Assembly: GCA_000320605.2 (NCBI GenBank)
Contig: KB445792.1
Span: 1,803,581 to 1,867,580 of the forward strand
Direction: 5' to 3'
Origin: Gelatoporia subvermispora B
Taxonomy: Eukaryota; Basidiomycota; Agaricomycetes; Polyporales; Gelatoporiaceae
DNA: 64,000 nt
Below the pieces are notes generated by a model. That model was not told the origin of the DNA, made no database searches, and saw only the letters and a list, made by a program, of their open reading frames with translations. Position 1 is the first letter of the stretch. Every line of letters begins with the position of its first letter. This document shows positions 1 through 64,000 of the stretch, piece after piece. Position numbers and translations under genes: made by a program.

Positions 1-165
1 AATAAAGTTCCGCAGCAATGTATCGGTCTCTAATCGTATATATGGCCTCCTTGGATCAACCATGTACCCCAACTCCTGGCTGTTCAGAGCGTGAATCCCA
101 CCTGAACATTCAGAAGCGTTGCGTACTTGCACTCAGGCTTCAACGATTAGGCCGAATCTTCGAAC

Positions 166-3100
166 ATGGCCAATTCATTCATACCGTCTCCTCTCTTTCC
201 TGATGATCCTATTGTTACTCTGTCTAACGAACATGTCACTGACGCTACTGGTGCTATACCCCTGGACTCTGCAAGCTCGAGTTCCGTTCCTCCTGGCGGG
301 ACCGTAGCTGTCGAACAAGACACCAAAGGCTCTGTGTTGGCCGAGCCTGATGTCGAGCCTCCCTTGCCACGCGCACCCAAGGACGGCGGGCCGCACAGTC
401 TGGACTCGAGCAGAGGTGCGAAGGGTTAGATGACCACCTTCAATGGTATGAGTTCTCAAGTCCACGCAGGCGATCTCGTACATCGCGTCAAGGGCCTGTA
501 CAGAATCTTAGATTTGATCAGCGAGCAAGGCAGCGGCGGGCTTGGTAAGTCACTCGTGTAATGGATCGCTACGCTTGCCTCAATAACACGACTATGATCA
601 GTCGATAAAGTTGTGATCGCTCAAGAGCACCTCCAGCGTCTCATGAACAGCATTTCTCCGGGCGTATATACCTCCTTGACCAAAGTAGACTTTACGGTAT
701 TCGACAAAGTCACTCTACACCTGCTTGGCATCTATGGGAGCAAGTCAGAGATCGTGCGTTTCCTAGTGTCTATGAATGCTGTGAATGCGGAAATGTGCGT
801 CCATCACGATTTAAGTTGTGCGTTCTACCTAATTCGCATCGATAGAGCAAACATGCTATTGCAGCCCCGACGCTCGGAAGTATCCTTCCCGACTCTGCGC
901 TCGGGATTGTATGTTCTGCGCCCGTCAACGCCCCCGGAAGACTGTGAAAAGCTCTATGTTATCTACTGGCCTGAAGATACGACGTGGAGTTCGACATCGC
1001 TCTCTTCGGTCCGCAAGAACAGAGTGACGTTCATGAGGTGGGTTAACTCGACGTAGTCGGTATGAACAGTTCTCATCGAAGCTTATCTTTCAGATATCTG
1101 ACCAAATTGACGGACCAAATCGTTTGCCTCATCTCAGACGAAGACGAAGGGGACGTCGTTTGGCCAGAGGACGTTGAGGATACGGAAACGGAACATGACG
1201 ACGATGACGAGGATTCCGATCGCTTATTCGCATTCGAGGTATTCAAGACAAATGAGCAGGAAGAGAACGTGGTAGCACGAACGGGATTTTCGGTACGTGT
1301 GAGATCTGTGACACTGAGACGCTTGCGCTGACGGAGATCTGGTTGATCATATAGATTCGACTTGACGTTGCTACGCATTCGGGCGGAACTGCTCCGGATG
1401 CAGTTGACCCCGTCAAGATTCGCCCTAGGCTCATTGCCGGAGAAACAGTGCAAGGAATCCTAGAGGCCGAATACGTTCCACCAACCGAACGGGTTCAACC
1501 GCCCACAGATGAGCCTATGTGGCCCGCTCGGCTTCGCACTATCATGTATGTTCAATTATCTACAATCATATACCAAGTCTCACTTACTCTCGTAGCGAAA
1601 ATGAATCTTTGCACTTGAGCGATTCGATATCATCGGATACTATCGCAATCCTCCTCGAGCACGACTTGGATAAAAGGGCACCGCATGCTTGCCGGACGTA
1701 CAAGCAGGCCCTGACGAGCCTGAACCAACAATTCGATCGTGACCAGGAATCTAGGCTCGCCATAACGAAGAGGAATTTGGAAGAAGAAGCTCCAAAGCTC
1801 AAGGAGTCAGTCCGCCTGGTTGCACTTGGCCGCGTCAGCCGTCTGTACCCGTGCGTACTCTCCTCGGTGCAAGTGTCTTGCAGAGTTCTAATTGGTCCTT
1901 TCAGTACCATTAATCCAAGCCACCTCGAAGTCGGACAAGATACTGCCGGTCAAACAACGCCAGACTACAAAGGTATGCATCGTACCATAGTCCTGGGCTA
2001 TCAGGGCATCCTGATTGATCGCTTCGAGCAGATTTCCTCGAGCGGATGCTCGCAATGTATCCTGACATGCGTCAGTACCTTGGGAGTCTTCTTGATTCTC
2101 AGGCGTACACCGGCTCGAACAGACCATTCAAGTTGCGGAAAGAGCGAATATTGATATGCGCCATCATTCTTGACCAATATTCAACGCTAGAACTCGAACA
2201 GCAGTTGGAGCTCATCAATGCCATATGCGACATGAGTCAATCCAAGAGCGTCGCTAGTCTGATGACTGAGCTCCGGAATAAGAAAGACGCACCTTCGATT
2301 CTTGGCCGATTCCGGAACTGGTTCTCCATATCTGATGAGTCAATGATTCAGCTTACGGAAGCTCAGAAATTAGCCGAGGGAATGGACGACGCGACATTTT
2401 TAGCTGGCTTGGACGCGATGGTGACACGACATCCACTTCTGGAAGATCGTGCGCAGGGTGCTTTGAAGAAGTTCGAAGAGCAGCTGGGTATCAAGATCTC
2501 AAGTCTTATAGACAAAACGGTGAAGGATGTGCGAAGGGTACTGGATAAGGCTGTACAATGGCAGATCGAACAAGAGACCCAGCGCGACCGGCAACTCGCG
2601 GTCGACCAACTGCGTGTAGGACTGATCTCTGAGATCAAAGACACCCTTCTGAAACCCAATGACCCGTACGTCGCTTAGATCACACTTGCAAGCCGTTTTG
2701 ATACTGAAGCATATACGCAGACATACATTGATCATCGAAAGCATCCAGAAACGGTCTTCGTGTGAGTGCCTCAGGCAATATTCACCCTGCCTTGAGAAGC
2801 TCAATAACAAGAAACTGCTATACAGATCACGGATCATTGGTCGTCAAGGTCGCACATAAAATCTCTACTGGGCCAGTCTTGCGTTATACCATACACCCTT
2901 TGGACCTCACCGCAGACGACAAGCACAGTATGCAGCTTGACGCCACCTTTATTCCAACCCCTCGTATGCATGCACAGTCTCGGGTAACTTTCGATCTGCC
3001 AGCCAACCACGATATCATGTGAGTGGATCGAATCGCACTGCACAAGGCTTCGAATCATGATGCTGAACGTTGCAAAGACACATCCAGCTCCTGCAGAATC

Positions 3101-6100
3101 GAAAGGTTCTACTATTGATCAATGATAATTCGGGCAATGTCAAGGTGTATATGGAGCCCCTCAGTGCCATCGGCGACGCCTTAAAACGCGGAAGCGCATG
3201 CAAAAAGACACTGAAATGTGATAAAATAGGACTACACTTTCTGCTCGCTTTCGATGAGGTTAAGCGTTTACTTGCTGTGCTCAGTACCTCCGAGGTGTGC
3301 CTACACTCTCCTTACTGCGTTACCTGTCACTCATTATCGAATAAGCAACTGGAGCCTCGACTTCAATTACACATGTTCTCCTTCGATGAGACCTTTGCAT
3401 CCCTGCAGGGCATGGGTACACCAATGAACCTAGGGGCGTGGTATGACAGAACGACATCGGTGTTGTACATGTCATTCGTCACTGGCAATGAAGAGTTGGT
3501 GCTTGTGGACAACAACCCCCGGGCACGCATATTCTCGTTTGTCACTCAGCAATTTCGGTATGTTGACGTGCTACATCCCTTGACTCCTCGGGTCTAACTT
3601 CTCAACCAGACCCGCGACGCTGCACTTGCAACGAGTTCCCATGGCCATTTGTTCCTCGCCTGACGGTTCTTGCCTTTTGACATTGGACAGCTCCGACGAG
3701 GGTGGCTCTATGCGAGCTTATCACTGGGCGACATTCGGCACCACAGAGGGCATATTCATCAACCTGGCAGACATACCCATCCACAGTTCCGTCCTAACAT
3801 CCATCGGTGACAGGAACAAAGTCCACTTCGTCGCTCTCGATTTAGAGGAACGCCAGTGCCGTTCAATCGCCCTTGACATTACTCGCAAAGTAACGGAGTT
3901 CATGTTCAAGGAAACGGGTCACAACAGTCTACATGCTCATGCCTCGGAGACCCGAACGGCACGACACTGTTTCATCGACTGTCATAGTGAAGTATGGACG
4001 AGATTCCCTGTCGTCCCTGCTATACGACGACAGATCTTCTCATCCGATCGCCGTCAACCGAAATCGCTCACGTTCGTTGCCAGTTGTAGTCATGATGCAT
4101 ATCCCCGGTACTTCAGCGACCTCATCACAGCATTCGAGAGGAGCACGCGCAAGCCCACCGGCACAGAGCTCAGTACCATTATCGTCAATGCTTTGGACTA
4201 CGATTCGTTTGTCAAGCATGTGCGTTCCACAGATGGCTTGACTGCCGTCAGAGGTGGTGAATGGATCGTGGATATGCTGTGTCTGATCCCCATTCACTTG
4301 GCCATCACACGCGACAACCGGTTCATTCCATTGAAAGATGGTGTGTGGTCATCGGACTTAGAGCGCCAACTGCTTGGAGCGGATGTTGGGAGAATCGTCG
4401 ATGCCCTATCTTTTGGCTGGTATGAGTCAGTGTTCCAATCATACATGGCTACCAAGGTGCGCTTTTTACCCTAAGCAAGTACCGATTCTGATGGTGGACT
4501 ATTCGCATAGCCCGTGAAAGTTGTGTCATCGATGGGTATTTCACAGTCATTTGATTGTGTCCGATTCGACTGACATCGTGTTCCAGGGGAGCAGTCCGTT
4601 GGCAAGAGCTTCGCGCTCAATCACCTCGTAGATACATCATTCGCGGGATCTGCAATGCGTACGACAGAAGGCGTGTGGATGGCGGTGACGCCTCTGCACG
4701 ACATGCTCATTGTTGCACTTGACTTCGAAGGTAATGATGTGCTCTGGTCTTAGTGCATCGTGTCTCATCTATCGCCTAGGTGTGCACAGCATCGAACGTT
4801 CGGCGCAGGAGGACACATTGTTGGTGTTGTTCAACACCGCGATCTCAAATCTCGTAAGAGCTTCAGCCGAGGCCGAAAATGCTACTCAAGCGCATCATTA
4901 TAGGTCCTGTTCCGCAACAATTTCGCCCTCTCGCGCGACATAACGGGTCTGTTCAAGTCGTTCCAGTCCTCCTCTTCAATCTTGGACCCCGCCGCCAATC
5001 CGGATCTGTTTCAGTCAACGCTGGCCATCATTATCAAGGTCAAGACCAGATTATTGTTGGTTGCTGTACATGTCTAACATTCTATCAGGATGTTGTCGAA
5101 TCCGACAAGACCGAAATCATCAAGGAGTAAGTATTTCTGAAGCAAGTATCGTTGAAGACGAACTCCATTTATCCTGCGGTCATGGTACAGGTTTAGCCTC
5201 AAGTTTCAGCAGATTGTGCAACTCGAGCAGGGTTCCAATTTCATCACACGCTTGCATCGGGGGCGCCTAGATATTGTCCCGTGGCCGGTAATCGAATCGA
5301 GGCAATTCTATACATTGTTCACCGCTTTCAGGAAACGACTCGACAAACAGGCGACGACATACTCAGGGGGTAGTATATTCCTCCAAATCATCAAGACTGT
5401 GATGGCGAAGTTGAAGGTAACGTGCTTTATAAAATACGCAAGCGAACATGCTACTTAGCGCCCTACAGGCGAATGACTGGGGAGCCTTGTCCCGTGGGTG
5501 ACAATACACTTCCTCTCTAGCAGTCGTCCTTATGCGCAAACCAGAAAATCTTGTGATCCACAGAGCACAGTTACTACAATCCGTATTGCCAAGAGCTCTC
5601 ACGTTTGGGGCTGCCGAGGTCGTACCCGACTACGAACCTCTGAAGGTAGATCAGGCGTACGCTCTTGAATCATGACCGCCTGGCTGACTCGTTCGACAGA
5701 ATTATGACACTGGAGAATTCATCGAATACAATGATTCACGTCATCATCTCTTCCTCAACGAAGCTGAGTCCCCGGATACACACGATGGAGGTACTTGCGA
5801 CAGTATTCTTAAGTGCCTCATCCAAGGATGGTCCCGATTCAAGCACAGGTCCCACGAGTCCGAAGAACTTTGGGTTGATGAACTCCAGCAATATCTCAGC
5901 GGTTTAGTTCAGTGTCGCATCCATCATGTAGAAGAATGGATTACGCAGAACATCGCACGCTTCCCGGAAAATCACCCAAATATCCAAGCGTTAAAGAGAA
6001 CGGTGAACACCTTACAGATCGACCTCAAGGCGAATGTGAAAGTGTGCGCCCTGCAGTGCGCAAACTGCTATCTATCATGTCTACAGGATCGGCACCACGA

Positions 6101-9100
6101 TGGATCTCACAATTGCGGGACCTCTCACCAATGCATTCACCTCTGCGAGTTTGACGAACATTCTGATGAAAGTGAAGTTATTCGATGTGGTCTATCGTGC
6201 GTCATCCGACGTTCCATCGCTTCTACTATTATTGGACTCACCCACGATATCAGAGCTGGACATCCCGGAAAACATGTGTATGTCTTTCTCTTACGTCCTT
6301 TGCAGTATTGGTACGGTATTCTGATAAGACACAAAGATGTGATGTCACCGCTCATCTCTGTGGGAAGCCTTGCAAGTTGTACGGAAGGCCGGGATGTCTA
6401 GGAGGATGTTCTAAGGTATGGAGCAGTGTTGCTATGGCAACAGTAGGCATCCACGCCGAGTACTAATCTGCATCATAGGTCGTGGATCACACAGACTCGG
6501 AGCATATTTGTTCTGCCACTGTGCATGAATGTGGAGAGGTAGGCGAATAAGCCCAGTAACCTTGAGGATGGGGGTTGAAAAGATCAACCAGCCGTGCAGT
6601 CTAGCTGACGTCCGCTTGGAAAATGGGAAAGTCTTTTCTTGTTCTGAAAAGTGTCGCATTCCTAGGTGAGCAAGGCATCCTATTGACAGTCATTTGTAGA
6701 TCAAAGTCTAATTGGGCACAGCCACGAACCCCACGATGTGCATATTTGCGCGAAACGAGAATGTCCAATCCAATGCCAACTGTGCAAGAGACTCTGCTCG
6801 AGTCGAGACCATCTCCACGCTCTGGAAGGCAGCGCCGTACATCTCTGCGGGTATGTACATTTCCACTGGACGCAAAGATACAATCTGAGAGCATCCTTAA
6901 GCCAATCTCATTCATGCTCTGCGTTGTGTTCTGCGCGTGGTACATGTCAAATCGAGACCACGCCTCAATCAGTTGAAGCTACGTTCACAGGGCGTCACCA
7001 GACCTTTCAGTACACCAAGGTGAGCGAGAAGAACTCCGGTTATCCCCCAATACATCGATATTCACCATGACTGCCCAGTATACCCAAGGTATGTTGCTCT
7101 GTTCCGCGACTCGAAACGGCGCGACCTAAACCACTCAGACGCCAAGCGGCTTCCATGTGTCAAATTGATCCCAGCTGGGGAAATTGAGCACTCAGGTCCC
7201 CATCTCCATTCTCTCGATGACGACACTTTCCATTTCTGCGAGGCTCGGTGAGGACCTACGTGGTGTTCACAAATTGCAAAGACTGACCAGCTCAGATGCG
7301 AGAATTGTGGTTATTTTTGCACGCTTCGTCTAGGTGAGTTCTAGTGTCAGTTTGACGTGTTTCGAATATGCAATCGTATCTCGTCACAGGACACGCTCAA
7401 CAAGAGCATGACACTAGTCATGGCTCGATGTCTAGAACACAGTGGTCGGTCGATGGACCCGACGGTACTGCTTTGGAGCTGGATGGCAGAAGATTCGGTA
7501 CCAACGACGATGGCGCCCCGATGCTCTGTTCTCTGTTTTGCAGATCAATGGGCAGACACGTTCACATCGATTTCTGCAGGACAGATCCTACGGACAGGTG
7601 CGAAGGTCCCGAACATGAACATATCACTGCCAGAATGCAGCCACGTCCTGCGCAGGCAAAGGATTGGGTTAGCCATAGCTTATACTGGAGACGTACAGGT
7701 AAGTTCGAACACAGTCGTATGAGCGGCGCTGTGTGAGGATCTGTCTCTGACTTCTTTTGCACAATCCCAGGCTTCAAAGGCAGGTATTTTATCTATCAGT
7801 GATTGTTGTTCGCAGGCTGCCACGGAACGATAGATCCATATCCTCACGAAGATCAGAACAATTTTGGTCTCTGGTACGCTGCAAAATATACCGCGCCCGG
7901 CTTAATGTCGTGCTGACCTGATGATACGCATAGCGATTCCATGTGTCCAGGTGGGTGGCCGTATGGACACACTTGAGTTCCTCTCTGAAGCTATTCCTAG
8001 GCTCGGAGCATACGGCAGCGATCAATGGCACTATTCAGCCTTCGTTCTGTACACTTCCCATACTGCACCCGCGCCAAACGCTGGATCAGGCACCTCCACC
8101 TGGTGGCTACATCTCTCAGGATGGACATGCATTCCGCTGCCGCAATCCAGCGGTGATGCAGCAAGCTTTCCACGTGTGAGTCAAATATAACCGTGCTGAC
8201 AACGTCGATCCTGACCATTTGAGGTAGGATATTCGCAATTGATAGGTGAGGAATGATGATTGGTGACCTTCAATGACTACTCTAAGTCACTCAAAGGTCG
8301 GGCTCCATGGCTGGAAATGACCGCCGCCCGCTCAGGGATAGGCCGAATTACAACTTGATCGCGCGCAGGCATGACAACCGACTTGGCGCTGTCTATCATT
8401 CTCTGTATGCTTTCTGGTCCGCTCGACACACTGCAGTAACTGCCTCGGGATCAGGACCTGCACTTCGTCGAGATGCATACACTGTCCTCCTTTTCGATCA
8501 TGCTGTGACATCGTGCCTCGTTCATGACTTCTCTAGTAGTCCAGATCAGTTGTTGACGACTGTCATGGCATACACCGCAGGGGGAGGCACAAATTTCACA
8601 GCAGCTATCAAAGTTGTTCAGACTCTGATGGAACGGCACTGGAGCGCAGAACGGTGTGTTGATTGCGTAACACGGTAATCGACATATGCTCATCTCATCC
8701 GCTTAGGTCGCCCGTGGTCATATTTCTGTCCGACGGCGAGTGTGGGATTACGGATGAGAAAGTACAAAATCTCTGCCTCAGGTCTACTGCATTAGGGTGA
8801 GCAAAGTCCTGTCTAAGTTGAGGCTGAGATTGTTCATTGTCCTGGAAGCAAACCTCTATCATTTCATGCGGTCTCCTTTGGGCCAAGGAGTAGCGTACTC
8901 CAGCGTATGGCGCAAGTGGCTGCCGATGTACAGAACCGCTCCCCTCCTGATCCTGCACACCCCGTCCCCCCGTCATCGTATGCAGAGGCTTTGGATAGCG
9001 TTCGTATTGCGTTGCTCTATTACTTCGTCCTATATTGATTTTGAACCATTCTAGATTCACCTTGCAGAGACTTTCCTTGGTTTAGCAGAATCGTTAAGAA

Positions 9101-9129
9101 AGCCCCGAGGTTCTCTTATGAGAGCCTAG
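166..9129 (+). CDS. Large GTPase / Cys-rich / VWA-domain protein (VLIG- or GBP-like)
   Basis: A multi-exon gene, estimated at over 2,000 residues. The start is the ATG at 166 (MANSFIPSPL); the stop is TAG at 9127-9129 after a final exon reading IHLAETFLGLAESLRKP. Seen from N to C: a conserved-looking N-terminal segment (GLYRILDLISEQGSGGLVDK, about 490-620); a P-loop GEQSVGKS followed by DFEG, which suit G1 and G3 of a GB1/dynamin-like GTPase (about 4590-4800); a helical region; Cys/His-rich stretches resembling NFX1-type zinc fingers (about 6340-7960, e.g. CGKPCKL, CSALCS, CENCGYFC, CPGPEH); and a VWA domain with the MIDAS motif DRSGSM, split by an intron near 8250-8300, then VVIFLSDGEC. The domain order recalls very large interferon-inducible GTPases plus VWA, but the function in fungi is unknown to me. 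Most internal exon edges were not individually fixed. Confidence 0.75.
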
Positions 9130-9479
9130 TATCTCACTCATTCTCACTCACGGGCTGACTTGATGTACATGTGCGGAAGGTGCCGATGAGGATAGATGTG
9201 GAGGATTCCATACTAGTCTCCTATGCAATTGTGTACAATATGTCGGAATGTATCTGCGCCAAACCACTCAGGCTAGGATCACTGGATCGAATTTACCTTG
9301 ATCTTGTGAATATGTAGAGAGATCAGCACAACAATTGCGTCGCGAGGTACAAAAACCGAATCTCAGCACTTCCTTCCTGCAGGTGCTCCGTGACGCGCGG
9401 TGCTAGATCAATTTGGACATCGCTGACGCGTTCAGAGGCTGTGCCACTGTTGTCACCTTGCTTGTAGTCTCGTCCCCAT

Positions 9480-9925
9480 CCGTTTGTGCTGCTCGGCGCC
9501 TTCCGGTCGGAGATCTAAAATCTCCTGCACCGAGCGAGCACAAACGTCTGGTGAGTTTCGTGCAGGCGGGTGTAGCGAAGTCATCATGTGACGTCAACGC
9601 GCCCACGAGGCGTCGTACGCCCTTTGGTTTATTGGCTGGCTCTATGCCCGAGTGTACTCGCTGCTCGGCCTGCTCAGCGCCGTTTTATATGATACACTGT
9701 GTCTCAATCCATCTCATGAAGAAAATACGCAAACGTCGAAGAGGGAGGCTGTTGAGACTTGAAAGCGTACAGAGGGATCCACACCCGCTGGAACGCGTCC
9801 AGCTACGACGCGTTGACGTCACATGACGACTTCGCTACACCCGTCTGCACGAAAGTCACCAGACGTTATAGGAGGATGCGTGCACTGGTTTTTAGATGTC
9901 CGCTCGGCAGCCTCCGTGGCGCAGC
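9480..9925. repeat. Imperfect inverted repeat (palindromic block)
   Basis: Bases about 9480-9605 reappear in reverse complement at about 9808-9925. The best-matched part is 9541-9600 against 9811-9868, including TCACATGATGACTTCG versus TCACATGACGACTTCG. The roughly 200 base loop contains no convincing gene. It lies just left of the nested transposons and could be a small foldback element or a decayed repeat. Confidence 0.75.
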
Positions 9926-9990
9926 CACCCTCCTATACACCTCAGTCCGGACATCAATGCTTACGTAATGGGCCTAGGAGGCCCTTAATG

Positions 9991-10001
9991 CATCTGGAAC
10001 G
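9991..10001 (+). repeat. Left terminal inverted repeat
   Basis: CATCTGGAACG at the left boundary of the transposon. Similarity to the right end stops after 11 bases: the left continues AGCGCAG, the right on its complement GTGCTTT. It is immediately preceded by the TG at 9989-9990. Confidence 0.85.
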
Positions 10002-10479
10002 AGCGCAGAGCCTATATACCCCGAGGTCGCCAGGATAGGGTGGATAGGACGGTCGCCAAGTCCCCGATTATATAGTCCGCAGTTCAGCACACCCGCACCA
10101 CAAAGCTCTATGTAGGGCCAACATCCGCGTTGTCTCACAGTCGCATCGGCGTCTATAGACGACGCAGTCGGATAGCGCCCACGGGCCATAGGGCGCATAG
10201 GACAAGTAGTCGTGCCCCCTGCCTAGCGGGTTTGCGCGTTCGCTCTCGTTTTCCTCTTCAGATATTAATAGTGTACCGGAACTCAATATATTTAGTATCA
10301 TAATGATAGGACTGCTATTCGGCTCGATTCTCTCTACCTAAGTGCCCGCACTGGAACACGCTCGGCCGCGGACTAGTCGCCGTCCTCACATGCAAAGAGT
10401 TCCGCCTCCGGTATACCACCAACCACTTCTTCCGTACTTTCTTCTTGCCCCAATACACCCGCCGCGAAGCTGTCATACT

Positions 10480-10770
10480 CACTGCGTTTCTGCGAATGTA
10501 AAGGGCACGCGATACGATGCCTGAACGGATCGTAGCGGCGCATGTATCTCGTACCTAAGACCCATCGGATCGGATTCCGATACGACGCGAAAGGCGTACA
10601 ATATCGGGTGTTGTATCGGGGGTCCCTGATATGTCTCGTAGCGTACTGTGTATCATATGTGTCGCATGTATCGTGGATTCCCTGACCTCTTGTGTTCCGT
10701 GTCCGATATCCGCGATACCTAGCGTCTGATACCATCTCTACTCCCGCGATACATCACTGATCCTTGCCAA
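10480..10770. repeat. Subterminal cluster of degenerate GATAC/GTATC motifs (left)
   Basis: Many copies of CGATAC, GTATCG, GATAC and TATCG occur in both orientations, roughly every 20-40 bases, about 0.5-0.77 kb from the left end. A comparable cluster lies at 18940-19175 near the other end. Subterminal transposase-binding repeats in both orientations are known for CACTA elements. Here the binding role is inferred. The rest of 9991-11300 shows no gene. Confidence 0.6.
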
Positions 10771-11300
10771 TACGGTGGAAAATGGTTGTTGTAACGTTGC
10801 CTAGATACATAATTAACATCACGTGACTACCTCCCAGCGCTCCTCCCGCCTCATCAGATCCAGATCGTACATAATGGGCACCGCTGCGAAAGCACAAAAC
10901 ATGTTACCGCGCACAACAAATAGTGGTTTTTGGGACATACGAGATAGTTTGAGGTGTGATGAAACCTGCGGAGCAAGACATGAGAGGTAGAACAGAAAGT
11001 AACCCGCATAACACATTCGGAGCTCACCTCACCTCAGAGGTGCTAGTGTGATCGACTCGCGCCATTTCCCCTCGGCGCACATCCTCCCGGAAGATTATCC
11101 TTGAATCTAGAGCAATGAGTCAGGAGTCCTCGTGAGTGAAATATGCGGAAAAAAATTTCGCTGAGGCTCACCTCATCTCCTATATCTTGGGGCGGAAGAA
11201 TCGACTGAGACGACGCTCGACTTGCTTCCGTTGCCTCTTTGCGACGATTCAACGACGCACGACCTGCTTCCGTCATCTTCTTCAGCTCTGCGCCCATACC

Positions 11301-13407
11301 ATGTCTTCGCAACCTGCCACACAGTCGACCTTCGACTCAAGCCAGAACCCTGGGAGCCCGGGCCAGCTATCGCAGATGTCAAACATGTATAACACCAACG
11401 TCAGTACTCGTACATCGTTTCTGATCGCGGGACACTCACTTGGGTCTACAGATCCATGCCATACATGCGGCAGCGCCGATGTCTCAGAGCCAGCCCAGAC
11501 TTCCGGCTCCTCCTGGACTAGGGCCTCCCCAGCCCGCCGCGATGACGCAGTCGCAGTCGCAGATGTATAATGTCAATGTGAGTACTCGCATCATATCTCT
11601 ATGCTTCGTGGAACACTCACGTGCATACTTAGATGCAGCCCACCGGTCCTCCATCTTCTGCGCCGGCGTCAGGCATGCATGGCTCAGGACCTGCCTCGAA
11701 TGTCACCAGTGAAGGCGACTTTGGTATGTTGGGCAACTATGCGCCGGCTGTCCATACTGGTATGCATGGTGAGTCGTCCTCAGTACTGCCAGGACTGTGT
11801 ACTCACTAGTTATGTTACGCTGATAGCCCAACTACCGGGTCAATTCGAGAACATGCAGCACCCTCCCAGCGTGATGTGGAATTCGAACGTACCTGGTGTG
11901 GGCTTTGTGCCTGGTATGCTCACACCCCAGCACGGCCCGCAAGGTATGATGAACATGTATGTTGATATGAATACATTGCGGACCTTCGAGGAACGTATGC
12001 GCAACTTCATGAGCAGCCAAATCATGGAGATGCAGCGCGAGCATCACAACGAGTTGGCCGCAATCAAGAAGCTGCTTGAAGACTCCATGATCGCCAATCA
12101 GCAGGCCCAGATCGTGCCACCTGCGGAGGGTCCTCTCACGAAGAAAGGTCGTAAAGCGCAGAATACCCAGCTCGAGGTGAGTCATCATTCTAATTGGTGA
12201 ACTAAATCTCTGCTCACCTTGGCTCCTTCACAGGCTGCTGTGCATGAGAAATGTCTGTACCTTCTCGGCGACCCTCCCAAGAGGCGCAAGGACGATGCGG
12301 ATCCTGGAGGGAAGCCGTATTACGACTTACCCGAACCTCTTGTCCTGGGCGACACTCCTCGCTTTGCGGATGACCCCGAGCGCACCAAGTTGCATAATCC
12401 CCACTGGCTTTCGCCTGCATCGCACCCTGTCAATGCGGCATACATCGATGCGGCTACGGATCTGTTGTATCAGGAGCGAGGTACGTACTACTCGTACTAC
12501 TCACCAATTATTTCGCTTCCGTGCCCTGATTGCTTCTGCGCAGTCAATGAGACTGACGTCGCCAGCATCAGATTGGCCATGAAGCGGCGACTCAAGCAAG
12601 CTGTGAAGAAGTATTTCGAGAGCTTGCGCAGTCAGTACAAGGCCCGCGTTTCCGAAGAGGCACGCACCAAACGCGAAGGGAAGATGCGAGACGATCGCCA
12701 GAACATGCGAAAGCATCGTGTTAGTACTGCCTCTCTGCGAAGACATAGATATATTCACTTACCATTTGTCTTTACCAGAAATGCGACGCTATGCGCATCT
12801 CCGCCCGCAAACTCAAGAAGATTGTGGGGCGGGAGAATGTTCATGGCCTCAAGGAGCTCCTCCACACCGACTGGATGAGCTCCGAGGATACGGCTGATGA
12901 AGGGGCCAATCTGACTCGCATGGTGAAGCCGCTGAAAGTCCGCCAACTCGGGTGGCGTTCCCCCTCAGTGAGTTACCTAGAATTCTCTGAATAATATCGC
13001 AGACTCACGGTTTACCCCAGTTGAACCGGATTTACGCTCGTCTCCAGTTTTTGATGGCAATAGACCTGTCACTTGCCAGTGAGTCTGAGCCGGAGGACAA
13101 CACTCACATCGGCGTGAGCACGTCCACTGTTTTCACTCATTACCGGCGCCGCTTCCGTGGACCTGCTGACGAGGCCGACGAACGCGAACCGCCCATTGAG
13201 GCTGGCCAGGCTACTATCTGGAGGGAGTGCGTGAGTACTCGTTGGGCTGAACAGACTCCGGGCGGGGAGGAACTGCGTGATGCGCTGAGCACTCACCCGG
13301 AGAACTTCACCATATTTGACTTAGAGATCCCGGATTGTGATCTCAGTCCCCAGGACTTGGCGTGGCTCGCAGATGGCGAGGAGAGCGACGATGACGAGGC
13401 AGAGTAA
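11301..13407 (+). CDS. Transposon accessory gene A, coiled-coil protein of unknown function
   Basis: About eight exons give roughly 570 residues. ATG at 11301 opens MSSQPATQSTFDSSQNPG; TAA is at 13405-13407. The N-terminal third is Gln/Pro/Met/Ser-rich and has two similar exon ends, NMYNTN and QMYNVN, each followed by a similar intron. A predicted coiled coil follows (about 11960-12110: TLRTFEERMRNF to AAIKKLLEDSM), then a basic middle (KKGRKAQ, KRRLKQAVKKYF, ARKLKKIVG) and an acidic end (EESDDDEAE). I recognise no enzyme motif. It converges on the transposase with only about 135 bases between stops. A DNA-binding TnpA-like helper is possible but is inference. Some 3' segments (around 13231-13300) could be either intron or exon. 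Confidence 0.6.
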
Positions 13408-13542
13408 TAAGTAGAGAAATACATACAATATGACGTCGAACAGAGTCATCACAACAATCAATAGTTCCTTGAATTAATTGAATTCGAACTGCTGCATACA
13501 ATATCATACATCGTGAGGCTAGAACCAAAGAGACACCAGTTG

Positions 13543-16500
13543 TCAGTCACCGGGTGAGCAATAAGTATTTTGGCTTACGGGGTCTATCAGAATCGTGGCC
13601 CAGCAGCACGTCTGTCCTGTGTACACTACTGCACGCACCACGCTGCTCATGATGTTCCGAAGATCAATGAGCGACTTGGCGCGATCAGAGCCTGTAAGGG
13701 TGCTGAACGTGTTCGGCTGCCACAGCCGAACATGAAGATCGATACTCGATGGGGCGTCAGCATATAGCTTTCCTATAGCAAGAGTAGACGTACCATTTCG
13801 CCCATGGCGTCTCCTCCTGTCTCACATTGGAGGGACAGAACCATTCAACATATCCGAAAAGATATTGTCCCAGCCGGTTGTCCTGAACGCTGAATATGTG
13901 CGTCAGTTGACCCACCGAGTATCCCTCGTCGCCCGCATTTTGCACTGCGATCAATGAATCTGCAGTCTTGGGGGAGCGAGTGGATGCGTAAAACCGTTTG
14001 CTGTTGACCACAACGTAGTCGTAAAGCACGGCGCGGTTCGGGACACATGTGCTCGTCGAGTCTCTGGCAATTGCGAGCACAGAGTGAAACAGTGCTCCGG
14101 GATGAACCTTATGCAAATGGTGTAGAAATGCAAAATAAACATGCTGTGGCAACGCATCAGCACTACAGCGCGTGCTGAGGTTGAGCGTTGCCATTGCTAG
14201 TGACCATGCATCAGTACGTCCAATCACGGCGAGCCCAGGTGGTGACAAAGTTCACATACCATCTTCCGCATTTTTATCTAACTCCTGTGCTAGTGCCTGA
14301 AGCGTGCCACGATCATCCGCAGATGCCTTGAACATAGCTTCAATGGCACTGCCGATGCCTAAGTTTGCAGGCGTGCTGCGAGCTGCCTCTGCAAGCTGCT
14401 CAAGATGCCGTGAGTTTAGGACTACAGACGATGGATAAGAGTCTCACCAAGCGAGACGTGTTCACCGTCCGGAAGAATTCGCGTAAGAACGAGCACTCGA
14501 GCTCGCCGCCTGCGTGATTGTCGGTACGATACGACTTGAGTACTTTGTTCATCCGTTCAAAAATGAACGTCCAGAACTCGCGAAGCGGTCCATAGTCTCG
14601 AATGCACTCTGCCGTATGAGTTGCATAGTGGTGATTTGGGCATATCACAGGAGCGCCATACAACTGTCCGCTGCGTCAAACAACAGAGCTAATACAACCA
14701 TAGGGAATACGTATATGAATAAGCTCCGCACCATACTCCCGTATGAGCCGATCTGCCTCATCGATGGCAGATTTGCTAAGTTGGTCGCGCAAGATAATCT
14801 GGAGGGCCCTGGACAGCTTAAGGAAGTTGCTAAGGTCGTCGGGATGCATCTTGCAGGTCGTTTCGCCTTGGATGTCTGCCTCGGGACCTGAGAAGGAGTC
14901 TTCGTCGTGTGATACTGCGCCAGCATCGTCTGACTCTAGCTCCATCTCGCGAGCTCGCTCTGTGGGCTTGCGTGTGCGCCCTGAGCGGCGAGGAGCCGTG
15001 GACGTCTAGAAGTCATTTCAGTCAGAAATACATCTACATAACAAGCCGCGACTGACCTGTGCAACGTCCTGAGTGCGCGGACGCTTTCTGCTCTTCTGCG
15101 CGGCAGTTTGCTTCTTCTTCTGCGTCTTTTTTTGGCGGCGCTCGGCAAGGGCTTTCTCAATTTCCCCTCGGCGGTGTTCTAAGAGATGGGCATGGCACTG
15201 GACCATGCCTGCGGAATTCTCTAGGACTCCGTAGTCGTGCCATATCTGTGGCAGTTATGTGTGATACTGTCAGCGCATCTGTGAATGTCATAGCGCGGAT
15301 GTCACTGACAAGTAAAGGTCCGACTATTGTGGCCAATAACAGCCACTGATCTGCCGTGAGAGAACCACCTGCTGGCTCGCCGATGAGGCTGGGCAAACGT
15401 CCTAACCGTGCCAGAAGTTCGAGCTATTCATGATCATGATCAGTCAGAAATGATCTATTTCTGAGAGATCGAGTGGCTCACCTTAGCCAGCATCGCGTGA
15501 AAGGCACGCAGTTCGCGAGTCTTTCGGAGGATCTTCGCTTGAACCCAAATGTGGTAGAAGTGGGTCTTCACTAAGCCTGAATATAACATGAGCAGGGGAC
15601 AAACGCGATGGTTACTGACGTACCTAAGAATAGGTTATGCATGGGATTGACGACCACCATGCGGCACAGATTGAAGTAGGGCAGGCGCGCCAATTCAGAC
15701 CAACGCGTAGCATGATCCTTGGCGAATCGCTCGCGTGCCGCATCAGTCTGCAAGACCTTGTATTTGTTCATATGAGCACGCTGCTCAGTGTCGCTTCGCG
15801 GAGGGAAGGCTGGAAAAACAGTCTCGAGGTGAGCATTAGACAGCATGCGAGCGCGGGACACGTACCATCCTTCAAAAACGCATCCAACGTCGCCTTGAGA
15901 TGCTGTGTGATCCAATCGCGCGTGCAGAAGCATGTATGTGAGTGTGACCCGAACCCAGCGAGTTTGTGAGCCGCTGGCTTGTCGCATATGAGTCCAACAA
16001 GGATAACGCGCACGAGGCGCCCTTGCGGGAATTGAGGTGTTGCAACAGTGAAACCGTCCTTCCAGAGGCGTAGTAGCTCGTTGATAAGGACATGGAGGAA
16101 GAACTGGACTTGATCTGGGCCGGCCTCTTTAGGTCCTGGCATGATCCCCATGAGCAGAAGGTTTGACGTGCGATATCTGACAAATGTCAGCCATGGGAAA
16201 GCGCGCGCTGCATGTTGCAGACGTACCGGAGCGCCGATGGGAGGTTGATGACATTGAAGGACATGGGGCAAGAAGTGTGTGATGGGGCGATCTGGCTGTG
16301 CAAGTACGAAAACCTAGAGGCGCAGATATCAGTGGGGCTGTGGGAGAATTTTCCGAAACGCTGCTGATTCTCACCAGTCTACTCCTAGACTCACACCAAT
16401 GCGCAATTCAGACGAAGTTGAATTGGCGTCGAAAAAGGTCTTGTCGTCAGGACCCTTCAGCTCGCGGAGGATCTGTCCATCAAACATGTCTTGAAGGACA

Positions 16501-17612
16501 TCGGTTTGACGGGACTTCTTGCGCCACTGTTCGCAAAGGCCTTCCATCCCGGGCACGCAAAGCATGTCGGTCAGCTGACTCTGGAGGGATCGAAACGGGA
16601 AGCGTAGCAAAGGCTTGCGCACACGGCGCATGGTACGACCCTGACGCTGTTCCCTGGGAGTAGTAGTCGTCACGAAGAGGGGTGCATCGCAGTGAGTGCA
16701 AAGGGCGGCGTCTGAGATGGTCCCTGGGAAGACACGCGAACACGATGGGCAAACCGGGAGCGTCTGAAATGTCGGCTCAGCATGAAGTGCCGCAATAACC
16801 CCAGGGAGTGATGTTGCCATGGAAGGGACTACGGAGATACCCAGTAAGGTCAGGATCATCGAAAGTACCGTCAGAAGGGCATTACACGCGCGAAAGGGCA
16901 GATGCCACTGCGAGTGTAACCAGAATACCAGGACATAGATCAAGAAGATTGCTGGATTCGGGTGAACGTCGCTGACAGAAGCTAGACTCGGCAGCTGTGG
17001 GCCGGGCTCCAGATAGAAAGGGTCGAGTTCAGGGACTTGGGGGGTGGGAGAAAGTTGAACGGGAGTGTCGATAGCGTCGCCAGTGGAAGCGCACGGAGTG
17101 CCATCTGCAGGGATGCTGGAAGGTGCATCGTGTGAAGAGTCTTCCGAGAGAATCGCGTGTGGCTCCTCCTCCCAGTCGGAGTCCTCCCCGATGAGATCTG
17201 CGGAGCATATTTGTTCTGCGTGTTCTTGGAATTGTTGTCCACTGTCCTCGGCCGCAGCTACGTGGATCTGTATAGCATCTTGCGCTGTTGTGATGATATC
17301 CTGGAGTATGTGCGACTCAGACGATGCCGCAGTGCCTGTCTGATCATCGTGACCGTGGTTAGGCACAGGGGGGTCAAGAAGCGCGTCGTCAGTAGAAATG
17401 CGTAAGAGGGCATCCGAGGGCGGGAGGGAATCCGGGGGATATACTTCAGCTACTAGTGGTGTGCTGGAAGTAGGTGTGGGATGATAGGTGCTGGCAATAC
17501 GTCTGGCGGTCTGGAGATGTCGCTCTCGAGTAGAGCGAGGTTGATATGCACCTTGACATGTCTTACAGTGGCAGCGGACCGGCTTGCGAACGGGCTTGGG
17601 TGGCTGATGCAT
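13543..17612 (-). CDS. Tnp2-family transposase (Transposase_21-like), possibly inactive
   Basis: A multi-exon gene on the minus strand. The start is the ATG at 17612 (MHQPPKPVRKPVRCHCKTCQ); the in-frame codons further upstream are not ATG. It opens with a Cys/His zinc-finger-like segment (CHCKTC, then RHL), an acidic variable region, hydrophobic helices near 16860-16950 and a CPSC-CTHC pair. The transposase core follows: LRIGVSLGVDWFS, LRYRTSNLLLMGIMPGPKEA, FPQGRLVRVILVGLICD, RWSELARLPYFN, MVVVNPMHNLFLG, SLTADQWLLLATIVGP, and a C-terminal part with SVGQLTHIFSV. These match the order in fungal Tnp2 proteins as I know them. The usual DPMHNL motif reads NPMHNL here (codon AAT). The last exon, ending at the TGA at 13545-13543, is my best splice guess. 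Confidence 0.8.
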
Positions 17613-17930
17613 GAAGAACGAGTCAGTCAAACCATCGCAAAGCTCTGAAGAACCAGTTCACCATAGTCTGTCGCTGGAACAAGCAGAATTGGGTGGTGAG
17701 TGCTCATCGATGAGCGGAGGAAAACTGCCCAGGGCCGTGGACAGCACAACAATTGTAGTAGACATTCGATACAAAGTCTCAGCAATTGAGTCACGCGTTT
17801 GGGCGCGTGCGCACGTAATCAAATTCACTTCTGCGAATTTGACTGTCTCAGAACCTATGTTTGAACGAGCGAGAAAACATTGGTTTCGATGTATTTGGGA
17901 ACAGTACAGAGCTGCTAGTAATGTACTATA

Positions 17931-18840
17931 CTAGAAATAATCTGGGAGGTCGTGTTCCTCGACCTCCTCAACCTCCTCATCCTCTTGCTCTGGGATATCT
18001 TCCCCTGCATTGGGCGCAGCAGCAGGAGGAAGCTTGGGAGATGGGATGGAATCCGGCCAAGCGGCCACAGACTTGACCTGGAGATCACGGATGAAGTCTT
18101 GTGTATCACAAATACGAAGGGCCTAGTACAACGGGCCAAATATGAGTGCATGCACGAGTGAACAGAATGATGCAACTTACGGCGTTATGGTTCGCTTGGT
18201 TGTGACATAGGTCAGACAACCATTTCAACATCCATTCGTAGGACGTTGCCATCTCGAGGGGGGCACCCCACGTCCACTCTCGGGTGGTCCAGAGAGGGCC
18301 GTGGGCGCCGGGATGCTTGTCGTATATTGCCAGTACGATGTCGGGTCTGTAAACGATGAGGGAGGTCCAGTGCGTAGGGTCGTGAGCCGCGACCATCAAG
18401 TGCAGCATGTACGTTCCCTTGCGCAGGATGCCGTCTACGACACCGCCCTACGCAGCGTCAGATATGATATAACAAGAGAATGACTAGTGACATACCTTTC
18501 CCTTGTCGACCCAAACGATAGCATACACGCTGTTGGCTTCGATGCCCCGAAGAGCGCGTATGCCAACATCATCAATCTTGAACTGCGTGGATTCGAGACG
18601 TGCGAGGAGCTCGTCCATCTTCCAGCGGCCGTCGGGGGTGAAGTCGGAGATAGGTGCAGGCACAAGGGCATGAGACACAAATCGGCGTGGACGTCTCGGG
18701 GTGAGATCCTCGGGGCTTAGAGATCGCTGACGCTTGGTGATTGGACGCTTTGAAAGACGTTTCGTGGTAGGCTTCGGCTGATTGTGGTCCGTGGCAGTAG
18801 GCTGGGAGGGCTGAGTGCTAGTACTAGAGTCCATGGGCAT
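17931..18840 (-). CDS. Transposon accessory gene C, hypothetical protein with acidic tail
   Basis: Three exons, about 270 residues. The start is MPMDSSTSTQ at 18840 (a second ATG is two codons in). The N-terminus is basic and Pro/Thr-rich (KRLSKRPITKRQRS). A compact middle follows, including WKMDELLARLES, YAIVWVDKGK, GTYMLHLMVAAHDPTHWTSL and ATSYEWMLKWLSDLCHNQ. The C-terminus is very acidic (EQEDEEVEEVEEHDLPDYF), ending with TAG at 17933-17931. Intron donors GTATGTCACTAG and GTAAGTTGC keep the frame. It lies upstream of the transposase on the same strand. I do not recognise the family. Confidence 0.6.
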
Positions 18841-18939
18841 GATGGAGGATGGAAGAGGGATGCGACAGCCAAGAGTGAGAAACTGAGACCCAGAAATAGA
18901 GTTTTGAAATCGATGGCTGATACAAGAAGTAGGAGAGGT

Positions 18940-19175
18940 GTAAAAGCGAGAATACCTGGCGTAGAGAATATCGAAAGGAGTGGCCTATACCGAGAGTATC
19001 AGCAAGCGTTCTACATGCCCGATACGGCAAGTATCGAATGTGTCGCGCGACCGATACCAAACGTGGCGGCGGGTCCCACGCTACTTATGCCAGCAAACAT
19101 ATCGAACGTTTCGGGCACTATTCTATTCGTGCTACGGCAGTCACTACATGCTCGGCGGTACGTAGCAAAATTGTA
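18940..19175. repeat. Subterminal cluster of degenerate GATAC/GTATC motifs (right)
   Basis: This holds ATACC, ATATCG, GTATC, CGATACGG, GTATCGAA, CGATACC and CATATCG, in both orientations, about 0.7-1.0 kb from the right end. It mirrors the cluster at 10480-10770 and also serves as the upstream region of accessory gene C. Confidence 0.5.
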
Positions 19176-19533
19176 TCATAGGCCCATTACATTCTCAAAA
19201 ACGCAGTGACTCTCATCAGCCATCGGAAAGTCATCCCAGTAGTGTTTCGTACACACCGACAGTTTGCCTGAGATGGAGATTAATGGGTCAGTGCTGGGCA
19301 GTGCCGGATCAGGGAAGATAGCATACCTCAGCCATGGAGACATACATAGACGTGATGAGCGCGTCAGCCTCAATGTCCTCGAAAGGACGCAAGCCTTCCA
19401 ACCAGAAAGATTCCGTGGAGTCCAGAAAAGAGCTGATGAGTCGATCAATGGGCCAGAGGCGGGATGAGATAAGTCGGCTAGGACTTGAGGTGACAGGAGC
19501 AAGCCAAGTGGTGGATGTCAGATGTTTAGGCAT
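19176..19533 (-). CDS. Transposon accessory gene D, small hypothetical protein
   Basis: Two exons. The ATG is at 19533 (MPKHLTSTTWLAPVTSS). The first exon runs to SMYVSMAE, then a short intron (donor GGTATGCTATC, acceptor CATCTCAG), then GKLSVCTKHYWDDFPMADE to the stop at 19178-19176. The product is about 100 residues, with no motif I recognise. The in-frame region upstream of the ATG has only a TTG. It is the rightmost gene of the transposon; 19534-19905 beyond it is non-coding. Small size and lack of homology recall keep confidence modest. Confidence 0.4.
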
Positions 19534-19894
19534 GAGGAATCGGAGTCTTTGAAAGAAGATGCGAGCGAGGCGAGCGAGCAAGTGGGAGAAAGCGAGACTG
19601 CACAGTGTGCCAGTTGGCAGTGAGCGGACTTAAAAGACGAGAGGTGAAACATTTTGTTGATTCAAGAGACACGGTCACGAGCGAGCGTGGTGCCTATGGG
19701 TGGCGAGCATAGAGCTATGTCGAACGACAGCGCGTGCATAGATGTCGCATGTACGGTAGGAGTATATCGAACGCGGCCGTTAGAGAAGAGCTCTGTAGGT
19801 AGGGACGCCTACAGAGTCCTACGGAGCGCCTATATCGCAGCGCCTGCCGATCGTAGCCTATGTAGAAGCACCTGCCCTACGGGGGCAAAAGCAC

Positions 19895-19905
19895 CGTTCC
19901 AGATG
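19895..19905 (-). repeat. Right terminal inverted repeat
   Basis: CGTTCCAGATG, the exact reverse complement of the first 11 bases of the transposon, followed by TG at 19906-19907, where the interrupted repeat resumes. Confidence 0.85.
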
Positions 19906-20105
19906 TGTGGTCGGGTGCCAGGGGCCTTCGAGGCTCCATCCCGGGGAGGCCTCCTCGACGCTCAATATAGAGTAGTCGTCGAGAGCATCACGGCGTCATC
20001 GTGAATGGTAAAAAAAGTGCGCGGATGGTGCAATCAAGTGTCGTGTTGGACCTGGGTATTCGCAGATCACGTTTTCGTGTGACGGGTCTGCAGATATCAT
20101 ATTGC

Positions 20106-21190
20106 AGAAGACACATGAGAGTCGAGAATGACCAAGACTATTGATGATAGCGAAGGCGGGCATATAGAGATTGGGATATTGTTCATACGATTCCATGTGC
20201 AGGCTGCAGATAGGTAGCCATCATCCACAACCTGCTCCAGGACATCTTGCTTCCATCTCCATGTCCTCCGAGATGTCTCTAACTGCTATACGATGTCAGC
20301 ATATGGACTGAACGTATGCAATTACATTATAAGTCTGATTTGAACATGCAACCAATTTGATCTATTCAGCTGACCATGGAACATACTCAGATCATTTGCG
20401 GCTCCGACAATGTTCATACGGTCAGTGATATGCCTCCTGACCAATCACAAGCCGTATAATGGGACACCTGTCAGTAGTGTCATGCAGCAGTACTCCGCTG
20501 CACTCTTGTACTGGTGTGAACCTCCATATTTTCACAGGATTACATCACAACAGCATGGAATGTGTATATATTGTGCCTATGTAAGTGATTTTATAACGCT
20601 CAAGATCAATTGAGGTACGGTCGGACCGTCGAGTACTTAACCTCAATGATTGGGCACTCAGTGATACCAGAAGCATGATCAAGTGCTGCCCTTCGACTAC
20701 ACCACGAGCACAGTTAACAGCAACCTAGCCTAGTCTCATACGACCTCAACAACTCAATAAATGAGTCATTCAATCCTTTCTAACCCGCCTCGAGTCCGTC
20801 GCAAGTTGGCTGAGTATGACATCATTGACAGGGCGTCCCGTTATATGGCTTGTGATTGGACAGGACGCATCTCGCTACTCATATGGATAGTATCAGAGTC
20901 GCAAATGGTCTAGATATGTTCCAGTATCATCTGTGTAGCTCCAGTTATGCACATTTCTATCATGAGACTCACAGTTTCATCACCCAGGTTCAATTAATAT
21001 ATTGACACCGTATGCTCATATTGGAGACATCTCGGAGAACGTAGAGATGGCAGCGATATGTTTCGGAACAACTCGTGGATGGAATCTTCCATTTGATAAC
21101 ATACTATATGTGATGGTATGTAAAATAACTGATCTTATTGTGCCCGCGCCCGCTGCTATTCAGCCATTCTCGTGGGTCTTCCGAGTCTGT
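20106..21190. other. Non-coding interior of the hosting inverted-repeat element
   Basis: AT-richer sequence between the two inverted arms. Only short open frames under 115 codons occur, and none reads as a recognisable protein. I see no RNA gene. Confidence 0.5.
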
Positions 21191-21884
21191 GGTATGATCA
21201 TATGAAATCTGCAAACCCTGAAAAGTGTGATTTACGAAGACCCAGGTACAACACGACGCTTAATTGCACCATCCGCGCATTTTTTTTACCATTGACGATG
21301 ACGCCGCGATGCTCTCGACGACTACTCTATATTGAGCGTCGAGGAGGCCTCCCCGGGATGGAGCCTCGAAGGCCCCTGGCGCCCAACCACATTAAGGGCC
21401 TCCTAGGCCCATTACGTAAGCTTATGATGTCCGGACTGAGATGCTCCCACCGTGGGCATAGATCGATGCCCACAGTGCGAAAATGCTCAAGAAATGATAA
21501 GAAATGATCAAATTTCTTTTACCTGTTTCAGGTAGCTTAAGGTAAACACTAAGTAATCCGCATTCTTTGTGTTCCAGCAGTGTCTTCAAGGTGGTGCGAG
21601 GCGGGACATGCAATATAAAGTGCACTTCAAAGTGTAGATATCCTGCTTACATGCTTGTTATCAAGGGCATGCTGCAGACATACGAACTACATTAGCATGT
21701 CCTGCCTCGCGCTAGCCTGAAGGCATCACTAGGGACATAAAAGAGGACAATTGCTCTACTTTAACCTGATATTTTCCAAAATTGGCAAAGAACATTGAAT
21801 CATTTCTCGCTATTTCTTCAGCATTACTACATCTCAGACATGGATCTATGTCCATGGTGTCCTATAACGTCTGGCTTGCGAGAC

Positions 21885-22640
21885 TACCTTGCTTGCAAGG
21901 TCTCTCCATGCCACAATTGTGCCCATTTCTTTCCTTTTTTCCCACACTCATGTGCTCACCGCTCTTTTGACAGGTGCGTGTTCGATTCGCCCGCGTCGCA
22001 ATTATTATTATATATTATGCTTTCGGTGCCTGTCCTTATAGTGCCTAACCTCAGTCACCTCGGAGTAGCTCTCGATCGCACATTTCTCGTCTCTCGTCTC
22101 TATGTTATGCAGTCCTAGCTAACCAATCACCAGTCCTCTTCTCCTTTTTATTGCCTCTCTCCTCCATTTTAAACATTTTTGCATTGCCCGTTCATTTGGT
22201 ATCCCTTGTTCTTGCAATCATCGCACTCTATGCACTTACTTTGCTCGACCTTCCACTTGTCTGGATGTATCCCAGTCACATATTATTTTGGTCTTCAGTA
22301 ATTCTAGCCGGTCATCTTTCACCTTCAAATCTGGGTCATGCATCTGCAGGAATAGCTTCGTGTCAAACTGACGGAGCATTTAAATTGTCCCTCGCCCCGA
22401 GCAAGAGTGCATGTCCCTGGTAATGTCTGTGTGAGTGATTTTTCATATATATATGATTGATGTTTACGCGCTGACATTAAAGCACTCAGACATGTGCCGT
22501 GTGAAGCAAACTGATAAGTTACAGCTCTCATAACTTTAGCTTGCTGGTGATCGTATGCGTAGTCACCTTGCTTGCAAGGTTTCTCCTTGCCATAATTGTG
22601 ACCACTTTTCGTTCAACATATTCCCACGGTCCCTCGCGCG
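21885..22640. repeat. Diverged direct repeat pair around ACCTTGCTTGCAAGG
   Basis: The segment near 21885-21950 (CTTGCTTGCAAGGTCTCTCC then CACAATTGTG) recurs near 22565-22625 (CTTGCTTGCAAGGTTTCTCC then CATAATTGTG). The spacing is about 680 bases, and the intervening DNA has no convincing gene. This looks like decayed transposon debris or part of one element with internal repeats. Confidence 0.55.
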
Positions 22641-22844
22641 TGAACCTCCTTCCTTATCCGGTGCGCGTCTCAATGCGCGTCTTGACCTCGCACGTGCTCT
22701 CACATTCATGTATGAGGCTCGACGACCTCACAGGTACCATCCATGATGTAGTCCTGTAACTGAGAATTTCGCATGTATCCGCTGAAAGTTGTGATCACAA
22801 TAATGCACATGCAATCGGAGAAGTTCCAAGTTGCCGATAAAGGC

Positions 22845-23035
22845 AAGCAAGGTTGTTGCCGACATGGGCGGCGCTTCTCTAGTATGTAGTTGGGGTGGCA
22901 AAACAACATGTAGCATGCACAATAGTTAACAAATGTCCAGTCGATCCGAGGTGAGAAATGTACCTTGCATTTTGATGTTGTAAGTCGAGCAAGCAAGGTT
23001 ATTGCTGCGTCGCGCGGCACTTCTCTAGTATCTTG
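22845..23035. repeat. Second diverged direct repeat pair (AAGCAAGGTT...CTTCTCTAGTAT)
   Basis: 22850-22882 and 22991-23031 both read AAGCAAGGTT followed by GCGGC and CTTCTCTAGTAT, with small differences. The core CAAGCAAGG also resembles the half-palindrome CTTGCTTGCAAGG of the pair to the left. The second copy ends about 150 bases before the RTP1 start. Confidence 0.5.
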
Positions 23036-23180
23036 TTTTATGCAGAAATCGCGATCACGCGTCAATTTGGTCAATTACATGCGCAGGCGCCTAGAGTGGG
23101 AGATCACTCTCAACTCTTGAGCCTCCTCCGTGGTAGGCAATCTTTACTAGGTTACTCGCCGCTTGCTTGGGCTCGTTCAC

Positions 23181-26100
23181 ATGCAAAATACTGAGAATGT
23201 TCAAGATATCTTGAACGCTGGCTCTCACCTCGTCGGATCAGCTGCTTCAGAGGGTGCCAAAAATCTAGAGGAAGTCCTACAGCAGAGGCTGAATTCATAC
23301 TATGCGCAACTTGGGGAGGAACGTTTTGAGCCTATGCCAGCTTCGTGCGAGTCCTTGCAATTAGAGACTGCTACACAAGCTCTCCGTGTACTCGAGGCTC
23401 TACAAGGTCTTATGAATGCAACGGATAGCCGGAGATCCTTGCATTCTCCAGGAAAAGACGCAGCAAGTCATACCAACTCATCCGGAGAGGAGCCCCTCCT
23501 CGGTACACGGGATCTGTCTCACATGAGGACTCTTCTATCCATATGTTTTAGGTGGGGAGTTGAACCACTACTAGCACGCGTCATTCCCGCGATCCCAACG
23601 AAGGTTGTGCAGAAGAGCCATCGAGGTGCAAAAATCATAGACTTGACAGGCGTACCCGACGACTATGCTACCCTCACATCATTGGTGACTCGCTTACTCA
23701 ACCTGCTTCTCCCAAACGGTCCAGAAGGATACATTGCGCGGTCACCCATCACTGCGGCTTTGCTGAATCAGCACATCATTGAGCTTTTCAAGGCGTGCTT
23801 CGTGCTTGGGTGGCTACCGAAGACACTGGCCACAGAGTCAGTTCAAACAGTTGACAAGTACAGACCGTTGACGATGCGTGTTTTGTCTATGTTAGTGAGA
23901 TATCTAAGACAAGCGAAACTCTACTGATAATTCATCTAGTCTACCTGCGCCGCAAGCGATCGCCGCCTTAGGAGGGTTATTGTCTAGTGCAGCTGCCTTG
24001 AATTATGTACGGAAGGCATGCAGTTTCCTTCTGAGTCGCCAGTTGATGCGTCCAGAAGGGATACCTGGTCTTTTCTCTGTCATGTTTGCGGACGAAGACG
24101 CATCTGGAGATGACGCACCCTTGGAGAAACTTGAAGAAGTCGCACGATTGCTCAACGCTGTTCCCTCAGGTATGAAACACGAGGTAGGTTGTTATCGATC
24201 TTTTGGGAAGCGATCATACTAAATATCACTATAGGAGTACTTTGGCAGAATTGTGCCGACCCTGTTGTCCTTTCTGTCAAGCAACGACACATCCACGCCT
24301 CCTGCGCACAGGCGTGCGGTAGCATTCACAATCTCTCGACTGATCGCTGCGGAAGACGAGACCAACTCGGGGAAGCCAGTCATATATGTCCTCCTTTCTC
24401 ATTTACATCGACCATACTTCCATATGGTAGATGTAACTCACGAGGTAACTGTGTCCCAACCTGACATGGAATTGGGAGGCCTGTCGGTCCCGGCTTCACT
24501 CAGGATTCTGCAAGGCTTGCTCACAAACATGGACCCGTCCCCCACACAAATCACCCGCCTTCTGACACCGATCGTTCCAGCACTATACTGTATCTTCCAT
24601 CATCTCGATACTACGAAGACGTCAGATCCAGAGCAAAAGGAAATTGTCAAAAGTTTGCTGGCCACATGGGGCCGCATCGTAGGGGTATCGACAGGGGAGG
24701 AGACGCTGTGGGAGATCGTCAACGGTGCTGGGGGTGACTGGCATAGTGACATCGCGGGAGATATCAGGATGGTGCAAGAGTGAGACTCAAGAAACTTCTG
24801 ATGTGTCCCACTTCGTAAACTCATTGTGCAACCACAGATCGGAGCGCACTACATCTTTGGCTCTGTTCACTCCCGAAACATTACAACAAGCAGAAGACGC
24901 TGGCGAGCTTGATGTCGACGCGAATATTCTCGATCTCAAACCCGATCCTGTGCATTTCGTACGCTTCCTCGGTTCGCTGAAACGCTCGGACATTACTTCC
25001 GAGATATTCGTCAAGCTCTTGGAAGCCTATCGAGAGTCACGTTCAGATCCAGATGCGGATCCTTTACGGTAAGCTTCTTGTAACGCATACAGTCGATGAC
25101 ACTAGCTCAATTTCACGTAGAACTCTATTGTATCTGCAGCTTATCGTGCAGATGCAAGCTCAGCTATCGAGCGATGATCCTGCCTCGAGTTTGCTCAAGA
25201 AACCCGATCATATATTGTCCTTCGTGAAGCATGCTCTGGAATCGGATAATGCCCGGCCTACAGACACTAGGCAACCACCCGCTCGCACTCTACTCAACAC
25301 TCTCCGCGTAGACAGCCTGCGCATCGTCGAAGAAGAAGACGAGGAGCTAGAGGGTGGTGATAGCGATGACGAGGCTGACGATACCGGCGGTTCTGTTGAT
25401 AGGGAAATGACACTCACCGCTTTGAATCTTCTGCTGTCAATATTGGAAGGTAAAAAATATCCAGTTCACGGCAATAATTTTATCTCACCACGATGTAGCT
25501 CATCCCGATCTCTCTGCAAGAACTGCGCCGATTCTAAACGAGATATTCTCCCTTCTGGAGCCTCTGGCCAAAGATGCGTCCGAGATCATACGACCTGTCG
25601 CACGGGAAGCAAGAATGGTTATGACAGCCCGCTTGGCATCGACATCCATGCCCCAGGGAACGAGCAAATTCAAAGGAACGTCGGACGAAGAAAGCCCTCA
25701 AGAGATCTACCAGAAAGCGCTGAAACTCCTGCAAGACCCTATTCTTCCTGTCCGAGCGCACGGCTTGTTGCTCCTTAGACAGCTTGTATCGGCTCGGCGC
25801 ACGAAGTCAGGCGTGTTCGAGGAACCGGTCATCGATCGTGCCCTGATCCCCGCCATCCTCTCTATCTTCCTGCAGTCGGTGCAGGATGACGACTCGTATA
25901 TGTTCCTGAACGCTGTGCAGGGCCTCTCGGCGATGGTTGACGGGTTCGGCAAGGACGTCCTGAAGGGTCTCATGGATCTGTATACACAGGGTCTCCAAGG
26001 CCTTGGCGGGACAAGTCTGACTCAGCAAGACGTCGATACCAGAACGCGCATAGGCGAGGCGTTGGGCCAGGTCATTCGAAGATATAGTGATGCACTGCCG

Positions 26101-26731
26101 GTCCATGGTAGGTTGACGCATGACACAGTCGTCTCACCATAGCTAACTTGTGTCGCTAGCACATCTTCTTGTTCCACCGCTATTCGCTGTGGTCAGGACT
26201 TCGCACTTCCCAACGCCGTTGCGGACGTCAGCAATATCTCTTCTAGCACAGTGTGCCCAAACCAGCTTGCTGGCGCTCATCCCGTACGCGGCAGATCTCA
26301 CAGAGGGTATGATCGACCTCCTGCAGGTGGAGACAGTCCGGCCTGCTCCCCGGCCCAAGACGAGCGCACCCAAGGCGACTGTGGAGGATGTCCCGGATGA
26401 TCTAGAACAAGACTCTGACGCAGAGTCAGAGCCCACTGATCCCGAACCACCAGCAACCATGGATGCTCAGCCGACATCCACCAACACGAAGTTCCCACCT
26501 TTGCGCCGAGCCGCGCTGCATTTCCTATCCTTGCTGATCAGAGCGACCATCAAGCACATATACGATTCGGATGGCGAGGAAATCGATATAATTCCGGTCA
26601 GAACGGTCAAACGTGCCAAGACTACTCTCGGCTACATTGCGGTTACAGACGAGGATACAGTCGTACGGGTGATGGCCAGGGAGGCGGCAGAGGAATTAGA
26701 TCAGCTAGCAGAAGCAGTCGCTGGGCTGTGA
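23181..26731 (+). CDS. RTP1: RTP1/TANGO6-like RNA polymerase II nuclear import factor
   Basis: A HEAT-repeat-like protein of about 1,050 residues. The first ATG is at 23181 (MQNTENVQDILNAG); the stop is TGA at 26729-26731. Around seven exons are separated by short introns. The C-terminal half carries the RTP1-type repeats: LPVRAHGLLLLRQLVSAR, FLNAVQGLSAMVDGFG, TRIGEALGQVIRRY and the final LRRAALHFLSLLIRAT through VVRVMAREAAEELDQL. In yeast, Rtp1 associates with RNA polymerase II subunits and supports their assembly and nuclear import; the metazoan homologue is TANGO6. Acidic linkers (EEEDEELEGGDSDDEADD) separate repeat blocks. Family identity comes from motif recognition, not a search. Confidence 0.8.
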
Positions 26732-27019
26732 TGTACTTTAAGACGGCCTGATGTCTTCGTAGGCAATCAAGGGATGTCTGCCTCGTATCTGTCCCAACGT
26801 CGGCAACCTTAGTATCGCTGGGTCAATATGAAGGCATGTTCTGATTTAGGTTCACTCTGCCCTGTCCTGGAGGACGGGTAGGTGCAAGGCTCTCTCGGAA
26901 GATGAAGGATGGCCGGAGCCGACTTCTGAGAGAGGACACACGAACCAAGGGCAGTTGCACGACATACTGTGCGGATGGGGCTTCACATATTGGTTCCGAA
27001 GAGATGTTCAATGATGGTA

Positions 27020-27635
27020 TTAGATCCCGCCAGGGGGTATAGCACCGACAGCTCTGCCTATCTCGTCGACACGCCGGCGGAACCCCTTCCACTGGGAACT
27101 GCCAGCAAGGAGAAGCGACGCGTGGTCGTTCATGCCGTCCGAGAGGGTGTTGAGCTTCAGGAACGGGTTTGCAACGGCGTGGCGGTATGCCGTGTGCAGC
27201 GCCTTGAATATCTGAGGCAGCATGAGGTCACCGAACACGATGCCCGAATAATGGCTGGGTACACATACCGTAACGACGTCCACGTCGCGCACGACCGCGT
27301 CCGAAAGGGCTAGGGCGATGATGATCTTGACCTTCAGCGGCGTGATGAAGCCATACACCGCAACGTCCTCCATGGTATAAAGCAAATTCAGATAGCACTC
27401 GGTGGACTTGCTGGTAGCGGCCGCAGCGACTGCAGACAGGCAGATCAGGCTACTCGTCGCAAACGCACACGGGGAGCCGATGCGCACTGCGTTCGTCTAT
27501 GACATCGAGGCTTGTGTGCGCGATATAGTGGTACTTCAGCTCATCCTGGCGCTGCTGGCCAAAGGTGCGGATGAGGATGGGATGGTTCTGTGGCGAGACG
27601 AAGGCTACGGCGTTGAGACGTAGTTGCGGTGGCAT
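27020..27635 (-). CDS. TCA17: TRAPP complex subunit 2-like protein (TRAPPC2L/Tca17)
   Basis: Three exons, about 150 residues. It starts at 27635 with MPPQLRLNAVAFVSPQNHP. Key matches to the sedlin-like longin fold: LKYHYIAHTSLDVIDER, then after an intron CYLNLLYTMEDVAVYGFITP, LKVKIIIAL, then after a second intron IFKALHTAYRHAVANPF. The introns (GTGCGC to CTGCAG, GTATGT to CCTCAG) keep the frame. TRAPP subunits act in ER-Golgi and Golgi vesicle tethering and Rab/Ypt activation. The C-terminus runs about 35 residues beyond the usual end (to GAIPPGGI), so the stop used here could be past a missed intron. Confidence 0.85.
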
Positions 27636-28428
27636 GATCAAGACATAAACGCGTTTCTGAGGCAGACGCGTCCGCCGCACTCGCGGGGCGCCTCTCAACG
27701 TCAACTCTCAAGCGCCCAAGGCTGATATCCTCCGGGCTTTCCTCTTCTGCCGGGCCCGGTTCAGCAGGGCGTACTATTTCCACCAAAGTCATCGAAAGCC
27801 CGAGAACACCGAAGATATGTGGATGCGCCACGAGCACTGGCAAAATACAACAGCAAGCACGACCCACAGCCCATTGGATTCTCACTGAGTAAGGCCGAGG
27901 CATAGATGTGCTTCCCAGCCGCCGCAAACGGACACGGCAGCACGAGCAGGATAGGAAGAAATCGCTTAATCATACCCTGTGCATAAGACAGGTACCTTGA
28001 TGATCTCAGGCTGACAATGTCTTTTTGAGTCACAGCAGCCGAACAGCACACCAAGGGTGGTGGTAAAATTGTCCCACATTGCCGTGAATCCAAAGTACCA
28101 TTGCATTTCTTGAAAATGAAGTGGACCGATTCGTGGTGCGTTATTGCCCTGCAACAGTTAGCAGCTCGTTCTGGATAAGTGAGAGACCGAATCTCCGGCA
28201 CAGCTCTGCCAGCCATTAATTGTGCATCGTTTGCGGGGAAGTAGATCGGTCCAGGTAAGATAAATACAGAGACATGCAAAACGGCCCTCGATCGTGTAGC
28301 CGTGACACGCATGCACATACTGGCAGAGATCCGGAGAAAGAAACCCAGCATAAATTGAACAAGATGCACAAATACCACAAAGCAACGTGTCTATCGACAT
28401 AGATGAACAGTGTTCGTTAGCCCAGCTT
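27636..28428 (-). other. Unassigned interval with weak minus-strand coding potential
   Basis: Open minus-strand frames overlap between 27761 and 28428, with hydrophobic stretches such as LLCGICASCSIYAGF and FLPILLVLPCPFAAAG. I could not splice them into a protein I recognise. It may be a small membrane-protein gene, a pseudogene, or just the region between TRAPPC2L and cytochrome b5. Confidence 0.3.
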
Positions 28429-29109
28429 TTATACCGAGCCGTTCGAGTAGAAGCGCCATGCAAAGTACGCGACCAGCATTGCGAGGGGCACGAAGTACAT
28501 CAGACTGGCGAGCGCCATCAGCTGCGGGGGTGCCTGTAGATATGTTGGGGTACTCACTTCGAACCCTGCTGCACGGCAGAGTTCACCGCGGTGCTGTGAG
28601 AGGCTGATGACTGCGGCGCCTTCTTCGTCTTCAGCTCCTGAGCGCGCAAACCGGACGTGGGTGAGCATGGCAAACAGAGTCGCTGAGAGGCTACATACGC
28701 TGTTCTTCTCGAACTCGCCGACAAGCATATCCGCCAACAGGGCACGCGCCTCATCAGAGTGACCGACATCCTCGAATGCCTCCGTGGCGTCCCGACCTGA
28801 AAGCAGCATTCGTCACAAGGGTGATACGAAGACAAACACGCGATAACGTACCAGTCTCGGCGAGAATCACCTCGTCGCCTCCAGGGTGCTTTGCATCTTG
28901 TTAACGACAGCTCACAAAAGCACGAGGAATCGTCGCCTCACCTCGTCAATGAACTTCGTGACATCGTACACTATCACACGTGGTTAGCTCTGGAAGCAGC
29001 ACAGATTGTACCGAGGCACAGACTTACCCTTCTCGTGCAGAAGAAGGTACACGCTGTCCTTTGAGCTGTGGGCCTTGAGCTCCTCGTAGGTGACGATCTT
29101 AGCGGCCAT
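28429..29109 (-). CDS. CYB5: Cytochrome b5, tail-anchored
   Basis: Several short exons, about 125-130 residues, from the ATG at 29109 ([20 protein letters not shown]). The heme-binding core is clear: [19 protein letters not shown], in which HPGG carries one axial histidine, and [12 protein letters not shown] with the second. A Lys/Ser linker and a C-terminal membrane helix ([20 protein letters not shown]) end at FYSNGSV. It is an ER electron carrier for fatty-acid desaturases, sterol enzymes and P450s. The HPGG motif falls right after an intron acceptor. It is divergently placed from the nucleoporin gene. Confidence 0.92.
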
Positions 29110-29744
29110 CTGAACAGCGAGAAGAAGGGAGGAGAGGGCGGATGACGGTGCCGGGGTGACAATCGAGTCGTGCGGGATTGGCAGGCGGGTGGCTCAGTTT
29201 ATGTATCGGACGAGACCGATTGATATTCACACGTGCCAAAGCGCGATTATCAAACGCGCTTCCAGTTGGGTCTTATGGGGACCTCATCGTGCGTGTACAG
29301 CTCCAGAGCGAGCTCGGCTTCCAGCTGCGTAGCTACCGTACACATCACACGGTCGTAAGCAGTCGAGTCGCCTGCATACTGAAGCCTGTGTGCGAGCTAT
29401 CCTCCTTGCGCCACGGATGCAGATGCAATCTGATCTTGCGCGCCGCGATTGCACAGCGCATCCTCGCGCGAATACGAATTGCAACTTCCTGAACTGCAGT
29501 GCAGTGCACTATCAATACAACGTTGTCCGACATGACGACAAGCAAAAATACAACGGAGAATTGCACAACGGCCAAAAGCCACAACGTGGCAAGGCTTGTG
29601 ATCAGCACATTAAAACTCCGAAGGGACGCGTTTAAGCTCCGACGCGCGTTGCGGCACATCCGGCCACGGCCCCGACACGCTTCACCACGATCTTCACTCC
29701 TCCGCTCGTCGCGTCCTCTCCAACTGTCGGTCACGCCCCCCGCG
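29110..29744. promoter_or_regulatory. Divergent promoter region, CYB5 / FG nucleoporin
   Basis: A 635 base interval between two start codons pointing away from each other. It must contain both promoters and 5' leaders. I see no discrete known element; there are short repeats such as CAGTGCAGTGCAC near 29500. Frames crossing it read as low-complexity shadow translations. Confidence 0.4.
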
Positions 29745-32700
29745 ATGGAGGACCACTCCTCCGACATCCTTGGCGGCCGTCTCCCAGTGCAACGACACCA
29801 TTCCCCATCACTATGGCCCAACACCGATTCGAACGGCAAACTATACCTTGGGTTCGCGCTTGTGGTCTTCCTTAGTGCGTGGCTGTGGCTCAAGCCATAT
29901 TGGTATGCATGGCGCAACGAACGGTATCGCATGTAAGCTTGCGCGTCATCGTACCACTTGGAAAGGCTCACGAGGGATGCAGTCAGGTACGCAGACGACA
30001 TGGAATCCCGGACGACGACCGCCGCCCGTTTAGCGTGGCATTCGCTGCGGTCAACGCTCGTAAGCAGCGGGACGCAAAGGAGAAGGAGTCGCGCGAGAGC
30101 CAAGAGGACGGCAGACCTCCTTCAAGCTCTCAAGCACGTTCTCCGTTAGACGGTCAGGTGCAGGAAGAAGGGCCACTCGGTACGACTCGTCTCATCTCTG
30201 CATGGGCCTTGTTCATGATTTACGTACAGATCCATACGTGCCACCTTTGTTCCATCCTCAAGCTTACAACAAGGGTCCATTTGAGGGTGCCTATCGAGAA
30301 CCGAATGGCCTTGGGGCTGCATCCACTCTTTCCACTAACGGTCACCCCGAATGGTCTGGCTCGCCAGTGAATGGTCTCAATCGTGCTACATCTACTTCCG
30401 AGAACTCGAGATCGTTCTTTGTACCGGGTCAGCTCAACACGCCCGGCAGAGAGGATACTTCCCCGATCTTGGAATCATCTCGCAGGAGTCATGTGCGTGA
30501 AGAAGCACTTCCCGATTCGGAACGGGAGGCTAAGAAGTCTCGCGTTCAGGAGGAGGCGCCATATGAGGGAGATGACACTCTAGAGACGGATGAGGACATG
30601 GCAGTGGATCAGACTCCTGAAGCGCCTCGCCGTGGTGCAAAGAGGGCGGCGAGTCCTGAGTATGACGAAGGCTTGGACAACGCCCGCTATAACCGGCGTG
30701 ACAAGAGGGCTCGGAAGGTCTCTCATGAGACATATCACGGGGATACTGACCACAGCATGGACTCTGATGACGACCAACTTGATGATGAGATGGAGGCCGA
30801 TGCACCGTTCCGAGGGCGGAAGCGAGATCGGGTCGAAGCTGGGTCTTCATTCGGAGGGGACGACTCGTTCCTTGGCGAAGAGGACGAAAAGGCGCGCCGT
30901 CACAGGAAACGTCGAACATTGGGACACAGGAAGGCAGAGCCGACATCGCGTGGCAAGAAGCGCAGCCGTGCCGCCGAATCCGATGAAAGCGATGGTGAAC
31001 AGTCTGATCGTCCAAGGAAGCAAGCATCACGTAGGAAACGGGGCAAGAGGAGCCCCGGGCTGGTTGATGAGGACGACATGGACGTGGATGAGATCTCACA
31101 GGACCCGCTGTGCAAAGGTAGGCACGTTGGCGAGGAGTGGGAAAGCCACGGCACCCGTTTCAAGGTCGGTCTCAACGGTCAGAGGCTTCGCCTCGAGTTG
31201 GTCAAACGGTCACGTACACGGTTCCCGATGGTAAGTTCGCGCTGATTGTTCAATCTGCGGCTGTTGACTGTGGCCACAGCCCAAGGACTCTCAGCACCCG
31301 GATAAGGAAGCCAATATTGATATCTATGTCGAAACCTGGCTTACCGAGGATGAGTATAAGTCTGCAAAGGAGAAGCGCGAGCTCGCCTGGCAAGCTCCCA
31401 CCAAGAGGGAACAAGTTCCTCATTCACTCGATATTCCGGTACGTAATTACCTACCCACACATTCCTCACAACTGAGTCCTGCGTTGATAGGAGTCACCCA
31501 TGTCCCCTTCGAAAATTGGCAAGGGTCTTCTCTGGATGGCGGATGCATCGGACGTACCGGAAAGCCCTCTTCCGCAACGCGGGCCTTTCAAACAGTCTAC
31601 TGCTAGCAATGTGGGCATTCGTTCCAATCCGTTCGAACAGTCCACAATGACGCCGATCCGTCGAGTCTCCCGGATTTCGTCAGTGTACCAGGCTTCTGCA
31701 CCCGCTTCTGCACCGGAGAGTCCGAAACTCACTGCTTCGAAGTCGTACTCGAAGTGGGAGAAGCAAGACCTCGAGGCTGCCGCTATGTCTAGGATTAGGG
31801 AGAAGCTTCAGCGAGAGGCCAATAAGGCACGAGTGAAGGAGATACCGGCTGCTGAGACCAAACCCGCTGTTGAGACCAGATCCGCGTTCACCGCCAAAAC
31901 CGATGCACCTACCGCTCCAGCCACAGGTCCGACATTCAGTTTCGCGAAGCCTGCAGATAAGACGGAAGAGAAAGCAGCTGAAAAGCCCAGTACTCCCGCG
32001 TCAAACACGTTCAATGCCCCGAAGACTACGACACCGTTCTCCTTCCCACCTGCACCTGCAGCGAGCAGCGCGCCGTCCGAGCAAAGTAAGCCAGCTACAA
32101 ACCCTCCAGCACCGGCTCCATTATCCACAGGCGAGAAGCAAGCCTCGGCTGCACCTCCTGCTCCATCACCTTCGCCATTCTCGTTTGGTAACAAGAGTGA
32201 CCCGACTCCAGCTCCGTCGTCCTCCGTGAGCGCCATGCCGCTCACTATCTTCGGTGCGGCGGCTAAGGCAGGCCAGCCCGCGACCACATCAACTGCATCG
32301 CAGCCGACTGCATCCTCCAAGCCCACTTTCTCGTTTGGTGCGCCGCCGTCCGCTGCTACCCCCACGCCTCCCTCAGCGTTCGGAGCCCCGTCGTCCACGG
32401 TTACCACTATTGCACCCAAATCAGTCTTCGGAGCGCCATCCACCAGTTCTACCGCTTTCACAACTACGTCCAACACCACTACCCCGCAGTCGGTCTTTGG
32501 TGGCGCTTCGACTGAGACGAAGAAGCCTGAGCAGTCATCAAGTCAGTCGAGTTCATCTGGCCCCTCGCTACTCAGCCGCCTCGGACCCGCGCCTACATCC
32601 AATGCACCGATTCAGTCCAACTCGACCACTGCTCTAGCGCCATCTACCAGCACATTGCCATTCGCTCTCAAGCCAAGTTCCACAGGCAATGTATTTGGCA

Positions 32701-33743
32701 GCCAGCCCAAGGCGCCTACTCCCATGAGCACAGGTGATGCTGCTGCTTCGACAGTAACAACTCAACCGAAGTTCAGTTTTGGCTTCCCGTCGAAGCCTGC
32801 AACCCCTGCGACGTCAGCCCCTGCTGCGGCACCCGCGTCTACCGCGGTGTCGTCAAGTACTGGAAATGCTGACGGCTCGAAGCCTACGTTCTTCGGCGCA
32901 CCGAAGATGTCTGAGGCGCCATCATCTACCCCCGCTCCTACGGCTCCGGCTACATCGACATCTCAACCCAAATTCAACTTTGGTGTCACATCGCAGCCTG
33001 CCGCTTCCGCCCCGTCTAACGTTTTCGGCGGAGCGTCCAGCAATGCAACTGCTGTGGAGACGGCACCCAAGTCCGCGTTTGGCTTCGGTGCTAGTAGTGG
33101 GAGCAGCAACCCGTTCCTAGCGGCACAAACGAACAAGGGTACACCTGTGTTCGGATCGGCTGCAACCGACGCCGCGAAGACAGCAGACAGCTCAAAACCG
33201 GCTGAGGGCTCGAAACCTACATTTTCGTTCGGCGTGACGAATGCCCCGACTTCAGTGTTTGGGAAGTCTGCCTTCGGTTCTGCACCCGCCTCCCAGCCCA
33301 GTGACGCATCGAAGTCCACGGAGGCTGCGAAGTCCACTGAGACCTCGAAGCCCGTGTTCTCCTTTGCCGGGCCTTCGAGCTCCTCAACACCCGCTACATC
33401 GAGCACGGCAGCCTCTCAGGCAGGTGGGGCGCAGACCAAGTCGCCGTTCTCGTTCAACTTCGGTGGTGCTCCGTCAACGAGCAGCTCGACATCTGCTTTT
33501 GGCGCTGCCGCTCCCAACGCGCCGTCGTCAGCGATCAACCCACCGACATCCGTCTTTGGTGCGTCGGCGACACCCAACACATCTTCACCCTTTGGTGGTC
33601 AGAGCGTGTTTGGCAAGCCATCACAGCCCTCCAGCCCGTTCGGCACCTTCGGATCGGGCTCCACCAACTCCGGAGCTTTTGGCTTTGGAGCGCCTTCGGG
33701 TTCGAGCTCGAATCCCAACACAGACCAGTCACAAAAGCAATAA
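29745..33743 (+). CDS. FG-repeat nucleoporin with N-terminal membrane helix (POM121-like architecture)
   Basis: Five exons, about 1,265 residues. The start is MEDHSSDILGG at 29745. Residues about 35-55 form a hydrophobic helix (LGFALVVFLSAWLWL) followed by KPYWYAWRNERYR. A basic and acidic linker follows with many NLS-like clusters (KRARK, RKQASRRKRGKR). A short conserved block sits near SKIGKGLLWMADASD, a charged helix near KWEKQDLEAAAMSRIREK, and then from about residue 650 to the end there are many FSFG, FGA, FGG and FGS repeats in a Ser/Thr/Pro/Ala-rich sequence. FG repeats form the permeability barrier and bind karyopherins. A membrane helix ahead of NLS-rich and FG regions is the layout of animal POM121. 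Relation to Nup1/Nup2/Nup60 types is an alternative. Confidence 0.85.
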
Positions 33744-34226
33744 CTTACTTTACCGAGGGCCCACGCATGTTTCGTTGAATCGTATATAGTCACCTGTAGC
33801 ATCGATTTGTACTTCCTCTAATATCGGTCGCACGCACAATCTCTGTATTTCGGTTTGGAAAGTTTCCCCATGGGCAGACATATGACACACTCCGATTCGG
33901 ATGCAATTTCGTTTTTGACCACGCGTTCTGAGAACCCCGTCTCCTTAGGATGCTACACGTGATGGAGAAGGCTGACCTCTTCATTCGGCTGCATGCTAAG
34001 AGCACTGAGCGGGCCTCTTGTGCACACCAGACTGACCGCATGCATTCCGGTTAGCCCATCACTGTTACATGCAACAGGGGCTCCATGTCAATCAACCCCA
34101 ATTCTGCGAGCTGATTAGACTACACAACATCTTCTACGAGACAACATTCATTCGTTCTTTGGACCTTCTGGACTCTGGCGACCCTGTCCTGAGTGTATAT
34201 CTTGATACCCTAACATACCCCACCCT
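33744..34226. other. Intergenic region, nucleoporin 3' end to next gene
   Basis: It holds the 3' UTR of the nucleoporin gene and the promoter of the coiled-coil gene. No gene or discrete element was recognised. Confidence 0.4.
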
Positions 34227-36791
34227 ATGCTCTCAGAAAACCCGACAGTGACGCCTCGCCCGCGTCCCCCAGCCAAAGCGCGCCGCCTCGCCACGATGGC
34301 ACTCCCGACGACGGCCCCTCCCCCGTACGTCTCACTCGATGGGATCGACGACGCGGTCTCTCTTGCTGCTCAGCTTGGCTTTTCGCCAAACTTCGATGCG
34401 CCTCCAGATTCGGCAGGCTGGATCAACGAGACATCCCGGGAAGAGCTCTCCGATCTGCTCGTGAAGGCGGACGGACTGATCAGATCGCGCCAGTCAGGTG
34501 AGTGCTCCCTGCTCTGCGAAAGGCACAGTAGGCCATAGGAAGCGACGCGTTACGCAGAGTTGAGCTTGACCTCCGCGCTGTGCAAGAGCCTGTACCAGGA
34601 CAATGTCGCGCTGAAGTCCAAGCATGAATCGCTGCTCGCGCGGCTGCCGAGTAGCAAGTCAACCACCCCAGCCCCGTCAGCACCGACCTCGCCGCTACTC
34701 TCCCCCAACCCGACATTTCAGCTAAATGGCCATTCGTTCTTCCGATCCACGGACTCTATTTCCTCTATATCTCCCTCCGTCGCCGCGCGTGCGCGCCATG
34801 CGCGCAAGATCTCCGTCACTCCCTCAGAAATCGCACATCTAGCGGATCAGAACGCAGAACTGATGGACAAACTGGAACGGCTCGAGGCCGAGTCTCTGCA
34901 TGCAGACCAGGCGGGCAAGCGTAAACTACGCAAGCTGGAGAAAGAGATCCAGGGCCTTCGCCATGAACTGGAGTCGACCCAGGCCAAAAGCGAGGAGCTG
35001 GAAGCGCAGGCCAAGACAGCTCTCGACATGAGCCCCCTGGGCATTCAGCGACGCCGTGAGGAGCGGGAAGAACGCATTCGCCGTATCAAGAAGGCAGCGT
35101 CGTCTGATCCTGACAATTCAAGTGAAGTCAAGGACTTCGCCCCTGCCTCAGAGTTGTCTCGGTCCACTCCACTCAAGAATTATTCTCCTGCGAGTGTCCA
35201 TACATCTTCCTCGTCCTCAGAGGGTAGTACAGCCACAGCCACAGACGATGCGGCAACCAGCCTGGATCTGCCGAAGGAAACTGAGACGGACGAGGACTTC
35301 GACGATGGCGATGCGGCGCCATTGGGACGTGCCTTTTCGCAGCCAGAGATGGCCATCATTTCTCAGTTGCTGCTCAAAGTCCAGGAACTAGAGGAGACCA
35401 ATGCCCAGATCAAGGCCGAGCAGCGAATGACGGACGAACGGCTGCGCGCCGCGCAATGGGACGCCGAAAGTATCAGGCGGGTGTACGACTGCCTGGATGA
35501 CCTTGGCGACGAGGAACTAGAGGTCATTCCTGATAGTGGCGTAGTAGCGAACACGTCAGATTTGGCTGTGGGAGGTGATATGTACATGAGACTCAGCCAT
35601 CTGCGACAGTCTCTGGACAATCTCAGTCTGCCATACGAGGATGACAGAGATGTTTTCGGGAGTGGGATCACCAAGGATATGCAAAGCACTACGCGTAGTG
35701 CCAAAGATACACACCCTGGACCCCCGCCTCGTAGGGCGCGCAAGCCCGTCATGGGTCTCTTCGACTCCCCCGAACCGGATACGTTCGACCTCTCCACACC
35801 CGATTCCTCCTTCCAATCATCATCCCGAGCACTCTCACCGTCAGACTTGGGCGACACCTCCGGGTGGTCGGTCGCAGCGACGGACGGCATCACCGCATCC
35901 TCGCCCGCACTCAGCACGACGCCCACCGACAGCCCCGCGTTCACACTCCGGCGCTCGCTGGGCAGCGAGCTCGGGAGCGAGTTCGGCGACGACTGGAACA
36001 CGAGCGCGGGGTACCAGCACCTGCGCACGAGCAGCCTGTACGACCTCGCGCAGCTCAATTTCGCGCGCGACGGCTCCGCGTCGCCCGACGAGCGCCCTGC
36101 GTTCGTCTTCCCCGCGCCCGACTCGCCGTCGCCCGCGCCCGCGCACGACGCCGGCTCCGCCTCGGGGCGCACGGGCGGCTCGTCCACGCCCACACGCTCG
36201 CGCGCGCCGACATTGAAGGTCGAGCCGCCAACCCCCTCGCCCGAGAAGCTCCGGGCGCAGACGCGCTCCCGCCGGCTCTCACAGACGATGCGCGCGCGCA
36301 CGCACCGCTGGATCGAGGGCCGCTTCCCGCAGGAAGAGATGAAGGAGACGAAGGCGCCCCGCCAGCGTCGCACTGCAAGTCGGCGCGGGACCGACGCGGG
36401 CGGCGTAATGGACGACGCGTTCGGCGAGGTCGTCCAGCACGTGCGGAGCTTCAGCAGCCGGGGCGCGTTGAGCCTGGCCGCACTGTCAGCTGCAGGGTCG
36501 GAAGAGCTGGGGCCCGACGCGAGCGTGTCCGTCGCAGGGCACACGGAGGACGGCACAGTGCGCGCTACTCATCCAACAGAGCTGCAGCCAGCTGCAGATG
36601 CAACGATCGCCGGAAAACCGCACTCAAAGCGGGACGGTCTGGTAGGTATCATGCTGGAAGTCTGGTTATGGCTGCAATTCGCGATCGTAATCCTCGTCTT
36701 CCTGTGGGCAATGGCGAAGCGCGGACCCAAGAGCGTGCTGCAGGAGGCAGAGCGAAGGGCACAACAGGGTAGCACAGTGCGACGAACCTAG
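34227..36791 (+). CDS. Tail-anchored coiled-coil protein of unknown function
   Basis: Two exons, about 835 residues. The start is MLSENPTVTPRP at 34227, or the internal ATG at 34296 (MALPTTAPPPYVSL). A coiled coil spans the area coding ELMDKLERLEAESLH through LEAQAKTALDM (about 34845-35040), followed by a basic RRREEREERIRRIKK and a second coil (LLLKVQELEETNAQIKAEQR). Long Ser/Pro/Thr-rich disordered stretches follow. The C-terminus has one membrane helix (LEVWLWLQFAIVILVFLWAM) with a short basic tail, which is tail-anchored topology for ER, nuclear-envelope or mitochondrial outer membrane. I do not recognise the family. The segment 35860-36560 is unusually GC-rich. Confidence 0.75.
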
Positions 36792-36921
36792 TAATCTTCA
36801 TATTTAGTGGACGCTTCATTTGGACACACTCATTGAGCATATGTATCAAACATGTGTAAACGGGATGGACATAAACATCGACATGATGACACTAATAGAC
36901 CATACAACCACCCAAAGCCGC

Positions 36922-37614
36922 TCAGAAGGTCGCGGGGCGGTGCGCAACGAAGGTCGAGCGGACCTTGGACACGCGGTGCGGGAGCGGGAACTTGAGGTTG
37001 GGGGTAAGCAGCTGCTTGATGTAGGGGCGGCGGACGTCCTCGGTCTTCTCAACCTCGATAACACGGAGGATCTAATGATAGTAAACCAGTCAAGCACAAA
37101 TGCAGTTTTCGAGTAGATCTGCACACGCACGTGGATCGACCGGAAGCGGGCGCGGTGGCGGGCAGCCATGTCCTGGTAGAGGGACTTGACGGCGTCCGCG
37201 CGGGAGAGCTCACGGAACTCCTTGTACATGTTGTGGGTACCGGAGCGCGAGTCGTAGCGGAGCCAGATGCCGAAGTTCTTGACCTTCAGCGGCTTCTTCT
37301 CCAGAATCTGACAATCACATCCAGGGATGTGTTAGCTCCCATTCCGCCTGCCATTTGAACGGCTGCAAGGGCTACATACAACGTTGACGCCAAGGATTTC
37401 TCCACTGGCCTTCTTCACCTTCTTGAGTTGGCTGTGGGACCATTAGAGGGATAACAATACGAGAAAATAGGTCTACACACCGAAGGAAATACCAGAACCG
37501 GGACTTCGCAACGACTTCGTTGGGCGCGAAGATGCGCATCCGGTAGATTTTGGGGTTGGGGTCATTCTCGGTGGGCAAGTGACGGCCAACGACCTGGAAC
37601 TCCGTGAGAGGCAT
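36922..37614 (-). CDS. RPL20: 60S ribosomal protein eL20 (L18a/RPL20)
   Basis: Four coding exons, about 175 residues. The start is [20 protein letters not shown] at 37614. The protein matches eL20 almost throughout: [58 protein letters not shown]-type [18 protein letters not shown], then [20 protein letters not shown] and KFPLPHRV, ending at the TGA at 36924-36922. Introns sit after FLR, GVNV and RSIH. A further intron in the 5' leader (donor GTTAGC near 37751, acceptor TAG just before the ATG) is likely, as is common in ribosomal protein genes. Confidence 0.95.
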
Positions 37615-37800
37615 CTACGAGGCGGGGCGTTAGCTCTGGTGTCTCTGGTGTCATCCGGATGTCTGGCGATCAATCCAGCACCTTCGACGCATGTTGTGCG
37701 CCGAAGACGCAGCATTTCTCCATAGCACGGCAAAGACGGACTGTCTGCTAACCTTGATGGTCTTGATGGTCTTGTTTTGGGTGCCCGGAGACGGTGTCGG
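37615..37800 (-). other. RPL20 5' leader exon and leader intron
   Basis: On the minus strand, an ATG-free leader ending ACCATCAAGACCATCAAG is followed by GTTAGC. The acceptor TAG directly abuts the RPL20 ATG at 37614. Inferred from splice signals only. Confidence 0.5.
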
Positions 37801-38589
37801 CGACGTTGGGTGGGTGGTACAAGGCGCCCAGTAGGAATAAAGTTTGAAATTTGGCGGTAAGTTCCAAAAAAGGATATCAGGCGCTCAAGGTATAAACCTA
37901 CGAGTTATAGCGCGGCGCGTCTTGTACTGTTCAGGTTATCGCGTCCTCCCAGTGCACTGGATCACACACGAAAATTTGGGCCAGCATACAGTGCTACAAG
38001 ATATACTCCTGTGAGCTTACGAGCAAGTTGAACCAGGGCCGGGTGCATAAGGATGGGTGTCCGCCCCATCGCGTATCGCGACGCGACGCGATCGGCACGT
38101 GATCTGCCATAATGAGCGCGCCTCCTGTGGGAGGCGGCGATGACGTTGCGTGCCATCCCGGTCGCCAGAAACCTGTTTCGAGTGTCTGCGAACAGAGCGG
38201 AACCCCGCCGACAAATTCCGAAATATTGCGAACTTTACTCGAATGTTCATCAAGTACGGGACAGTCGGGACAAACAGAGGTAATTACTACGGGGGGCGTG
38301 GTACTTTCTGGTAGCACCCGAGTGCTCCCGAGGCGGCGAAGGAAGGGAATGCGAGGGAATGCGGGAGGGAGGCAAGCGCGCCGGGCTGGAAGCGGAGAGA
38401 GTGGGATGCATGAGCACGCACATGACGTCGGTCGCGTGTACTCTCAACAGGCTGTCCCGCCATGGACCATGGTTTAAGACGACGTCCGCCTCGACGCCGC
38501 CGTGCATTTATAGACCCACGTCCCCCGACGTAGCCCAACGACTTTTGTTCAATACACACGACCACCAGGAGCTTCATTACTAACTCAAC
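37801..38589. other. Intergenic region with divergent promoters (RPL20 / Rcf2-like)
   Basis: About 790 bases without a supported gene. Open frames on both strands here are short and low in recognisable content. It must hold the RPL20 promoter on the left and the Rcf2-like promoter on the right. Confidence 0.4.
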
Positions 38590-39545
38590 ATGGAGCGTCC
38601 GAAATCCCAGGTACGCACAAGCAGGATCTCTTAGTCTCACGTGCTCTCACGGTGATTATGCTCAACCAGACCGCCTCACAGGATCAGCGCGAGCTTCAGC
38701 AGCGCGCAACCCTCTTCGGTGGGCTGCAGGGCTTCCTCGGTGGACTGGCCGTATCCGTGCCCGGCTCGTACATCCTCCATCGCCGCTGGCCCGCCTATCG
38801 CGCACTTACTCCCGCGCTCAAGACACTCGGCGTCATCATCGTGACCGTCCCCTCGTTCGCCATCTGCGCCGAGCGTGCCGCGCACCGATTCGAAAGGGAA
38901 CAATGGTCCGTCTTTGTCATGACGCTGATATCGTAGCGGCCGGGTTGCGTATGTGTAGCTGACAATCAATCCCATACGCAGGACGGGTGTCGGGAAGGAG
39001 GAGCTAGACAGTCTCGAGCAACGCGAGCGCAGGCGCTGGGAGAGCCTCTCGCTCGGGCAGAAGGCACAAGATGTTGTGGCCAGGCATGAGTATGGATTCA
39101 TCGGCGGCGCCTGGGCTGTGAGCGTGGTCACCGCGTTCAGCATCATCATGCGCAATCCGTCAGTGGTCTCGACTTCGTGTAGACCGCGGCTAGACGACTG
39201 ACGTGAGTTATTCCGTTTACAGCTACCAGACGGTCCCGCAAAAAGTGAGTATCGCAGTTGAGTTGACCGAAGTGTTGTTCTGAGGCGGGTTGCTACACAG
39301 GTTGTTCAAGCACGTATGTGGGCACAAGGCCTCACGATCGGTATCCTGATCGCTGCGGGTGCTTTAACACATTCCCGGCATATGAAAGAGACAGATGATG
39401 TGGGTCGCAGACACCTGGTGAGTTGCAATCGCAAAGAAGTACAAAGCAGGAACTGATGCGTGATTGGTAGCCGCCAGATCATTCTTGGAAAGATATTCTC
39501 GACGCCGAGGAAAAGGCTCGAAAGGAGGGTGGGTCAGCTCCGTGA
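38590..39545 (+). CDS. Rcf2-like HIG1-domain mitochondrial protein (divergent paralogue)
   Basis: Six exons, about 200 residues, beginning MERPKSQ at 38590. It aligns by eye with the RCF2 gene at 50911-51727: RATLFGGLQGFLGGLAVSVP, LKTLGVIIVTVPSFAICAE, RRRWESLSLGQKAQDVV, IGGAWAVSVVTAFSIIMRNP, then VVQARMWAQGLTIGILIAAG and HSWKDILDAEEKA. The motif QARMWAQ is typical of HIG1 proteins. Rcf2 is an inner-membrane protein that associates with cytochrome c oxidase and respiratory supercomplexes. This copy lacks the charged N-terminal KEELEAH start of the other and has a shorter loop. The N-terminus is a tiny first exon. Confidence 0.8.
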
Positions 39546-40343
39546 TGAGCAACGTAGACAGCATGAACAGGGGCGGACTGACTTGTCAATTGGAGTACTT
39601 CTGGCACTGGAACCGTATTGTAATCGTTGTACATGTATCATTCCGAAGATGCCAGATGCCTGGATCCCATCTCTCCGTACTGATTGTGCCGGGAGGGATG
39701 CCATGATCCCCGCGGGCAGCATCTGGAAAGGTCTGGATCCATTGTAGCACAGCTATTTGGAATGAATGGCACGCAGCGCGGAGAGGTCACGGAGACCGCT
39801 GTGGCTGCGCTGTGTAAAGAGGATGACAAGGAGACAGGAAATTCCGGCTAACCGCCGCCGACGTCATTTCGAGGAAGCTAGACACATTCGCGGACATGGA
39901 AATATTCGAATTTCCCGCCGTTACTCCCGAGCCGTCCGCAGGTGCGAACGTCGCCTCGCATAGCGTACAGCACCAGTCGCAGCAGTCCTCAGCGGTCTCA
40001 AAGGCTTGCGAGAGTCGGGGTCGTACGATGGAAGAGCGCGCAGCGAGACTCATCAGGCTGAGAGGAGGGGCCGATAGATGCCGAGAAGTGATTTGCCTGT
40101 GGCTTACAAGGGCTTACACACAGAGAACAGGCGCCCAGGCGCGTGTGCTCGCCTCGGCCGGCAGCCTCGTCTTGCAATCAACTTCTCTCTCTCGGCCGCT
40201 GTTATATCCTTCGCTTTTTCTTCCTCTCTCCTCGCCGTCACCCACATCGACCGACCCTCTGAATCTGTCTTGTGCATCGCCTTCAACAGCGACCTCAACG
40301 CGAGTTCCGCAACGACGCCCGCAGCTCGCCTCGGCAACAAGCC
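39546..40343. other. Intergenic region upstream of the four-helix protein gene
   Basis: It contains the 3' UTR of the Rcf2-like gene and the promoter and 5' leader of the next gene, with a CT-rich stretch near 40180-40270. No gene was supported. Confidence 0.4.
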
Positions 40344-41497
40344 ATGACGCGCCGCTTCCAAGTCCACAGGTTCGTCTTCCGCACCTCCTATCCACGGCCC
40401 CTCATATGCCCTCCTTCCGTCCCCTGCTCCCTCTCACCCCGATGCTCACCATACGCTTGGACAGATCCATCTCTCTCGTCGCATCCATCGCCGGCGCCCT
40501 TTTCAACTATGCATTCGCCGTGCGCCTCCTCGCCTCGTGGCGTTCCCTCGGCTGGGACTCCGAGTCCGAGTGGGAGGGCTCGGGCGACGCCTGGGCTGTC
40601 GACAGCATCAAGCTCATCTGGGGCCTCCTCTCCGCGTACTTTGCCGCAGCCGCCATCGCGTGCTTCCTGGGGTTCATTGGCATAGCAAAGGTGCGCACGG
40701 AGACGTCTCACGCGGAACTTGCCCTGATGTGAATCAACCCCGCCAGAACGTCCCCTCGCTCGTACGCATGTACCGCGATATCTCAATTGCGGACTTTGTG
40801 TTTGTGACACTGTCGACGGTGTTCGTGAGCTACACGTCGTTCAGCTCGCCGTATGTGCGTACGACGGCGTGCGAGGAGCTCTCGCGCCACGCAGAGCTCA
40901 TGCGCGACATGACCGAGATGGGCCTCAGCCTCGAGAACTGCGAGCCATGGTTTGAGCGTGCGATCCTCGCCGTTGTGGGAGTCCAGCTCATCCTCATCGT
41001 GCTCCGAGTACGTCTCGTTCGCTCCACCTTCTGTGTTTTGGCACAAACTCACGAGAATATCACAGTTGCACGTATTGATCACCTTGTCGAAGTATTACAA
41101 GTGCATTACCCGCGATGCCTCCGTAGCCAGACCCTCCATTGGTCTGCGTCAAATCAAGACCGACTCGCTGCAGCGCATCTACCTGCTGCCGACGCCCACC
41201 TCGCCGTCCTCGTCATCAACACGTTTCGGGCCCGGCTCGCCGAATGCGCGCCCGGAGTCAGCGTTTGTCGTGTACGCCCCGGTCCCGGTGGGCGGCATGA
41301 CAGAGAAGGACGCGCGCAAGATGCACGCGACCGAGGCCTGGATCTCGACACGTGTGGAGGGCGCGCCCGCGCACAAGCACTCGCATTCGCATTCGCACTC
41401 GCATTCACGCGCGCACCCGTCTCGACACTCTCCGAGCCGGTCGGCATCGGGCTCACGAGAAGACGCAGAGGAGAAGCATGTACTTGTAGACCTATGA
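40344..41497 (+). CDS. Four-helix membrane protein with His-Ser tail
   Basis: Four exons, about 300 residues. The start MTRRFQVHR at 40344 splices to SISLVASIAGALFNYAF. Four hydrophobic helices are seen: LVASIAGALFNYAFAVRLL, IWGLLSAYFAAAAIACFLG, ISIADFVFVTLSTVFVSYTS and AILAVVGVQLILIVLRLHVL. A cytosolic-looking tail is rich in Ser/Pro with a His-Ser run (HKHSHSHSHSHSRAHPSRH) and ends HVLVDL. The loop between helices 3 and 4 has two cysteines (TTACEEL, LENCEPW). It looks like a conserved fungal membrane family without known function. A metal-binding or transport role could be guessed from the His run, but no transporter motif is visible. Confidence 0.75.
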
Positions 41498-41879
41498 TCG
41501 CGTCCCGCACGGTGATGCACACCCTCATTGCCTGCGTTCAGTACGCCACGACCACCTGTATCGAGTATTATACTAGTATATGACCCGCCCCACGTCGCGT
41601 ACAGCGCTACCTGTAGTACGCCTCGTGTGTATGATTCGGCACTTGTACGTAGGAAGGGTTGCGTAGGAAGCCGCCTAGGTCCCCCTAGGCTCACACAGAT
41701 GTACGTCTCATGGGAATGAAGCATGTCCTGTATCGAAACGAGCTTAACGTCAGGGTTTCGACAAATTGTCTTTGCACTTCTGCAGTCGAAAACGCTTGAC
41801 TGTGCACTTGTCGCGCGCTTATTGATATTATTATTACGAAGCCGCTGAACCAAACCGCTATGCCGGCTCCAGTAACTTC

Positions 41880-42550
41880 CACCATCATTGAACCAGTAAT
41901 GCAAACGGGACCTGTAATGCAAAAACCGTCCAGCGAGCGCAATTCGCAACAGATTCCTATGATTGTTGCACCATTCTTTTTGCGTACTGTATATCTCCAC
42001 AATATGCCAGAAACATTCACGGAGAGATCCTGAAAACATGCAAAATGAGGATGATTTTGTCCGATCCAGTCCGATCTCATTACTTTTCCCTCGCAATTCT
42101 TCGACTATAACACATTCTGGTATCCCTCTTTCTGCCTCTGAATACGATTTAGTCATCCCATGAACGCCCAACGTTTGGGAGTGTGTTTTTCTGTCGGACG
42201 TGACGAGCGTCAGCGACTTGTCCATTTGTAGAAGTCACTCTGCGAATGTCCGGCTCGGTTGTACTGGCTTGGAGCCAATACGATCCGTCGCCTCAATGTG
42301 CCGCTGTCAAATGTTATCGGCGCGCCCGTGACACTATGTGACAAAGTTTTGCGTTACGGGTATTTTCGACTCTCCATCCCGGAATGTCTCCGAGAAACTC
42401 AGTTCTGCACCGTGCACAGAGGTTTGGGTGTGGATGTATAGAAGAGATGGTAGACTACGATATACAGAAAGAGCGCCCGAAGGATATGAATCATTGACGA
42501 TGGTAGGGACGGATTTGTGTTATTTTTGCATTACTGGTTCAATGATAGTA
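41880..42550. repeat. Imperfect inverted repeat, MITE-like
   Basis: ATCATTGAACCAGTAATGCA at about 41884 is found in reverse complement at about 42527-42546. Further weaker inverted matches connect about 41990-42060 with 42340-42400. The roughly 660 base block has no gene I can support. It may be a foldback element in the intergenic space. Confidence 0.55.
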
Positions 42551-42901
42551 AAGGTGGACGGTCTTCGTGATTATGGTGATGTCAGCTGGGAATTCCATGT
42601 GTAGACAAGTTCTGACCGGTTTTCGATTGTTTCTTACACTTTCTTACGCTGTTTTTTAGGCACTCAGGTGATATCCAGACTGTCATGTGACATCCGGTAA
42701 CTTACGTTAATTACACCATGCAGAAATAGGGCGGGGTAACCTAGCTACTTTCTCACGCTTACACCCAGGTATACAGCCAGCCTACAATCAATGCTTCAAA
42801 TATCTGCATCGATTTGTCCGTGGCCCGCTCAGTCTAGGTCGTTCTCAGGAGATTATTAAAGCTCTGACGTTTGTCGCATTCTGCCGTGTGATGATACTCA
42901 G

Positions 42902-43250
42902 ATCAAAGACAAGTCTGGACACAAAGGTGGGAGACATAGACAGGGCCCTGTATCGGGACGCCGTGCGTCACAGAACAGACTGTTCGAGGCAACCACTAGC
43001 AGCGAGGACTTCTACAAATTCCGTCAGGGCATCATCGCGCTGCGTGGGAGACCAGACTTTGCTAGGAGAGGCCCAGCCATCCAAGTCCAGAAACAAAAAT
43101 TGCAGTGAGTGCGATGGGCGCCTACCTCTTCTCGTCGTGGACTCTGGCCTGGGCGAGTCTCTTTCGGTTTCCTTCCATAAATTCTACGCCCACGACAGCC
43201 CCGACTCCCTTTCTCTTTTCCACAGGCTCATCTCCGACGAAAAACGCTGA
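42902..43250 (+). CDS. Small candidate gene, partial model
   Basis: From an acceptor CTCAG at 42897-42901, a frame reads IKDKSGHKGGRHRQG, then FYKFRQGIIALRGRPDFARR and GPAIQVQKQKLQ. A GTGAGT donor and a CCACAG acceptor at 43220-43225 then give LISDEKR and a stop at 43248-43250. The composition looks coding, but I did not find the first exon or an ATG, and I do not recognise the family. It ends 60 bases before the TPA1 ATG. It could be a small conserved protein, a decayed gene or chance. Confidence 0.35.
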
Positions 43251-43309
43251 GTTTGAGCCTAAATTCACTCACCTTTGGATCCCTGCGCTATCCAGGCTGA
43301 GTCGACAGG

Positions 43310-45434
43310 ATGGTCCGCACGCACGCACGCTCTGAAACTCCCGAGGTCGAGGCACAGTCGCACAGCGGTGCCGAGCCTGCGCTGCTAAAGCGCATGAAGA
43401 TGAGCCATATCTCGCCCGGCCTGGCGGAGGGAGCGGCGGACGCCAGCCTCCCCTTTGCGCCAGAGGTTCTCCACCCCTCTACGATTCACCGGCTGAACCA
43501 GGAGTACGGAACGAGCAGACCCTACAAGTACGCACTCGTGGAGAAGCTGTTCCAGGACGAGCTCCTTGTGAAGGTCAAGGACGAGATCCTGGCCGAGCTC
43601 AGCTTTGCGGAAAAGGAGACAGATATCTACAAGGTGCGCCTGTGCGATCAATGTGTCTCGCTTTGCGCGTGCTAATGTGTGTGTATCTCTTGCGGTGCAG
43701 GTAAAGCAGACGGGCGACCTCGCGTCGCTCTCGTTCCTCACCGAGGAGCAGCGCGCCCTCCTCCCGAACCTCCTCGCGCTGCGCGATGCGCTCTACTCTC
43801 CGACGTTCCGCGCGTTTCTGCGTGCAGTGACCGGCTGCGGCCCGCTCTCGGGCACGAAGCAAGACATGTCCGTCGTCTCCTATACACGCGGCTGCCACCT
43901 GCTGAACCACGACGACGTGATCGGCTCGCGACGGGTGTCGTACATCTTGTACATGCCCCTGCCGCACTTCCGCGGGTGGCGCCCCGAGTGGGGCGGCGCG
44001 CTCGAGATGTACCCCGTGCGCGAGGGCCCCGACGGCGTCCCCGAGCCTGAGTGCGCGCCGAGTGCGTCGATCCCGCCGAGCTGGAACCAGTTTGTGTTCT
44101 TCGAGGTGCAACCGGGACAGAGCTTCCACTCGGTCGAGGAGGTCGTCGTGGGCGAGGGCGAGGACGGGCGGCAGCGGCTGAGCATCAGCGGGTGGTTCCA
44201 CGCTGCGCAGCCGGGGGAGGAGGGGTACGAACCTGAGCCGACCCCGGCTCTCAAAAGCTCTCGTGAGCAGCTGGTAGGTGTCAGGCGGTCCTGGTCTGGC
44301 CGCGGTATGCTGAGATCCGTCGTGCTTCCAGGCGTCCACGTCGACGGAGTTCAAGGCGTATCCAGATTCCGTCGATCCGCCTCTCCCCGACGACCCTCTG
44401 TCCGAGGAAGACACGTCATTCCTTTCCGAATTCCTGAACCCTGTCTACCTCCAGGCACGCACGATGAAGGCGCTCGCAGCGCGATTCGTGGAAGAGTCGA
44501 GTCTGGAGCTGCATTCGTTCCTCTGCCAGCCTCTGGCAGATAAGCTTGGGCCCGGGCTTGCCGCGAGAGACGCACAAGACGGCCTCGGTCCGCAGCGCGT
44601 GCCGCGCATCCCGCCACACAGCGCGGGTGCAGAGCAGGGTTGGATCGCGAAGGGTCCGCCGCACAAGTGGCGGTACTGCGTGCTGCGCGAGCCGAGCGGG
44701 CCGCGCTCGGCGGTCGACCCACGCTGGGCGCACGCGTCGCCGGACGAGATCGTGCGCAGCCTGCAGGACGAGCTGTTCCCGAGCCCAGCATTCCGCGCGT
44801 GGCTCGCGGCGGTGTCGCGCCTGCTCCCGCTGCGGCACACGGTCGAGGCGCGGCGGTTCAGACCCGGCCTAGACTACACGCTCGCGACGAGCGAGGCGAA
44901 AGAGGCGCGGCTCGACGTCGTGCTCGGGCTGACGCCGCAGGTGGAGGAAGACGCGGAGGCGGAAGAGGACGACGGCGAGCCGCGCGGGTGGCAGAGCGGC
45001 GAATGGGGCGGATGGGAGGTAAGCCTGACGTGCTGCGGACGAGCTCTTCGGTCGTTGATATGGATGTCAATTAGTGCTACATGGCCCCGCATGACGAGGA
45101 AGATGACCCGGCCGTCTACAGGTCTGGCTCGAAAAAGTCCAAGTCGGACAGCGCGTCCAATGGCGCTGCGAACGGCAACGGCACTGACAGTCACGCGACT
45201 GGTTCGAAGCACGAGGATAATGAAGATCACATGCAAGAAGATGAGGACGAAGATGAAGAAGAGGATGGCACCCTATTGACAATTCAGCCTGGATTCAATA
45301 GATTGCTCCTCGTGTTACGAGACGAAGGTGTCATGCGCTTCGTCAAGTACGTCTCGGCCGCAGCAGATGGCTCAAGATGGGATGTCTGTGGCGAGTTTGA
45401 GGTTGGAATGGTCGAGGAGGACGAAGATGCTTGA
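43310..45434 (+). CDS. TPA1: TPA1/OFD1 prolyl 3,4-dihydroxylase (2-oxoglutarate oxygenase)
   Basis: Four exons (43310-43633, 43701-44273, 44332-45018, 45075-45434), about 647 residues. The N-terminal catalytic domain has CHLLNHDDVIGSRRVSYILY, in which HxD binds iron, then WGGALEMYP, a distal QSFHSVEEV histidine and RLSISGWFH with the 2-oxoglutarate arginine. The second, non-catalytic double-stranded helix domain begins about SFLSEFLNPVYLQ and includes KWRYCVLREP and LLVLRDEGVMRFVKYVS. An acidic insert (EDEDEEEDG) precedes the C-terminal strand. Family members hydroxylate a proline of ribosomal protein uS12 and affect translation accuracy, and in fission yeast Ofd1 controls the oxygen-sensing Sre1. 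Length fits the family. Confidence 0.93.
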
Positions 45435-45574
45435 GTTTGGATGCTTACATGTCTATACATTGCCCTTAGTGCCCGTGTATCCATATACAAAATCCCTGTT
45501 GTGTGATGCTAGTACTGGCTGCTGATGTGACACACATATACGAACCCATGGAATAATGACTACGACTAAATATC

Positions 45575-47083
45575 CTAAAATACGATCTTCTTGCCTTGAC
45601 TAGGCACAATTGCTGCGGACTCGCGCTTTGCTAAGGCAAGTGCGGCACCTGGCGTCGCCCTTGGACGAGGCCGTTTGTCCTTATGCTTGTCCTGACGGCT
45701 TTGGGGTCGTTGTTCGGGAGAGCTATCTGCTTTGTGCCTCTTCGAGGCAGGTTGCTCCTCGTGGTGCTCCGCGCCGGTCTCTTCCTCCTCCGCCTTGCGT
45801 TTCACGGCTTTGGCTTTCAGCCGTTCCTGACGGGGCCCTGCGCGCTTCTCCTTAGGCTTCGAGGGCCCTAAGGCACCTCCACCGCGCCGCACAGCTTCTG
45901 GAGAAGCGTACTCGACCACGAGATCCCTACCATCGAGGTGGTGATTGCGCGAATTGACAAGTGCTGCGGTGGCGTTCTCCGTGCTCGTGAAGTCGACAAA
46001 CGCCCATCTGCCATCGCCACAAGACATGATCAATTGGGGGAAAAACGGAGGTTGACTGCGAGCGGCGGCGTACCCTTTGCATTTGCCACTATCTTCGAAC
46101 GTGCCCATACGAATCTTACGTATCCACTTGCCCGATGCGCCCTCCCCGCTCTCGCCGGCCTCATTGTTCGCCTGCTTCGATCGATGCGAGTCGAGCATTT
46201 GGCGAATAGATTGCTCAGTAGTTTCAAATCCGAGATTGCCAAGGAACAGTGTCGGTCCGGCTGGCTGCTTTTGGTTACGAAGAATCTTCTGTGCTGTCTT
46301 TGTGAGGCCAGACGACTTGGAAGTGCTTGCGCCCGCAGAGCCCTCCGCAGCATCTGTATTGGAGGACGCCGGCCGTCCTGCAAAGTCATCGCCTATCCGA
46401 TGAAGCGTAAGATATTTCAAAGTGTGCGGGGAAGGTCAAATGACCACCGACCGTCCTTGATTAACAACCGTCTGCCGTCCAGGTTGTTCTCAGATAGTGT
46501 GATAGCGACAGTCTTCGCGTCAGGTGTAGCGAAATCGACATATGCGAATCTGAGGTAACCGCGAAGGTATGATATTGCATCTACGAAAAACATGTGAGGT
46601 AACAACTAACCCACGGTTCTCCTTCTTGGCACCTCCGCCACCCGGACCTGCAGCGGCCATTTTCATAGGCATGTGTAACCGCGTGATCTCGCCCACACCG
46701 TCAAAAAACTTGCGTAATGCTTCTGGTGTTGTCTTGAAGGAGAGGTTCCCAACCCATACCGAGTTCTGCCGCTTGGGTATTTTCGACGGTGCAAGCTCAG
46801 CACTATTTTTAGCTCTATTCTTTGAGATATCGGTGACTTGGTCGTCGCGGGTGATCACTTTTAACTCCTTCTTCTTCTGCTTTCGCTTCTGAGCATGCGA
46901 GAGAACTGGAACTTCAGAGAGCTCCTCGGCGTCTGAGTTATCTCCGCTAGAAGAGCTATCGCTGCTACTGTGATTTGCGGAGGAATCACTGTCGTCGTTC
47001 TGTTCATCTGCGAGTTGTGGGTCAGGTGTGGGTGCTGATTCCGAGGAGTCTGAAGCGTATTCTGAATCCGAAGAGGAGGACAT
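45575..47083 (-). CDS. NOP13: NOP13-like nucleolar RNA-binding protein, two RRMs
   Basis: Four exons from the ATG at 47083 (MSSSSDSEYASDSSES). An acidic Ser/Asp-rich N-terminus is followed by basic KRKQKKKELK. RRM1 has RNP2 SVWVGNLSF and RNP1 GFAYVDFA split by an intron. RRM2 has TLFLGNLGFETT and GWAFVDFTS, also split. The tail is Lys/Arg-rich (KEKRAGPRQERLKAKAVKRK) with an acidic patch, ending GKKIVF. The arrangement matches Nop13, a nucleolar protein of pre-60S particles. It converges on TPA1, with about 140 bases between the two genes. Confidence 0.88.
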
Positions 47084-47987
47084 GGTCGAGGGTGGCTGCG
47101 AACCAGGAGAGTGACCAAATTTGGCAAGGGCGGAAAAAGCACCGATCGCATCTCGAGTTGTGGGAAAATCCTTCCACTAACGCCACGGTTGGACTTCGTT
47201 CAGTCGCGCCTCCCGTCGGACTGACTGCTGCGCATTGCGCTTTCAAATCGCTTGTCCCCTCCGGTCACCATGCGTTTATTTCTGGACAAGCACGTTGCAG
47301 AAGTGGTTTTATCTCATCTGTCACGATAGCGTGCTCGACACTCATGGTACAGAAGTCGCAAACGATGTCAGCGGACCGTCATACGGTTGTTATCATCCTC
47401 CTCTCTTGCTCGGCCGAGAACTTGCGCTGGAGCGTAACGCCGGAAACCCATCGCATGTTGCGTGTCAGGGACACGCCGTCCCTGATATTCCGGCCCAGAC
47501 TTTGCATCTCGTTGGTGAGTCTCGTATGCTCGACATTCGTTCCGCCAATCGTAACGTGGCGGCTAGCTGGCCGGTCTGCTTATCTGATAAGCCGCGCGCG
47601 GATGATCAGATTAGATGACGCGGCGCTTGGCATTAATCTAATCAGATAAGGATGTTCTCGTCAAATGCGCTCTGCTGCGGGCAACTTTCTGCCATCTGCT
47701 TTCGAAATGGAGCGCGTGTACTGAATATCAGAAGGCATTCCAGTAGCCCATTGGACGCATCCGTCCTTTTCCGGAGGAATTCATCGTACCGATCGGAAGC
47801 ACGAACCATTTTGTTCCATCTGGCTGCACCGCGCCAGCCTCCATGATGTCAGGCAAGCCGCCAAAGAAGTTTTCGACAATGTGCCTCCTACCCGAATGAT
47901 CCAGGAACTCGTATCTCTCCAGTCTACAAATAGACCGCTGGTGTGGAACGCACACGCTCGAGCGTTTCCCCCCGCCCTCCCTCCGCC
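47084..47987. other. Divergent intergenic region, NOP13 / ferric reductase
   Basis: About 900 bases. A minus-strand open frame (47728-48009) overlaps the reductase start and has a plausible-looking stretch (VQPDGTKWFVLPIGT), but no ATG-led spliced gene could be built. Two ATCTGATTAGAT-like short inverted motifs sit near 47580-47650. A role in metal-dependent control is not readable from sequence. Confidence 0.35.
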
Positions 47988-50545
47988 ATGTCCTCCCACG
48001 GAGCGTCAAATACCACTACCACCACTCACCTGAACAAGCGGGAATCCGCCGGTGTGCTCGAAGTTGTGCGTTTAATTCATCCCCACATATTCGAATGACT
48101 CACCGCTATCTTGTAGGAGTATGCCAACGAGGTGTGGTATCTCGTCGCGGGTGTCATCGGAGTGGCGCTGGTGATCCATGCCTTGTCCATTACCTGGGCG
48201 TGGTATGCCCGCCGATCTGCTCGAAGCCAGGACAACGTTCAAACGGCCCAGCCTCCGAAGGGAGCGGCCTCCCTATGGAACGTACCGGCTGCGGTCTTGA
48301 CGGCGTCCCGTATCGGATTTCTGCGGTGGAGACTCCCCTTCACAGAGCTCACCGTGGTGGAGGCTCTTCTCACTGTGATATACCTCGTCGCGCTGCTTGT
48401 CTGGGAATTTGTTACGAGTATGTTCCCAAACGATCCTCTATCGTCGACACCGCTGATATTTATCGGATCACAGCTTTGGACCTGACACCCAAATCATGGG
48501 CGAACAGAGCAGGACATCTCGCCGCACTACAGATGCCTCTACTAGTCGCTCTTTCGTCAAAAAATAGTGTCATCACGGGTAGGTGGTATGATATATATCC
48601 GGACCGACTATCACTGACGACAATCGACATCTGGCATATTTTATACAGCAATCACCGGCATCGGTCACGAGAAGGTCTGCCACCTCGTCTACCTCTTCGG
48701 AGACACCTCATTGACGGTCTACATAGCTTAACATTATGCACCGTATTTTGTCTCGCTGTATCCTTATTTTGACATGGGTCCACCTGTGGGGCCGGTACGT
48801 CGTTCAACCCTTCTCACAGCGGCCCAACATTCTCACAAACTACTTATAGCTATCGTATTAAGTGAGATCCGCCCAGTCGTCTATTGTAGCCATTTATTCA
48901 CATCGCTGCAGCGCCGCCTCCATGCTCAACGAACCATGGAAGAGACTCGGACTTGCCGCCGGCATCGCACAGACTCTCCTCACCTTCCTCTCCATTAAGT
49001 CCCTTCGTCAAATGTGCTATGAATTCTTTGTCGCGTCGCACATCATCCTCGTCCTGTAAGTAACCGGGTCCATCGGCTCCCACAGTCTCCCGGTGGTTCT
49101 CACGTCGCTGCGCAGTGTGTTCCTGACTACTCTGCAATACCATTGCTACATGGCTGGGTACGTGCACCTATTCCTGTACTGCGTGTAACGTGCCGCTCAT
49201 TTGCTTGGCAGATTTGCGTTCTACATCTGGCCGTGCTGGATCATCTGGGCTATCGACCGCTTCGGGCGTCTCGGGCGTGTGCTCCTCTTCAACTTCATCC
49301 TCCGCGTCCGGGACTCTAAGGCGCGCGTCGAGCCCCTGGGTGGCGATACCACGCGCGTGACACTGCGCCGGCGGGTCCTGGGTGGGTGGACCGCGGGCCA
49401 GCACGTTTTCGTATCGTTCCCGACGCTCGGTCCGGGCCAATCCCACCCGTTCACAATCGCGAATGTCGCACCGGAAAAGGGCTCGCAGGAGGCGGAGATG
49501 GTCTTTGTCGTGCGCGCGTGCAGCGGGTTGACGAGGAAGCTGCTGCAACGCGCAGAAGAGTACGGCAAGCACGAGCTCCCGGTCACCATCGATGGCCCGT
49601 ATGGTTGCCCGCCCGACCTGTCGCCGTTCAAGACGTGCATCTTTATTGCCGGTCAGTAGATTCGCGCGATCGCGGTCGATCGCGGTGATACTGACTCTGT
49701 GCGAATGCAGGTGGTTCTGGAGTCTCGTTTGTCCTTCCTCGCATGATCGATCTGTTCCGGTGAGCGATCTATCTGCCATATGTCCCCTCAGTCCAAGAAG
49801 CTCATACCGACTGCAGAGCTGTCAGCGCAGGCAAGGCCCATGCACGCCGAGTCGTCTTTGTCTGGGCAGTCCGCGCCGAATGTACGTCTCCACCCCCTTT
49901 GCGCACTCACGCCATCTCACGAGCATCACACACAGCACACCTCGAGTGGGTCGCGCCTGAACTTGCATATGCCCTCACATCCGCCCCTCCCGGCCTCTCC
50001 TTCTCCGCCGAAGTCTTCATCACTGCCGCCAACGCCGCTTCGCTGCAGGTCCTGGAGAAGACCGCCTCGCTCGACGCAGACGTTGGCTCGCCGATCGACA
50101 GCACCAGCGCGAGCCGGACGCCGTCGATCACGACCGAAGCACGCGCGCCGGGCACGCCGTCGCCGTCGAGCGAGAAGTTCCCCGAGGGCGAGGAGACGCC
50201 CGTCGCCCCCGCGAGCGTCGAGTCGGACCTCGAGGCGGGCAAGCGCGAGGCTGCGGACGCGTGGATGCTCAGCACGCTCGCGCGCCGCGTGGGCCGCCCG
50301 AACCTGCACGCGATCTTGGAGGCGGAGATCGGCGTCGCGCAGGGTCCTGTCTCGGTTGATGGTGAGTCTCGAATGAGGTTCGGAAGCGGAGATGGGCGTC
50401 GTTGCTGATTGCGGTCGCAGTTTCTGGCCCGGACCCGCTCGTGGATAGTGTGCGGTCTGCACTCTCGTCTGGATTCGCGGGGCCGATGGCGGTGCTGAGG
50501 GGTGCGCCAACGGTGCAGCTCAATGTCGAACAGTTCAGGATGTAG
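47988..50545 (+). CDS. Ferric reductase transmembrane component (FRE family)
   Basis: About ten exons, roughly 590 residues. The start is MSSHGASNTTTTTHLNKRES at 47988. A first helix (YLVAGVIGVALVIHALS) and the ferric reductase membrane core follow. The exon between 48703 and 48793 gives LNIMHRILSRCILILTWVHL, with heme-ligand histidines; the partner region is EFFVASHIILVLVFLTTLQYH. The cytosolic half has the FAD-binding motif HPFTIAN and the NADPH-binding GGSGVSFVLP with RRVVFVWAVRAE. It ends QLNVEQFRM at 50545. It reduces extracellular ferric or cupric chelates for uptake. Several frames break if read without introns, but all gaps close with GT-AG introns, so the gene looks intact. Confidence 0.88.
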
Positions 50546-50910
50546 TTCCGCATGTTCCGTGGAGGCATAAAATACAAAAAAGCTACAATTGCTGTCCCCT
50601 TGCTGTTTATTGGTGTATACCTGCTAGACCTACATAGAATATCCTGTTGTACTCATGAACTCACCCAGACCGCACTACGCGGCGTCTCACGCTATTCCTT
50701 CACGCATGATATCGGAATTCGGTCGGAGTAGAGGTATCGATGAGCATGAAAGCGATGGATAAATTACATGGATGTATGCGACTACTGTGTCTAAAAACTG
50801 CTGTCTACGAAAACTTGCAATACAGGCGCGAATAGCATCGGGTGTACGCTACAATGAGGGTAGCCGGATATGGTGAAGGTCAATGTCGGGAAAGTCATTA
50901 GATGTGACAT
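50546..50910. other. Convergent 3' intergenic region
   Basis: About 365 bases between the ferric reductase and RCF2 stops. AT-rich; only 3' UTRs are expected, and nothing else was seen. Confidence 0.4.
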
Positions 50911-51727
50911 CTATGCAGTAGCTGGTGACGGGGTAGCACCGAGGGCCTGCAGACCTCGCTGCCGCTCCTCTTCTGCCTGCTCTTCGACCATGTGCCTCCA
51001 CGAGTGGTCCTCACCGCGCTGAAGTGGAATGTCAGTAAACGTACGACGACTCAGAGAGGGTATACTCACGTGAGCAGCAATCTTTGTCCGTTCTGACTGG
51101 GTCAGGATACCCGCACCGATCAAAGTGCCGATCGTGATGCCTTGCGCCCACATACGGACCTGCACAATTTTTTGCGCACTAGTTTGGTGCCTAGTAGACG
51201 AGTAATCAGTAAGGTTGACACGGACGGTCGCGGATATAAGGCGGACGTACTTGTTGCGCATGATGATGCTACCAGCAATACCCATGCCGACCACCCAGCT
51301 GCCAAGGATGATCTTGTATTGGTTCGCGGTTGCCCACTCCATGAACTTCTCCTTGGAGCCGAGGCGCTCCCAGCGGGATTGTTGCTCGAGCTGCTGACGC
51401 TCGAGCTCGAGCTTGCCCGCGCCGCCCCATAGCGACTCGTCGTACTCGATACCGCGCTTCTCGGCGCCGATCGCGAAGGCGGGTGCGGTGACGATGATGA
51501 CGCCGAGAACCTTGAGGGAGAAGGGGAGTGATCGGTAGGCGGCCCAGCGGCGTTGGGCGTAGAATGAGGCGGGGAGGGAGATGGCGAGGCCGGCGAGCGT
51601 GCCCTCGATGGAACCGCGGATGGTGGCGGCATCGTGTGCCTCGAGCTCCTCCTTGGTTGCCAACTGCGAGCAGAGAAGTGAGCAAATCGCTCGTCGCATG
51701 ATGCAAATCGTGCCAGCTCACCTTCAT
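50911..51727 (-). CDS. RCF2: RCF2, HIG1-domain respiratory supercomplex factor
   Basis: The ATG at 51727 encodes MK, then an intron, then LATKEELEAHDAATIRGSIE, which matches the Rcf2 N-terminus closely. Further: GTLAGLAISLPASFYAQRRW, LKVLGVIIVTAPAFAIGAEK, RWERLGSKEKFMEWATANQY, IILGSWVVGMGIAGSIIMRN, then after introns HQTSAQKIVQVRMWAQGITI and GAGILTQSERTKIAAH, ending RGEDHSWRHMVEEQAEEERQ and a short Ala/Pro tail. About 220 residues with membrane helices in both halves. It acts in the inner mitochondrial membrane with cytochrome c oxidase. A second, more divergent copy is at 38590-39545. Confidence 0.9.
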
Positions 51728-52168
51728 ATTGTCAGAAAAGTGCTAGCACGACACAAGTGTTTTGATGCTACCCCGCAGAGTATGGAGGAGGAAGTGTGGA
51801 GAGATGCAAGAAAGAGAAGTCTTGCGCAGGAGATTTGTTTTTGCGGTTGGAGAGCATCTTGAACGGGCTTATAAGCGGTGCCCTGTCCCTGCCTGCCTCC
51901 GACCATCTCCCCCAATTCGCCGGCTCGGGGCGTCTCGGGCAGCTCTCACCGGCGTCTCGGGCGCACTCGGCTCCCTACCATTGGCCCTCTCTGCGTGCAC
52001 GTGACTCGGTTTAGAGACAGCAACGGGCGTCTATCTAACGCGACGGTGGGAGGCGCTGGAGGATCGTGGCGCCGCGGTGGTCGACGCCTGCGGCTTACAC
52101 CTCTTCACGCCTGGATACGCCTGGATACTATCCGAATATCCGAATTCGTTGTTCTCGTGCTCATCGTC
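51728..52168. promoter_or_regulatory. Divergent promoter region, RCF2 / UEV gene
   Basis: About 440 bases between opposed starts. A GC-rich stretch lies near 51880-52000. I could not assign specific elements. Frames crossing it are continuous but low in recognisable content. Confidence 0.35.
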
Positions 52169-53122
52169 ATGTTCAGTCTCATCTCATCATCGACAACAAT
52201 TGACCTCTCGACGCCGACAAAATCGCGTTCTGGTGTCCCGTCCCGCACCGTCTCTGCTTCCTCCGTGTCTGGCCCGAGTACCTCGGATTCCGTTAGTCCC
52301 GCCCTCACTCGCACCGCCGTCTCTCTCGAGTATGCTTCCCTCCGACATGCGGGGCATTGTCCGCTGGGCATGTACGTTACCCCATCTGCTGATAACCTAC
52401 TCGTCTGGGACGCCGTCTTCTTCGTGCACCAAGGTGCGCACTCATAACACATGCACACAAGTACTTGGCGAAACAAACACATGTCTATAGGCTATTACAC
52501 AGATTCAATCCTGAGATTCCGTTTGACGTTCCCCCTGAACTACCCTGAGCGCCCGCCGGTTGTGCAGTTCTTGACCGACGTGTTTCATCCGTTGATATCG
52601 CAGCAAGACGGTACATTCAATCTCGCCCCTCATTTCAAGCCTTGGAAGTAAGCATTCCTGTTCCTAACCGTCACATTCCCCTGACAGCTTCTCGCTAGAC
52701 CAAAGGAGCACCACGTCTTCGACGTCCTGCATTGGGTAAAGGCTGCATTCAAGAAGCAAGCACTCGACAGCGTCAAGGAAGCCGACTGTCTGAACAAGGA
52801 AGCATACCGGTGAGTGCTGCGCACGTCCGCAATCATTCTGCAGCTAATTCTTGGCGACAGATTGTGAGTACGCCCTTTGCTGCGCGATCTCAACAGATGC
52901 TCAGCCGGTCATTGCAGATATCACGATTCAACGTCCTCATTTGCGGCTCTTGCGACACAGTCTTCCATGCTCTCGCAGTCTGCCTCGGCTCTCTTTGACA
53001 AGGACCACCCCTCCATGGCCGGCAAGGGCTCGCACGGCGTCACCTTCCGCGAACTCAAACCCGAACAACTCGCATCCCTTCGCGCAAAGCTCGGCCTCCG
53101 CGAGTGGGAAGACCCGTCATAA
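52169..53122 (+). CDS. UEV (catalytically inactive E2-like) protein, AKTIP/FTS-like
   Basis: Exons 52169-52433, 52491-52647, 52699-52809, a proposed 3-nt exon 52861-52863, and 52918-53122; about 246 residues. The start is MFSLISSSTTIDLS. After a Ser/Thr-rich leader comes the UBC fold: LEYASLRHAGHCPLGMYVTP, DAVFFVHQGYYTDSILRF, LTFPLNYPERPPVVQFLTDV, FHPLISQQDGTFNL and FDVLHWVKAAFKKQ. At the usual catalytic Cys position the sequence reads DGTFNL, so it is a ubiquitin-conjugating-enzyme variant. The C-terminal DSTSSFAALATQSS and VTFRELKPEQLASLRAKLGL fit the AKTIP/Fused-toes group, which works in Hook-dependent vesicle traffic. The family call is by recall. Confidence 0.82.
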
Positions 53123-53589
53123 GCTCCCGCTCACGTACGCGATATCCAGAGCCCGTGTATTGATACCCAACTGTCTAGATGTCTGTGATTAGCAATGTGA
53201 GTGGAGTAGAATGTCATGTGTGTCGTATGCCAATGTGTGCGATGCGATGTGGGATGATGCTGACGGAGTCTACTAGACCACTACTATGATACCCTCTACC
53301 ACGACCATACTATCTCGTGCGCCGTGTCAGGAACTCAGGAAACGCGGAACTTGGAATGCGAAGTGTAGGAATGCGGAGGTAGCCTGTGCGGGGTGATGAC
53401 AAACTTAAACTATGCTACAGTCCATTAGCGGACACGGGGTATACTCTAGTCGGTGTCCGGCACGGCTGCGAGGTTGCGCTCAGCGGCGGGCGAGTCCGCA
53501 TGATGTTCCTTCTCGGCGGGCCATACGGGCGGGCGCCCGGCCGAGGGGGATGGCGTGGGCGACGGCGAGGACGCCCTAGTCTGTAATTG
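53123..53589. other. Convergent 3' intergenic region
   Basis: About 465 bases between the stops of the UEV and VIP1 genes. Several TGTG/ATGTG-rich stretches. No gene was supported. Confidence 0.4.
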
Positions 53590-56500
53590 CTAGGGATAGT
53601 CCTGTGTGCTGTCGTTCGCGACCGGCGCGCTCAGCGCGTCGATCGTCTCGAATACCTCCTGGTCCGTGTCGTCGTTCTGCCGTGCGGTGCGCGTGAGTCT
53701 ACAGCCTCGTATGAGAGCGCGAATGAGCACACATACCTCGCGCATACGGTCGAAGTGCTTCGAGAGCTTTTCGATTACGAGGGAATATGGTATATGTTGT
53801 GTGAGTTTCCTGCGCAGCGTCCCAAGTTAGTGCACAGATCCTGACTGCGGAGAAGGTGACCTACCTCCGCGGCTGGACGTTCAGAGAATGCCGTGCGTCA
53901 AGCGCAGAGTCGAGGACGTTCGACGAATGCGCGCCTTCGCTGAGTGAGAGCCGGATGGAATACTCCTTGTCCGACTTGCCGCGTCCGTGGTTGCGTTCGT
54001 ATAGCTCAAACCTATCGAAGTATCAGCATCCACTGACCCACATTCAGATAGTTATGCGACTCACGTTATATGTGACTATCGAAAAGTTCACATGAGCATC
54101 AACCATCGAAGAAAATTGCGGGGCACGTACACAATAGTCAAGCTCAGGTATCCGCCGGTTCGCGATCGGCAGACCAGAGAGCAGCACCAGGTTGACGAGA
54201 GTGTGGATGTGACTCTCCTTCGTGAAGTAGAGCGTCAACGAGCACTCCTCGTTGTTGCGTGCGTTCTCGAGATCCTCGACAACGTTGCGCAGCAACGGGA
54301 GCGACGTCAGCACCCCAATCTCCTCCCTTCACAACCACCATCAGCTCTGCACCGTTACCCACAACACGACGTAAACACGCACTTCTCGTCCGGCTCAATA
54401 CCATACTCCTGCGGCGCGACGAGGTCGAAGAGCGCCTTGGCGCGGCCGTAGAGCTCGTGCAGGCGGCGGTCCTGCGGCTGCTGCGGGTCGTACACGCCGT
54501 TCTCGCTGAAGATCGAGAAGAGGAACGTGCGGTGGTGCAGCGCACAGTACTTGATCGTGTCGTACAGCTCCGATACGCGCGACGGGTCGAACTTCTCCTG
54601 CTTCACGTCGCAGAAGTCCTCGAACAGCTTCTCCCACCGCTCGCGGAACAGCCATGGCTCGTCGCCGCAGCACCTGGCGCGGAGCAGTCAGTCGGGCTGT
54701 AGTGCAAGAGGGAGGGGGCATACCATCGCTCCTGGATCTTGTCGACGTCCAGGACCTCCCAATTCCGCCGCATGATGTCGCGGAACATGCCCAAGAGCTC
54801 TATGACCTCCTGCAGTCCAATTGTGTTAGCTCTTTTGGCTCTAGTATTGATTCGTGCACAACTCACCTTGACGACCTCTACCGGCTCCTTCTTCATGCTC
54901 TTCGGCCAGGTCAGCTCTGGCCTCTTTTCCGGCTCGCCAGGGCGCAGAAGGATCTTCAGCCGCTTCTTGACATCGTCCATGAGGTCCTTCGCGGCATTCG
55001 AGTCGTCCAGCAGGTCCTTGCGTACGATGAGCTTGGGCGGCTTCTGCGGCCCCGGCTGCGAGTGGTCCCGGCGAGGGGTCGTCGGGCGGAAGCTGCTTGT
55101 CGTGCTTGGCGTTGTTGGCGTCGGGGCACCATCGGTGGATGAGCGCGACGAGGACGGTCCGGTGTTGGAGGGGACGGGGATGGGGACGGAGTTGGTCGGT
55201 GTGGGGTAGTTCTCGGGCTTGAAGTCGAAGAGGGCGGTGGCGAAGATCTCGGCGGAAGCGACGACACGTCGTTCGGAGGAGGTATAGATCTACAGAGATG
55301 TAAGATTGATAGAAGATGGAGATCTGTGATACTGCATACTTTGACATTTTGAAGGACGTCCTTGTCTGGAGGGGCACAAGAGGTTAGTATTGATGCCGCA
55401 TGTTGCCACAGGCACTCACTCATGATGGAGATGTCCTTGCGCATATTCTCGCCTAAATCACGAGATTGGTATCTTGCCGAGTGCGTGAACTATAACAAGG
55501 TGTGTATGAGCCTTTCATGATGCAATGGAGAGGCTACACGCTTACCTCTCCACCCCACTTGAACACGAGTGTCAGCTTCGTCAGCTTCCTCACCTGCCCC
55601 GGCTGCCTCTTCGAGTACACCGGTTTCAGCTGAGCCTTCGTGCCAGGCAAGTCAATCTTGCTGAACAATGCATTATTCAGCTGTGTCAGCTTGACAAGAT
55701 TGTCGCCGTCCGCGCCAAGACTCTTCGCCTCCTCGATCGCTGTCGCAATATTACTGAGCTGGTCGCGCTCGCGCAAGATGATCTCTTCCTTCTCGCCATT
55801 GAGTAAGCGAACGAAGGGCTGCGTCCACGGTTCGCCAATGGGAAAGTTGAACTTGAGTTTCTGCTTCGGGGTACGGTCGGCGTGCCGGAAAACGGTGACG
55901 TTTGCCTTGAGGAGCCAGGTGGGCGACTCTTCAGGCGCCGATTCTGCCGCGGGGAGCGGGCGCTCGGGGGATGCAGAGGCCTGGATGCAGATGGACGCGA
56001 GAATCTCCGCCGCCTTGTCTGCGAGGTTACGCACTGAGTTAGAGGTCGTCTGCCCCATGAGTGTCGGAAGTGGGCTCACCGTAGTAGGACTCGTTGCCTT
56101 TGACGAAGCTCCACCCGTTCACATCAATCACCTGGCTCGTGTGGCCGTTATCGCACCGCAGCATGTCGAAGCCGCAGACGAGCTGACCAAAGCCCTCACT
56201 AATGCGTGCGGCCCATTCTTTCTCCTCGTCGCTCAGGCGTGTTATGAACCTGCCGAAAGGCCGAGGACAAGCGCGGGTGAGTGCTTCCGGACATGACTTT
56301 GCAGGGGCGGACATGGGAAAGCGCCGTGACACTGACCTAATTTCCTTGCCCTCTGTATTCCGCCTGACCACTCCGTCCACGAATGGAGACTTGCGGGTTT
56401 CCGCGTGTGTGTAATCTTTGCCAACTGTGTAGACTTTGATGTCCTCCGAGTTGTCCACGTCAACGAATTTCTCATAGATGTACGACCCATCTGTCCGTGG

Positions 56501-57404
56501 GTATACCAAATTCGGATCCAGTTCACTCGATTTGTTCCCGACCTGTCAGGTGTCGCATCCATGAGGTTATTGCCGGCCCATCCCGTTTAGCAGTGACCTA
56601 CCTTTCGGAACAGCCGGCGACCTCCTCCGTCTCTGAAGTAGATATATACGTTGTGGTCTTCCCCACTAACGGGTTTCTCTACGAAAGGCTTTTGCATGAC
56701 TTGACCATCGATGATGATGGCATTGTAGTCTTCACTCATGGTAACTTCTGGGGTCACCTGGAAGCCGCCAAGGGTGATGCCAATTCGTTTTTTCATGAAG
56801 TCACGTAGTTCATTGTCAACCTTGGGGCCGCCGTCGCGAGACACCTCTAGGCGACGCGGCGTGGGCACCTTGAGGTGATCGAGTACAGCGCCCACGAGAC
56901 GACGATCCCATAGCAGTGCTTGTGGGGGGAGATCATTAATGCAGAATGGGCTCCGCAGTTTCACGTAAGATATCGCTTTATCGAGGGGAAAGTCGGTGGA
57001 GAAGAAGGAAATCAGCACGTCGCATCGAGGCCAGTTCTCTACGTCTATGCAATGAAAAGCAGCGAGGGCGCGTCAGGCATTTAGGGTTCCGATATATACG
57101 GTGCCGGCAGACCTTCATCTAGAATGACTTTGTCGCCAAAGACTTTGACTTCTATGGCGCCGCGAGCGCGCTCGACCAGGCGTGTTAGGATCTCGCGCAT
57201 TGCTTTGGACCGAGCCTTGATATCCATGGCACATATGCCGAGGATTATGGGAGGCCTTGTCTGATCAGTGGCCGCCGAGATATCTGAATGCGAGCCATTG
57301 GGAGAAGGAGAAGAAGATCTGGTGACGATTGAATTTGAGCGCGGGGATCTCTCTGGAGAGTGGAAGAGCCTGGATGTGATCCGCGATGTCCTCTCCCGGT
57401 ACAT
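53590..57404 (-). CDS. VIP1: Diphosphoinositol pentakisphosphate kinase (VIP1/ASP1/PPIP5K)
   Basis: About twelve exons, over 1,000 residues. The start is [20 protein letters not shown] at 57404. The N-terminal ATP-grasp kinase domain begins [17 protein letters not shown] and continues [71 protein letters not shown] and [20 protein letters not shown]. The C-terminal histidine acid phosphatase domain starts [18 protein letters not shown] and includes [33 protein letters not shown] and [14 protein letters not shown]. It ends near [12 protein letters not shown] at 53590. The bifunctional enzyme makes and removes 1-position pyrophosphates on IP6/IP7 and affects phosphate signalling and cell polarity. 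Both halves look intact. Confidence 0.93.
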
Positions 57405-57855
57405 CGAAAAGATTTCGAGAGCAGTTGTATGACCAGGACAGAGCACGGGGAGATGGAGGTGGCCGAGCGGATCGAACGCAGGAACAAACAGACGTGGTCG
57501 TGTGCAGCAGACTCGGACCTCGCGAGCTCGTGCCTCCAGAGGACCAGCCACAAAGAGGGCCCCATCTGCCGCAAAAGGAAAGCTGACAAATACATCGTGG
57601 GAGCTCTATATAGACGCCCAATCTCTTATGTCACAGACGCTCTGATTAGTGATAGACGCCGAATCTGAGCCATTTGTGCGACAGATTACGTGCCGGCGTC
57701 TGATGGTACCTTCTGCGCGAGGCATTTTCGCGGAGCAAAACAGCCGAGAGCCATATTGTGGATGTCAGACGTTGGTAAGGCCGCCTGATACAGCCTATTT
57801 GTATCCAAAGTTTCCTTTGCCGACAAATGTTCGACATTTCTTCTTTCCCCACAAC
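57405..57855. promoter_or_regulatory. Divergent promoter, VIP1 / CCC2
   Basis: About 450 bases between two opposed ATGs (57404 and 57856). TATATAGACG near 57607-57616 may be a TATA-like site, though its direction is not clear. No metal-response motif was identified with confidence. Confidence 0.45.
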
Positions 57856-60800
57856 ATGTCCATGTCCCTCCATCGTGGCGCCGCCATGCCCCTAAACACT
57901 ATTTATGCCAGACGTCCCTCTGCGCCCGTCGTCCCACATCTTCAGATGGCTGACCCCGCCAGCATGGACTCAAACGGCTTGATCACAACAGTTGTGTTCC
58001 TCTCGAACTTACACTGCAGCAGGTACGTCTATCAGCGACTGTCGATGGCTTTCAGCAACCTCACACGACTTCAGTTGCGTACACACCATCCAGGAAATCC
58101 TCTCATCGTTGTCTCCCCCACCGCCTGAGGTCGATGTCTCCATTGTAACACAAAGCATCACTGTAAAGCATGCCTCCGACCTCTCTCCGGCTGACATTAA
58201 GGCCGCCTTGGACGACGCCGGCTTCGACATCGTTGCAACGCCACTCGAGTCCAGTGATCCCCCACGGTCCTTCTCCCGCAGTCTATCGCACCTCTCGACG
58301 CTTCTGTCGGGTAAGTCCCGGAAGCACGTCGAGCAGTGTGGCCAGTGCCAGGCCGAGCTGAAGGCCGAAGATGGACCTGTCGGTGGAGCTTCTTCCCGTC
58401 AGATACGCGAGAAGTTCGGAGAAGACACGCTCACCTGTGACGTGGAAAGCCAGAAATACTCTCGCGATGTGCTCAATGAAAAGAAAACGCCTAACACGGA
58501 TCAGACACCTGCCAACGGCCACAACAGCGCCCCCACTGACAGTCCTCAGCATGTCACGCTCTCCATTGGAGGCATGACCTGCGCGTCTTGTTCCAATACA
58601 ATTACGGACATCCTCTCGGAAATTCCAGGCGTCTCCAAAGTCACCGTAAATCTTCTCGGAAACTCGGCAACGCTGACCGTATCCCGCTCCGAGCTAGTCG
58701 AGAATGTTGTCGAAGCCATCGAAGATGCTGGGTATGAGGCGGAGGTCATCAGTACGGAGCCGCTCTCGTCGACATCGCCTCGCAATGCTGCGAAACAAGA
58801 AGCCGATGGACCTTTTCGGCTCATTTTGTCGGTCGGAGGCATGACTTGCGCATCATGCTCCAATACTGTGACCGAACTTGTATCAGACATACCTGGGGTG
58901 TCTGAGGTTGTCGTCAACCTGCTCGGAAAGTCTACAACCGCAGTTGTCGACAGAAAAGAGCTCGTCTCGCAGGTCGTCGAAGTTATTGAGGATGCTGGGT
59001 ACGAAGCTGAGGTCATGAGCATGGAGCTCCTGCAAAGCGACAGTGCCGAGGATGAACTAGCAGGTCCACGCACCGTATCCTTGCGCATCGACGGTATGTT
59101 TTGCTCGTGAGTTTCTCCCTTCTGTTGTGTCAAGGATATCTCTTGACGTTGTACCGTAGGCATTGCCCCGAGAAGGTCATGACGGCTCTGCAGTCTTTGG
59201 GAGAGAGCGTTAACGTACTCAAACCCATCACATCTTACACTGATCCCATTCTCCGTATCTCCTATAATCCCTCTCTGCCCACATTCACACTTCGCACCAT
59301 CGCGCAGATCCTTGCAGAATCCTCCGCGTCATCAAACCCATTCAAAGTGACGGTGTACCATCCTCCATCCCTTGAAGACCGTGCACGTGTCATGCAGCAG
59401 CGCGAGAAACGCTACCTCCTCAACCGCCTGATTTTCTCTGTCATAGTCGCAATTCCTACCTTTATCATCAGCATTGTCTACATGGACCTGGTCCCTTCTT
59501 CGAATCCGACACGGGTCTGGTTTGAGACACCACTGTGGACGGGCAATACAGCGCGCGGGGTCTGGGCTATGTTTTTCATGGCGACCCCGGTGATGTTTTA
59601 TAGCGCTGGTATATTTCATCGCAGGAGCCTCAAAGAACTGTGGGCACTGTGGAAGCCGGGGAGTAGGACGCCAGTGTGGAAGCGATTTGTTCGTTTCGGA
59701 AGCATGAATCTTTTGGTAGGTGCTGCTATGCACGCGGTTACTCATGACCACTTATACTCCATGGACGCATAGGTATCGACGGGTGTGTCTGTGGCTTACT
59801 TTGCGTCAATCGCGCTCCTGGCTCTCGCAGCCGTTCAGCCCGCGTCAACATCTGGCAGTGGCGATACCACCACATACTTCGACTCCGTCGTCTTGCTGAC
59901 GATGTTCCTGATAGCCGGTAAGTAGATACTAGATTGTTAAGAGACGTACAGATATTGATCGGTTCCATTAGGCCGCTTCCTTGAAGCATATAGCAAGGGT
60001 CACACCGCGAATGCCATCACAGCTCTGGGAAACCTGCGGCCTGCTACGGCACTACTGTTGGAACCAACGGCGACAAAAACCTCGGTATCATCCTCTCCGT
60101 TGTCCGCGAATGCCAGCCTGGACCTCGAGAAAGGTGATCCGCGTTCAGAGGAGAATGCGCTCGCAACCAAGCCTGGCATGCAACTCGAGCGCGTGGATGT
60201 CGAATTCCTTGAAATTGGTGATATTGTCAGAGTACAGCATGGAGCTAGCCCGCCCGCGGATGGGACACTCGTCCTGGGAGAAGGCGCGTTTGACGAGAGC
60301 TCCCTCACTGGCGAGTCGCGTCCCGTGAAGAAGCAGATCGGCGATAAGGTGTTCCTTGGAACAATTAACAAAGGAAAGGTTGTCGATGTCAGAGTCGACG
60401 CGATAGGCGGTGGAACGATGTAATTCGACTTCGTTCTGTCCTGGCCGTCCCCATATCTCACATCTTGCTCATAGGCTGGACCATGTTATGAAGGTCGTCC
60501 GCGAGGGACAAGCGCGTCGCGCGCCGATCGAGCGTCTGGCGGATTTAATCACCGGTTACTTCGTCCCGGTGATCACCTTGCTCGCAATCATCACCTGGGT
60601 GATCTGGCTAGGACTCGGTCTGGGAGGAGCGTTGCCTCAAGACTACCTCGACATCGACGTTGGTGGCTGGAGTGCGTCCCTGAACTTACATGCCTGATTC
60701 GGTTTGCTTACTAATTCTCGATCACTATAGCTGTTTGGTCGCTGGAGTTCGCTATTGCCGTTTTCGTCGTCGCGTGCCCTTGCGGCATTGGCCTCGCAGC

Positions 60801-62189
60801 GCCCACTGCATTGCTGGTTGGTTCAGGCCTTGCAGCGAAGTTCGGTATTCTCGCGCGTGGAGGCGGCGAGGCGTTCCAAGAGGCAGCACAGCTAGATGTT
60901 ATTGTGTTCGACAAGACTGGGACACTCACCGAGGGTGGCGAGCCGCAAGTCACCGATGCAGAACTTGTTGCCCCAGATTTGAATGGTCGGTGGACAAAAG
61001 AAACAGTCTTCGGCCTCGCTGCAGAGCTCGAGACCGCCAGTTCGCATCCGCTCGCACTTGCCATACGCCAGTACTGCTTGGACAACGGGGCAGCTTCACA
61101 GACCGGCTCTGCGTTCGAGGAGACGCCTGGAAGAGGGCTGAAAGCATCGGTCGAGTCGCTGCACTGCACAGCTATCATCGGAAACGAAGCCTGGATGGAG
61201 TCGCACGGCTGCGTGCTCGACGGCAGAATCAGTGCCAAACTGGATGTGTGGAAGACTGAAGCGAAGAGTGTCGTGTTGCTCGCCGTCCAAGAGGATTCCT
61301 CTGCTCCTTTCCTCCCCGCTGCAATATTTGCTGTGGCGGATCGACTCCGCCCGGAAGCGCGCGGCGTTATATCGCACTTGCACTCCCGTGGCATCGGGAC
61401 ATGGATGATCTCTGGAGACAACCAGACCACCGCAAAGGCTGTTGCTCGTTCAGTCGGCATTCCTGAGACAAACGTAATTGCAGGCGTGTTGCCTCATGAA
61501 AAGGTCAGCTGGGTTGGTGGAACATTATTTGCCTGTTATATTGATCACCTTTCCAGGCGGACAAGATCCTCTGGCTACAACAAGCCGGAATGAAACGGCA
61601 AACCATAGGATGGCGCCAATGGTTTGGCAGGCAGAGACTAAACGAACGTTGCATTGTCGCTATGGTTGGGGACGGCATCAACGATGCTCCTGTAAGTCAA
61701 CCGCCATTCATGCTCGCAGCGGCATTTACTGATCCGACAACGCGTAGGCATTGACAGCTGCGGACGTTGGTATTGCGATTGGCTCAGGGAGCGACGTCGC
61801 GATATCTAGTGCTTCCTTCATTCTTGTGTCTTCGAACCTACAAAGCCTACTTACCCTCACCGACCTATCCCGCAAGGTTTTCAATCGGGTCAAATTCAAC
61901 TTCGTAAGTCTACTCGTGAGTGTATCTGCGACGCTATGCTGACAGCTAGGCAACCCAGCTCTGGGCCTGTATCTATAACATCATAGCTCTACCCATAGCT
62001 GCAGGTGTCATATACCCTGCAGGACACGCACGACTCTCACCGGTCTGGGCGTCGTTGGCGATGGCTTTATCGTACGTACACAGTATTTCACGCTTACGAT
62101 CACACCTAACGATTCGCCGCAGATCTGTTTCTGTTGTGTGCAGCTCGTTGCTGCTCAAATTGTACAAGGAACCCAAGATACCAGAATAG
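57856..62189 (+). CDS. CCC2: Copper-transporting P1B-type ATPase (CCC2)
   Basis: Eleven exons, about 1,260 residues. The start is MSMSLHRGAAMPLN at 57856; the stop is at 62187-62189. Four heavy-metal-associated domains are visible with metal-binding pairs: LHCSSCV (across intron 1), GMTCASCSNT twice, and FCSHCPE (across intron 2). Membrane helices follow (FSVIVAIPTFIISIVYM, AMFFMATPVMFYSAG), then the actuator SSLTGESRPVKK, the ion site ACPCGIGLAAPTA, the phosphorylation motif FDKTGTLTEG, the SSHPLALAI histidine and the hinge MVGDGINDAPAL. It loads copper into secretory enzymes such as multicopper oxidases at the Golgi. Yeast Ccc2 has two metal domains, so four is more than the minimum. All splice junctions close in frame. 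Confidence 0.94.
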
Positions 62190-62337
62190 CTAATAACTGT
62201 ACACCATACGCTAGGAAACGCACTGTAGCAATTAGATAGTCACGACGTCGCACTGCCCTATGTCATCATGACTGTACTAGAATGGAGAGCTTATACATCG
62301 AATGATTCCGCCGTGAAGTCTACATGTTGAGCGTTGA
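62190..62337. other. Convergent 3' gap, CCC2 / SPC98
   Basis: Only about 150 bases separate the two stop codons, so the 3' UTRs of CCC2 and SPC98 probably overlap or abut. No further feature was seen. Confidence 0.4.
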
Positions 62338-64000
62338 TCATGCCTTCTGATCTTTGCGCGTTTTGTAGAAATCTGAAAAAGATAGCCGGATGCCCAAGAA
62401 GCGGCAGTCGAGATCGGCATGACTTTGCAACGCATACACAATTGTCTGAGCTCGCTCTGAAAATGATGCACTATACTCCTGGACACGGTTGAGGATCGCT
62501 GGCAATGCTTCGGGGTCATGGTGTCGCTCAGAAGGTTGTGAGTATGCCGCAAGGCCCTGGACACGAAATGACATGAGAGCACTTCCACCAGCAGGCACAG
62601 AAAGTCACGAACTCGAGCAGCGTCTTTCTCGGCGTCCCGCCGTGCGGCTTCAGAGAGGCAGTAGTTGTAGAAGTCGTCCTAGTCGTGTGTTAGACGTTGC
62701 CAGGTTCTTCAACTGAGCTGACTTACTGTTGCTTCCCTGAACTGAAGGATAATGGTGAAGACGTCGCGGACTTGGTTCAAGAGACTCTCCTCGCGTCCTG
62801 CTTTGGGATTCAGCAAGAGAACTTTCTTCACCATGCGGTCAAGATATGCTCGGTGTGCCTCGATCAGCGCATCCAGATCGCCTTCTTTCTTGTTTGCAAA
62901 TTCTTCCAGGTTCTTCCAAGAGCATTCGATGACTTCCAAGTGGCAATACGCCTCGAGCTGACGAATGAAATGAATCATCTCCGCCATAACAATACGAACG
63001 GTATGCCAGTAGTAATCCATTTCTGGTAATTTGTCAGCACTGACGAGCATCGTTTGGAAGCATCTTCACCTGGAATACGGAGGAACGTTTTCGCGCCACC
63101 GGCTATTCGCATCCAACACCTGTTAAGTGTACTCTCAATCCGTTTGATCTTCCACAGATGATTGAACAATTTGAGATATTTTATCATTGCTTCCGGGTCC
63201 AGAATAGTGTCGATTGGCGCATCGACCTTATACTCCAACGTGAAGACGTCCCAGCCAATCTCACCGTGTGAATATTCTAGCATACGGGCATCGAGGCGAC
63301 GCAAGACATCTGGTGGATCGTTCTGGGCATTTGATGAGCGGATGGCAGTCTCCAATGTCGCAGTCAGATTGTGGCGGTATAGAGTATTTGCAGGTCGAGT
63401 GAGGCTTGGCCTGCAAGAACAAATATCAACAATTAACGAGTGGATATAAACCCGCTTCGACACGCACGATAATGATTCCATCAATTGATCCGCGAAATCA
63501 CCGTAAGTTAGGAGGAGGTAGTGTTTGAGTGCCTTGAGGTGGTCCAACAACTTGTATTTCTCGAAGAATACGTCAAATAACCGCCGACTAGCTATCTGGT
63601 AGGCGACATCGATGGAGCGCTCTAATCCGGAGATGTCACTGTACTTGAGAGCTATACCGAGTAAGACAGACGTATGCAGGTCACGCAGGAAGGAACTGCT
63701 TACTTCCACCGGTATTACTCAGTCGTTCTCGGGTGGCAACCCAATCGCTGTCTTGACAACTATAGCGGATGAAGTTCAAGCTCTTGCCGGTCGAGAAGAT
63801 CTGAGGGAATGATTAGTGGAGACATGGGGACCATGCGCAGGCGACATGCCTTGCGGCCGAATGTTTCACCAACAAACGAAGGGAGCATTTCCTTTCTGAA
63901 CTGGTACTTCATTTCCCATAGCTTGAGACCGCTCTCTCTTTGCTCTAGATCTTCTGCGTCACCTGCGAGACCACCGAACCCGCCATCAGATGGGTTGCCA
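62338..64000 (-). CDS. SPC98: Gamma-tubulin complex component 3 (SPC98/GCP3/Alp6), 3' part
   Basis: Runs off the right edge; only the C-terminal part is present, ending FYKTRKDQKA at 62338. The GCP signature segments are clear: YQIASRRLFDVFFEKYKLLD, LKALKHYLLLTYGDFADQLM, ARPANTLYRHNLTATLETAI, LRRLDARMLEYSHGEIGWDV, VDAPIDTILDPEAMIKYLKL, FNHLWKIKRIESTLNRCW, EMIHFIRQLEAYCHLEVIEC and AHRAYLDRMVKKVLLL. The order and wording fit GCP3 better than GCP2. The protein nucleates microtubules at the spindle pole body with gamma-tubulin and Spc97. Introns of about 50 bases interrupt it at several places. The N-terminal half lies outside the window. Confidence 0.9.

Follow-up and report, generated by a model that had tools for sequence, protein, structure and literature searches.

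Three transposons inserted one into another

The window, which is the whole stretch of 64,000 nucleotides analysed here (C2:1803581-1867580), almost certainly contains three nested DNA transposons of known types: a KDZ-type element, a Plavaka-type (PlavakaB-like) derivative within it, and a CACTA/EnSpm element within that derivative. The boundaries of the three elements, the target duplications of the two inner ones, empty sites for each of these two insertions and the order of insertion are all observed in the DNA of a single genome (37.7 Mb in 52 contigs), the whole of which was searched. The KDZ, Plavaka and Tnp2 transposons present point to a mushroom-forming fungus. An initial annotation had described nested transposons with a readable empty site, which proved right, but it had taken 9991-19905 for a single element; this stretch is a composite that includes a separate CACTA element. 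The layers are laid out as follows, no strand being assigned unless given:

9938..21443: outer element, KDZ-type and non-autonomous, 1,589 bp when the 9,917-bp insertion is left out, ends CACCTCAGTCCGG / CCGGACTGAGATG
21190..21443, minus strand: uninterrupted second arm of the outer element, the empty site for the TG insertion, from comparison of the arms
9989..9990: TG duplication of the middle element, left copy
19906..19907: TG duplication of the middle element, right copy
9991..10479: middle element, left part, 81% identical to one end of C13:925883-938924 from the first base
19212..19905: middle element, right part, aligning to both ends of the C13 copy
10477..10479: ACT duplication of the innermost element, left copy
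19209..19211: ACT duplication of the innermost element, right copy
10480..19208: innermost CACTA/EnSpm element, 8,729 bp, ends CACTGCGTTT...AAACGCAGTG

Each layer is of an already known kind, and there is nothing unusual about the Tnp2 element. All three layers agree with the descriptions in PMC12730594, with two exceptions: a single letter in the ends of the middle element, and the flanks of the outer copy itself. The duplication lengths of both inner layers match those of their superfamilies, while for the outer layer only the relatives show the match.

How could such a nest have been assembled? A 1.6-kb non-autonomous KDZ-type element came first, presumably moved by the KDZ transposase of larger copies. 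A 1.18-kb Plavaka-type internal-deletion derivative then entered the left arm of this element with a 2-bp TG duplication; as its shared ends suggest, it was presumably moved by Plavaka transposase supplied in trans. Finally, an 8.7-kb CACTA/EnSpm element with its own Tnp2 gene, probably autonomous at the time of moving, entered the derivative with a 3-bp ACT duplication. The locus is a clean teaching case, in which three superfamilies in one genome display three duplication lengths (8 bp, as judged by relatives, 2 bp and 3 bp), with empty sites available in the same genome for two of the three layers.

Ends and transposase of the 9991-19905 stretch

The ends reported at 9991 (CATCTGGAACG) and 19905 (CGTTCCAGATG) are real, and TG stands on both sides of them. 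The second arm of the outer element is uninterrupted, as had been claimed: it reads TTAATGTGG, with a single TG at the point where the split arm reads TTAATG, the element and TGTGG. To one side of the insertion point the two arms agree at 92% across 170 bp, and to the other at 100% across 32 bp. This second arm has 19 matches in the genome, 3 in the window and 16 outside it, including six other two-ended copies of the outer element. The insertion point is uninterrupted in 15 of the 16 outside matches, which together with the second arm provide empty sites for the TG insertion; the sixteenth is uninformative, as it is missing the outer end.

The initial annotation had proposed searching the genome with the 11-bp ends plus about 200 bp of subterminal sequence. 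By itself the 11-bp end was uninformative and was rejected as a genome-wide marker, because it had 33 matches against 29 for a reversed control pattern. With the subterminal sequence included, the search yielded just two further loci, both flanked by TG: a two-ended copy (C13:925883-938924) and a single end (C28:85612). The C13 copy, 13,042 bp long, contains the Plavaka domain PF18759 (E 9.5e-124, with two stop codons in the matched stretch), whereas the window copy contains Tnp2 (PF02992), and it was this mismatch that led to the third element. At the DNA level, what 9991-19905 and the C13 copy share is limited to stretches of about 0.5 kb and 0.6 kb, one at each end, with no common core.

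The Tnp2 gene lies in an ordinary CACTA element

The edges of the core recur in the genome on their own. When 10250-10650 was used as the query, similarity began between 10473 and 10479 at four other places, and a search with 10300-19400 revealed five dispersed shorter copies that share both core edges:

C13:920462-922062, duplication ATT
C11:730052-731553, duplication ACT
C35:133839-135106, duplication AGT
C7:1412013-1413284, duplication ACT
C10:946829-948102, duplication AAT

These relatives have CACTG..CAGTG-like ends, and inspection by eye of the adjacent bases on either side found no carrier sequence. The copies were located without any duplication criterion, and in all six, including the window copy with its ACT, the duplication is 3 bp and 3 bp only. 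In addition, the C13 Plavaka copy is continuous at the ACT site, reading CTGTCATACTCGCATCAGCC where the window reads CTGTCATACT, the element and ACTCTCATCAGCC, within a 545-bp match at 81%. The independent copies of the core and this read-through place the Tnp2 gene in an ordinary CACTA element. All six duplications are of the form ANT (ACT, ATT, ACT, AGT, ACT, AAT), which suggests a target preference.

The frames of interest in this element are:

15768..16313, minus strand: transposase exon, PF02992 Transposase_21 (tnp2), E 7.3e-8
16371..17657, minus strand: 428-aa open frame, probably an exon of the tnp2 gene lying upstream; its tail matches C7 sequence that immediately precedes the tnp2 stretch there
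18109..18447, minus strand: accessory open frame, 29-33% identical to a Plavaka accessory gene, E 1.3e-6 to 4.8e-9

The PF02992 match scores 32.3 bits against a cut-off of 28.6 and extends over just 91 of the profile's 213 positions. The 428-aa frame is 41-46% identical to six unnamed database proteins, in a search in which scoring was limited to the 7,991 candidates with the most words in common with it. Ten frames of the window element were scanned against Pfam, a set that left out frames 11136-11570 and 19176-19517, and the nine others matched no family with E of 0.1 or below.

CACTA termini have the form CACT(A/G). For EnSpm, a 3-bp duplication and CAC..GTG ends are described in the main text of PMC12730594. 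The innermost element resembles CACTA/EnSpm elements with Tnp2 in its CACTG.. ends, its 3-bp duplication and its PF02992 domain, and is structurally unremarkable; it differs in having an accessory frame with relatives in Plavaka elements. The stretch 9991-19905 taken as a whole does not fit them, since its CATCTGG ends and 2-bp TG both come from another element. The initial annotation saw something unusual for a Tnp2-type element in the combination of a 2-bp duplication and non-CACTA ends; this reading is refuted, as the Tnp2 domain lies in the innermost element, which has CACTA ends and duplicates 3 bp.

A single 9,915-bp transposon of the Tnp2 type, with a 2-bp duplication and with unusual ends that are not CACTA, would account for the ends, the TG duplication and the Tnp2 domain between them. 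We consider this very improbable, because the edges of 10480-19208 recur carrier-free at five places with CACTG-like ends and 3-bp duplications of their own, because the C13 relative, whose outer ends are the same, contains Plavaka and shares no core, and because both independent core copies and an empty site inside the carrier are observed. The correction in favour of a separate CACTA element is secure. It carries a lesson: a transposase found between two ends is not necessarily the one that recognises those ends, and such a misassignment is easily made.

The carrier is a Plavaka-type derivative

Without the CACTA insertion the middle element is 1,183 bp long, with ends CATCTGG/CCAGATG that match each other in 11 of 11 bases. 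Its first 545 bp correspond to one end of the C13 copy (81%) and its last 618 bp to the other end, with 20 bp unmatched between them: the match to the first end runs across the CACTA insertion to 19267, and that to the other end begins at 19288. Judging from this alignment, the middle element is an internal-deletion derivative of the Plavaka-type C13 element and has lost the transposase. It retains one recognisable relic:

19309..19629, minus strand: relic of the Plavaka accessory gene in the middle element

The intact carrier ends, with all 11 bases matched, and the absence of any physical bar leave room for the idea that the Plavaka carrier and the CACTA element now move as one composite through the carrier ends. 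This is extremely improbable, since the only full-length match listed for the query 10300-19400 is the window copy itself (repeat counts being lower bounds).

The C13 copy itself contains a later LTR retrotransposon at 927574-933802 (6,229 bp, with 312-bp repeats 97% alike and GCGCA flanks), which is of the Ty3 type by reading of its frames. The lone right end at C28:84843-85612 is 96-98% identical to the middle element and contains about 125 additional bases. Its resemblance to the window copy ends a few bases or less from the junction of that copy's internal deletion, and the stretch examined revealed no left end.

Ends and target sites of Plavaka-type copies

Four other two-ended Plavaka-type copies, from the minority of Plavaka loci inspected for ends, were delimited by aligning copies with one another or by end homology: C13:815101-822238, C17:542678-548762, C7:349078-356025 and C3:1404809-1416559. 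A profile search reported PF18759 in the first three and not in the C3 copy. The right end of the C7 copy was selected by a scan requiring a 2-bp match, and the 99% identical C3 end starts at the same base. Two further candidates, a second right end from the scan at C17 546188 (also TG) and C26 267916-269922, were set aside, as no edge of an alignment backed either of them.

The rule of a 2-bp duplication, proposed from the window alone, holds in six of six two-ended copies including those of the window and C13 (TG, TG, TA, TG, CG and CA), and no other length matches. Five one-sided ends are flanked by TG (C28), TA (C11), TA (C7:1989778), AA (C22) and GG (C17:81516). A second, independent empty site for this rule is available: the joined flanks of the C13 copy (925883-938924) match C8:1132331-1132623 with 88% identity over 293 bases and no net length difference, and at the join the C8 locus carries one dinucleotide only, CG in place of TG.

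According to the main text of PMC12730594, PlavakaB elements have CATCA..TGATG ends and duplications of 2 or 3 bp. The window and C13 copies end in CATCT..AGATG, one letter off, while CATCA is found in seven of the eight ends of the C7, C13:815101, C17 and C3 relatives, the eighth (C17 right) being CATCT. Likeness to PlavakaB lies in the 2-bp duplication, in ends of the form CATC(A/T)GG and in PF18759, present in the C13 relative and the C7, C13:815101 and C17 copies; the window copy differs in having CATCT rather than CATCA and in being a 1.18-kb deletion derivative with its transposase lost. The PlavakaB family, for which 2 bp has already been described in print, is the most likely home of the 2-bp TG duplication, and the present copies support, copy by copy, both the termini and the 2-bp duplication recently described for PlavakaB.

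The insertion sites are pyrimidine-purine dinucleotides in six of six two-ended copies and at three of the five one-sided ends, which suggests that the Plavaka transposase may choose flexible pyrimidine-purine steps. Such a preference was not found in the literature listings on Plavaka or in the passages of PMC12730594 consulted, and it may have been published earlier.

Several observations concern the Plavaka coding region. PF18759 is split in 15 Plavaka copies, with its last part (from profile position 275-288 to 325) lying about 1.1-5.1 kb downstream and the split falling at a similar position in the domain; C19:607647-609676, C27:274766-277686 and C51:1889-5562 are examples, and in several other copies the domain is contiguous. 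The gap in the C19 copy holds a dsRNA-binding exon (PF00035, E 4.9e-6), to which the C27 copy has no match. This exon was rejected as conserved Plavaka cargo, only one of the five PF00035 matches in the genome (that of C19) lying near Plavaka. A frame of the C17 Plavaka copy, 543904-544380 on the minus strand, has a sub-threshold match to DUF6532 (PF20149, E 3.5e-4, 20.9 bits against 24).

An accessory gene in two superfamilies

The accessory frame of the CACTA element is related to a gene that lies near one end of Plavaka elements, at C17:547937-548173 and C13:821350-821586 (both minus-strand frames). The neighbouring frame 18487-18984 has a weak match (E 0.003). When 18106-18447, 18484-18984, 19309-19629 and the C17 relative were compared with Pfam, no family was found at E up to 1. 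The presence of a homologous gene in both suggests that the CACTA and Plavaka superfamilies may have a helper function in common, or that the gene may have passed between them. That this is so, and that the Plavaka transposase also picks pyrimidine-purine steps, is a joint proposal which we put forward tentatively, at somewhat less than even chances. The word 'accessory' is absent from the main text of PMC12730594, the one paper to which this literature comparison extends.

The outer element belongs to the KDZ group

The outer element does exist as initially described, but its limits, given as 9941-21440, lie three bases further out on each side, at 9938 and 21443; they were moved because the relatives end in CAC/GTG. 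Its true ends are CACCTCAGTCCGG.. and ..CCGGACTGAGGTG, the window copy ending in ATG and the relatives in GTG. An 8-bp duplication is found in six of seven two-ended copies (GCAGAGAG, AGCAGGTT, TCTAGCGC, GTTTTGGT, GCCAGTCC and GGGAATTT), the exception being the window copy, in which no duplication of its own is recognisable: its flanks CTCCTATA / CTCCCACC agree in five of eight letters, with no exact match at any length.

These unmatched flanks are what might be expected had the arrangement arisen by recombination between dispersed repeats rather than by insertion. Such an origin is extremely improbable, since both inner layers have exact duplications, of 2 bp and 3 bp, with precise empty sites, and successive insertion is the reading retained here.

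The KDZ transposase domain PF18758 was found inside at least three of five large copies (C18, C7 and C4:962952); in the other two the profile search, whose matches are a lower bound, did not report it. Because three of the five large relatives have this transposase, the window copy, at 1,589 bp without its insertion, is classed as a non-autonomous KDZ-type element. A 98%-identical relative on C13 has no left end. In PMC12730594, duplications of 8 bp are described for Zisupton and one family of the Dileera lineage, and of 7 bp for two Kyakuja families. Likeness to KDZ (Kyakuja-Dileera-Zisupton) elements consists in the 8-bp duplication of six relatives, PF18758 in three large copies and the CAC..GTG termini of the relatives; the window copy differs in being non-autonomous and in its unrecognisable duplication, and the assignment is made at the level of KDZ as a whole.

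The left end of the outer element adjoins a pair of 115-nt inverted repeats (78%) at 9487-9923 of the window, possibly a further small element, and related sequence also flanks the C13 Plavaka copy (925883-938924). At 21886-23037 of the window there are repeats of 43-49 nt with the palindrome ACCTTGCTTGCAAGGT or the related GCAAGCAAGGTT.
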